64,000 nucleotides of DNA from Margaritifera margaritifera. Lineage: Eukaryota > Mollusca > Bivalvia > Unionida > Margaritiferidae. Under the pieces are notes generated by a model. The model had not been told where the DNA came from, made no database searches, and saw nothing but the letters and a program-made list of their open reading frames with translations. The translations under genes and the position numbers were made by a program. This document shows, piece after piece, positions 1-64,000 of the stretch (its first letter is position 1; every line of letters begins with the position of its first letter). The stretch lies in NCBI GenBank assembly GCA_029931535.1, contig JAQPZY010001569.1, positions 775,001 through 839,000 on the forward strand. The letters are read 5' to 3'.

Positions 1-689
1 GAGATAACGTGCTATATATTTCAGGAAATTTTCAGTACCAAAAAAGGAAAATAAACTTGAAAAGTGATGAATTGTCATTAATTTGTAGATTTTGAAAAAG
101 AACGTGATCGTTGCAACATCTTAAGGAAGTCAGCTTTTGTAAAATCAACGCTTGGTGTGCAGCTCTAAATGAGGTGACCATTTAATTATGACGTCATCGA
201 TATGTCTTTACCATTTACCTAGGTGAATCGTAATGCTATAAAATCTGGGCGAGATTGGATGTAAAATCACGTGGTTGCGACTACGTTCTCGAATTAAACA
301 ATGAAATAGAATAAGTATGACACAATTTCAGTTATCCCTATAACAGTCATGAGAAAGCAAATCGTAAAGTCCACGTAATCGAGACCTTTGTAAATCTGTA
401 GGTATTTACTATCTACCATAAATTGCCTTTCTTTTGCAGAAAACAATTGTGATCTCAATAACTATGTCATACTGAAATAATTCTGTGTGTGTTTTGATAA
501 AGAGGAGTCTATGATCTGTGTAAATCTAATGAATTTTTAAATACTCATTTTCAGCTATTATATAATGGGCAATTAGCAAGACCTTTTCAACTTTAAGCAT
601 TTGCGAGGAATCATTAAATTTGCTTGGGAAATAAGGGCAAAACAAATCCAAACTGCAGTGTTCAACTTCAGTGCTAAATTGCCTGGTTG

Positions 690-850
690 GGGGAGGGGGG
701 AACTCTTTTTGTTGTTTTTTTCCCCATGGACAGACAATAGTGGCCGTCCCAGCCAACCTGACCTGATCAGGGAAGGATTCGAACTTACACCCTAGAGGTC
801 ACGAGTACGGTATGTTAACCATGGATCCGTACGCGACTTAAATCATTCAA
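690..850 (-). repeat. SINE-like, tRNA-derived fragment
   Basis: On the minus strand AGTTCGAATCC resembles a tRNA B box (RNA polymerase III internal promoter). About 30 bases upstream of it CCATGGTTAAC lies where an A-box-like element could be. The cloverleaf is not intact, so this is better read as a tRNA-derived SINE remnant than as a tRNA gene. A T/C-rich and G-rich stretch lies next to it. Confidence 0.35.
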
Positions 851-1663
851 CATATTATTTGCAAATATCACATATGTACATCGTCTAAAACGGCCTTTGA
901 GTTCGTGTTTGGAAATCGCGAGTTCAGAACTATCAGCGTTGTTATTCACTTTTCACTGCCTCCTATGACACAAGGATGCGAACGCATTCTGATTGTACTG
1001 AATTCGTGCTTTTTCACGGCCCAATTTAAAACACGTGACTTCAGTATAAATTAGATGTTTGCATTACGAATGTCTTGCAGGTTAAAAGGTTGAAGTTGTT
1101 TGATCGTGTCCCTTACAGATCTTAGATTGATAAGACTCAAATGATTATTTCAGTTAATGGATCTAAGACTATTGTTTCTTGATGGAACGCAGCAGTATAC
1201 ACAAACGACATATAAGCTGGCCAAATGGATCTAAGATTATTGTTTCTCGATGGAATACAGCAGTATACACCAACGACAGATAAACTACCCAAATCAAAAC
1301 CCAAAGGCACGCATCGACACCGATATTTTGAGCTATGTTTGTCCACCAAACCCTAAGGGTATTATTTTTCCTGAAGATATGTGCAATAACGGACAATTTG
1401 GGGTTAATTAATCAAAACATAAAGAATGCATAATCGCTTTATGATTGACCACGGACAGATGACAACCAGTTGTGCGATTCTGTGCTGGTTGCCCACATGT
1501 CCTCACCTCCACTGCCACTCGATTGCGAAAAAGAATGACAAAATAAAGCACAGCCTTTGTAAGCTTCTACAAGGATGAGGACCAAATAAACAATAGCATA
1601 ACAACATCACTGCACTACTATATAAAATATCAGAATATCGAGGAAGCCCGCGACCCCCCAACC

Positions 1664-1697
1664 CCCCCCCCCCCCCCCCCAAAAAAAAAAAAAAAAC
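1664..1697. repeat. Poly-C followed by poly-A tract
   Basis: A run of C of about 20 bases is followed directly by about 16 A. It is low-complexity sequence, and assembly length here may be unreliable. Confidence 0.9.
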
Positions 1698-1926
1698 AAC
1701 AGCAGGTTCTTCATGTATATCTCCAATGCATTGACCTAACTATATAAATGAGAAATCAATGAGTTCAAGGAACACGAATACCCAACCAGAATGTCTGAAA
1801 AACTGACCTAAATGCAAAACGTAATCAGACGTAGAGACGGTAAGCAATGATACAATTCGCTTTGGAGAATAATAAAATGAATCAAACTTTCCCTTTACTT
1901 ATAAAATTCATCAACTTTTATTTCAG

Positions 1927-2048
1927 ACTTTGGTAGCAGAAACATTAATTCTTGCAAAAACACACGGCTATGTTGAAAAGATAGAAAATGAATTGGAAGA
2001 GGAGTTACAACGCGACAGTGATGAACAACCTTCCACTAGTATAGCACG
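1927..2048 (+). CDS. Hv1-like exon: cytoplasmic N-terminal segment
   Basis: The acceptor is TTTATTTCAG at 1,917-1,926. The exon encodes an acidic helix-prone stretch (ending EDEQPSTSIAR-like residues before S1; key run IENELEEELQRD). The donor is placed at CG|GTACTC because the split Arg codon (CG+A) then joins the next exon in frame. The donor itself is weak and runs straight into a (TC)n tract. There is no in-frame ATG, so this is not the first exon. Confidence 0.65.
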
Positions 2049-2096
<48 letters not shown>

Positions 2097-5000
2097 CGTA
2101 AGAGTACACGAATCCCTGCTTTGACCTTTACATTGAACAGCTATTTCCTAGATGAGACTAGGGATTTCTTTTGTACCATTTAGACGTCTACACAATTTCC
2201 AACAGCTTTTAAATAATTTCCTGTATTGCTTAAAAAACCTCCTAAGTTGAGCAAAGCTTAGTTTAAATGGTATATTTCACAAGCTAAAACCATTCGGTCA
2301 TAATGATTATAAATGTAAATTTTGTAATTCCATCAACGAATCAATATTATATTATGCCTTTAATCTAGCTATCATATTATTACATTTTGATGATATATAT
2401 GAATAACATCAGTTGAAGCCCACACACAGAAACACAAATTTCTTTGTAGGATACAGTTCTTTGTTATCATAGTGCAATCTATATTTGCATCCTCTACAAT
2501 ACTCAGTAATTACGAAATGTTTGTCCGTTGTAGCAAACCCCGAATTAGTAAATTGCATTATTAACTTTCAGATGGAGAAGAAAAGGTGACAAGATATTCA
2601 AGAGCAAGTACATGCTGTTGACTGTAGTCATTCTTTGTGTCACAGACTGTGCCCTAGTCCTCGGAGAATTGACCCTTGACCTTCACAAGGTCAAAGGTAA
2701 AGAGATTATCTTTTACGAAATCAGCTAAAACATCTAATTCGCTGAACTCAAAGGAAAGTGACTATATAAATTGAAAAAAGACATGACTATTTTAGAATAC
2801 TTTTATCATATGTAGTTTTCCTCAAAGTAGTTTTCACGATTTACATAGCTGAATATTGTTGTATACAGTACGTCTGCTATTATCCAGGTAGCAAATACTT
2901 TGAAAAGAGTACACTAAATTATTGGAAATTAGATTGTCAATCTAATTTGGCTTTGCTCTTGCAATAAACATCGTCGCAAGTGTCAATCGAATTTGGCTAT
3001 GCTATGACAATAAACATCATCGCAAGTGTCAATTTTTACCTTGAAATTTAATTATCAAACTATTTCGTCAAATAATGTCTCTGCTAATGAAACAATAAAA
3101 GATTGAAACTTATCTTTGGAATCTTATTGCGTGCAACTTACAACTTCTCTTTCTATTTTGAGCTTTCAATACGAGGCGAAATTATTTGCTGATGGAAGAG
3201 GTTTTTCAGATAAATGTAGATTTAATTTACAGGTGAGAAAGAAGACGAAATGAAATATAATTACTCGGCTGTTGTACAAGGAAGTTAATACATAGATAAC
3301 CCCAAGTAAAAAAATCAATATGTCATGTGACAAAGCATATTGTTTGCATCACTTCAGGGAAGATACATGGAAGTTGAAGATGGAAAAAGATAAAAAAATG
3401 TTCAAAAAAGTAATGCGTATGACCATGACACGTTCTAGTTCATACATTATTTTTTACAAGTTATAAAAGAAAAAATACAGATGCCAATAAAAGAAATGCA
3501 TGGGTCACATGCACGAAAGTAACTAGATATAACATTTCTTCTAGATACAGTGTATGAAACGTATAAAGTTGGTCACGTTTACCAAATTTAGGCAAAGTAA
3601 TATTTGTTTATTTATTAGTGTATCAAAGTGAGTCAGGGGCTACAGATAAATTTGGTTTCACGTCAGAATACGCCCGAGTGTACGAGGTATAGATCAAAAC
3701 GCGAAATTTTAAAACTTTGTCCTAAAAGGGTGAAATGTTGTTCAAAAATGGCCCATTAATAAATCATTATTGAGCTATACCTCAGGATGCATGTTCATGT
3801 CACGTATTTTGTCGGCAGAGGAGAGAATGATATATCGATCTAATTGCAAATCTTTAAACTGTAATACGACATTGAGAGACCGACTTCATGGGATCTTAGT
3901 AAAATACCTTGTAGCATCCTTGTAAATATTAATGTTAATGGCCGTTGTGTCTATAGTATGGGGTAGTCTAACCATAACGTTGTGTCTATAGTATGGGGTA
4001 GTCTAACCATAACGTTGTGTCTATAGTATGTGGTAGTCTAACCATAACGTTGTGTCTATAGTATGGGGTAGTCTAACCATAACGTTGTGTCTATAGTATG
4101 GGGTAGTCTAACCATAACGTTGTGTCTATAGTATGGGGTAGTCTAACCATAACGTTGTGTCTATAGTATGGGGTAGTCTAACCATAACGTATAAATCTAA
4201 TGTCGACGTCAGGCAAAATAGTTGCTTGCGCCAAATTGCTCTAGTATGCTAATATTGTACATCTCAGTTAAGGTATATGTCAAGTTTCAACACCAGACAG
4301 ACAAGTAGTAACACTGATCTGAATTAGGTGCAGTAGCTTTGAATCCTCACACAGCAAATTTATTGAGAGCAGAGGCAACAGTGTGAGAATACATATCTAT
4401 AGATAATAACAGCAACCCACTTATGGTACAGTGGTTTTGTACTTCTAACTACGTCAAGTTTAAACACTACTGAGGCAAAGTATGAGAAATATATGGATAC
4501 CAATGATAAAAAAATAGTCATTAGGAGGTTAAACAAAAGGTTACTATGTCCTCTTTTGGGACATATGTGAAGCTGATTACACACTAACAACAAGCACAAA
4601 TCACTTGCATGACAGTAGGAACAAAACACCGGATGGTACGGACCGAAACAATAAACAGTAACAAAACACCGGATGGTACGGACCGAAACAATAAACAGTA
4701 ACAAAACACCGGATGGTACGGACCGAAACAATAAACAGTAACAAAACACCGGATGGTACGGACCGAAACAATAAACAGTAACAAAACACCGGATGGTACT
4801 GACCGAAACAATAAACAGTAACAAAACACCGGATGGTACGGACCGAAACAATAAACAGTAACAAAACACCGGATGGTACGGACCGAAACAATAAACAGTA
4901 ACAAAACACCGGATGGTACGGACCGAAACAATAAACAGTAACAAAACATAATGTTTTACAACGTCAACCGAAAAAACCCGTGTTACTCTGTATCAGACAA

Positions 5001-8000
5001 GAGCCAGTATATTCGACATCAACAATAAGCGCTAGAGTCATTTTTTGTTAAGTTTAATTTATCAATTTCTTTCTTGTTTTTACCAACACTACTGCAGATT
5101 CTTTCACTGAATCACTCTGTCGCGCGTGACTTCTTCTTCCGAGCACTTGCATTTGCTAGGCATATACCTGGGTGTGTTGGCTAAGCCAGATGTACATACA
5201 CGATTCTGCGTTAGATACAACATGCAAGCCGCATGATAATGTATTGGTAATGATGCAGAAGAATAATTTTGCTTGTTTCGAGTATTAGTTGTTGTTGATG
5301 TTGTTGTTTTGGGATTTTTTGTCTGTGCTTTACACGCACTAAACACTATTTCATGTTTTCTGCTGAAAATAACATTTTTTTGTTTACAGTTACTCTGGAG
5401 GACACGAATTTATTGATATCAGCAACAGAAGATTTCCTGTGGGAAATTGAGAAAATTTTCCCGAGCATGCCCAGAGGCTCCCCATCTGATATATTCAAAA
5501 TGTTACTGGACATGTCAACAAACTGGACTATTGCATGGAACAGTAATACGTTGGAATCTGTCAATTATTCTACCTGTTCAGTATTCCGTAACGATGAATC
5601 ATCGAGGGGAAATAATTCTAACGGATCTACTACATTTTTAAGTAGGACATCTGGTATTGGCGGCAAGTCCAAACATAATGCAAAGGAAAAATCGATTCAG
5701 GAGAAAATAGCGTATGCTTTTCACTACTGCAGTATAACAATTGTTGGAATACTGGTTATAGAGGTATGTATATTTGTTGGAATACTGATTATAGAGGTAT
5801 GCATATTTGTTGGAATACTGGTTATAGAGGTATGCATATTTGTTGGAATACTGATTATAGAGGTATGCATATTTGTTGGAATACTGATTATAGAGGTATG
5901 CATATTTGTTGGAATACTGGTTTTAGAGGTATGCATATTTGTTGGAATACTGATTATAGAGGTATGCATATTTGTTGGAATACTGATTATAGAGGTATGC
6001 ATATTTGTTGGAATACTGGTTATAGAGGTATGCATATTTGTTGGAATACTGATTATAGAGGTATGCATATTTGTTGGAATACTGATTATAGAGGTATGCA
6101 TATTTGTTGGAATACTGATTATAGAGGTATGCATATTTGTTGGAATACTGATTATAGAGGTATGCATATTTGTTGGAATACTGGTTATAGAGGTATGCAT
6201 ATTTGTTGGAATACTGATTATAGAGGTATGCATATTTGTTGGAATACTGGTTATAGAGGTATGCATATTTGTGCGTAAATCTTTATTTTGCCATTATTTG
6301 GGAATCAATATAATCATGGTACCAGAATCCTGATATTGGAGAAACGAACTGGACATTTTCGTTTCCAAGGTACATTGAATTTTTTTTTTCTTTTTTCCAT
6401 TAATTGCATTCTTCTGTTGATATAACTCAGAATCTCCTCATGTTGTTTTCTTTTACACATGTACACGATCATCTCTTGGCGACATTAAACAGAGGAAATA
6501 AAACAGTATTATTAGTAAAAATAGAAGTCTGACCTATTTACAGTATTTAAATGTGTATGTATGTATTTTAGAAGTTAACAACGCTTATTTTCTGCTGAAT
6601 GTTTAAACTTGATGCTGTAATAAACGTGATCAAATGAGGTTTCAAATGTGACTGTGAAAAATGGCTATCGTCGCTTCCATGTTTTTGCTGAGTTTTTGCA
6701 CAGAGATAAAACTAAAACTGTACTATGAAAATTGAAAAAAAGTGAGTTAGACTGGGAATCCGACAGAAATCATATTTGCTTTTGCTTGACAATTTTGGAT
6801 GATATAAATGCAGTGCACCTGTGTTGCGAGATTTTTTCAATCATGCCTAATACACCTCAGACGCCACTAGTTGTCACTTGTGTAATGCGATGCCAATAAA
6901 ATGATTTATATCCATGTTTGCAAATTGTTATGATAACACCATAGAGCACTTGTTCGCCCATGCTATTTTCAAGTGCTATAAACGATTCCCTCACTAATGG
7001 TTATCCCATTAACCGTCTCAGAAGTGGTAGTTAATGACTTTGATATTGTGATCGTGCCATAATCGTGACTACTATTGTAGAAAGAAGATATTAATTTCTC
7101 CAAGCTAATTCATCATGCATGAGTCATAACATGATCCAGCATAATGTCATATACGCTTGCATCCCCAGAAAAATCTTTCATGATTTAGATATAGCAATTT
7201 CGTCTCTTTTTTATAATAAATACAAAAAGGACTGCAATAAATCTATCTTCATTCCAGGATTCGCAACACCAGAACAGGGTAATCGAAATGGAATAAAGCA
7301 TTTTTGTTTGTTATGCCTTGGACAAGGTTTTCTGGTTCCTTTTCAAATCGTTCTGGTGTGGGCGAAGTATACAACTCACATACCAAGTATTACAATTAAT
7401 TAGGTGTGTGCGGTTTTTCCGGTATATCAGCATGTTGTGGAAGGGATCCCGTACCGCGGTACATTGTATTGAACTGGGTTTTGAGGTATTTCTAGAAATA
7501 TTATACAACTAACATTTCTACTTCAACCTTAATTTGTTTGTTTTAATTGTTTTCTTTTTCAATATCTGCAGTTCTAATACCCCACAAATATTTGTGAAAG
7601 ATGCGTCCGCACAGAAAACTGTTGAACTGCACGTTATATCCCGCCTGGCGGACATGGAATTCAGTGACGGCGCGAGGGTTCGAGGCGCCCGGGGGCAATG
7701 TTCTTCAGTCGCGCCGCTACTGAGGCGCCCGGGGGCAATGTTCTTTAGTGGCGCCCCTACTTTGCCACAGAGAACAGTTTTTATGTCAGTTGCCAACCTC
7801 CATCATACGCACCCCCCCCCCCCCCATCTAAGCCCTCGTTACAGCCAAAAAAAAACACAAAAACACACACACACACAAATAAATCACGACGGCGCTACCT
7901 CGCTCGGCGCCAGTGAGGAATTATCCCCCCCCCTCGCGCCACCACTGGTGGAGTTTGATGTCTTGTACGAGCTGGTGCCGAATAAAAAGGCAATATTACT

Positions 8001-11000
8001 TGTCTGGCAGTATTTGTTAACGAACATTCACCCTTGCCATTTCTCTGGAATAGAATGCGCTGGTGAAGCTCGCGGGTGGGATTACGAACTTACCTGTCCC
8101 CGTCTGCTGACATAATCTCATCCTACAGTCTGTTGGAAATAGGCTAATACCGGCGTTTGTTCGCGATAATTATGTATATGAGCTATTATATTAGTGCTGA
8201 TGACATAAGTATCCACCATTCAGGCAGCTCTACATCCACTGTCAAGTATCATCTTCAGACCGACGTTGAGTCTGTTCAAAAGTGGTGTACGAAATATAAA
8301 ATACACATAAATCTTTCAAACACTACTTGTATGACAATTTGCTCCACTCAGAAACTGTCGACAATTCCAGCACTCAAATTTATGCTCAATGACTTTGAAC
8401 TTGTCTCGGTATACTCTAAAAAATTGCTAGGTATCTTCATTTTGGACACCTCAGTTAATCATATTTGTATTTTACTGAGTAAACAGATTACACTTATATA
8501 AATTCTTTCAAATTATGTTTCTGTCAATATTCTTAAACTATGTAACAGTAGCTATATATTATTAATTTTAGATGATGGGTGCACCATTTCGGGATACTGT
8601 AGTATTGTCTTCGAGACAAATTACGAGTAGACCGGTCACATTTTCGTTCGGCAGGCTGTTCAAATCTTATATAAAAATGCCCAATGTGTATCCCGCACGT
8701 CCATACACCATGTAAAGATTTATTTTTGTATTCATAATAGAGTAGTATCTGTACGGTGATATATCAATAATCAAAAGAAATCTTATCCTCCATGTCTTTA
8801 TAAAACCTAGAATTCTATTATTGTTCCCACCCCCACCCCCTCGTTGCATGTTTATCTCGTACATGTAATAAGAAATACTTGTTCTTGCAGATTAATCACT
8901 TCAGCAAGCTGATGTTTTGATGAACACCAAATGGCCATCATCATACGGATTTCCAGATCACTTTTATTGGCCTCAGTAGTATCCAACCATTCTTTATTAA
9001 AATCTTCTTGACCTATATTTTATTACTTTTACAATATACAGTAGCATCGCATCGTTCATGACTCCTTGATTAGCAATTGTCATATCCAGCAAACTTTATA
9101 TCTAATTTCAAGACTAATTTCCAACATTTAAAACTTATTTGGAATGAACGGATATTATCTTCTCTTCTCCGTGCAGATAATTGTGCAATTTTAGATCAAT
9201 TTCTGGTTCACATGCAACCTCTGCAAATCACAAAATAAGGAAACCAAAAGAATGATGGTCTTATCGATTGGTCCCTGGAGCGGCTAATAGATTGAATTCT
9301 TTCAGCAAGCTTGGAAAATAACCAGTACTATAGCTTTTTTCCAGTTGTTTGATAGAAACGAGTACAAGCATAAATAATTAAAGTTTTTGTTTCCGAGAAA
9401 TACATTTCAATTTGCGTAAAAGTCTGGAGATAGGAACTCTACAATGAATGCAAGAATGAATGGCCTCTACTACCAAAGGTAAATGTAATCAAGAATGAAC
9501 GGCCTCTACTACCTAAGGTCAATGTAATCAAGAATGAATGGCCTCTACTACCAAAGGTAAATGTAAGCAAGAATGAATGGCCTCTACTACCTCAGGTCAA
9601 TGTAAGCAAGAATGAATGGCCTCTACTACATAAGGTCAATGTAAGCAAGAATGAATGGGCTCTACTACCTCAGGTCAATGTAAACAAGAATGAATGGCCT
9701 CTACTACCTCAGGTCAATGTAAGCAAGAATGAAGAGCCTCTACTACCTAAGGTCAATGTAAGCAAGAATGAATGGGCTCTACTACCTCAGGTAAATGTAA
9801 GCAAGAATGAATGGCCTCTACTACCTCAGGTCAATGTAAGCAAGAATGAAGAGCCTCTACTACCTAAGGTCAATGTAAGCAAGAATGAATGGGCTCTACT
9901 ACCTCAGGTAAATGTAAGCAAGAATGAATGGGCTCTACTACCTCAGGTCAATGTAAGCAAGAATGAATGGGCTCTACTACCTCAGGTCAATGTAAGCAAG
10001 AATGAATGGCTTCTACTACCTAAGATCAATGTAAGCAAGAATGAAGAGCCTCTACTACCCAAGGTCAATGTAAACAAGAATGAATGGCCTCTACTACCTA
10101 AGGTCAATGCAAGCAAGAATGAATGGCCTCTACTACCTAAGGTCAATGCAAGCAAGAATGAATGGCCTCTACTACCTAAGACCAATGTAAGCAAGAATGA
10201 AGAGCCTCTACTACCTAAGGTCAGCAAGAATGAATGGCCTCTACTACCTAAGGTCAATGCAAACAAGAATGAATGGCCTTTACTACCTAAGGTCAATGTA
10301 AGCAAGAATGAAGAGCCTCTACTAACTAAGGTCAATGCAAACAAGAATGAATGGCCTCTACTACCTCAGGTCAATGTAAGCAAGAATGAATCGCCTCTAA
10401 TACCTAAAGCCAATGTAAGCTAGAATAAATGGCCTCTACTACCAAAGGTCAATGTAAGCAAGAATGAATGGCTTCTACTGCCTAAATTCAATGATTACGG
10501 AGATAAAAGATGTACGAATAAAGCTTTGAACTGTTATTATTATTATTATTACGTAATCTTAATAAAGCGTTGCCCATCATATAATATACAAAATAATACA
10601 CACAATCATCGAGAGAAATTCACAAAGCTAAAATTTAGTTTGTTTCTTCAAGTTCGGACTCAACGTCTACAAACTTAGACTGACATTGAGTATTTGTTTG
10701 TTATTCTGATTTAATTTTACTTCTTTTCAGACAATATTAAAGGCCTTTTCTTCTGGTCATTCCTTCTTCCATAGGAGACTTGAGGTAAGGGCTGTCATAC
10801 TTTCAACCTTTGCGGTTTTAATCTTATAATAGAGTTAACGTCGAGATGAATCACTCGTCATAGACGCATACCGTGTCAGCCGGTTTATTTTGCTTATTGC
10901 AAAACCGACATCTCGCTCCTGCGTATAAGAAACGATCTGAGAACAAATCATAACTTTTTAAAATTCACAGCATTAAACACATGGAATGGAAGGTTGGCAC

Positions 11001-14000
11001 GCCCGACGTCTATGATGAGAACTTCATCCGAATGTTAACGTTATTTCTGCCAAGAGCTTAACGAATAAAAATGTTTTGGAGTATTTCTGATCCACCCAAA
11101 AGTGCTGAGTATTACCACATTATACACCTACTTCCGACGAATTGTATCATTCTTCATCGTTCTCTTAAAGACATGCATACACGTTTATAGAAATAAGCAG
11201 AACAGGAAACATATCGACAAAATATATTAAGAATTATTTTGTCCTGTCTACCATTGTCAATGTCTCGAAATTATCAAACTATACCTTGAAGATGCCTAAT
11301 GATGATTATCAAACATTACCTTGAAGATGCCTAATGATGATTATCAAACTATACCTTGAAGATGCCTAATGATGATTATCAAACATTACCTTGAAGATGC
11401 CTAATGATGATTATCAAACTATACCTTGAAGATGCCTAATGATGATTATCAAACTATACCTTGAAGACGCCTAATGATGATTATCAAACAATACCTTAAA
11501 GATGCCTAATGATGATCATCAAACATTACCTTGAAGATGCCTAATGATGATTATCAAACAATATCTTGAAGATGCCTAATGATGATCATCAAACATTACC
11601 TTGAAGATGCCTAATGATGATCATCAAACAATACCTTGAAGATGCCTAATGATGATTATCAAACAATGGCTTGAAGATGTCTAATGATGATACCAAATAC
11701 ACTTATAGCTGTTACAGAGGCAAGATATGCAGAAATGAAGAACTTATAAAGCTTGGGAATTTTTCAAGTTAAAACTTAAGCAACTGCAATGGCTCGCATT
11801 GCAAACTCCTCACCCATTACACTGCCCATTCTACCCCCCTCCACTCTCCGTACTCACCTCACCCCCCTTGACAGAGACTCGTGGGTTATAAATGCAGAGT
11901 ATGTCACCTATATATGCATGATGCGCACTCCTGATACAATTGGATGTATAAAAGTTTAGTTACAAAACATTTGAAAATGTCATTGGAATTGGCATTTTTT
12001 TATATTTCACCTTTCACATCCTCACATGGACCCCAGGGGCGGGAGCTGAGAATAGCACCACTGTTGCAGATGGTCACCACAGGGGCAACATAACTACAAA
12101 GTTTTGTGAAATTGCACACAGCGGTGTAGGAAATGTGGCAACGAACAGACTAGCGAACGGACAGACGGAAGGTATCAGAATATCCAGGACACTTTTTAAT
12201 AATAGGGACAAAACTCAAGCCAAATTTTTGTTTCTAAAATTTGCTAACATAATAGCATTCTTACTGCAGGTCTTATGCAAAAATTCTGAATAATAATTGT
12301 ACTTATACAATTATATTTTATTCTACGGCAGAATGATTTCGTTTCGTATACAAAAAATTCTTCTGAAAAAAAAGTTTTTAAGTATACTTGAGGACTGAAA
12401 AATGTATCTTATGACATAGAAATCGCTAAACGGGCACTGTGTAAACGATAAAATATACCAGATTTAATAGACACATCATCTTCAGCTTATATCAATTTTA
12501 ATGTTGCACGTCCCTCACAACTTTAGTAGGTTACTAATGGCAATTAGAGGCTTCATTTAACCGATGCAGATAAATCAAGAGATTGCAACGTGTATTTTTT
12601 CCTCTTTCTTTGAGTTTAAGACTTGGGCGTTACAAATGATTACTTTAAGACTTGGACATTACAAATGATTATCTTTAGGACTTGGACTTTATAGATGATT
12701 ATCTTTAAGACTTGGACATTAGAGATGATTATCTTTAAGACTTGGACTTTACAAATGATTATCTTTAAGACTTGGACATTACAAATGATTATCTTTAAGA
12801 CTTGGGCTTTACAAATGATTACCTTTAAGACTTGGACATTACAAATGATTATCTTTAAGACTTGGACATTACAAATGATTACCTTTAAGACTTGGACATT
12901 ACAAATGATTACCTTTAAGACTTGGACATTACAAATGATTATCTTTAAGACTTGGACATTACAAATGATTACCTTTAAGACTTGGACATTACAAATGATT
13001 ATCTTTAAGACTTGGATATTACAAATGATTATCTTTAAGACTTGGACATTACAAATGATTATCTTTAAGACTTGGACATTACAAATGATTATCTTTAAGA
13101 CTTGGACATTACAAATGATTACCTTTAAGACTTGGACATTACAAATGATTATCTTTAAGACTTGGGCTTTACAAATGATTACCTTTAAGACTTGGACATT
13201 ACAAATGATTACCTTTAAGACTTGGACATTACAAATGATTATCTTTAAGACTTGGACATTACAAATGATTACCTTTAAGACTTGGACATTACAAATGATT
13301 ACCTTTAAGACTTGGACATTACAAATTATTATCTTTAAGACTTGGGCTTTACAAATGATTATTTTTAAGACTTGGACATTACAAATTATTACTTTTCAAG
13401 CTCATAGTTATCTGAATTCAACCAAAAATATTCATTAGAATGATCATGAAGAGTGGTATATCTAACAATTGCAAGATTAATTGGTGTCTTCTGAGTTAGA
13501 TGTTATCAATGTAATAGTTTGAAGCAAAGGTATAAGAAAATGTTTCGAAGTTGATAATATGGGAGACTAAGAAATAAACAAAAGATCCTACAAAAGATCA
13601 GGTTAACTCGAATTTTTTCTATTTAAAATCAAATTCAACTGCGATATGATTTATATGATTTTAAAATCAAATTCAACTGCAATATGATTTATAAGATTTT
13701 AAAATCAAATTCAACTGCAGTATGATTTATATGATTTTAAAATCAACATGTTATTATTTTCAAACTGTGGATTCCACACAATATTTGAATTTCTAGTTCA
13801 GTTTCCATTGTCTCTGACAATATCTTTTTAGCTTTCACTTTGATAGTATGAGATGGACTGATAAAAAAGCATATTTAGAGAAAGGCAAACCTCAATGTCA
13901 TCAGACACATGAGTCGTATATTTCCAACGAAAAGCGTCGTTCGAAAGAAGTTTCTTTGTGTAGGCTACATAATACACTATAGTGGTACCTCTGACAATAT

Positions 14001-14800
14001 TTCTTTGCTATAGGGATCACAGTGCGATTTAAACGTACATAATTTAACAATAGCATTTTTTGATAAGAAATCTTTTCTGGTCAGTAATTTGCCAGATAAT
14101 TATTGTCTCCGATTTGCACCAAGGATGTAGCCTTCTTGGATGGCACAAGTTAAAAATATAACTGACTTTAGATGGAAGAAAATATTATCCAGCAATTTGT
14201 AAATTTAATAGAAAATAGAAGTTGATGATAATGAACGGGAAGTGCGCAGGACATAGACAGACCCAACAGATTAATTGCACAGGATCCATTAAAAGAAAGA
14301 TATGTTAAAAACTCTCGAAGTTAATGTTAGGTACATAATTTAGGTTGTCTGACTTGTACGTGGAGGGGTGGGGTGGGGTCGGGTGAATGGAAATCACTGG
14401 TAAGATTTACGCTACAATAAATAAATAAAGAACCAAAAATAAAGAAGCAATAAAAATAAATAGTTAAATCACAAGCATTTCGTATTGTAAATTAAAAAGC
14501 AATAAAGAAAGATGAAATAAAAAGGCAAAATAAATAAAAAAAATAATTCATTAAATTACAATTATTTATTCTCAGAATATATGTTGTCAATGATTATGTA
14601 TTAACGCTTGCAATTTTTTTTTAAGGTATTTGATGCTTTTACTGTGATAGTTTCCTTCCTTACCGATGTCATCTTTATAGCTTTTCTGCCAACAATCGAC
14701 ACCACAGATTTTGTATTCATCTTGACATTGCTTCTCCCATGGAGGGTTATCAGAGTTGTTAACAGTAAGTCAATTATATCTATATCTATCTATCTATCTA

Positions 14801-14878
<78 letters not shown>

Positions 14879-16038
14879 TTTATTTATTTATTTGCATAAC
14901 AAATTCTTCTTCTTAGACTTGGCATTAGGCAAACGAAACTTTATTTACAAGTTTTTTAGATAACGAGAAGCTGGCAATATTTTTGCCTATTACAAAATCA
15001 AGAACAGAGGACGCAAACCGAGCTGTCACCAATGAATTTGCAGAGGTTTGACTGACTTCGATGCAATTCACGTCTGAAGATGTCTCATCATTTTGGCAGT
15101 GGATTATATAAAAGTTATATAGATTCAAAGACTATGATCTATATGATAGTTATGAGTCTATTTCATTCAAATAGATTGTACGTCAATTGTACATATCGAG
15201 AACACAGCTCTTTATTAGATGAGAAATTCGCTCCAACGTGCAAGATCAGCAATATATGCGAGTAGTTTGGAAATATAATTTTTCTCATATCTTTTCATTT
15301 TAGGTTTGGTAGTAGCAGTGAAAGATCACGAACATTTTCGGCTGAAACTCGTGTACGGACGGAAGAAAAAGATTCAGAACAACTTGCGAGATACAGAAAA
15401 CCTTATGCATAAATACAGGGTAAGGCGAGAACACAACTGGATTATGTCACATCTCATTATTTTATAAGTTCCGAAAAAATAGAACACCAATGTGATAAGG
15501 AAATCAAAGTTGAAAGAAGAGAGGAAAATACTTACAATAAAGCTTCTCAGCATAAATAGACATAAGAGTTACAAGTATAACTTTAACTTTGAAAATCAAT
15601 AAGTTCACCCCATTGATTCCCCAGAGTAATAACTATCAGCAGAAGCAAAATGATTAGTTTTTCAAACTTGTAGAAAGCTCAAGGACATCTTTTCCCTTAT
15701 AATGTAGATAGGCACATATTTTTATACTGTATTTATAGCTCTATTGCTATTGGTATTTAGATAGGCACATATTTGTATACTGTATTTATAGCTCTATTGC
15801 TATTGGTATTTAGATAGGCACATATTTTTATACTGTATTTATAGCTCTATTGCTATTTGTATCAATAGCAAAGAACATGAATTTCTGCGTAAAATATTAA
15901 CAACGTGTACATAGTTTTCAAACCTTGTATACAAGTGAAGATACTTTGATTCTTGTAATTGGTAACATTAATTTTCCTATCTTATGCAACTGTCTATGTC
16001 ATGTGCAGATAATTAGGGCTTTCATAAAATGCCCAGAT

Positions 16039-16102
<64 letters not shown>

Positions 16103-17333
16103 TCCTCAAATATGATTTCTTAAACAATTCCGGTTGTTATGTACGTACATATAATTATTTAAACCGGTTTTGTTTTATTTGTTTTTTTTTACCAGGCATA
16201 TAATTTGAATGCAATTATCAATATTCTTATAACTGCAAAACATTTTCATAATCTGCAATTGACCCTTTGGAAAAAGGAGAATGCTCCGCCAACTCATTTG
16301 CATATTTACTGAAATATAGCGATATCAATGCACAGGCGATAAATGAAAAGCGCACTTTCAGTGTGCATACCGGCTCTTTCGTTTGCAGGAGGTGTGCAAA
16401 GCATGAACTGACCAGCCGAAATTCACATGTATTATGAATCTGCATGTATGTAGGTCTTACTAGCAGGTCAGTCAGTACTATAGGGATCATACATGGTTTT
16501 TTTTTATCAACTTTAGCCGAAGCCCGAGGGGGTCGTTGAAGCCTGAGCCCGAGGGCGAAGTTTTCAACACACCCGTGGGATTTGGCGAACGTTGATTCCA
16601 GAGATAGTAATAATAATAATAATTAAAAAAAAAAAAAAAAAAAAAAAAACATGTTGGAATTGAAAGTTTCCTAGTGAAGGCGTCCATCTGGTACGTTACC
16701 TTTATTTAATGCTTTTCCATGGTGACACGCATTCCCGATCAGCTGATTTTAAACGGTATATGTATACGAGTATCTCGCAAGAGAAACAACTTGGAAGATC
16801 TATTGAGAATAATCACTTTTGCTAATCGTTAATCATAATATATGGCATTACTGATGTATAGAGCAACTACCAGATGTTTGGCAGGTAAATACATGAAATT
16901 ACACAGATTCTGAACCGTGTTTTGATTCATGCACATCGATTCAGTTCTATGGAGCAGACGAGTTGAAAGCCATTATTTTGCGTGCATCATTATTTCTATC
17001 ATCTGCGTGAATACGATGTTTTCGGGCAAAAGAGAACGCATCTTATTTCTGAACTCAGAAAGTTTATCAGTTTTGTGCGATTGGAAAATGTAACAGGGTT
17101 GGATGTTTTCAGTCAGTACACACATGATGCGGAAAGCAGTCATTTGTTTTGCGTGAGGCCCGGAAAAGGATAAGTATAACAACCTACCAGGGCATCAATG
17201 GCGCGTAAAATCCTATGTTGATACATGGAGACGGCCACATTGATACACCTCGTTCAACAATGTTGCGCACACATTTTTATGTAAGAATATAGTTTTTAGA
17301 CCTGCCAAGAAGACCTGTACACATTTCGGTCTA

Positions 17334-17387
<54 letters not shown>

Positions 17388-19529
17388 GAGAGAGAGATTT
17401 GAAGATGACAGCTACGATTCATGCCATTGATAAGGAATTTTGAGTTCTTCGCAGGTGAGAGGAGAATAATGGTAGTAGATATGAATCTTTTAATAACCAT
17501 ATAATTATAAAGCAGTTCAATCGATTGGCGGTGCATAAAATTCACAAGCAGGTCAGCATAATCAAGCTACAGAAAATGCACGAACGTCACAGATGACATC
17601 AAAGGGAAAGTTGCAAATCACATAATACTGCAAATAAATCACTCTTCTCTGCAAAAGGAGCTCAGTTACTTTTCCTTTGAAATATTGAACCTCTGCACTT
17701 CTTGAATAAAACAATGCCCGTTTTGTCATGATATATTAGAGGTTAGATTTAAATAACAATACACATTTGTTCAAATCAAAACTACAGTATAATTATAAAT
17801 TATCATCTTACCGTTGTCTTAAATGTGCTGACAGACCCGTCACATGCACCAAAAATCATCGCTCGGTTTACCTGTAGAACATGCCGCGTATGCCAGTAAT
17901 TATAAGACCCACGATTTGGCCGGTAATATCTATTATTGACCTTAGGGTAATCTGAGTAAGGTGACGTCAAAATATGGTGGAAGCGGTACCGCTACGGATT
18001 TTTTGTGAGGCGCCGTCGTAATATGGTGTTGTAAAGAGGTGTTGTGACTGTGTAGTGTAGTGCCTGTTCTGTGAGAAGATTTTGGGTATTTAGTTGTCTG
18101 TTTCACTTCGGCAATTCCTTTAACTAGTGGAAGTGATGTACCTTATTGTGAGGTAAAACAAAAATGGCAGCAAGTCAAAGACAAAATGGTTAATCTTCTT
18201 GGAAAACAGTCGGGAGACGGGGGTACTAGATACATGCCATTAGCTGGACTGAATGGTGGACATAATGGCGGGCCTAAAAAGCGTCAGAGACGAACAATAA
18301 ACGGGGCAAGTAATGCATTTTCTTTAATACATTTGAATATATGCGATTATCAATAGAAATATTTTTAAAAAATGAAAAATGATGATACACTTTAAAGTAT
18401 TTTTGAATGCGTACAGTCGATAACAATAAGCAATAATCGACGGCTTGAAAAAGTCGAGCATTCTTATATCAGTTGCATAGCTACCTGGGCAACATACGTG
18501 ACCATGTGAAAGTGTTACAATACAAGAACATTTGATACCGAGTCACGCAACAGGAGAAATTGCCTGATTTTAGGGTTCATAAGCTGGTTGGTGAACATTA
18601 TACAGTCTCATTGAAAACATTCTTGAGTGAACAACCTGAAATCGACCCTGACGAGATATTCTAACAGCGTGCACATAGAGTCGGTCGCCATCAGAAAAGA
18701 TTAGTCAACATCTGGAAGAAACCAAATATACAAATCTCTCATCGTCCGAGTATAGCAGCATTCAGAGATTAGCCTGATGTTGAAATAATTTTGGACAATG
18801 CACATAAGTCAAAGGGAGTGGATAAGACATAGAGAAAATCTGGATACCCGAAAACCATCATGGAAAAGAATGAAATAGGAAATGTTGGATACCCGAAAAC
18901 CATTATGGAAAAGGATGAAATAGGAAATGTCGAGTCCGGATGCCAAGTTTACAATCGCTTACCCAGCGAAAATAATCAAGAATGGTCGAGTGACCGCCAG
19001 TTCCTTCGCTAACTGGTATAAGGTGATATGAAAGTCAATGATGTCACAGAGTAACATTAATGACCACGTAAACAATACAGAAAGTGGTACCCAGTCGAAA
19101 AGCCCTATAACTGATAATACATTAAAATCATCTTGTAAAAAGGAAAATTTGAATATTAATTGTGCCGAAAATTCAATAGATATTGAACTTGCTTCTTTGA
19201 ACGTATATGGGTTGATGATATAGACGTGATTTCGGGTTATAGGTTTATTCATCAAACAAGGAGACAAAAATATCTTCGTCAATCCGGTGGTTTTTGGGCG
19301 TTTATAAAAAATGAACTTGTGGTTTTATTACGTGTATTTTATTCATCCAATTACTATGTATTGTGCTTCAAATTATAAAAGTCAATCGCAAATGATGACC
19401 AAGATCTCATTTTGTGTGCTCTTTTTCCTCTTGAAAAGTAACATTTTTTAAGTGATGATGTGTAATGTGTGTATTACATACCAATGTAATTTTGCTGAGA
19501 GTTGTGAATGCAACAACATGTGATGAAAA

Positions 19530-19577
<48 letters not shown>

Positions 19578-21647
19578 ATATATATTTCTGGCTAATTATC
19601 TGAATTGAGACAATACAGTCAGAGATTATTTTAAGAAAGAAGTTTCTTCCTTAGATTCCAAACATTTATCACAAAAGTGTGCTAGTCAAGATACATTTTT
19701 GAAAGCAAGGACTAAAACTCCTTGATTTTTATAGATGTTTTAATATTGAATGGAAGGTGTGGTAAAGATAAACATGTTGGAAAATTCACTTTTGATAATG
19801 GATAATCTATAATATTTACCTGTGAAAACCCCAACACTTATAAAAGATTCTAAGTTATTGATCTAAATTCACTTTTTAGTGACGGTTATTCTTTACTGAC
19901 CCTTCCTATCTCTATCAAGTCTGTGGCAAAACGTAAGTCAGGTGATACATTTAAAGGATTTATAAAACCCAAGAATGAGTACAAAAAAGAACAATGTTGT
20001 GCCATTACAAATCCAAAAGTTTTGAGTGAATTAATATCATGTATTAAAGCACAACAGCCCATTATTACTTTAGAGAATAAAACTGATTTAAATCTTATTA
20101 TCGAGCAATTATCATTCCGTTTCAGGTCATCAGCTGGCAAAACATTTAAAACTATACGCAAAATTGTTACTCGTCCTGGATTTAGTAGACCTGGGTTTGG
20201 CAGTGAAATAAGTTAAGAATGAAATACAATAATGCCAAGAAATTGTTTGACATATACCCAAAACAGATGAATAAGAACAAATGAAAGAAAAAGTCGATTA
20301 TATAAGAAAACTATGAATAAAAATATAAATATTCACAATAATATTACATGTAATAAGCTTAGAAAACTTCACTCTAGGAAACAAAGAGATTTTTGGAAGA
20401 TTATGAACAAGTTAGAAACGCAACATGAGAATTTTGGATATGAAAATTGAAGAGTTGTGTGTCTTTTTTAAAAGAACTTTAACACAATCCCAGTGACAGA
20501 TGAAAATTGTGTATCAGATTTTAAAATCAATAATGATGATGAAATTCTCAATGCCTACATTACTAGTGATGAAATTACTTCTTGTGCTAAGAAACATAAG
20601 AAATGTAAAACTTTTCCCAATGACAGAATTTTAAAGCAACTTTAAATCTAATGCTTCGTCTGTATGAAAGTCTTTTTTATTTAATTCTTGATTCCGGAAT
20701 TATACCGGATACCTGGCTGGCTGGCATTATACGACCTATTTACAAGGGTACTGGAAGTCAAATTAATCCAGAGAATTACCGTCCAATAACTATAATAAGA
20801 TGTTAAGGAAAACTGTTCACGTCAATCTTGAACAACAGATTAACATATTTATCGATCTTTCTGGTATTCTAGAAGAAAACCATGCTGGATTTCGTAAAGG
20901 TTACTCAAAAACTGATCCTATTTAAGTTTTACGTTCCATCACTGACATTTTTAAAGTAAGGAAAACGAAATTTGTTATTGAGTTGACTTTCAAAAAAGCA
21001 TTTGATTCAGTTGGGATAGATGGTTTTTGGCAAATATTTGATGGGTATACAATCTTGTTTTAAGTTTAATGCCGAACAAACAGCTTTTTTCGCTTGTATT
21101 AATTGTCTTCGACAAGTGGAAAAATCTCTCACCTTGACTGTTTTCTTATTTTGCTAATGATTTAGAATTTTGGTGTGTCAAAATAACTGTGATGGAATCA
21201 AATAAATTTTTTACATGATGATGTTACACTGTTACGCGAGGTTTATTTTTCCTTTTGTATATGATGCTGCCATAATAGCTGAGAATGAATCTTAGATCAG
21301 AGCAAACAAGATTTTGGTTATCTGTTTTAGAAAAATTGTCGAAAGGACAAAAGCTTTAAATTTATAGAACAGATATCCAATTGTAAGAATATTTAATCAA
21401 ATTTTTAAGAAAGTGTACGTACCTGCCATGAGATTCAGGACGTCAAACCATAAATTAATTGTTGAAATTGGTCGATTGGAGAAAATTCCATATGAAAATA
21501 GAAAATGTACCAAATGTCAGAATAATGTTTTGGGTGACAAATTCCATACCCTCATTGAGCGTTAGTTATTCAGGGAGTCTAGGCTGAATTTGGTTAATAA
21601 ATATGATTGCATATACTCTTTGGACTCGTAATGTTGAGCTACTCAGT

Positions 21648-21715
<68 letters not shown>

Positions 21716-24095
21716 TTTATGTCTCTTTTCATTCTTTTATTTATATATTGCTCAATGATGACTTCTTACATAATATAACTTTGATTGTTCTTCACATATG
21801 TCATATATAGGGCCTGAGTATGATTTTTGTTCTCAATAAAGTTTTGCTTTATTCTGTTCTCTGCGTTTTCTTTTGCTATTTGGATGTTCTGTTAAACATT
21901 AATTCGGAGTTCTATCAAACGGATCAAATACTTACGAGTTTGGAAAGGGATACAGGCGATATGCTATATTAGACAGTAGTCATCTAAAAAGAAAAACAAA
22001 ATGACGAGGTCTGACAGGATTGCATGTACATGACGTGAGAGTGAGTCAGGAGATGAGAGCGTAAACAACAACGACTGTCTTCAGACAGCACAGGTAGTTC
22101 TACCAATATTTCTAAAGCTTCTCATTTTGACGTAAGTCTGATGTCTGTTGAGAATTTCAAGGCCATGAATATTGATGCAAAGTTGCACACTATATTTGCA
22201 TGTTTGAAGTAATGTTTGTTCTGTCCAGAATAAGCTGAATCGGGTCAAAAAGTCCGCTCAGTTGAATATACAACACCTGAGTCATATTATCGATTACTGA
22301 CCGTGTAAAACTGCTCAAGGAAAATTGCATAGACCCTGAAGCTTGAAACAGGAGAAACATCTTCTGTTTCGTGGGATGCCTGAAGTTGTGGGTGACGATT
22401 GCTGCGCAATAATGAAATAGTTCTGTATACAGAACCTAAATATTTTCAGAGAGGACTCCGAACTGGGCGCAGATATCATAGTGTTACAGTGTGGGTACGG
22501 GTGTGTTTTATGTAATCCACCGACCCATGATTGTTGCGTTTCGAGACGTACCCGGGAATGGAGTAGATTTTGACGAATGCAAAGGCGTTATCAGGCACAA
22601 TTTTGAGATGGACAGGAATTATCCAAAATGAACTTGCCATCGAAAGCATTCAACTCTGTAGTATGAAGAAAAACAAAGTCGACAGTAGAGATGAATCTAT
22701 TTACACGGCCATCACCGGCAGAAGCACGGACTTGGAATCTAATTAGGACAACTCGGATAAAATCATAGCTGAGAACCAATCAGGATCTAAATCCCAAGTA
22801 AAGCGTACTTACAAGACGTGTCAAGTTTATTGAAAGTCGAAAGAGTACTCAGTGATTGTGGTTTCAAGTAACGATGTATGTGCTGTTGACCAGACCGATC
22901 TGTTTACACGTTTCCTTCGACAGAGTTCATCTTGCAAGCGACCAAGTGGTACGCAAAATGAAGGAAAGAGAAGTGTCCCACGCGATGCCTGCATAAATCA
23001 TGGGAATCAGGGAAATACATTCAGTGTTTTAAGGGAAAATGCAAGTGCTGTTGATCAGAAAACGCGATCTGAATTGTCACCGCGTCACACTTGCCCGAGC
23101 GTATCGCAAAATGACAAGAAGAAGATGAGCATGCAGACTAGCGTACAAAGTGCAAGTGTCCGCAGGGATACTTAGGAAAATGTGGAAAGAAACCAGTCGG
23201 TAATAAAACACCCAAAACACGGCATTTTAAACAGTTAAAACGCCGTTGAGAATTAATCTCAGATTTGACATTTAATATCCAAGTTTAGGGATGGATATAG
23301 GTGTTTTTTCTTGGAGTTTTGACGAAAAAGGCATGAAATTAGGATCTTTAAATGTAAGCGGGTTAAAATCGATGCTAAATTATCCTGAAATGGGTGAAAA
23401 GTTAAGTAACTATGACGTTTTGGTTGTCATCGAGATCACACTTGATCCATCAATGGTTTCAGTTTCATACAGTAAGGTTTATGTGCCCTTCTTGGTCATT
23501 ACAACATGTCTTTTGACCATATGACTTCCAACGAGTACAGCAGAAACTATATATTGTAATTAATTTTAACTGATAGGAGTACCTAGATTACAATATTGTA
23601 ATTACAAATAGGTAATTTATTCAACTGCCACTTAAACAAGCAATTTAGTATCTTTTAGTTTCTGAAACGTCACAGAAAATGACAGTCGAAAATATTTTAA
23701 AACAATTTGGATTAAACCCCTATAAATGTACATGAGAGCACATGCACAGGTGTCTTCACACAATACTGTTCATCTATTCAAACCATAGTGGTCACTAATG
23801 TAACGGATGAGTAACCACAACTTTACAACTACAGGTGTACGGGGTTAATTCAAAACAAAATCTGGATCATTTGAACTTCGTGAATCTTTGGTGAAGTTTA
23901 GAAAACTAAAAAAACAATTCCTTGTTCTAGTGGCAGTTGATTCACTATTATACTTATTTATAATTACAACAATGTAATCTAAGTACTCCTATCAGTTAGA
24001 ATTAATTACAATTTATAGTTTTTGCTGTGCTCATTTGAAGTCATGTGGCCAGAATATATGGTGTAACGACCAGGAAGGGCGCATAAACCTTAAAC

Positions 24096-24130
<35 letters not shown>

Positions 24131-27100
24131 GCACACAAAAAAATAACAATTAAACGTAAAGCAGGTGCAATTGGAATATTTGTTTAGAAATCACTTGCAA
24201 ACTATGTGCAAGTTGTAGAGTCTGACAGAACGTACTTAAAAATGGATCAGACAAATTACCCATCCCTGGAGTCATATTATAATTGGTTTCATTTATCAAC
24301 CTCCAGGCAGTTCTAAATATTGTATTGCTGACGAAGTCGAAATCTTTGATTCTTGAATAATTGATATATGTGATCGATCTAATTTTGTGCATCATTTTCG
24401 AGACTCGAATGCTCATGCAGTTGAAATAGATGATTTTATAAATATAAATGTAGACACTTCTCTGATGGCAAAATGAGATATTGATGCTGCGACATTTGTG
24501 TAGTTCTATAATAAAGCTGAACTATATAAATACGGTACTAACAAAACAAGAGTTTCAAAAGATACAGATTTTAATAACAATGTTTGTAAAAGGAGCAATT
24601 TATTCCGTTCAAATGGTAGGTGTGGTAAAGCTAAGTATAGGGGTTTTAACATTTGGGGGAATTTATTTGATAGATTAGACGGTTTACAGTTCAATATTGT
24701 AGCGTGCAGGAACTAGTTGGAAATTCCGTATCATTTATTGAAATGTCTTTTACAAGTATTCCGTCAGATATGTTTGAACCTACAATCAGAAACCCCAGCC
24801 TCCAATGGAATAAAAGTCAGGGTCGGATCGGGGGGTGGGGGTGGGGTGGGGTATGGTGTGGTGGGGTAGAAGCAGGCACAAAAAAGAAAAAAAAAATGAG
24901 CGCGAAACAACTGGAACGTTTCCTATAGTAAGTTTCCTTGTACAGTTAGATAGTACAACTTATGCCCTGGAAACGCTTAAAATGCATGAGCTTCCGGGGG
25001 CTTCTCTCCCTGGGCCCCCACCAGGAGTCTATCGCACAGAGACAAAACTTCATTTCCAATGTTAATGTTAATGATGTATAAAATATACAAATGGCGCTTG
25101 TAAATTAAAGACGAACACTAATGTTAATGTACAATATTTTAACCATATAGCAAATTTCCGGTATGTATCCTAATTCAGCATTTGTAACTTTTGCAGAGTA
25201 AAGAAACTACCTTTCTGAGGTATGGGGATGATCAGAAATAGTTTGACTCCGATGTCAAAGGCTAGAAATAATTACCACAGGCGAGGACTGTTAACATGGA
25301 AATGATATATTCATATGGAAATGAAAAGAAATAGTTTGGTTCCGAATGATAAATGGCTAGGGCCAATTATCACAGGGCGAGGACTTTTCATATGGATATG
25401 ATATATTCATATATGAATGAAAAGAAATAGTTTGGCTACGAATATCAAAATGCAATCAATAATTATCACAGGGCAAGGACTATTCATAAGAAAAATCCAT
25501 CAGTGATAACTACAACCAATCTTGTACCTGCAAGTAACAATTATAAGAAAACAATTAAAATTATGTCAACATGCGTAGAAAGGCAACACAATAAAAAAAA
25601 ACTGAGAAACATGAAGAAAAATCCCCCCCCCCAAAAAAAAAAAAAAAAAAAAGTTTGGAAATTATTGAACAATTTGGAAAGGAATAGTATCGAGAAAAAA
25701 GTGAAACTACATTATCTCTACATATATATACAGAATTAAATACTATCTCTACATATATGTACAAAAATTAAATACTATCTCTACATATATGTACAGAATT
25801 AAATACCATCTCTACATATATGTACGGAATTAAATACTATCTCTACATATATGTACAGAATTAAATACTATCACTACATATATGTACAGAATTAAATACT
25901 ATCTTTATGTACAGAATTAAATACTAATGACTCTGAAACGTTGTATCAGTGTTACGTACATATAGATGACGACAGTGTCATTATGAATTATATTATTACC
26001 AAAGAAAAATTAGAAATGGTAAGTCATCATCCAATGACAATATAATAAATAAGTATATCAAAAGAACCTCTAACTCTTTATTCTTGTATTTGATACCTAA
26101 ATTTGACATAAACCTTGGCTAGAAGGCGTTTCATATACAAGGGCGATGGGGACATATGTAATCCATAAAATTTATAGACCTATAGCTCTTGTTAGCTTTT
26201 TTGCTAAACTTTTAACCTCAGTGTTGCATACTAGATTAAGAACAGTTTTAGAATATTAATCTATTTTAAAAAGAGAATCAAGCTGGCTTTAGAAACTTTA
26301 TTCAATTATAGATCATATTTTTGGGATACTTAATCGAAAAAATTTTAAAAGCCCCAAATAAGTAACTATTGTGTTGTTTTGTAGATTTTCGGAAAGCTTT
26401 CTACTCTGTTTGGCGAATTGGTTTTGTGCCATAAATTGCTCAAACACACTATAAATGGAACGATTTTCAGAATTATTCAAAATATGTATAAAAATGTGAA
26501 TTCTTTTGCTAGCTTATATAAGGTGCAATCTGCTTTCTTTGCTTATGATTTAGGATTGAAACAAGGTGAAGGTCTCTCACATGTAACATCTTTATCTGTC
26601 CATCTGAGTTAACTAAAAACAAAAATTTCCTTTGGCATGTTATGTTCATAACCATTTCACTACTGCATACTTACACTACAGGACGTCATAACTCGATGAA
26701 AATAATACAAATCTGTTCTCTTGTGCCACCTGCGAGTGGCCTGGGGAGATGTTTGTCTAGACAAGTTTATGTTCTCTTTTTAGTAGATGTAAAATAGGAT
26801 TCTAAGACAAAATCGATTTCTACGCGTGTCAGAGAGTCAAGAATCATGTATTTGTGCGTTTTAGATAATCAAGAATGATATGTTTGGAAGGGTTCTGGAA
26901 TGATATTTTTACAAGTTTTAAATGGTTTAAAAGTATATATTTATGTGTTTTAAACAGTCTATAATGATATACGTACAGTGTTTTAGTGGGTTAGAAATGA
27001 CATTGCTTCTTGAGGGTCAAGAATGATATATTTACAGCGTTTTAGAGGGTCAGGAATGATATTGCTTTGAGGAGGTCCAAAATTATATACTTACTGTGTT

Positions 27101-28382
27101 GTAAACAGTTTAAAATTATATTTTAATGTGTTTTAGACGGTTTATAATGATATACTTATAGTGTTTTAGAGGGTTAAGAATGATATGCTTGGAGGGTTTT
27201 AGCTATTCGGGAAAAAGGTTTTGTGTTGTGTTCTAGACAGTCCAAAATGGTATATTTATAGTGTTTAGACGGTCTCAAATGATATACTTATAGTGTTTAG
27301 ATGGTCTAAAATGGTATACTTATAGGGTTTAGATGGTCTAAAATGGTTTTCTTAGTGTTTTAGAGGTCGATGAAGAAATTTCTTTTATGTATTTTTTGTT
27401 GTTGTAGTTTTCTTTTTTTATAGTGTTTTCGAGGGTTAGAAATGATATGTTTAAAATCTTGTTATTGAGGTTCAGTTATATAGTGTTTTCGAGGGTCAGA
27501 AGGTGTATATTTGGAGGGGTTCTAAAATAATACTGCATAGTCTTTTAAAGGCTCTAAAATGATATGTTTATAATGTTTACAGGGGTTATATAGAAGTAGA
27601 TTTTGTAGTATTTATAAATGGTTTAGAATGATATGTTTGGAATAGTGTTCTAGAGGGTCTAGAATGAGTTTTATTTTCTTAAATTCAAATTTGTATGATC
27701 TTTTATGATTAAATTTATAGTGTTTTAGAGGGTTAGGAATTATACGTTTGGAGTGGTTCTAAAACGATATGTTTATAGTGTTTTTGGATTTAAAAATTAT
27801 ATGTTTGGAGATGTCAGAAATTATATGTTTATAGTGTTTTATAGTGTTAGGAATGATATGTCTGGAGGGGTTTTCAAATATTTATAGTGTTTTAAAAACA
27901 ATTTTTGTTGATATACTCAAAAAAGGTCTCAAATGACATATTTACATTTGTTAAATGATATACTCAAAAAGGTCTCAAATTATATGTTTATAGTGTTTAC
28001 AATTTTGTAATGATATACTCAAAAAAGGTCTTAAATTATGTTTATAGTGTTTAAAATTTGTATAATGATATCTCCAACAGAAGGTATCAAATTATACGTT
28101 TATAGTGTTTAAAATCTTTTTATTGATATACTCAAAAAAGGTCTCAAATGATATGTTGATAGTGTTTAAATTGTTTTTAATGATATACTCAACAAAAGGT
28201 CTTAAATGATATGTTTATAATGTTAAAAATGATGTCAAATAAACTGCACCAAAAGACAATAAAATGTATGTTCTACAAAATATTTATAATTGGTCTATTA
28301 TTGGTTTTTAAAAAGTACATATGAATTTGAATTTCTCCCAATAGTTTGGCAATAATGTTTTTAAATAGTCGAAAGATAAATC

Positions 28383-28460
<78 letters not shown>

Positions 28461-31400
28461 GGTTAGAATGAATATGTTTGAAATATGTAAGTTTGTTGGT
28501 GTTTATAGTATTTGAGAAAACCTAGAATGCAGTTCTTTATTGCAATATACATAATATAAAACATTATTTTTAAAATTATTTTTAAAAACTAATTTGAATA
28601 TAATGTGTATATATAGCAGTAATACAAATACATCTAAAATAATCTTACTCATGTTATAAGTAAAAAAAATGTTAAGATGATAAACGTAAATTAACCACTA
28701 AGACTTTTTTCCCATACGCATAGGTTTTTATCCCGTCTTCTCGTATATACTTTTTGTATCCAGAGGTGACAAGCTTGTTTTTATTACTTTTGTATAATCC
28801 CATGCAATGATGAACACATTTAATATTATACATAACATGTTTCATTTCTACTCTTTTTTAATAATACATTTTTTTAGAGTTAATGATTTAATTCTTTTTT
28901 AACAATTGATTTTGAGATTTATTAATTTGTTTATCATTAAACATAAGTGAATACATTTTAGATCCTAATTCCTGCAAATTCTTTTATGGGATTGCCGTTA
29001 CATTGATCTTTAAATTTTCCCACAACGTTTTTATTTGATGTTCTATACAAAGGAGGATTGCTTGGATAATACTAGCATCATACATTATATTATTCTTTCT
29101 CATATCATTATAAATATATTCTGTTTTAAATTCCAATAAAAGACAATCAGTTTAATTATATATTAATTCAACATTCTTTTCATATGTAGTTTTTAAGTTA
29201 TTATAATAAAATTCATACATAAGTGATTTTAGTAAATGCAATATTGATTGGCCTGAGTAAATTGGACTGTTTAGCATTATTTTGATTAACACTATGGATT
29301 GCTATTAATTGTTCGTCAAATAGTTTTCTTGGCACAAATGCAGGGTTTACTATTAGTATTTAAATTGTATCATGTTCACTTGGCCTCACTAACTCAGTAT
29401 TAACTCTTATATTCTCCATAGGTTTCCCCAAATACCGAATTATTCACTAACTTGAAAATATCTTTCTCACATTTATTTTTGGCGTGTGCTCTTAGATTAG
29501 TATTTAGTTGGATATATGGAGGCATCCATTTTCCCTGATTAAATTGTAGTACGCTATGAACCTTTATTACTTTCATCCTAAGACTGGTATATGATTTTAA
29601 ATTTATATAATGAACTATATATTTCTTTTTATTTATTAAATTTGGTACTAATTTACCACAATCAGTGAATGTACTATCTAAATATTTATAGTTAATTTAA
29701 TTTGATAGTGACTTAACCATTCTTCTTTAAGGGTTAATGTCTCAGGTGCTAATGGATAACAATTATGCGATTCGTGTAGATTTTCAGGATAATCCAAATC
29801 AACTTATAATATATAACCTTTTTTAGAATCATGCGGAATATGATCCGGAAATGTATCTGCTGAAATCCATTTAAATTCAGAAGCTGGTTAAGATTGCATC
29901 ATTGCCCAGCTTTTAAGATTATTAGTATTTTAAGGTTTACTTTTATCATAACCACGAACAATAGGATTATTAGCTTTAGAATATCTTTTTGACACGATTG
30001 AAATGCCCTCTCTTAACCCCTTTTGTACAAACAAATGCTTATCAGTATCAGTTAAGAATTTTAATTTAGCCTTTGTTATTTTTAATAAAGCATTCCAAAA
30101 CACACCAGGACTACTGAAATAGTGAGCAGGATCTAAGCCATAATATTTGATAGCCATATTTCTGAAATTTTCAAAAACACCAGCAAATAACAAAACATCA
30201 GATCTTAGATTTAGATCACAATATTAAACAAAGTTCTTGATATTACATGTTTTCCAAATTTTTTGTGCATGGGAATAATCTTCTACTTCTTTCTTCATCT
30301 GATATTTTCATACTAGTTGGATTTATAAAAACATATCGATTTTTTCCATTTCATCATTTAAATTACTGACGAATTTGTCAACAGAATTTTCCACGCGGTA
30401 TAATACTCTATTCACTATTGTACCATCACATGAAACAACAACATATGAATAACTACATGGGAGTTGCTCTGTATCTTGCTCAATATTATCCCCTTTACTA
30501 ATTTTAACTTTTTTATTTAATATTTCAAAATCTGCATATATTATAAACGGAACTTTAATCTGCTTCTTTAAAATTTTTAAACATTAAAATATGTTTGCCT
30601 TTTTCTGGTACACCTTGTCTGAACATAAATTTAGGTTGTTTTATTGCTAATTCTAATGGTCTGTAAGCTAAATCATCATTTGGTACCCCATCTGGTATTG
30701 GTTTACTAATTTTTCTAGGTACCTGTTTTATTGATTTTTGTTTTTGTGTTGGTTTACTACTTTTTATCAGTACCTATTTCAGTGATGTTTGTTTTCGTGA
30801 TGTTTTAACAGTTTTTTGTATTATGATCTGATATAATATTTACATAATTATTCCATTTATATTCATCTATATCAGTAATTTTTTTTATCATATCCTGATG
30901 ATATTCAGTACTGTCTAATTTTTTTATACAATGATTAAGTAATTCTTTATTGATACACTTTTGAACTTGTTCAGTTGTTATATTATTTAAAATTGTTGTT
31001 CTATTTTATAAAGATCTGTTATCTATATATTATAATTAAATAAAATTCAACTGAAATAAACTTAACCTATATTTTTCAACATTTTTTAATCGTTTATGTT
31101 CAGTTGAATTTTATATAACTATATTATATAATGAAACAAACAAATTAAAAAAAATAAGATAGAAATTAAGAATTATAAAATGCACCCAATTTGTAAAATA
31201 CTTACCGCAAATGAGGATGGAAATATCATCAACAATCTCAGAAAATAAAGAAAAACAAATTAATAACAAAAGTAAAAAATAAATAAAGCACTTAAATATA
31301 CAATACAAAAATTGGTAATTGTATTATATCTGTGTGTGAACAAAATGATGACAAGAAGTCTACTACAGCTCAAACATGTATATGGGAATATTTCAGTGCT

Positions 31401-34400
31401 ATAATACCAACTTGTATGTCCGTTAGTGACATCAATAATACTACAACTGATAACAGGTTGTTAACTGTACAACTTATATCAGAGAATGAGAACTATATTT
31501 AGTCGGCCTAAAAAAAGCAGTATTCATACACCTCCAACACAGTAAAAAACAAATAAAAAGCACCAAAAGATATCCAATAAAAATGTGTAAAATCAACTTG
31601 TATTGAAACAAATGAGATCGATTTTCAACATTCATTATATTTAACACATATAGACATAGAAATAAACGATAGACATATTCAGATGTGTTGTGAAAAAAAT
31701 ATTGCAAAATAGCCAAATCCAAACTAAATGGGAAATCATACAAGTTTGAGTACATAGATAAATTACCACCGGGTTACAACACGCTTAAAAGAATATTTAT
31801 CAGGAAGAAACCACCACAACAACAAAAAAGTGATGCAAAGTAAAATAAGAGATGCCAAAATGCAGCCATTAAAACAACAAAAAAATGATGCAAATGACCA
31901 ATTAGTACCATTAGACTTTTTTAATACAAAGAGAATTATTAAGTTGTTTTAAATATAATGATGTCATTATTATGTCATCATTATGAAGTTACCAAGAATT
32001 GTTTTTAAACGTAAAATTGAATTATTACGTTGTGTTTAAAATAACCTAAATATATATTCATATTATATTATAATGGACTAAAGACAAATTTAAAGTGAAA
32101 GACTGAAGGAACCTTTAGATTAATCAGACCAAGAAGTTTAGATGAATACGTACAATATATGAATGTTTTTATGCCAAAAATACGGTCACAGTGTGTTATG
32201 TATATTAGCAACTAAGAATGCTAGAGATTGTACCGAGTACCTGATATGTCAGAACAATACAGAAAAGACCAACAAGATATGTTATATAAACACCCAGCAA
32301 TGAAATATATTTACAAAACTATTCTTCCTAACTGTTCACCAACAGAAAGTTCAGATAGTTCTGATGATGAAATGGAATTTTCTATCTATAAATAGAATGT
32401 AAATTTGTTTTCTCTCATAAAAAATGAGATAAAAATGGAAATTATAAAAAAGCAGACAATAGACACCGTTATTTATATTTGACCCCATTTTCATGAGCGC
32501 AGCCATTAACCAATCACGTGGTGCTTGAGCCTCATGATAGTGAAAATGAAAATTAGATCACATGTTGCAATCAAAACAATATCGATCTTTTGTTTACATT
32601 TTATCTTTGTTCGTTTTCTGTTAAAAATGTACATGGATAGTGATGGAAAATATAAAAAGGGTGGAGGCAGCTTATGTTCCATCAATGGATGTTGAAATAA
32701 TCGTCGCAAACTGAATTTATGGAAGAAATCTAGGTGTGAAATGCACGTGCAAGTGCATGCGGACTGTGCGTGCTTTGATTCCATGTAAATTTCCTTTTAT
32801 ACCGTCAGATGGCCAACCAAGCTTGAGTGGATTAAAGTCATAAATCGAGAAATATTGACGGAAAAGGTTTTTGTTTGTTCTAAATACTTTTTGCTCGGAA
32901 TGCCCACATAGAAATCCATTCCCAAAGCTTAAATTGGAATATGAAAGCAAAGCAACACCGGCACGGCGCAAACTTCTGTGACAAGAAATGGCTGTTAAAA
33001 AACGTAAATTGCTATGCCCTAGTAATGATCAGAATGATGAGAGCCACGGTTTTTCCGAAAGTGAATTAAACACTTCTGTAGGCGGTGAGGCTACATGTAG
33101 TTTAAATGTCGTAGAAACCCCGTCTACATGTACTGCTGATGCACAGTATGACGAATCGCACTTTACAATTTACAATAATCATTCTTAAGCACAAGAATGG
33201 ACAGACTTTCAGACAAGGTCTTCTCAGACAAATAATGCCTTGACAGAGGAAAAGGGGATTCAAAGCAAATTAGAGGGGGGAACAATGTCTGCGGCTCAAA
33301 CTTTGGTTACTGACACTGATGCTTTACTATAAACAAGTCTTATTTACTCTGGTTGACTGTATGTCTCAAGTTAACACTTGTAATTTCAAGTTGGAGATAG
33401 CGGATGAAATAATACTTGTTCTAATGAGATTAAAGTTACCCCTTATATCTGATGATCTTAGCCGCAGGTTTGGAATTTCAAGAAGCTTAGCATGCAAAAT
33501 TTTCAATTCTTGGATTCGAATCTTAGCAGATGAGTTGAAATCACTGATAATGTGGCTTCCAAGAAAAATAATTAGAAACTGTTGTCCGGAATCTTTCAGA
33601 GAAAACTACTTCCGCGCTTCATTAATTATTGATTGTGCATAAACATGTATTCAGAGGCCAACTAATCTCAAAAGTTGAGGTGAGACTTACAGCAATTATA
33701 AATTGTACAACACTGCCAAATATATGGTAGAAATATCTCCACATGGGCAAATTATTTTATTTCAAAGACATTTGGTTGACGGGCAAGTGAGAAATTCATA
33801 GTTGAAAAAAGCTCATTTTTAAATTACCTTCTACCTGGAGAGGAAATCATGGCAGACTGTGGTTGTACAATAGATGATTTTGCTTTTTCAGAGGACAGTA
33901 AAACAATATGCCTGCATTCACTAAATGCAAGCTACAACTTAGTGCAGAAGATGTTGCATCAACAGATTGCACGGGATCGAATCCATGTAGAAAGAGCTAT
34001 CAGGAGACTGAACGTTTTCAGAATATTAAGCAGCACAGTCCCAGTGGCTTCCCTTAAACTCTTTGATGACATTCGTGTTGTGTGTGCAGCACTTGTGCAT
34101 TTAATAGCTGACCTGATACGAGATACGAATGAAAGTGATTAATGTTTAAAACAATATTGTGTTTATGCCTTCTTGATCTAGTGTGTTGGTGGAATACAAT
34201 ACACTTCTACAATGTAGTTGTCAGCAATTTTCAGTTTTATTGTGGTGACAGATTTTTATAGTGTTTGTTCGTTTGGTGGTTTTATGCCACTTTTAGCAAT
34301 TTCTCAGCTACATCATGGCAACCGTTTTTTCCCCGGAGTATCCGGAGAGACCTAACCATCTTCAGGAACAAACTCGTACATGTTTTCTTATGAGGTAATT

Positions 34401-37400
34401 GTTTTACTTGACTAAAGATGAAACCTGAACTCACACATACGATGACTAAATTTGATTTTTTCCAAAACTGTCATTTAAATAAATGGCACATTCATTAACA
34501 TTATAACATGATTAAAAAATCAGAACCAACATAAATATATAATTATATAAATTTAAAGTCACAGACGCATAAATGTTTTGAAAGCGGTCTTATTCAATTT
34601 CATCAACTAATCAACACATAATTTTCTCTGTATAAAATGTACGCAGTCTTGTAACTGGGCCAGCCACATAATTTTCATCATACTTTACATCCGCAAACTT
34701 GTAATCATCTGCACTAAGCCATACAAGAAATTTACATTTGCTAAGTCCAGTGCAAAACATTGTCAGCTGTATTTGCATAGGGCCTCTATGCCCTTTCTTC
34801 TTAAGAATCAGACTATCACTGTCATTCTTTTGGACATTATGTTTCTTGTTTGAAACAAATCATCCAATGTGGTCCAGTTAGTAGGTACTTGACTTTTAAT
34901 TTCAAGCAGCGTGTCTCCATTTAAAATTCCATCTTGGCTCGCTGACAACCAGTTTTCCTGAACAGAAACATACATTCCTTTTTCAATAACAGAATATCCA
35001 TTAGACATTAAATACTGTTTTGATGCCACTTCACTTTGAAGTCCATGGTTTGTGAATTTATTTCCTACAAATTTGAAAAGTAAAATGTTCTCTTATAAAC
35101 TTTGTGCAATCAGTGGAATCCTTTATGACAATTTTGTGCGAACTGCTTGCAGTAATACTGATTTTCCTTTCATCTTTCCATAGGGTACTTTTACTTTGCA
35201 TCATTGTATCATTTTACAATTTTTCAGTCTGAGTATTGTCAAGATTTACATATTTCCTAAAGAAAATTGAACCTTTTTCACAAGATGTCAGCAAATCTTG
35301 ATTACTGTGAGCTTGCACAACAGTTGGTGTGCTTGTAAAACTCTTATGTATTGTTGTTCTCTTGATCTCGAACAAGGGTAATAACGGTGAATTTTGAATC
35401 GCACTATTAAATTCAGACTCTCACAAATACGTTGGAGTGCCTCGTACACCTGGAGCAAATTCATCATCATTGTTGAACATATCTGCACTAAGTTTAGGCT
35501 TTTTGAACAGAATATTGGTCAAAGTCTTAGGCTCAGATTTTCTCTTGGAACCACTGTCCACTTTCCTGTCTCATCTGTGCAACTTACGCCAGTTAAACTG
35601 TTCCTGACAGCGTGCTCAGTTTTCCAGAGTAAGGCGCCAGCATGACTGCATGCCATGCAGGAACACCATCCCAATTCTATGGTTCCATCCATGCTACAAG
35701 TAACGTAAGCTACGTTTTCCTTGTTGATACTCTGAGAAGAACATACATCTGCTTTCAGGATTATTTTGTTGTCCCTCACACGCTATGTAAAATCCTGTCA
35801 ACATTGCCACATTGAAAGTAATTGTAGCTTAGCAAACTTTTGTAGTTTTTCATTTCGCCTCCATTTATCGCTTTTGACGAAACCAAAATAATTGTAATAG
35901 TCACTGTACATCACATTTGGCAACTTTGTCATGTCGTCTATCCATTTCGTTAGCTTACGAAAATCCAGGGGCATTGAACTTTTTACTTCTGTAGTCGTTG
36001 TAGGCAATTGTATTGATTATTTGTACGGACTGATTCGCTTTGTTTACGTTCTTTTTCACTACTGATTTGACGGACGCTACTGCAACGCACCTAGCGAGCA
36101 ATATGAGTACAACGGGCGATACTTTTAAAAACGTGTCTATACCTGAGAGAGTGGATAATATCATTTAAAATCAAGCATGTCTAAACATAATGATGTCGTT
36201 GTTAATATGTTGTTATTGTGTCGCTATTGTGTTCTTATTTTTACATTATCTTTTTAATATTACAAATTTACAGTTTTAATAGCCTCTAAAACACCATAAA
36301 ATCTCATTCTTGGATACCTCCAAACATATCCGTCTTGAGCCTCTAAAACACTACACAATCTCATTCTTGAACCTCGAAGACACTATAACATATCATTCTT
36401 TACACTCTAAAACACTATAAACATATCATTCTTTACACTCTAAAACACTATAAACATATAATTCGTTACACTCTGAAACACTATAAGTATATCATTTATT
36501 ACCCTATGTGACTATGTATTGTATGAGAGCATTCATCTCAAATTCTTGGTCTGATAAATCTAAAATTTCTTTCTGTCTTTCACTTTCAATGTGTCTATAG
36601 TTCATTATAATAAAATATGAATAAATGTTTACGTCTTTTAAAAACTCAACTTAATAATTCTATTTTATTTTAAATGTTTCTTCTTGGTAACTACATAATG
36701 ATGACATAATAACGACATCATTATATTCGAAACTACTTAATAATTCTCTTTTGTATTGAAAAAACTAATTATACTAATTGTTCATTTGCATCATTTTTTG
36801 TGTTGTGATGGCTGGATTTCGGCATCAGTTATTTGATCTTTTTAAAGGTTGCATTTCATTATCACTTTTTGTGTTGTTGTGATGGTTTCTGCTTGGTAAC
36901 TATTCTTTTAGGTTAGTTGTAATCTGGTGGTAATTTATATATGTATTCAAACTTGTATGATTTAATATTCGCTTTTGATTGTAGCTTAGTTTCTCAGACA
37001 CTATCGCCTTCAGTCATTTAACTTGGTACGTAGATGCGTACTGAAGAGTACCACATCTTAAAGTCAACACTAGGTCACTGTGGCCTATAGTTAACACTCG
37101 AGTATTTTCGTGTTATTTCTCAACTAAATAATTTGTTTTCTGTATTGTAGATGCAGGTGACTACACTGCAGAGGTTGTGTCTAATGGAAGGTATAGACGA
37201 GTGGAAAGTTGATCAGACTTTAAAAACGGAAGATTCTACGCCCAGTAAGTTACATTTATATTCTCCTGTTCCGAAAAGATTGCACAATTTCTCTTCTTGT
37301 GAAAGAATTCTGCAGTATTTTGAAGTTTAAAATCTTTAATACATAACGCATTCTTTTCTAACATATTGATCTAAATGTTTTAAAAAGACATTGCTTAAAA

Positions 37401-39030
37401 GATTTTAACTTCCATATACAGCTTTAGGCCGCTTTAGAAAAAAATGCATATTTGCTTAAATATGTGGTGAACGTGAAGGACAAGACAAAATTCTTCTTTC
37501 ATCGTGTATTGCGGTCGTATGCAAATAAATAATCTCTAGAACTAACTTAATGGACAAACAAAAAGAAGAGAAATGCCAGAATTTTTTTTTAAAAAAGAAA
37601 GAAAAACAGTCATATACACAAGGGAACAAATAGAAAATGAAGAAAAACAGTCATATATACAAGGGAACAAATAGAAAAGGAAGAAAAACAGTCATATATA
37701 CAAGGGAACAAATAGAACAGGAAGAAAAAGAATGCAGAAAGAAGGAAAGGAAACAAATTTAAATGACTTTTAACCTCTTATAAAGACTATTTTACGTAAT
37801 CTAAAGAGATAGTAGCATCGTTATAACCATGCCTACTCTATGTAATCTAAAGAGATATCATCGTTATAACCATGACTACTTTACGTAATCTAAAGAGATA
37901 TCATCGCTATAACCATGATTACTCTAGGTAATCTAAAGAGATATCATCGTTATAACTTATAACCATGACTACTCTAGGTAATCTAAAGAGATATCATCGT
38001 TATAACCATGACTACTCTAAGTAATCTGAAGAGATATCATCGTTATAACCATGACTACTCTAGGTAATCTAAAGAGATATCATCGTTATAACCATGACTA
38101 CTCTAGGTAATCTAAAGAGATATCATCGTTATAACCATGACTACTCTAAGTAATCTAAAGAGATATCATCGTTATAACCATGACTATTCTAGGTAATCTA
38201 AAGAGATATCATCGTTATAACCATGAAGCAAGGGAACAGAAATTAAAATACCACAGGGATTGAATTCTCAATCAAATTGCCAGTAATGTACTCTCCAACG
38301 ATATTAAATCGCACCTTTGGCATCAGTTTCAAGAAAACAGTTACGGTGGGTATGATTCTAGACAAGCGTTCATATTTCGGCTAAAGACTTTAAACTCTAT
38401 AAAATCAAGTAAAATTTAAGGACGTTTTGCTAAAGAAAGGTAAATTAATCATACTGGGGATGCGGGCCAGTAATTTGTTCTCCGGCGCCAGAAACTTTAA
38501 CATAGTAAACGAGAGTTCTTCAGAAGAAGAAAAAGAGAGACAAAAGTGTGCATTGTGCATAAGAAAATAAGGGTAACGCGTTAACCTGTGAACACGGTAC
38601 ACGACTGTGCCTTGAGGAGACTTTAAAAAATTGCGTTGAATATGCTTACGCAGAGAAACATTGCTTGTTCAATGTTTATCTTTACATAGAACAATAAAAT
38701 CTTAAATATTTTGCAGTCTACAAAAGTCCCTGTTAAAAACAAAACTGCATTTGACTTTTGCTTGATATGAAAATGACGTAAACGTACATCTGTTATCTTT
38801 AAAAAGCGTGCATCTATCATTTCTCTACAAAAATGAAATTGCTTACCATTAAGATATCTGAAAGAGGATTCCAAGAAGGAATTGTGAGGCATAAATATTG
38901 TTTTCAATGGAATCGCATGAAAATTATATGTTTGCTTGACGTCTACGTTTATATAATAAAAATAAAAAAACAATGCTTCAGGTATATGCTAAATAAGAAT
39001 TTAGTCTTTATTCTATTTCCTTTTAGCTGG

Positions 39031-39121
<91 letters not shown>

Positions 39122-39837
39122 TGAATGGAAGGCCTCAAAGGAGAATAGTTTTTTACTGAGTGACCTCACATGAATGAAACATTATTCTTCTTCTTATTAT
39201 TATTATTATTTCTATTTTTATAATTTATTCTTTTTTCATTGCAGTTACACCTAGTAAAAAGAAATTTAAATTCCGTTTTGACGATGGATATTCAATATTC
39301 GATAGAGGGGGCCGTTCTCAGCGTTGTTCTCTACCATCCCTTGATGTGCAAAGTGTCAAACTTCAGAACGGCGCCATAGGAAAACAGCGGAGTTCTCTCC
39401 CTTCTGTAGCTCTTACCACATTGAAACACCATTTCTCAAAAAGTGGGGGATCTTCTCTAGGGAGGAGAGCCTCACTGGCAAGTGTAGAAGTTTTCAATGT
39501 TAAATCTGCAAATGGAGATATTCGAAAGAAACAAAAGACCGGTTCTGAGGACTTAGAAAGTATGCCTGAGGATCACGTGCTGGAAACGTATAACTCTTCT
39601 TCGTCCATTGCTACCTCGGCCTCAAATGACAGGGAGGTTTTTACAAGGACTACCATCAATGCTGGATCCAAATTGAGACGGACCTCGGAACCGGCAGACG
39701 TTGGTGGCCATAGAACGGAGAGCACGTCTGATACGGACTCCACAACAGGCATACAACCTCGAAGAATCGTATCCGATTCCGACTGCAAAGATGACGTAGG
39801 AATAAGGACTCCTTGTTTTGACATTTGTGACGTGTAA
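1927..39837 (+). CDS. Hv1-like voltage-gated proton channel, 8 exons, 5' incomplete
   Basis: Joined exons give at least 538 codons with consistent phase at all seven junctions. The protein should be a four-helix voltage-sensor proton channel in a membrane. With human Hv1 numbering in brackets, I see S1 D66 (D112), E73 (E119), D77 (D123); S2 H194 (H140), E207 (E153), K211 (K157); S3 D228 (D174), D239 (D185); S4 W264, R265, R268, N271 (W207, R208, R211, N214). The first S4 arginine (R205) is Leu262, followed by Pro263, and the charge-transfer Phe150 is Leu204. S1-S2 is an unusually long loop (about residues 83-190) with four N-glycosylation sequons. A coiled coil follows S4, as in dimeric Hv1, then a Ser-rich tail of about 200 residues with RRAS-type kinase sites. 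The start codon is not seen. A TMEM266-like non-conducting relative is the alternative. Confidence 0.85.
2051..2095. repeat. (TC)n microsatellite at an exon donor
   Basis: An uninterrupted CT/TC tract begins four bases inside the intron after the predicted donor. Its pyrimidine-rich transcript is a possible binding site for PTB-like splicing regulators (inference). Confidence 0.9.
2572..2696 (+). CDS. Hv1-like exon: S1 helix
   Basis: The acceptor is TTAACTTTCAG and the donor AAAG|GTAAAG. The exon encodes a basic stretch (WRRKGDKIFKSK) followed by S1, with the pattern D-x-A-L-V-L-x-E-L-x-L-D-L. The first Asp of that pattern is the selectivity-filter position of Hv1. Entry phase is 2 and exit phase 1. 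Confidence 0.9.
3944..4188. repeat. 35-bp minisatellite, 7 copies
   Basis: The unit starts GTTGTGTCTATAGTATGG and ends TCTAACCATAAC. Copies start at 3,944, 3,979, 4,014, 4,049, 4,084, 4,119 and 4,154 and are nearly identical, with one G/T change in the third. Confidence 0.95.
4621..4948. repeat. 40-bp minisatellite, 8 copies plus a partial
   Basis: The unit contains ACCGGATGGTACGGACCG. Copies start every 40 bases from 4,621 to 4,901 and are almost identical; one has T for G near 4,800. Because 40 is not a multiple of 3 and the unit lacks minus-strand stops, long minus-strand open frames arise in all three frames. They are not genes. Confidence 0.95.
5390..5763 (+). CDS. Hv1-like exon: S1-S2 extracellular loop and S2 helix
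   Basis: The acceptor is TTTTTTTGTTTACAG. The exon encodes a long loop of about 105 residues with sequons NWT, NYS, NNS and NGS, then S2 (FHYCSITIVGILVIE). S2 keeps the Hv1 His140 and Glu153 positions but has Leu where the Phe150 charge-transfer residue is expected. The end is set at the first of 16 tandem donors (GAG|GTATGT), because exit there (phase 0) joins the microexon at the position expected from Hv1. The first donor ends GTATGT, the later ones GTATGC. The reading frame stays open through all 16 repeats to 6,333, so longer S2 variants are possible. Confidence 0.88.
5742..6269. repeat. 33-bp minisatellite containing the 5' splice site, 16 copies
   Basis: The unit runs from TGTTGGAATACTGG to GCATATT. 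The first copy starts at 5,742 inside the S2 exon and spans the exon-intron border; copies follow exactly every 33 bases. Each carries GAG|GTATG. In the channel frame each unit encodes 11 hydrophobic residues (VGILVIEVCIF or with I/L changes) without a stop. Confidence 0.97.
8157..8501 (+). pseudogene. LINE reverse-transcriptase fragment
   Basis: A 114-codon open frame contains SADDISIHHSG, matching the YADD-type catalytic block of non-LTR reverse transcriptases (Tyr changed to Ser). VQKWCTKYKIHINLSNTTCM and KLLGIFILD follow in the order expected downstream of that block. The 5' part of the element is missing and the 3' part has decayed. AATAAAGC and a TTA repeat at about 10,520-10,550 could be its 3' tail, displaced by the minisatellite (inference). 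Confidence 0.75.
9439..10490. repeat. 39-bp minisatellite, about 27 copies
   Basis: The unit contains AAGAATGAATGGCCTCTACT and CAATGTAAGC. Copies differ by scattered changes (GGCC/GGGC/AGCC; CTAAGG/CTCAGG/CAAAGG). The array ends about 240 bases before the 54-nt microexon. Confidence 0.95.
10731..10784 (+). CDS. Hv1-like microexon: end of S2 to start of S3
   Basis: This 54-nt exon (18 codons, TILKAFSSGHSFFHRRLE) is flanked by TTACTTCTTTTCAG and GAG|GTAAGG. It starts and ends in phase 0 and fits exactly between Glu207 of S2 and VFDA of S3. Lys211 matches Hv1 Lys157 (4 residues after Glu153), and the final Glu matches the position before the S3 hydrophobic-Asp-Ala motif. Length agrees with Hv1 without gaps. 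Confidence 0.88.
11270..11690. repeat. 35-bp minisatellite, about 12 copies
   Basis: The unit contains ACCTTGAAGATGCCTAATGA followed by TGATTATCAAAC. Copies alternate between ACTATACC and CATTACC versions, so a two-unit higher-order repeat is visible at the start of the array. Confidence 0.95.
12614..13396. repeat. 30-bp minisatellite, about 26 copies
   Basis: The unit contains TTTAAGACTTGGACATTACA. The period is a multiple of 3, so a 247-codon frame made of a 10-residue repeat stays open (12,695-13,438). It has no flanking splice sites or homology and is best treated as a repeat artefact. Confidence 0.95.
13615..13745. repeat. Short tandem repeat, 3 copies of about 40 bp
   Basis: Three copies share TTTTAAAATCAAATTCAACT followed by GC-ATATGATTTATA. 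They sit in the intron before the S3-S4 exon. Confidence 0.9.
14626..14764 (+). CDS. Hv1-like exon: S3 and S4 helices
   Basis: The acceptor is TTTTTTTTTAAG and the donor AACA|GTAAGT. S3 is VFDAFTVIVSFLTD and keeps both Hv1 acidic positions (174 and 185). S4 reads LLLPWRVIRVVN: Trp and the second and third arginines are kept, but the first gating arginine is Leu, followed by Pro. The S3-S4 linker is three residues longer than in human Hv1. The exon exits in phase 1. Confidence 0.93.
14779..14876. repeat. (TATC)n/(TA)n microsatellite
   Basis: TATC repeats pass into a long TA tract 15 bases after the S3-S4 exon donor. Confidence 0.95.
15304..15419 (+). CDS. Hv1-like exon: post-S4 linker and coiled coil
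   Basis: The acceptor is TTTTCATTTTAG and the donor AGG|GTAAGG. The exon encodes 39 codons (starts SLVVAVKDHEHFRLK) that follow the S4 Asn, as NGIIISVK does in Hv1. A charged heptad-like stretch (GRKKKIQNNLRDTENLMHKY) suits the dimerising coiled coil. The exon enters in phase 1 and exits in phase 0. Confidence 0.88.
15706..15865. repeat. 53-bp tandem repeat, 3 copies
   Basis: Each copy contains AGATAGGCACATATTT and TAGCTCTATTGCTATT. Copies are nearly identical. Confidence 0.92.
16040..16102. repeat. (TA)n microsatellite
   Basis: This is an uninterrupted TA tract of about 60 bases. Confidence 0.95.
16500..16655. repeat. GC-rich dispersed repeat ending in (TAA)n and poly-A
   Basis: GCCCGAGGGGGTCG and GCCCGAGGGCGAAG are two near copies of one motif, followed by TAATAATAATAATAA and about 29 A. 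The A-rich 3' end suggests a retroposed (SINE-like) copy, but no RNA polymerase III box is clear. Confidence 0.4.
17336..17398. repeat. (GA)n microsatellite
   Basis: This is an AG/GA tract of about 60 bases with one GTGA interruption. Confidence 0.95.
19532..19582. repeat. (TA)n microsatellite inside LINE copy 1
   Basis: A TA tract with one TATG interruption lies in the former endonuclease region. Confidence 0.92.
21647..21713. repeat. (TC)n microsatellite
   Basis: This is a pure CT/TC tract of about 66 bases near the 3' end of LINE copy 1. Confidence 0.95.
23473..24092. mobile_element. Foldback / MITE-like element inside LINE copy 2
   Basis: The two ends are long imperfect inverted repeats of about 150-170 bases. 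The left arm reads TAAGGTTTATGTGCCCTTCT, then GACTTCCAACGAGTACAGCA and TGATAGGAGTACCTAGATTA. The right arm carries their reverse complements (for example CTAAGTACTCCTATCAG and GCTGTGCTCATTTGAAGTC). There is no coding sequence. It lies within the LINE endonuclease, so it is younger than that copy. An A-run of about 31 bases follows the right end. No clear target duplication was found. Confidence 0.8.
24093..24132. repeat. Poly-A tract
   Basis: About 31 consecutive A directly follow the foldback element. Confidence 0.9.
25205..25500. repeat. Tandem repeat, 3 copies of about 110 bp
   Basis: Each copy has AGAAATAGTTTG followed by AATTA-CACAGG-CGAGGACT and ATGATATATTCATAT. Copies are diverged. 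Confidence 0.85.
25620..25652. repeat. Poly-C/poly-A tract
   Basis: About 10 C are followed by about 19 A. The arrangement is like that at 1,664-1,697. Confidence 0.9.
25710..25925. repeat. 31-bp minisatellite, about 7 copies
   Basis: The unit contains CTACATATATGTACAGAATT followed by AAATACTATCT. The last copy is shortened. Confidence 0.93.
26860..28245. repeat. Degenerate 30-45-bp tandem array
   Basis: Dozens of diverged copies share TTATAGTGTTTTAGAGGGT and GAATGATATGTTT. The same motif occurs in the opposite orientation at 36,285-36,500, so the two arrays bracket the polymerase pseudogene and the ISL2EU-like element. Confidence 0.85.
28386..28458. repeat. (TA)n microsatellite
   Basis: This is an uninterrupted TA tract of about 70 bases. 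Confidence 0.95.
28740..31010 (-). pseudogene. B-family (protein-primed type) DNA polymerase pseudogene
   Basis: Read on the minus strand with several frameshifts and stops, the order of motifs is that of the DNA_pol_B_2 family. An N-terminal region comes first. The exonuclease I block follows at about 30,550-30,520 (YADFE within VPFIIYADFE), and then the block around 30,115-30,150 (YGLDPAHYFSSPG). An 87-codon open stretch (29,930-30,193) ends with KANNPIVRGYDKSKP. Further down is a catalytic-block remnant at about 29,150 where the expected acidic pair is damaged. Such polymerases occur in Polinton/Maverick elements and adintoviruses. No integrase, ATPase, protease or capsid gene was recognised nearby. 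It lies antisense in the channel intron and is inactive. Confidence 0.82.
31011..31730. other. AT-rich DNA, nothing recognised
   Basis: Short minus-strand frames (31,111-31,308 and 31,474-31,755) are rich in Phe, Leu, Ile and Tyr, as expected from AT-rich DNA. I recognise no family. 31,020-31,120 contains a short inverted repeat of AAAATTCAACTGAA type. Confidence 0.5.
31733..32180 (+). repeat. Left arm of a ~450-bp inverted repeat
   Basis: The arm begins AATCATACAAGTTTGAGTAC, runs through ATTACCACCGGGTTACAAC and ATGATGTCATTATTATGTCA, and ends near ACCAAGAAGTTTAGATGAAT. It matches the reverse complement of 36,520-36,965 over almost its whole length with moderate divergence. One frame at the start is open (KLPPGYNTLKRIFIRKKPPQ) but I recognise no family. 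Confidence 0.85.
32181..32500 (+). other. Short unassigned open stretch
   Basis: 32,240-32,394 encodes one open stretch (EQYRKDQQDMLYKHPAMKYI, then a Ser/Asp/Glu-rich end and a stop). It may be the C-terminal remnant of a transposon- or virus-derived protein, but no family is recognised. 32,501-32,660 shows nothing further. Confidence 0.3.
32660..34141 (+). pseudogene. THAP + DDE transposase pseudogene (ISL2EU / PIF-Harbinger superfamily)
   Basis: A THAP-like zinc finger comes first at about 32,672-32,960. It starts CSINGC and keeps VCSKYF and the end motif region in shifted frames. A polar linker follows (32,988-33,188). Next is a helix-turn-helix domain (33,319-33,642; DDLSRRFGISRSLACKIFNS) running into the first catalytic Asp (SLIIDCA). 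After a broken 200-base stretch, the second Asp (IMADCG) and the Glu (HVERAIRRLNVFRIL) are in 33,849-34,142. All three catalytic acids survive, but stops at about 33,186 and 33,640 and frameshifts break the gene. The product would have cut and joined transposon ends. It faces the YqaJ-type gene at 34,600-36,160 tail to tail. Confidence 0.85.
34600..36165 (-). pseudogene. YqaJ-type nuclease with SWIM zinc finger, pseudogene (ISL2EU second gene)
   Basis: Minus-strand pieces line up from 36,164 down to about 34,600 in different frames. An N-terminal region (35,798-36,164; WIDDMTKLPNVMYSDYYNYF) comes first. A SWIM-type finger at 35,519-35,779 has C-x-C then C-x-H (WCSCMACSHAGALLW). A YqaJ core follows at 34,808-35,029, with the pattern ASQDGI then LLEIKS, which supplies the Asp and Glu-x-Lys of the PD-(D/E)xK fold. 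Frameshifts near 35,795 and stops at about 35,290-35,480 make it inactive. A YqaJ nuclease beside a THAP/DDE transposase is the known gene pair of ISL2EU transposons, which supports both calls. Confidence 0.8.
36285..36500. repeat. Inverted copy of the 26.9-28.2-kb tandem motif
   Basis: About six copies share CTCTAAAACACTATAAACAT followed by ATCATTCTT. They are the reverse complement of the unit in 26,860-28,245. Confidence 0.88.
36520..36965 (-). repeat. Right arm of the ~450-bp inverted repeat
   Basis: The arm runs from ATTCATCTCAAATTCTTGG to AAACTTGTATGATT. Its reverse complement matches 31,733-32,180, including the ATGATGACATAATAACGAC segment and the ATTACCACCAGATTACAAC segment. Confidence 0.85.
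37151..37244 (+). CDS. Hv1-like exon: C-terminal coiled coil, second part
   Basis: The acceptor is TTTTCTGTATTGTAG and the donor CCCA|GTAAGT. The exon encodes MQVTTLQRLCLMEGIDEWKV and continues to a Thr/Glu/Asp-rich end. Hydrophobic residues at heptad spacing extend the coiled coil of the previous exon. It enters in phase 0 and exits in phase 1, matching both neighbours. Confidence 0.82.
37590..37735. repeat. ~42-bp tandem repeat, 3 copies
   Basis: Copies share GAAAAACAGTCATATA-ACAAGGGAACAAATAGAA. Confidence 0.9.
37790..38226. repeat. 43-bp minisatellite, about 10 copies
   Basis: The unit contains GGTAATCTAAAGAGATATCA then TCGTTATAACCATGACTACT. One copy carries an internal duplication of TTATAAC (about 37,950). 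Confidence 0.95.
39031..39114. repeat. (TA)n microsatellite
   Basis: A TA tract of about 80 bases with a few TTT and ATG interruptions lies 130 bases before the final exon. Confidence 0.95.
39245..39837 (+). CDS. Hv1-like last exon: long serine-rich cytoplasmic tail
   Basis: The acceptor is TTTTTCATTGCAG; the stop is TAA at 39,835. The exon encodes 197 residues. It begins with a basic patch (ITPSKKKFKFRFDDGYSIF), continues with Ser/Thr-rich low-complexity sequence, and contains basophilic-kinase sites (RRASLASV, KLRRTSEP). It ends FDICDV. The frame is set by the split Ile codon with the previous exon. The tail is much longer than that of vertebrate Hv1, which stops soon after the coiled coil. 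Its role is unknown; phosphorylation control or targeting is inference. Confidence 0.85.
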
Positions 39838-39869
39838 TCTAGCTATACTTTACATTGATTTGCTTGTTT

Positions 39870-41875
39870 TTACCTCACCTGTCCGTAAGGCCAAGTGAGC
39901 TTTTGGTATGGCCTTCGTCTGCGTCGTGCGTTCGTCATCAATTGCTTGTTATCATTCTTGATACCATATTTCTGATTCGATCTTGATCAAACTTGAAATA
40001 TGAATTTATATCATTAAAATTTTGGAGGAGTTCACTAATGAGTGAAATTCATGCATAGTAATGAGGTGATCTTGCATCTGATTGGCTGAGCTTGTTACTA
40101 CAACGGAAGGTATATTTCTGGTCCTATTTTGTTCAAACTTGGAATATAGACTTATTAATGAGGCGACCTTTTCATCTAATTGGCTGAGCTCATTACCACT
40201 CTGGAAGCCATAACATTGATCTGATTTTGATCAAACTTGGAATATTGGGTCCTATGATCAAGATATCACATGAATTTGATACTGAGATGAACTTGTATCT
40301 GATTGGCTGAACTTTTTACCACTCGAGAGACCATATTTCAGATCCGAATTTAATTCAACTTGATAAATATACTTAAATTATCAAGATCTCAGATGAGCAC
40401 TATTATGGGCTAAATCAGTGCATATTAATGAGGTGTTCTTCTATATGAGCTTGCCAAAACTTTAGCGACGCTATTCCTGATCAGATATTTATAAAACTTG
40501 GTAAATAGGATTATATCATCAAGCTATCCAATGATTATTACTATGAACGAGAGCGATGCATATTAATGAGGTGATCTTGCATCTGATCAGCTGAGCTCGT
40601 TATCACTCTGGAGGCCATATTTCTGATCCAGTTTTGATCGGGCTTGAAATATGTACTTGCATCATCAAGATCTCAGAAAAGTTCGATAGTGAGCGAGATG
40701 TATGCATATTAATAAGTTGATCTTTTCTCTAACTGGCTGAGCTTGTTATTGCTCAGGAAGCCAGATTTTTTATCAAACTTGGAATATGGGGCTTATATCA
40801 TAAATATCTCGGACAATTTAGATAATGAGCGAGATCCAAGCGTACAAATGAGGCGATCCTAGATCTGATTGGCTGCTCTTGTCACCACTCTGAAGTTTAT
40901 GTTTGATCTGATGCTGATCATACTTGAGATATGGGTTTATACGATCAAGTTATTGCATAAATTTAATACTGACCGAGATCCATGCATGTTAATGAGGTGA
41001 TCTTGCTTCTGATTGGTTGAGTTTGTCAACGCTTCAGCGATTCTATTTCTGATCCGATTTCGATAACACTTGGCAAGCAGACTTAAATCCTCAAGATCTC
41101 TGAGGAGTTTAATTGTAAGCGAGATCCACGCATATTAATGAGGTGATCGTGCATCTGATTAGCTGAGCTTCTTACCACTCGAGAGACGGTATTTCTTTTC
41201 AGAGCTTAATCAAACTAGGTATATAGGCAAATATCATAAAGATATTGTATGAGTTTTATTATGAACGAGACCTACAGTATGCATATTTATGAGGTGATCA
41301 TGCATCTGATTGGCTGAATTTTTACCACTCTAGAAACTGTAGTTTATATATGATTTTGATTAAAATGCGTACAAAGGCGCGCGTCATCAACATTTCTCTT
41401 GAGAACGATTATGAGCGAGATCCACGCATATTAATGACACGATCTTCCATTTGATTGTCTGAGCTTGTCAACACTCTAACAACTATATTTCTGCTCAGAT
41501 TTGATCAAATTTGGGAAATAGTCTTATATCTTCAAGATGTTGGATGAGTTTATTATGAGCAAGATCTACCTACACATATCTGAGGTGATCTTGTTATCTG
41601 CTTTACAGAGTTTGTTGCCATTATGGAAAACCGAGTTTTGATTGGATTCTACTCCAGCTTGGTAAATAAGCCCTAATCATCGTCATCGACAGGTTCTGTA
41701 ATAAGTGAGATATGTGCATATTAATGAGTTCTGATTTGTTAGCCCTCTAGATCTAGAGACTATGTTTCTTATCCAATTTTAATAAAACTTGGTAAATAAG
41801 CGTATATTATCAAGATCTTTGATGAGTTCGATTATGAGCAAGAGAAAATGCATATTAAGTATGCATTTATCCTTA
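39870..41875. repeat. ~140-bp degenerate tandem repeat with CCAAT-like motifs, about 13 copies
   Basis: The leading part (TCACCTGTCCGTAAGGCCAA) resembles a repeat motif common in mollusc DNA. Diverged units then follow every 125-150 bases with TATTAATGAGGTGATCTT, CTGATTGGCTGAG, TTTGATCAAACTTGG and TATCATCAAGATCTC in fixed order. ATTGG is kept at about 40,081, 40,179, 40,302, 40,868, 41,012 and 41,309. Confidence 0.88.
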
Positions 41876-43469
41876 GAAATTATTTTTATCACACACTAGT
41901 AAAATAGCCACAATCGACATTATATAAAAGTTGGGAGATAGTTTACGTATGTTGTGTTCGTACAATACTAAATAAGCCTACTTACTGAAATTGTCACAAT
42001 TAAGTTATTTAAGAGAGGTGGGCGATATCAGAAAAGTGCTACTGCTGTCTAGCCATTAACATGCGTGACGAAAATTCTCATTTCTAAAGCTCCTGAATAT
42101 ACAATATAATCGATGTTATTTATTCTGTTTTGTCCAATTAGAGACTGCATTCATTTCCATTTTCAAATTTGTCTCTCAGCTGGAACTTGCATTATTTCAA
42201 GACGCTTTAATCTTCAAATTAATCTTTATATTTCCAGTCGGCCGCAGGTTTTCTATTAGATTTAATCATACGCTAAGATAGACGAATGTTATTTAGTTGT
42301 TAGACTTAGTGGACATATGACACTATAAGTGTGAATTTGTCATATTTGTCATCTCAGAGTAAAAAAAAAAAAAAAAGAAATCCAGCTATTCATGATTATT
42401 CAATTTTTAACAACTTGTGTTATTAAATATTGAAACTTTGTAAATAGAGGTAAACAAATTTGCGACTGTACATACACAAGTTAAACAATTTCTAATGAAA
42501 AAGTGATATTTAGTATCATGTCTTTGCAATATAATTTCACTTCAGTGAAACTGTAATTAATTCAGTATACAGTCATCAGTACAAACTATACATAATTTTG
42601 TTTTAGTGTCTTTAGCCATGGCACTTTTCTCTCATTGCCAACAAAACAAATCTAAGCCCCTTTGCAAAACATTGTAAAGCAGCTTGAGCCCATCCAAACC
42701 AAAAACATCGTGCGTCTCTGATGAACACCAATCATTTTTTAAATATTTGTTTTTTTGTTGTTACTATTTATTTTTTGACACTCCAAACTCCTATCTACAA
42801 GAAAGCTAGCAATGCCTATGAGGTGAAACTCTACCGCTCATGTTTCGAAACTTAAAGGTTTTGTATATTTGTACGTTTTCACCTTTTTCTGCTCTATTTT
42901 GTTTATTTTTTTTAAAAAAAAACATAACAAAAACAACTATACCTTGAATTACAAATAATTTTCATTAGGATTAATGTTTAAATTTTTAAAGGTGTGTACT
43001 GAAGTACAGAATCAGCTTTTTATAACCAGATCTCTAAGTTGGATTATTTTTTGCACTCCTTGTTTAATATTGGCTGTGAAAGGAGTAACGTTATGTAAAT
43101 ACTCATTGCTTAGAAATTCTTTTTGAAATCAATTTGATTTTGTACATACATGACTGTGAGATAATCTATTTCCATAATGTCTGTTATGTTTTTTGCGTGT
43201 GTTTTGATTTGTTTTTGTTTTATCCTTCTCTGTTAATCGTTTTAAATATGATTACATTGAGTCTTAGCTGTATTTATTAATCATAATCCATTTAATACAT
43301 GTGTTGAAGTGACGTAACTCTTACAAAGTTAATTTCTCTTGTGAGAAGAAAAAGCACAGGTATAAGCTAGGTATTAATGTTAAGAAGGTGTCGGTTTCAG
43401 CGTCATCGACATCCATGGTAACTTTTTATGGGTGGTTCTATTTTCTGTAAAACTATTGAATGCACAGAC

Positions 43470-43553
43470 ATGAAACTTCATTGAATGCACAGACATGAAA
43501 CTTCATTGAATGCACAGACATGAAACTTCATTGAATGCGCAGACATGAAACTT
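43470..43553. repeat. 26-bp tandem repeat, about 4 copies
   Basis: Copies share TTGAATGCACAGACATGAAA. The last full one has CGCAG for CACAG. Confidence 0.93.
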
Positions 43554-44711
43554 CAATGGTGTGTTCATCTTTTCGAGCATTACTAGCATAACCACCAACG
43601 TTATGTCACAATGACCTAATTTTCACGCTGGAATTTTTTTTATCATGTACCATGCATACAGACGAGACAAAGCATTTAGTAAAATTATCACATTTGTAAA
43701 AGATTTATTTATTTATTTTGCTTATCTTTGCTACGTGGAAATTCATTATAGAGTCTTGGTATGCGATCTATTTCATTGAAGGGACTGAATTTTTGATGTT
43801 CTAAAAAAACTGTCACAAGACTAATTTATTTATTTATTCCATGTATATTAAGCATTTCATATTACTTTGTGATATGCACACTGATATATGCAAATTTTCA
43901 TCTTTGATAAACTTCTCATTTGTATGTACTTATTCCAGTATTTATTTTCATGCCTTATGTTAGTAACAGAATCGTGTACAGTTTTAATGAATACTTATTT
44001 ATTTTCTTTTAAACTATTGCCTTGTATTTCTAAATAATCTAATGTACAAAGCCATGTGTTTTGTTGAAAGAGAAATTTTGGTCGTAATTCAAACGAAAAC
44101 AATACAAGTAAAATATTATACTAGCTAATTACACGTCCTTGGAAAGTTGTATTGTCATAGAAAACATTTGAAGAAAGAAAAAAGAGAAAGAAAGAAGCAT
44201 ATTTGAATCCTGGGAATTCAATCTTTTGCGTAGACATCGAATTTCGTGGTTTGCAGAAATATAATATTTTTGTGGGATGTGTATATAAATGTGTCGAAGT
44301 GCTCCATCCAGAGAATACGTCATACTGTCTTCATAGATGGATCACTCATCCAGAGAATAGATCATACTTGTCTTCATAGATGGAGCACTATTCGCTGGAT
44401 AATTAAATTCCTGATTTGTTGCGAACAAATCCATGAAAATTCATATCTCAAGAATATAACTGAATTCACTGTAATTTTTTTAGTTTGCCACTACGAAGCA
44501 AAGGAAAGCTATTGTATTAAACCCCTTTCCACCGCCGGCGTCCTCACATATAAATGTATATACACTGCATCTCAACCATTCTTTTCTCTTAGGTGCTGGG
44601 CAACAGTTAGAATGGGTTTCATAGGATCTACTACAGGGAAGGGAGCTAAGGTGATGCATTTATACATGCATGTATATCACTTGTACATTCTCGGTTACGT
44701 TTTTGCAATTA

Positions 44712-44736
44712 GGTTTTTTTTTTTTTTTTTTTTTTT
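44712..44736. repeat. Poly-T tract
   Basis: About 24 consecutive T. Confidence 0.9.
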
Positions 44737-44749
44737 AACACTGTATGCA

Positions 44750-45540
44750 TACCTAGAATCATGAAGCTTGGCAAGGGAATGCATCTTAATGAGTACCATC
44801 ATTACAAAAGTAGGTCAATTTGACCCATATATCACGCTTCATTGACTTTGGGTACATTTTGTTAAAAATTTAATGCAAGAATCAATAAACTATACATCTC
44901 TCTTAGTACCACACCCATGCAAAAAAGGTCACTGTGACTTACAATTCAGAGTTTACTAGCTTGGGGTCTTTTCTATTTTTGTTTTTCGCTCATGACCACA
45001 TAGGACTTTTTCCATGCTATATATATACATTCTACCCAATTTAGAAACATGAAACTTTGTGAGGGGATGCATCTTGATTAGCACTGCTCGCTTCATTGCA
45101 AATTAAGATAGTATGGAATATATTTTACGCTTCATTGACTTGGGTTAAATTTTGTATTTGATGTTCATTTCTCAGGCACTGTTCATACTAGAATCGTAAA
45201 ATTGATGTTGATATGTTAGGACCACACCCTTTCAACATAAAAACCTCATTTTGACCTATATTTCATTTTTACTGACATTGGTTATAATATGACGGTTATG
45301 AAACTTGGTGATAACACCATTATTGCAAAAAATGAGTATATGTGACCTACATTTCCTGCTTCAGGACTTTGTTGAAATTTTGTGTTTAAAGGTCATTTAT
45401 TGGGTGCTGTTTATGTTAGATTCTTACAACCAAATGAAGTCACTGTGACATACATTTTACGCCTTACTAACATAGGTCAAGTATCAGTGTTTATCTCATG
45501 ACTACATAGATGTTCCATGCTATATGCAGCCCTCTATGAC
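44750..45540. repeat. Degenerate dispersed/tandem repeat
   Basis: Diverged blocks recur in order: ATGAA-CTT-G-GGGGATGCATCTT, CGCTTCATTGACTT-GGGT, and CATGCAA/CAACATA near CACACCC. Two to four rounds are visible. Confidence 0.6.
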
Positions 45541-48500
45541 CGGTACATGATGAAGCAGGTATAAATATGTTTATTTAATTGGTAAACCTCCCATATTAAT
45601 GACTATATATTGTACTGCGTGATAGGTTACCCTCAACGGATTAACTGATTGTTATTGTACGTATGAATGAGTGTAGAAATTAAATGAGTGGACTGCGTAC
45701 ATTTCATTCGAGGCCTCAGCTGTACTGGCTAATCAGGGTTAACTGATGCATGAACATTTCTTCTAATAGTGATCACACTAGCTGTCATTCCAAGGTTTGT
45801 CAAAGACTTTGACCCAGTAAAATCTGGCTGATCGGGGTGGTCGATGATAATAGCTTCTGAAACAGATTTAAAAACAATTATTTTTTTTTAAAATATGAAA
45901 AACAAAATTTATCGCTGGTATTTATCAACTCACCATAGTACCTCTGTTTTGATATCATATAAAAGGATGTTCTTATTTATTGTTTGATGCTTTTAATGCC
46001 TTGTCACATTTCCGATCACTTTATAATTAATGTTTACAATGGTTACTGGAGATTGGAGACTACTAAAAGCTTCGTAGAGGAGAGCTATGTAATCGTTGAT
46101 TACACTCTGGTTTATACAAGGTTGGTCTTCATCGTGAAACTGCTTTTTTAATTAAACAAATGAAAGTTTCAATTGTCTCGCCGTAGCGTTTACTTAGATT
46201 ATTCTCAACAGTTCGGTCATTATGAGAAAATATCTGGGCCATTTGTCAATATTTAAGAGAATTGTTATGTTTAATTTTCCAAGAGATTGAGAACAATAAA
46301 ATTGTACATTTTATATGATATTTGCTCAGGCTTGTTTATCGCATTTCAGATACATTTTGTATGTTGAATCTGATACTGTATGTAATCATGTGTGTGAAGA
46401 TATGTGCACCAATCAGTGAAAAAAAGATATGAAGATAAAAATAGTATTAATTAAAAACCAACCTCACTATAAAAGTGAGAAAATTGCCCGGTCGGCTTGA
46501 AATTAGCTGCTGTCGAGGAAGATTGCTTCTTATTGAATCCAGTTGACTGGTTTTCTTAGGTAACTACACAGGAATTTGACAGGTGAAGATGGACACTTAA
46601 TTCATTTATCAATGCCAATTGGCTGTATTGGGAGGCTACTTTGATAATGACTCCATGCTCTGCAAGATCAACCAATATAGCACAACCAGTCGGTTTGCAA
46701 AGTTGACCTTAAAGACTAGTGGGTAGTCATCTAATTCACAGTCTTAATATCATCCAAAACATAAACAAACTTTTAAATACTTGTTTGCAAAACGTCGATC
46801 TCCTATCCATAGTATTTTTCTTCCTCTGTACGCCCTTTAGTTCCGTATGCGGGACCATCTTACGCAAAGCATCTGTGATTAGTAATGTCAAAGCATTTCT
46901 AAAATCAGATTAATAGACAGATCTTTATATTTCTTGGAAGATACACTCTTCTAATTAAACACAAATGGGTTTCTTCAGATTTTTTGAAAAATAATATCTC
47001 TACAGAATTCTGAAAATAACATACTTAACACCAATCACCGAGCGTTGTTTTGTAGTTCTGTATAGAAGATAACCCAGGTATAGTGCATGGTAACATTAAA
47101 TTTGTGGGCAAGTGTTGTAAACCTTACTGCTACGGAAACGACTTTCATTAAATACACCAATTTGAAACATATCAGGCATGCTTGATTACAAAATCATATT
47201 TTTAGTATAAGAAATGTATATTGGTTCAACCTGACAAAGAGTTCCCCAACTTTTTCATGTTTTCAATCTGATCTTTAGCAATTTGATTTTTACCAGTTTT
47301 AGGTTAAACTTAAATTGTAACCAATCAGATTGCTTAGTTAGTAAGTAAATATTAAAGTTTGTTGGAGAAATCCAAGCCTGCCTGCTTTGTAAAACGATGG
47401 CTGAGAAGACCATTTTGAAGTGAAATTATTTAGATGTTCAAGACAACATCATCACCAATATTCACTAAATATCATAGGCTACACAGTAAAAAAACGTGAC
47501 TGTTTGCTTTAGATGCCAAATGATTCCAGTATAGAGGTATAGCTCTTTGGTTGGTGATGTACTGTGGAACATTGTTATTAAGTTTTATTGACACAATGAA
47601 ACTGTTAACAACGGATAAACTGCTATTATTGCTAGATGATATACATATAGATATAGTTGAATACCATATCGTAAATAACCTATAGCAAATTTGGAAACTC
47701 CATAAGTACTACACCACCATCACTACCCCCTTCGCTCCCCCAACTACCACCACCCACACCATTCTCCTTTCACTTCAGGGCCAAAGATAAGAGTATGGTG
47801 CATTGCATTTCATAATTTGAAATAATTATTTATTATCAACATCCATTTCTCGACAGTAAATAGTGCCATGTGCAGTCAAGTTAAAATAACCTCGTTTCTG
47901 TCATAACGCACACTGTACTACGCGTAATATTCTTTTAGGGTTCAGTTGCTGTTTACAAGGTGAAGAGTAGCTCCGCATTTCTGTTGGAGTGGAATTTTTT
48001 CGCACATTTTACAGGCATTGCCACTGAAGTTTTGCATCAATCTACTGAAAGTGATCGTCGAATTAGTAAGAAATGGTTCTTCTGATGGCTTAATTGAGCG
48101 TTAAGTAGTAATTAAATCAACTATCCGCTTCTATCCAGTTTCTTTTGAAGTGAATATGCACAACCACGCCTTTTTATGACCAAATACGAAAAATCTAGGC
48201 CATACTCTTTGGAACAAGGTAAAATTAGGGTTAGAGTCGAGGCTTATTCTCCATTTTCAAAGAGGTATTTTACTTGATGCCGTAAAGAACAGTGCATCTG
48301 GTATCACGATACCAACTGTTTTTCCATAGACCTCAATGCTAACGTTTGTTGAAATAAATATACATTCTATCCTACTTCAGCATGCGTGTCACACACTGTC
48401 ATAGAGAGCAATATTAGATTGTCAATTTGACAAGGGCAGAAGGATGTTCTCTATTGCACTTAAGAGAGATAACTCTGCTGGAACTAGACAGTGATAAGAG

Positions 48501-49809
48501 CTATCCAGTCAAAACAGATACATTTTCAATGATGTGTATCACATTTTGAAAAAAAATAATAAAAAATACACAACATCATCTAGATATGAATTTACATAAT
48601 CTCACATATTGCCAAGAGACTCAACTTTTTGGTAAAGACTGACAGAAACTACAACTCTTACATAATACATAATGAACCAATCACAGCTAGTTTTGTTGTT
48701 TATTTCTGAATACAGCGTTCATTAAACTCCACCCCCACCCCACCCCCCACCCCCGGGCTTGTTGTGCAGTTGGTACCGTTATACCATCTATCTGGGTCAG
48801 GTTCTAGTGCCATACCATAAAGGAGCGACTGAAGCGCCCCTAGCCTCTCGCGCTAAAGTGCAGATCATAGTTATGTTTCATTTTATGTGACGGGTGAAAC
48901 AGGACTTTGCGTAGAGTGCATAACAACATCCCGATAAATGCTACCTAATTTAAGCACATGCAGCTCCTCTAATCTGAGTTTTATGACCTAGTCGATCTAT
49001 TTGTCAGGGATAAGTTAAATACATGCAGTAACTGTTACCCTGGCAGCGCTTTCGCCATCATCAAGACGCCTCTTCTGCACAGATGTGTTCATCCAAGAAT
49101 GCAATGCCCCATTGTTATTTTGTTCTGTTGTTTGTTTGCTGTTGTTGTGCTTTTTTTTTTTTTTTTTTTTTTAAATCAACTACGAAATTTATCGAAAAGT
49201 ATTAAAGTCTTCAGGATTTGTTTCGGAAATCTATTTACTTTATTACCCAGATTTAACGAACAAAATTAAAAGACAACTTCTAACTTATTAGCTTCCTCGA
49301 GGTTAAGCAGTGTATGCATGCAATTGTTTTGTTTAGGCATGCCGTCCGAAAGCAATTCAGCACAAACTCGAGGCGGTAGACGAAACCTTAGATGTCATAT
49401 TATTAAACATGCGTTAATATTCAGACGGAAATACCAAAAATTCTAGAGCGCCTCCAACTGCGTCACATAACGGAAACATGGGCGCCCAAATCTGTTTGTG
49501 ATCAATGGCATATACATCGAGACTTAAGATACAGCATAGAAACGTATAATCTCAAACAGAGGATAATATAAAAATATGCACACACAAAAAAAAAAAAAAA
49601 AAAAAAAAGCAGGCGCAGAATGCTACAGTCCAATTCTAAAGTGAGTTTGGGCAGAATTATTACATGCATCTGCGCGTTACCAAAAGCTGATTATTATTCA
49701 CAAACAAACATCGTCAGGAACGAAAAAAATCCTTTTTTAAATCTTTTCCAGTGATAAATTTTGTTTAAGACCACATTACGCCAACATCCGAGCCGTAGAG
49801 AGTGTTTGT

Positions 49810-50640
49810 ATTGTTATGTATGATATTTATATAATAAAAATATTTTTGGAAATTATAAATGTTTCTTTACTTTAATATTTGCTCAAACCTTAATGTTATG
49901 TATAAGGTTTACATGTTTAGCTATTGTCCTTGAATTAGGTTGTTTACTTAGTATTTGAGTTCAAGGACGGTTTTGGTAAACAAATTGTTTATTTAATTTG
50001 AGGTCAGGGTTGATTTTGTTTACAGATAAAACTAGAACCTTTAGAGTTGTGTGTTAAAATCTACATACACCATATGATTTTCTAGAACATTCTGTCATGT
50101 GACCTATCTTTATATATACCATGTTTAGTGGACAGTTTTCAGTTTTCGACCTTACCATGAGTCTTTCAAGAATCATTACAGTTGTGAAAATTCATAGACT
50201 TTTGGTTTTGGATTTTGAATTGATGATTTTGGGATTTACGTGAACTTATTCAAAGATATTCTGGAGTATTTCATTTTGGCACATCAGCACATTAAATACT
50301 ACTGGCACATCAGCACATTCAAGGATACTGAAATTCATTCGGAAATTCTATATTTAGGACTTGGGATTAGGACACTTACAATTATTGGATTATTTGGATT
50401 TTAATTCACGTTACTGCACGTGTCTTTTGATTTTCATTTTAATTATCTAGAAATAAATTGCTTGTTGATTTTTACTTGATTTTTTTTGTTTCATTTTCTT
50501 TCTGTTGCATGTTTCTTAGACCATCGAGTCGTAAAGTATAAGTTGAAAGAACTTGTAGTGCAATCAATGTAAAATAAATTGAAAGTTTAAAGTGTAAAAG
50601 TTATAAATTTTGTCCTTGATTCCAGAGACAGAACACCGTT
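49810..50640 (+). mobile_element. Possible solo LTR
   Basis: TGTTATGTATGATATTTATA near the left edge, a TATA-like TTTATATATACCATG at about 50,109, AAATAAATT at about 50,450 and AGAACACC near the right edge are arranged like promoter and poly-A signal in a retrotransposon LTR. No target duplication or internal region was found, so this is only a suggestion. Confidence 0.2.
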
Positions 50641-51999
50641 CTCAATCTTGCCTTATTTCTAAAACGGAGAATAACCCCTGCTTACATTTTTTACGAAACG
50701 AATAATAAAGTCATTGTATCATAACCGAGATTGCAAAAAGGCGGAACAATAACCAACTGTGAAACATGAATGTGGTCATATTCGCAAAAATACACACTTA
50801 AACAACAACTGTTTCATGAAATATGTCTCAAATGACATTGCAACGTATCGCTGTATCTGTGGAACGTTTAAATAAACGCCTCCTTTAATCGGAGAAAAAT
50901 GGCGACTATATGTGTATAAAACTTTAAAAGGTGAGTTTCTCTACGTATCAACGCAAGTAGTTCCCACAGTTAAATCCAAAATGTTTCCTCTAGGCATAAA
51001 CCCGATCTCGTCTGTGTTTGGACACGATCAACCCGAACTCACTAGCTGATCACGTGCTCTTCTAGGCACGTGAGACAAAGGTCTTAAATATTGCTTAGTG
51101 CTGGTAAACTTGCTTGGTTGTATTGACATTGAGAATTTGCCGAAACACTTTTCTATTTTCTAAATCAAGAATACACTTAAATCTGTTGAAACAAAACATT
51201 GAAAGTAATCATCTGGATTCATGTTTCTAGAAATATAAAGAGAAACACGTGCCTCTCGCTAACTTCGATTTATTAAATTGTATCGACCCATTTTGTTTAC
51301 ATTAGGAACCCATTTGTCCACAAGCTTAAAATATTTGCCAGTTTAAATATTGATCAAACTTCTCAGATGACAATATTTATTTGAACCACACATCGTCTTG
51401 TTTACTTTTCTTAAAAATCTTATTAACGGCAGGTATTTTGTTAAAAATAAATAGTTGCGTCAATTATGTTGTGCTGGAAAAGAAAAGTATAGCATGATTG
51501 TCTAGAAAAAAAGTACATTTATAATAAACAACCATATTTGATTCATGACCAGATTGAAGATTGAATCATATATTTTCTAGGTGACATGTTTCAGGTATGA
51601 TTATGAAAGATTACCAGGCGAGATAAAAATGTTTTCTCCTGCAAGAAATACACACATATGTATCGAGATAACGTGATCTCCTTTAAAGAAATCTTTATTT
51701 TTCCGCATTTTTTATTTTTCTGCAGAATATCAAACTGAAAGCCTCAATTCATTTTCGGTCACTTTGCACAAGAATCAAATACATTAAGCATCTTAAACTA
51801 AAATCCATTCATTAAAGTCTCATTCTAAGGAAGAAAACAAAATAGTATCAATTTGCATACACATGAAGGCCTGTTGATAACCTGCTTCAAATGATTTCCA
51901 AATATGTAAAGATTTTAAAATATTGTTAATAAAATGTCTCTATATAGTATATCCGGGATCTTAATAATACAAATGACGACTAAAAATGTGTTCATGGAA

Positions 52000-52200
52000 C
52001 AAAGATGCCCCACCCGAGTGTCTGAAAACTGACCTTGATGCAAAGACACGAAGCTTAACTGAGGTGTGACGGACGGACGTTTGGACGGACGGACGGATAA
52101 GGGTTGTTGGGCATAATTCAGGCACTTTACAGTCTGAATCCAAGTGACTTGCTGGATGGAATAAACTTAACTGTATATAGTATTCCGATACTATAGGCCG
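52000..52200. repeat. Dispersed repeat with GGACGGACGG motif
   Basis: Tandem GGAC units at 52,069-52,096 within GC-richer sequence. A weaker relative lies at 12,140-12,175. The same style of repeat is common in mollusc genomes (recalled knowledge). Confidence 0.45.
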
Positions 52201-52599
52201 TCGCCGCCAACTTTCTTTTGGTACTATCATTTCATACCTTCAGTGGTGAGCGAGAGGGAAAGTTTTCCGTGGTAAACAATAAAAATAAATAACTATTTCG
52301 ACTTCAATGCACAATTGCGTGTTTTGCTTTCGAATGATTTCAGTGCACTCTACTTAAAGAACGATGGTCTATACTTCTGGATATATGCATTTAGGTTCAA
52401 ACTTGGGATTGCTTGGCCGTACCTCCCGTGAAGGTCCTGCTGCAAAGCGCTCGAGATAATGTCAAAGTATGGCAAAGCCTTTCACTGCACAAAAGAGTGT
52501 AAAATAAGTTGTTTCCATCTCTACCAACCCTCTGTCCATTTGATTTATCATCTTACCAAGTTACGTTGACTTTTAGATATCATTACTACTCAATAGTAA

Positions 52600-53060
52600 T
52601 ATTGAATAGTGGAATATAAATTTTAGTATTAATTTGATGGCAATATTAAACAGTGGGAATATAAATTTTAGTATTAATATAATGGCAATATTAAACACAG
52701 GGAATATACATTTTAGTATTAATATAATGGCAATATTGAACAGTGGAAATATCAGATTTTAGTATTAATATGATGGCAATATTAAACAGTGGGAATATAC
52801 ATTTTTGTATCAATATGATGGCAATATTAAACAGTGGGAATATAAATTTTGAGTATTAATATAATGGCAATATTGAACAGTGGGAATATCAGATTTTAGT
52901 ATTAATATGATGGCAATATTGAACAGTGGAAATATCAGATTTTAGTATTCATATAATGGCAATATTAAACAGTGGAAATATAAATTTTGAGTATTAATAT
53001 ATTGGCAATATTGAACAGTGGGAATATAAATTTTAAGTATTAATATCATGGTAATATATG
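52600..53060. repeat. ~54-bp minisatellite, about 9 copies
   Basis: The unit contains TAATGGCAATATTAAACAGT then GGGAATATA and TTTTAGTATTAAT. Small indels between copies give a variable period. Confidence 0.93.
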
Positions 53061-54642
53061 ATGTGGTGCAGGATGGCATCTCTATTTCTGTTAAGAAAAC
53101 TATTCTTATGTTGCGCGGCCTGTACTTTTTCAAATCATTTCACCAAAGGAAGAAACAACCTTACTATAATATTTCCTGACATTTTTTCTTGTTCTTTTGT
53201 TATTTTTTTTAAAAAAATTCATTTTTAACCTTGGACACCATTTATCCATACAAGTGTGTCTACATTTTTACAATTAGCTTGATAATATTACTGTTCAGAA
53301 AGCAATGAATCAATGATAAATAAATACACATCTTATAAAAAAGAAAGAGATCTTCATCGAGATCTACCATATATAGAACACTATAAAGTCCTACGTTCAT
53401 TAACATATACATATTAATATCGTATTTATGTACTATTCTAAAAGTCGTAAAGGCAGCTATGTAATTTTTTGTCAATGAGATTAAAGAATACTTTTTATAA
53501 CCGTTATTTGCATCCATGTACCACAGTAAATTAACTCGATGTACTTCCTTCCGGAAGTGTAGGGTAGTTTTGGCATGAGCGGTGACAAGTCCTATTTTGA
53601 CAGGAGAGTTTTTCTATTTTAATCAAATATTGTTATAATAACTAGATATTGGTGTATATTGTACCAATTATGTTAGTGCTGAATAACAACTAATACAGTG
53701 AGTGTTTTATACATCATGACAATATATGAACTCTATAGCGGCCAGTTAAGATCGTCAAATAGACCTAAAACTCTTTCTTATTAATCGATCCACATGGATG
53801 GTTCAGGTAAATATGGAGTTGGATTCGCTAATAAAATACAGATAGCTATTGCAATTGTAAACAATATGTATTTAATACCACTCATAAGGGACACATACAA
53901 GTTGAATGATTTACATGATCTCGCTATTAAGACCATTAAAGGATTTCAAGTAATGGAGACATGGGATTTTCGTTGCTATAGCTTGGTATTCAGGGTAATC
54001 ATTTTAATAGTGACAGGTGAAAAAAACCGGAAAAGATATTTGAAGACTAAACACACTTTTAGTTAGACTCATACTCTTCAGGATACATATTCTAGAATAG
54101 ATTGATTAAAGTGAGTGGAATTTTGTACAATATTCAGGAGAACTAAATTTTGGACCTGTTCTTCATTTCTTGGACTATTTATCGAATTTAAAATTCGAGC
54201 AGAAAAAACTGTTGATTGAAATAGAGAAAGAAACCTACTGGGCCATTACGAACGGAAAAAAATAAATACTTTTCAGAATAATACCTGGATAAAACTCGTA
54301 GATTTAGAAATATTTCACAATCTAAATTATGTTTCGATATGGGAATTTATTTTATTTACTCAAATCTACTAAATTTGCAAAGACTGGTAAAAATTTCAAA
54401 ATGTGAGGAATTATTCACTGCTAACAATTCAGATTATTTTTTATGAACTGCTATCAGGAGTATACTTTTTTCTATTTATTGACTCAATGAATGTGATTTT
54501 TAAAAATATTATTCTAGAATATGTAACATTTCTGTTGTAGACGTGGTATTTCTTCAGATGGAAAATAATATGTATATAACAACGATAAATATGAAACAAA
54601 TAATGCCATTGAATTAGGCTGTACACATATTAATGCACCAGA

Positions 54643-54860
54643 ATGGATTTTAAAATCTCTGGTTATCTCCACGGGATTTTGATAGTAATGAATTTTAGTA
54701 CAGTGACAACAGCCATAACGCTTCAGGTCGGATGGCTAGCGCCACGAAATTCAACCACAGGGAAGACGTACCCATACAACGTTACGTCATCGATGTCTGC
54801 ACTGGCTTACGCTATAGAGAAGGTACAAAACGAGTCAGTATTACGGGATTACATTATCAA
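54643..54860 (+). CDS. Receptor exon 1: signal peptide and start of ANF-receptor domain
   Basis: The ATG at 54,643 opens a hydrophobic signal-like segment, then ITLQVGWLAPRN and a stretch up to LRDYII. The donor is AA|GTAAGT; the codon is completed as Asn by the next exon. Sequons NST, NVT and NES are present. Confidence 0.72.
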
Positions 54861-57800
54861 GTAAGTATCGATGTATTTCACTGTTTCTTAACTGTCATGT
54901 AAAGTAAGACACGTAAAGCAAATGTTTATAAATCAGGAATTGATTACTTTAACTTCATTTTTGAATGCATATTTATCTTTTGTTTACGTTTTAATAGTCT
55001 TATAGACATTTTAGAGGTGGGAAATACAAAAGGTACGCCTTATTTGCAATTCGTTAAGAAGCCATTTCTCAGAGACGCAAGGAACAAAAGGCACGCCTTT
55101 TTTGCGATTCGTTAAGAAGCCATTACTCAGAGATACAAGGAACAAAAGGTACGCCTTATTTGCGATTCATTAAGAAGCCATTACTCAGAGATGCAAGGAA
55201 CAAAAGGTACGCTTTATTTGCGATTCATTAAGAAGCCATTACTCAGAGATGCAAGGAACAAAAGGCACGCCTTATTTGCGATTCGTTAAGAAGCCATTAC
55301 TCAGAGATACAAGGAAAAAAGGTACGCCTTATTTGCGATTCGTTAAGAAGCCATTACTCAGAGATACAAGGAACAAAAGGCACGCCTTATTTGCGATTCA
55401 TTAAGAAGCCATTACTCAGAGATGCAAGGAACAAAAGGCACGCCTTATTTGTGAATTGTTAAGAAGCAAGTTCTCACTCGATTTTGTTCCGCAAATACTA
55501 TTTAGCTTATCGTATACTGTAAGATCTTTTCTTATCTTATATGAAGCCAGTACATGCAATCTCGTGATGCATGCACATCCAATGAAAATTGAGATAAGTA
55601 TGTGAAATCAATGTATGTATTGAAATAGTTATATGAGTTATGTTGGTAAATGTAGTTCACATTTGCGACTAAACTTTCTGTAGAACGAGCTTACGTCATG
55701 ATGTATTCCCATAGACTGATTATCCATATTTCTTTCTCTCAAACTGAAGGAGACCTTTACGGCCCATCCACCATATTTTATGGAATTCATTCTAAATTTG
55801 AAGTCTGTTAAGATATCTTCACCACTACGTTTGTAACGTAGTGAAGAAAGCAGGGTACCGGACTATATGATATATAGGTACATAACGGACGAACTCGGTC
55901 TGCCCAGTTGTCGGTATACAAACTATGTTTGCCCTACACAATTAAAAGAAAATCAAAATTGATATACAATCTTTACATTTACATAAACTTATAAATCCCA
56001 CAATTTATTTTTGAACATAGTGTGACATGGATAGATTCTGGGTGTAATTTGAAGCAGAGTCTTGGCGCCCTCACCGATGTGCTGTTCAAGATGAATTTGG
56101 ATGTCATTTTCGGGCCACCTTGTAGTGAAGGTACCACATTTTAAAAATATGTATCGCTTTAAAGTAATTCTTCACTGTAGAGAAATATTTCGAGTACTGA
56201 TACTTACCATGATGTGTTCATTAAAGGGAACAAACATGTATACATACGTGTCTTTTAGCTCAAAACGGGACTTCATAATTGGTAGCATTAGTAAAATGGT
56301 GGCTTCCATGAGCAGAAGTTTGTTTATACATATTAATTCCATATTTAATTTCTAAAAAGGTATGTAATTCTAAATATAATTATTACAAGTGTTTGTGTTG
56401 GAAACTTTGCATACCATAACAAAGAATTATGTATAAAATCTCAAAACAGTGTATTATGCAAGAATATCACATTGTTAGATTAAGAAAATGCAAATTATAC
56501 ATAATTACTGAAAACACATTTACGCTATTCAGAAAGACTAGTTATCATCTAGTTGTACACATTCAGAGTGGATATTTATAGACTGGTACCGCTTTACCCT
56601 CGTTATCACTAACACCAATTTCCTCGTCCAAGGTGTGCAGAGTGTAGGTGAGTTGATGTCCTACAGGAACACAACCATTATCAACTGGGTGTCCACGGGA
56701 CAGACAATAGACTCCCGCTTCAATATGGACACCTACATCCAGCTGATGCCACCTATATCATCTTTAGGTAATTATCTCAAAGACAGGCTAGTCATCTCAG
56801 GCCTTAAATTAGTAAATCTACAGGTAATTATCTCAAAGACAGACAAGTCATCTCAGGCAATGAATTGTTAAATCTACAGGTAATTATCTCAAAGACAGGC
56901 TAGTCATCTCAGGCCTTAAATTGGTAAATCTATAGGTAATTATCTCAAAGACAGGCTAGTCATATCAGGCCTTTAATTGGGAAATTTTCAGGTAATTATC
57001 TCAAAGACAGGCTAGTCATATCAATCCTTGAATTGGTAAATCTACAGGTAATTATCTCAAAGACATGCTAGTCATATCAGGCCTTAAATTGGTAAATCTA
57101 CAGGAAATTATCTCAAAGACAGGCTAGTCATCTCAGGCCTTAAATTGGTAAATCTACAGGTAATTATCTCAAAGACAGGCTAGTCATCTCCGGCCTTGAA
57201 TTGGTAAATCTACAGGTAATTATCTCAAAGCAGACAAGTCAGCAAAGGTCTTGAATTGGTAAACCTTTCAAGACTGAGACTTGGTAATAATTGAGTGTAA
57301 TTTGAAGCTCTAATTACTTTGTTTGCATACAATATTCTTGCAAATTTGAACATCTTTACTTCTGTGAAACTATTTCTTCTAGCGTAGGAGTTTAGAGTAA
57401 GAGTCCGAGTCTCTTACTTGGAAAAATATATGAATTCCAGGCCAAGTTATCTAATTTAGAGGCACGAATATTTGCAAGGTTAAATTTGAGTATGCTCTAA
57501 ACCAGCATTATTCCCGCGCTTTTTTCCATTTAACTCTACCAGCCCTCCCCGCCCCCTACCACTCCATTGCGCGCACACACACACGAAACACATATGCATA
57601 TAAGTACTCCCACCACATCAAAGAGCTACGCAACCATTTGATGGATCCAAATTCTGAAAGCGTTGTGCACATCTAGGGACCACTCGCAATTATATCCCAA
57701 GGTTTTAAATCTCGGTCTCAAACGGTGTACGAGAAGTTACGTGACATAACATACGCACGTACGTCCGGACGGTCAACAATAATAGAATCATTCATATGCA

Positions 57801-60766
57801 TTGGTGTAGGATAGGAAAATTCCACCCAAGGGTCAGAAGTTTGCGTCAGACACGAGGCTTTGAATCCCGAGGGTCGAATTTTCCTATCGTACACTGAGCA
57901 TAATGAAGGATTCTTTTTCTCTGAACGAAAAAAGAGGGTCGAAGTCAACATGGCGTATTGTGAATACTGATGTAACTTTCCAACAGCGAAACGCCCATTG
58001 AAAATTGCCTTACCTTATGGTTGAGCTTAAAAAGTTAGGTTTGCGCTGAAACATTCAGTGTAAACTTTAAATGACGTTTAAACACATTTTAGCTTTTAAA
58101 GAACAGTGGTTAAAACGGCTATGGTAATGCCAATACAATACAAAGCGTCCGAATTGTGTACTTGCACATAGCTTGCGCAGTGATACAAATGTGAACAGGT
58201 AAAAAAAATACAGTCCACTCTTATCCATAAGATTACAAAAAGTAATGAAATAGTCCTCGATTCAACTTTGATCTAGAATTCATTTACACTTCAAAAATAA
58301 TAATGAATTTTTGAAAATTTCAATTGCAACAACAGCTTTTTTCGACTAAAATTTGGACTAAAGACGCCATACATGCAGCTAAGTCGATCAGTGCGAAACG
58401 GCCTGTTTGCAGGACACTTAACTTCAACCAATGCCCGTTGTATTGCAATGAATGTTTATCTTGATTACTGCGAAATATTGTTCAAGTGATGATGGAAGTC
58501 GGGAAGTGTTTGCTACTTTGTGTACACTATGCTTGCGGTAGAAGGTCAATGTAGTCCATGAGCCAGGATAAAGGTAACGTTTGGGTTATGATAGAGCTAT
58601 CCTGCACGGTACTCTACACTGGAACACATAAAGGCATGATTTTTTATTTTCAAAATGAGTGAGAAAGTTGTTGTTTGCTCACACCAAGAGCAGAACTTTA
58701 AGTACGAGGGGTATTAAGAAAGTACTGAATATTAGTGCGCTGACAACAAAGTTCTTTATTAGTGTACAGTACGTCAAAGCATCCCCTCAAAGAACTCCTC
58801 ATGCACCATCACACACTTTCTCAGTTTGATTATCCATTTATTAAATGCAATTTTGTAACTTTTGTATTCACTTTTTGGTATGTTATTCATAGACTGGAAA
58901 ACCGTACTTCCAACAGCATGGCGTCATTCCAATCGTCTGCCCGTTAATGAATATTTGATACGGGATTCAGCCAAATATCAGTTGAAGCTAAATCATAGCT
59001 GTATGGAGAATGTGGCAAAGTTTGGATGTTCTGCTCCTTCAAGAAGTCTATCACGACGGCGGATTAATGGGTCGGACCGTTGTCATATAGTAGATGGATA
59101 CCTCGGGTATTGGTGCGCGGACGGGTGTTTCGGTAGTGTTCCACAACTTTTGGCAACACTTTAGAGCCTTAAAAATGTCCAATGACACTAGCAGAGTCCG
59201 CCACAATTACGAGGATGACTAATGCATATAAAACTCTCTTGACAGTCCTACTACGTCGATCGATTTGTGGTCTGTGCTCGTTTTTTCTGATCAAAACTTT
59301 ATTATTTTCTTTTCAGTCGGGTTCAAAAAAGTAAATCCATGTTTCATCAACTGTGACAATCTCACTCAAACGTCTCTGGTCACTCTTTTCATATTTGGCG
59401 AGTCGGTGTATGGTAAATTAAACTCGATTCTGTTTTTATCAGCCGTCAGCAAATACTGGACCTATCTTGCACTACCTTTCTGAGCTTAAAATGTTTCTTC
59501 AGTATATTAAAAACAGGTGACGAATTAATCCAGTTATAATAGAACTATCTTCCACTTTGTATCGAGCATCTTCATCAATTGCCCCCTTCAAAGCAGTCAC
59601 TTCCCGCTCACCAATCGCAGACAACGTTCTTCCAGAACGTGGGTCAGCTTGCATAGATTTGCGACCATTTTTAAAACGATAAATCACTTCAAACTTGTAG
59701 GATATTACAGAGAATTACAGCCGTAAACTTTATTCAAGTCGGCTTTTATATCAGTCAGCGAATACCCTATGTGCTCCCCGATTTTACAGTATGCTATTTG
59801 CAAAGTAGCAGAATTATTCTCTTTCTTCGATATATTTATGTCACTGTCATTTACCTATGTTTCGTGACGCGCATATATTTACAAGATGTGCGGCGTGTAG
59901 TATTTGCAGCTGGAAATCATTTTACAGAACTTTATTTTGTCTATCGATCAGAATGAAATTTATTGACAGGTCCAAAGAAACAAGAAAGTTATAACACAGA
60001 ACTTTTCAAATACGACTCGTGTTAGCAATTTTGACTTGAAAGAGTCCAATGACTATTAAATTTACTGATAATCTCACATAACTGGTGTCTCTTTGCCAAA
60101 GTATTTTTATTCAAGCAGACTGGTCTGAAGATATATTTAAGCCCATATTAATTTCAAGCTCATACCCAATTAAGTTTTGTTTTCGCACGACTTTATATGC
60201 ACAAATTTATTACCATGATACAGACAGAATATTATATAGAATCTATAGCACGATTACACTCTAGAAAATAGTAACATTCAGTTTCAGGTGCCTCTCCACA
60301 TTTATATAACGACGATTGAATTACACGATTAACAAATAAAGTAATAATTTAGAGCGCTTCAGATATTTCTAAATTTTGTTAACTACTTTTGCACCATAAT
60401 CAGAAGTAAAACTTATCTTTTCGAAAACAAAAATCACAACCCAGTACCATCAGTAAGTACGAATCCTAATAAAATTAAAATCTTTTTCGAAATATCGACT
60501 AATGTTTTGTTTCTGATCAGATGTATGCTCTTTGCTTGTAGGCGGGGTCCTGTCCTTATATTTTTTCTACACCAAATGGCGTAGACTGGTTCTCATCTCT
60601 ACTGAGGGTCAGATGTACGACACGCTTGCATTGTCAATGTTCAATACGTTCCGGGATCTATCAACGTACGGGTTTTTAATCGTTCACCACTATTCCGGGT
60701 TGAAAGACGTCAGCGACACGGCGACGATTGATATGATCCTGAACACGATCAAATATGAAGGAAGGA
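54643..60766 (+). CDS. Receptor guanylate cyclase-like protein, ligand-binding domain, 3' incomplete
   Basis: Four exons with consistent phase give 229 codons from an ATG at 54,643. Residues about 1-25 (MDFKISGYLHGILIVMNFST) look like a signal peptide. After it come the parts of an ANF-receptor domain: VGWLAPRN, SALAYAIEKVQ, a TWIDSGCN segment, then SLGALTDVLFKMNLDVIFGP with PCSEG, a loop with NTTIINWVSTGQ, and the second lobe starting FFYTKWRRLVLIST. Spacing and the DVIFGPPCSEG region resemble natriuretic-peptide receptors and related receptor guanylate cyclases. These bind an extracellular ligand and make cGMP through a cytoplasmic cyclase. The transmembrane, kinase-like and cyclase exons would lie beyond the window. 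Other ANF-receptor proteins (class C GPCRs) are not excluded. Confidence 0.7.
55005..55465. repeat. ~58-bp minisatellite, about 8 copies
   Basis: The unit contains AAGGAACAAAAGG-ACGCCTT and GTTAAGAAGCCATTACTCAG. It lies 145 bases after receptor exon 1. Confidence 0.95.
55466..56020. other. Remainder of receptor intron 1
   Basis: This is AT-rich sequence with no signal I can name, ending in an acceptor (TTTTGAACATAG). Confidence 0.6.
56021..56130 (+). CDS. Receptor exon 2: ANF-receptor domain
   Basis: The exon encodes VTWIDSGCNLKQSLGALTDV then LFKMNLDVIFGPPCSE. The acceptor is GAACATAG and the donor GAAG|GTACCA. It enters in phase 2 and exits in phase 1. The central part matches the first-lobe core of natriuretic-peptide-type receptors, with the Cys expected in that region. 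Confidence 0.78.
56131..56632. other. Receptor intron 2
   Basis: No repeat or coding signal; a chance frame (56,101-56,355) overlaps the exon border. Confidence 0.6.
56633..56767 (+). CDS. Receptor exon 3: ANF-receptor domain
   Basis: The exon encodes VQSVGELMSYRNTTIINWVS, then TGQTIDSRFNMDTYIQLMPP. The acceptor is CTCGTCCAAG. The donor TTTAG|GTAATT is the first base of a 56-bp minisatellite. Phase 1 in and out. Confidence 0.78.
56768..57271. repeat. 56-bp minisatellite starting exactly at a splice donor, 9 copies
   Basis: The unit begins GTAATTATCTCAAAGACAGG and ends TAAATCTACAG. Copies start at 56,768, 56,824, 56,880, 56,936, 56,992, 57,048, 57,104, 57,160 and 57,216. At 57,104 the first bases are GA instead of GT. 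The last copy is shortened and diverged. Confidence 0.96.
57272..58703. other. Receptor intron 3, first part
   Basis: Apart from a CA-rich stretch (57,570-57,595) and the foldback element at about 57,730-57,975, I see nothing I can name. Confidence 0.6.
57730..57975. mobile_element. Foldback / MITE-like element
   Basis: Near its centre GTGTAGGATAGGAAAATTC (from about 57,804) faces GAATTTTCCTATCGTACAC (ending about 57,894). Outer arms pair more weakly (AATAGAATCATTCATATGCA with GCATAATGAAGGATTCTTTT). There is no coding content. Confidence 0.6.
58704..60020 (-). pseudogene. Decayed mariner transposon
   Basis: Ends ACGAGGGGTATTAAGAAAGT (58,704) and TTTGAAAAGT-type reverse complement (ACGAGTCGTATTTGAAAAGT, ending 60,020) are imperfect inverted repeats of mariner style. 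On the minus strand the transposase can be followed from about 59,790 to 58,880 in several frames. It begins with an N-terminal DNA-binding part (FKNGRKSMQADPRSGRTLS at 59,600-59,690), then DETWIYFF around the first catalytic Asp, a YDN-type block near 59,080 (now frameshifted), and EEQ-type then PHSPYSYD-like sequence. Stops and frameshifts show it is dead. The 1.3-kb length is normal for mariner. Confidence 0.82.
60021..60541. other. Receptor intron 3, last part
   Basis: AT-rich, no repeat or coding signal recognised; it ends in the acceptor CTTTGCTTGTAG. Confidence 0.6.
60542..60766 (+). CDS. Receptor exon 4: second lobe of ANF-receptor domain
   Basis: The exon encodes GVLSLYFFYTKWRRLVLIST, a TEGQMYDTLALSMFNTFRDL segment and an IVHHYS strand, ending NTIKYEGR. 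The acceptor is TTGCTTGTAG and the donor AGGA|GTAAGA. Entry phase 1, exit phase 1. The pattern strand-WRRLVLIST-helix-strand is that of the second lobe of ANF-receptor domains. Confidence 0.78.
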
Positions 60767-62110
60767 GTAAGAATTATCCTCATTCCTTTTATGTTTTAAA
60801 GAATTTGAAATGTACTAATAATAATTACGCCATTTTCTTAACTGCACAAAATTGTAAAACTTTAATAACTTATTGCTTAATAGAAATCAGCTTGACCGCA
60901 AAATTTGAGATGAATCCATTGAATACTTTCTGAGTTATCAAAGCTTAAAGTTATTATATAATTTCCATGTTTCAGTCTACTTTTGTGATATAGGTCATTT
61001 CATGAGATGTGATAGGGTATAACAGTTACTGAAACAATAATACAGAGTATCATTTTCCAAACGTTAAAAGTATGTACATTATAATATGATGATGCAAACT
61101 AGAGAGCAAATTGCTTCAAACTTTTCAAAGCATTTGTTTCAAAATCAGCTTCTGAATTTATAATTTTCCGCCCCATAACTCAAGATTTACCCCCCCAGGA
61201 GTAACAGCCTCTGACAAACTGTATAGTAACACCCACTTTAACTATTGTAGCAGGTATAATTACTTAATGAGTAATCAACTCAAGGAGCCACTACGGGTGT
61301 AGGCTGTCGTGGAATACATGAACCACTCGATCTTTGATATCTCCTGTCCACTCACACGTATAACAAACAGTAGATCTGCTGATGATGACCTGGTCATTAA
61401 TATCAATAGTGTTCAATTTCAGTGGTAAAAAAGAGCCTTAAAAGCTTCAGATAAATTTTTTTTTTAAATTCAACCCTTATGAGTAACTTTTGTTGACATA
61501 ATTCCAGTTGTATAGTTGTTTAGCGTTTTCGAGACCTAGTTATTCCTTGACATATATGGATATAGTGACTATTTATAGAATATCCTAAGTTTCCTGTTTC
61601 CTACATTGGTTGTTTTAAAATACGAGCTTTTCATACGTACAGAATGTTGTTAATTCATAAGTATTTTAGTTAAACAAATTTTTAATTCCAGGAGTATAAT
61701 TTCAGATTTTCTCTTCATGAGTTCGGATGAATCTGAACAGAAACTTTAAAATATCAAGCATATAGACTCCAATGTTACTGAGTAAGATCAAACATTTTGA
61801 CCTATCACATCTAATGAAACTAACTATACCTTGTCCGTGTATGATCCCAAAAGCTAACCTTTGTTATTTTAAACTGTTCAATCACACACGCCAAGCAAAA
61901 GTAGATGGCTCTGCGATTGGTCAAAGATAAATGAGATAATAGACTGCTAAGGAAGGTTGATTTCATTGTAGCAGTTAGAAATATCTATTTCTAATATGTG
62001 GTGATTTAATTCTTAACATTATTAGCCATTTGCATTTACATATGTGGGGATATGCTTCTGACATGTACAAGTAACATAATTCTTAATGTTTGAATGACAG
62101 TCTGAAACTT

Positions 62111-62111
<1 letters not shown>

Positions 62112-62178
<67 letters not shown>
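62112..62178. repeat. (TA)n microsatellite
   Basis: This is an uninterrupted TA tract of about 66 bases. Confidence 0.95.
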
Positions 62179-62180
<2 letters not shown>

Positions 62181-63353
62181 CACGAAGATAAAGTTCAATA
62201 ACAGATATAGCATTCAAGGAATGAATTTAGAAATCAACATAGTTACTGTCTCAAGAGCTTTATATATTCGTACAACGAATGTTGATGACCTTGCACCTAT
62301 TTACTGTCCGATATCATGACATATTGCATCGGTCTCACAGCCAGAAAGGTGGCAACGTCTCTCACTCTTTCACATTGCAACGAACGAAGAATTTCCCGGG
62401 CACTATGCTCAGAAGTGATAGGATTTTAAATTCATAGGAAACTTAGATATTATTCACTTGAAATATTGTATTGGTAATATTCAAGAATCAAAGCAAAACG
62501 AAACACGTGAGCATGATACCGAAGTATGTCTGTCATGTATAAAGTATTAATGAATGGGGACTCTGCAACGATTAAGGTATGAAATAAGAATTATTGACAC
62601 ATACTTTTATAGGGTAAGCATATCAGAGTTCATCTTAGTATTATCGTTTTCATGCCGTGGAGATCTGTTTAGCGCTCCTTGTTCCTTCGCGATTTTTGAA
62701 TTCACGTGCGTTTATGTGGTGCACATTGCACGTGAGTGCTTTAGAAATTGATAGTGTTGGACCACTCCAAATTTTTTATTTTTAAGAATCTCGTATAAGG
62801 ATACGAGAACATTAAAAATCAAACTTAAAGATAAAAATAAGTATACCAGCACGATAGAGAGGCCTCAGTGAATGTGGACTTAGGTGTGTTTTGAAAATCA
62901 TTAAATACTTCTAGACCATTCATATGTTTGTATCACAATTAAATCAAAATTAAAAAAATATGCTAGACCACTCATATTTTGAGTATAACAATTGAAAAGT
63001 AAATAAAAAATTACAAGATGAGCATCTTGAGGCGACTATCAATCTAGAGTTTACAGTCTCCCTTGGTAGCTACTATTTTTAAACTCACTAAGTGTTTTAT
63101 TTATGTCTTAAATGTGCGCAAATATTGACGGAAAATTTACCTTCGGCGATACTACGCAATTTACGAATGCTGAAAATACACTTCCATCACATCAGAAGCA
63201 TGTATTGAAATTTACCTAATAAAGTAACAGATGACTTACACTTTGTGCACCAATGGGGTATAACAATACCACATTGGTGACCAGCTAAATAGTACGCCGT
63301 GCGTACATTAACTAGACATACATGACGAAATTCGTCGCACACGTCTTTAATCC

Positions 63354-63356
<3 letters not shown>

Positions 63357-63394
<38 letters not shown>
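63357..63394. repeat. (TC)n microsatellite
   Basis: This is a pure TC/CT tract of about 37 bases. Confidence 0.95.
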
Positions 63395-63397
<3 letters not shown>

Positions 63398-63824
63398 CAG
63401 CTACTCTGTCTTGATATCTGGGCTTTGATGAAGCAGTCCACTCTGACAATCACACTGTCTTAAGTAAACAAAATAGATCTTGTGACGACCTAATTTCCGA
63501 TGTGAACACAACTAAACCAGGTTGCAGTGTTCAATTTTATTTTGTTGTAGCAGCACAAGAAAGAAATTGTACTTTCCAATATGTGATGGCTAGTATGCTT
63601 TTTCTATCGTCTAAGCTGTGTTATGCTTGTTCTGTGTTGTTTTGTGATGTCATTATTTTCTATATATTATTTTAGTTTATTTGAGTTTATTTTATTTCAT
63701 TGTATTTTATTTTATTTACTTCTTTTTTTTTTTGACGCTTGAACTGACAATTAGAGATCATATTATATATATATATATAATATGGAGGCGACATCCTGTA
63801 CATGACAACTATGAGGCAGACTAG

Positions 63825-64000
63825 CGTGGTGATGTGCGATATATTAGGCAACAGAGGAATCTTGCTGAAAATTTAAATAATAGTGGCAACAGTTTGAGTA
63901 GTGTTTCTGGTGCGAAAAACCGCAGAAAAGTTTTAAATGCACATAGAGTTACTTATGAGTGTCATAACGGGCTAATAGCAGATGGTGTTGTCATAGATCA
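63825..64000 (+). CDS. HNH-endonuclease-like open segment, cut by window end
   Basis: From a stop at 63,822 one frame is open to the window end. It encodes an Asn/Ser-rich stretch, a basic patch (AKNRRKVLNA) and then HRVTYECHNGLIADGVVID. The pattern H-R-x-x-Y-E-x-x-x-G-x-I-x-D-G-x-V-I-D matches the first half of HNH-type nuclease domains, in which the next residue is usually His. Such domains are found in homing endonucleases, phage and giant-virus genes and some eukaryotic mobile elements. It does not fit the receptor gene. Whether it is intact cannot be seen, and no intron or start codon was chosen. Confidence 0.5.

Follow-up and report, generated by a model that had tools for sequence, protein, structure and literature searches.

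A 33-bp minisatellite with sixteen in-frame splice donors at the S2 exon edge of a putative HV3-type proton-channel gene in Margaritifera margaritifera

Analysis of a 64,000-nucleotide window of the Margaritifera margaritifera genome (the whole stretch of DNA that was analysed) showed that one exon of a gene resembling, by its sequence, the HV3-type molluscan proton-channel genes ends inside a 33-bp minisatellite. TRF and a unit-by-unit list confirmed the claim of the initial annotation that sixteen GAG|GTATG donors stand there in tandem. The array is probably a neutral minisatellite that captured the exon-intron junction, with the first donor doing most of the splicing; we infer the donor usage, the origin of the array and its neutrality from the evidence presented below.

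Gene organisation and channel type

Six exons with GT-AG ends on the forward strand joined into one open frame. The N-terminal cytoplasmic exon (TLVAETLILAKTHGYVEKIENELEEEL..., 1927-2048) was placed by exon joining and tblastn, and the S1 exon (2572-2696), with an Asp aligning with the Hv1 selectivity Asp, by tblastn and profile alignment. The S2 exon (5390-5763, 374 nt), placed by tblastn and by its acceptor and donor, contained the long S1-S2 loop and the first part of S2, with a Glu codon last. It was followed by a 54-nt microexon of phase 0-0 (10731-10784) coding for the remainder of S2 and the S2-S3 loop (TILKAFSSGHSFFHRRLE), an S3-S4 exon (14626-14764), and a post-S4 exon (LVVAVKDHEHFRLKLVYGRKKKIQNNLRDTE, 15304-15419), the last two placed by tblastn and exon joining. 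A C-terminal exon region (37154-37252, tblastn) and a stretch weakly similar to the homologues' C-terminal tail (39256-39408, tblastn, E 0.03 and 0.06) were located on the same strand, both with approximate ends. The S1, S2 and S3-S4 exons were first matched with a human Hv1 query. Of 400 stop-free AG..GT candidates, the microexon had the best score against Hv1 guide peptides, and it was backed independently by the homologues, which read E-TILK...FFHRRLE-VFDAF. Both the proton-channel identity of the gene and the microexon, as initially annotated, were upheld by the exon scan and the homologues.

The available text of PMC10377628 gives the HV3 class an xPWRxxR motif in S4, a very large S1-S2 loop and much larger intracellular domains, and describes a characterised member, AcHV3 of Aplysia, with a proton leak in the closed state. 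The S4 motif was found in the mussel exon 14626-14764 in the form LPWRxxR (LLLPWRVIRVVN), and about 100 residues preceded S2 in the S2 exon. A profile built from 36 of the 52 relatives matched the Hv1 chain 5oqk_A of the PDB (3.9e-17) over the voltage sensor with the S1 Asp aligned. The LPWRxxR motif, the long S1-S2 loop and the S1 Asp are shared with AcHV3; unlike the mussel gene, AcHV3 is described in that text with no mention of a repeat at the S2 exon end. Pfam Ion_trans was found in 16 of the 36 profile members, and was absent from the S2 exon and from the joined window protein, where Pfam gave nothing credible. The S2 exon alone gave one chance match against solved structures. N- and C-terminal parts of the relatives, which are 380-530 residues long, were matched in the window, the gene model here being partial; SCPIRLRRQ, the tail of the Potamilus model, had no strict match in the forward-strand frames of the window.

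The 33-bp array at the S2 exon edge

In the one assembly analysed, TRF placed the array on the forward strand at 5741-6272, with a period of 33, 16.1 copies and 97% matches. Each unit combines 23 nt from the end of the S2 exon with the first 10 nt of the intron, in that order, and carries GAG|GTATG. The first unit is GTATGTATAT and units 2-16 are GTATGCATAT; as the initial annotation had read, the donor is GTATGT in the first unit and GTATGC in all the others. Besides this difference at donor position +6, variation between units was limited to G or A at unit base 15 (in order, copies 1-16: G A G A A G A A G A A A A G A G) and one A>T change in unit 6. The C at +6 creates a self-complementary palindrome, TATGCATA, at donor positions +2 to +9 of each of copies 2-16. 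The tetramer TTGT stands at both ends of the array (5741-5744 and 6269-6272), suggesting an origin of the first duplication between these two copies.

The donors cut after 5763, 5796 and so on to 6258, and all sixteen are in phase 0, as is the microexon that they would join; the frame set by the donors contains no stop, in agreement with the initial annotation. Donor 1 lies at 5764-5769 and donors 2-16, one in each 33 bp, at 5797-6264. Every extra unit would insert the 11 residues VCIFVGIL(I/V)(I/L)E, with a mean KD of 2.9; with one unit added, 22 instead of 7 windows of 19 residues exceeded KD 1.6. The array is open in two of the three forward frames and in one reverse frame.

Homologous proteins and the donor giving the family protein

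The protein search gave 52 relatives, and those with a species name were all molluscs. The closest was from Potamilus streckersoni (Unionidae), with 85% identity over 67% of the query, and its gene model appears to leave the exon directly after VIE. This hit points to a unionid freshwater mussel or a near relative as the source of the DNA. A script found that the distance from the Glu position to VFDA was exactly 18 residues in 41 of the 52 hits. Two of these (P0041 and P0051) were not homologous upstream and were dropped, leaving 39 relatives that span the junction. An insertion at the S2-microexon junction was found in none of the 39, so it is donor 1 that gives the spacing of the family protein. 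Among the 7998 scored candidates with the most shared words, a read-through query returned the Potamilus protein only, and no array-bearing protein.

The S2 Glu at the exon end (5761-5763) was present in 28 of the 39 spanning relatives, while eight had Gly; the six of these eight with names were octopuses or an argonaut. The microexon was absent from the gene models of Mytilus edulis (P0019), Pinctada imbricata (P0027) and Dreissena polymorpha (P0052), either through an annotation slip or through real in-frame skipping, the latter of which would shorten S2.

In the AlphaFold2 model of a scallop homologue (P0002), which has a mean pLDDT of 66 overall and of 80-92 in blocks across S2, this helix runs from residue 212 to 242 and the Glu is residue 234, so added units would sit inside the membrane helix. 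The exon does end in the array, as had been claimed for S2, but by this model the junction lies within S2 and not at its end.

Donor strength and predicted RNA folding

Calculated pairing with U1 in register was -8.8 kcal/mol for donor 1 against -4.1 kcal/mol for copies 2-16, and the PWM scores were 8.88 and 7.42, respectively. When the best duplex was taken, the values were -8.8 and -5.8 kcal/mol. By best duplex, copies 2-16 fall within the range of the six donors of the gene (-4.3 to -10.1), whereas in the fixed register they are weaker than all six. Other forces would favour the donor nearest the acceptor, here copy 16. Experiments with duplicated sites are reported to favour the proximal donor, and among donors of similar strength there is a general preference for the intron-proximal one. 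In the available part of a published account, intron-proximal donors are promoted by SRSF1 and intron-distal ones by hnRNP A1. Recursive splicing through the AG|GT of the units was considered and set aside as weak: pyrimidines make up 47% of the stretch before that site, compared with 65-82% at five of the gene's acceptors.

Folding of the real array predicted an unpaired fraction at +1 to +6 of 0.28 for copy 1 and a mean of 0.027 for copies 2-16. The predicted mean of the copies was 0.24-0.25 when +6 was U, A or G, and C alone closed the donors; the direction of the effect did not change at 15 C or under another set of energy parameters. Among 75 single-base changes, none of them in the donor core, the U>C change at +6 hid the donors most (0.030), followed by A>C at unit base 8 (0.041); the +6 test was chosen post hoc and concerns one base.

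The controls were mixed. For folding energy, 88 of 150 tiled shuffles were equal to or better than the array, which is thus not unusual among tandem repeats, and the idea of a fold special to it was rejected; of plain dinucleotide shuffles, only 2 of 100 were as stable (z -2.5). When the donor core was kept, 9 of 40 shuffled units hid the donor equally. The predicted working donors of the gene were themselves 0.04-0.29 unpaired, with an opening cost of 3.1-11.6 kcal/mol; among 60 random GT sites, 5 had an unpaired fraction of 0.02 or less. Copies 2, 3, 8, 15 and 16, calculated in the same frame as the working donors, were 0.005-0.07 unpaired at 6.9-7.9 kcal/mol, which is low and not disqualifying. 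In model arrays, the open fraction of donor 1 was as low as 0.09 for a single copy and 0.08 for three copies, at which length it was the most closed donor; with two to five copies the later donors were partly open, and long arrays were closed except at their edges. These predictions are suggestive of a self-pairing of the copies that hides donors 2-16. The view of the initial annotation that the first donor would be favoured agrees with the calculated U1 pairing and with the predicted accessibility in the real array, though not with every model array, the three-copy one being an exception.

Minisatellites in the window and chance expectation

With a period of at least 20 and at least three copies as criteria, the window (1-64000) contained 20 separate arrays, which made up 10.7% of its bases; over 1927-15419 the coverage was 26%. 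When the arrays were rotated over 1927-15419, a mean of 3.2 of 12 exon edges fell in an array and at least one edge did so in 91% of rotations; over 1927-39840 the mean was 1.7 edges, with at least one in 72%. One exon edge actually lies inside an array. Given the 26% coverage and the 91% of rotations, chance alone would be expected to place an array on an exon edge here.

The open frame and the 33-bp period, to which the initial annotation had pointed, turned out to be ordinary: the period was divisible by 3 in 4 of the 20 arrays, and the intronic arrays at 9442-10493 and 12615-13395 are for the most part crossed by long open frames as well. Selection to keep the frame open was rejected, since other frames of the array and the intronic arrays are likewise open.

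Donor-like sites with a score of 7.4 or more were present in 4 of the 20 arrays on the forward strand, the 33-bp array included, and in 2 of the 20 on the reverse strand, the forward-strand background being 1.55 such sites per kb. By TRF and donor scan, a second minisatellite of the same intron (9442-10493, forward strand, 39 bp x 27) had 21 of them; it stops 237 nt before the microexon, and the S2 junction is not the only place with splice-like sites in tandem. The arrays at 55026-55467 (58 bp) and 56766-57263 (56 bp) had 4 and 8 donor-like forward-strand sites, respectively, at the same score.

Discussion

A human minisatellite providing multiple splice donors, that of IFI6, was reportedly published in 1995. 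Its in-frame units stand at the exon end and are 12 bp long, coding for 4 residues each, whereas the mussel units have 33 bp and 11 residues and lie inside a molluscan voltage-sensor helix. Like IFI6, the mussel gene has a minisatellite at an exon end, a donor in each unit and a unit that keeps the frame (33 bp, phase 0, no stop). The mussel array is of the IFI6 kind in a new place; the difference at +6 between copy 1 and the other 15 is its own. In the available text of PMC4526556, downstream repeat units of IFI6 act as donors and three mRNAs are produced, the 130-residue form being predominant. In human segmental-duplication genes, minisatellites at exon-intron boundaries, with units of 30 bp on average, alter exon and intron length and splicing; the available part of that account (PMC2812944) deals with exon elongation and intron formation between paralogues and makes no mention of donor arrays in one gene. 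A family of prawn lectins with coding repeats of 30 and 33 bp was set aside, the accessible text of PMC7536079 not mentioning donors in the units, and the intronic minisatellites of earthworm metallothionein genes, as described in the accessible text of PMC12783039, were set aside as a parallel. Among the open-licence papers searched, no report of a donor array in a proton-channel gene was found, and no single paper contained both 'freshwater mussel' and 'voltage-gated proton channel'.

The proposed course of events is as follows. A 33-bp stretch across the S2 exon end would have been duplicated, probably between the flanking TTGT repeats, and would then have grown to 16 copies through slippage or unequal exchange, as with the other arrays of the gene. 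Donor 1 would remain the main donor and give the ordinary channel, being preferred because of its better U1 pairing, its earlier transcription and the C at +6 of copies 2-16. That C would weaken U1 pairing, and the palindrome TATGCATA may let the copies pair with each other, hiding their donors. Since the unit is 11 codons long, a slip to a later donor would add 11-residue hydrophobic units in S2 without a frameshift; such longer products should be rare and, for the most part, without function.

The initial annotation had offered two readings, a system of variable length that lengthens the membrane helix or an array of decoy splice sites, and the decoy is the better half of that offer. A channel in which several donors are usefully used, S2 being longer by 11, 22 or more residues with altered gating or a dominant-negative effect, would fit the sixteen phase-0 donors in an open array, the strongly hydrophobic unit, the position of the junction inside S2 in the scallop model, and the use of downstream units as donors in IFI6 (available part of PMC4526556). 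It is nevertheless unlikely and found no positive support, as no insertion occurred in the 39 spanning relatives, no array-bearing protein was present among the 7998 top candidates scored, donors 2-16 are weaker and predicted to be hidden, and the openness and period are ordinary here. The reverse preference, for donor 16, would make a product with 15 additional units (165 residues) the usual one, disabling the channel or lowering functional output. The general intron-proximal preference and the balance of SRSF1 and hnRNP A1, in the available account, speak for it; the greater calculated strength of donor 1 and the intact, conserved state of the remaining exons speak against it. The 130-residue form of IFI6 is the shortest one. 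With the predominance of that form in the available text of PMC4526556 also counting against it, regular use of donor 16 is judged quite improbable.

Two further explanations concern the C at +6. A self-silencing donor array, in which this one base makes copies 2-16 pair among themselves and hide their own extra donors, is considered improbable. At the level of the DNA, the palindrome may have made the units with C prone to slippage, so that only those multiplied and donor hiding would be an unselected by-product. The C stands in all 15 extra copies and not in copy 1, and tandem arrays are frequent in the gene; the link between palindrome and slippage is, however, an assumption, and we hold this explanation to be possible, if doubtful, noting that it is compatible with the neutral capture of the junction and that the confidences given to the two overlap. 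An assembly artefact, with the copy number inflated or collapsed or the array derived from a pseudogene, is very unlikely: near-identical 33-bp copies (97%) are hard to assemble and one assembly was used, but the irregular order at unit base 15 would not arise from simple stutter and the six exons are intact with their splice sites. The neutral capture of the junction, with donor 1 as the main donor, is the reading preferred here.

The array offers a natural test of how one donor is selected by the spliceosome when sixteen near-identical ones follow each other at a constant spacing of 33 nt. It also raises the question of how a gene survives a fast-changing repeat on a splice site, to which the in-frame unit, the stronger first copy and possibly RNA self-pairing may contribute. 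If self-silencing were true, the S2 form with 11 added residues would be more abundant in mussels that carry short alleles than in those that carry long ones, and the balance of donors could shift with temperature. If the longer forms are made, the mussel would have a voltage-sensor helix that varies in 11-residue steps.
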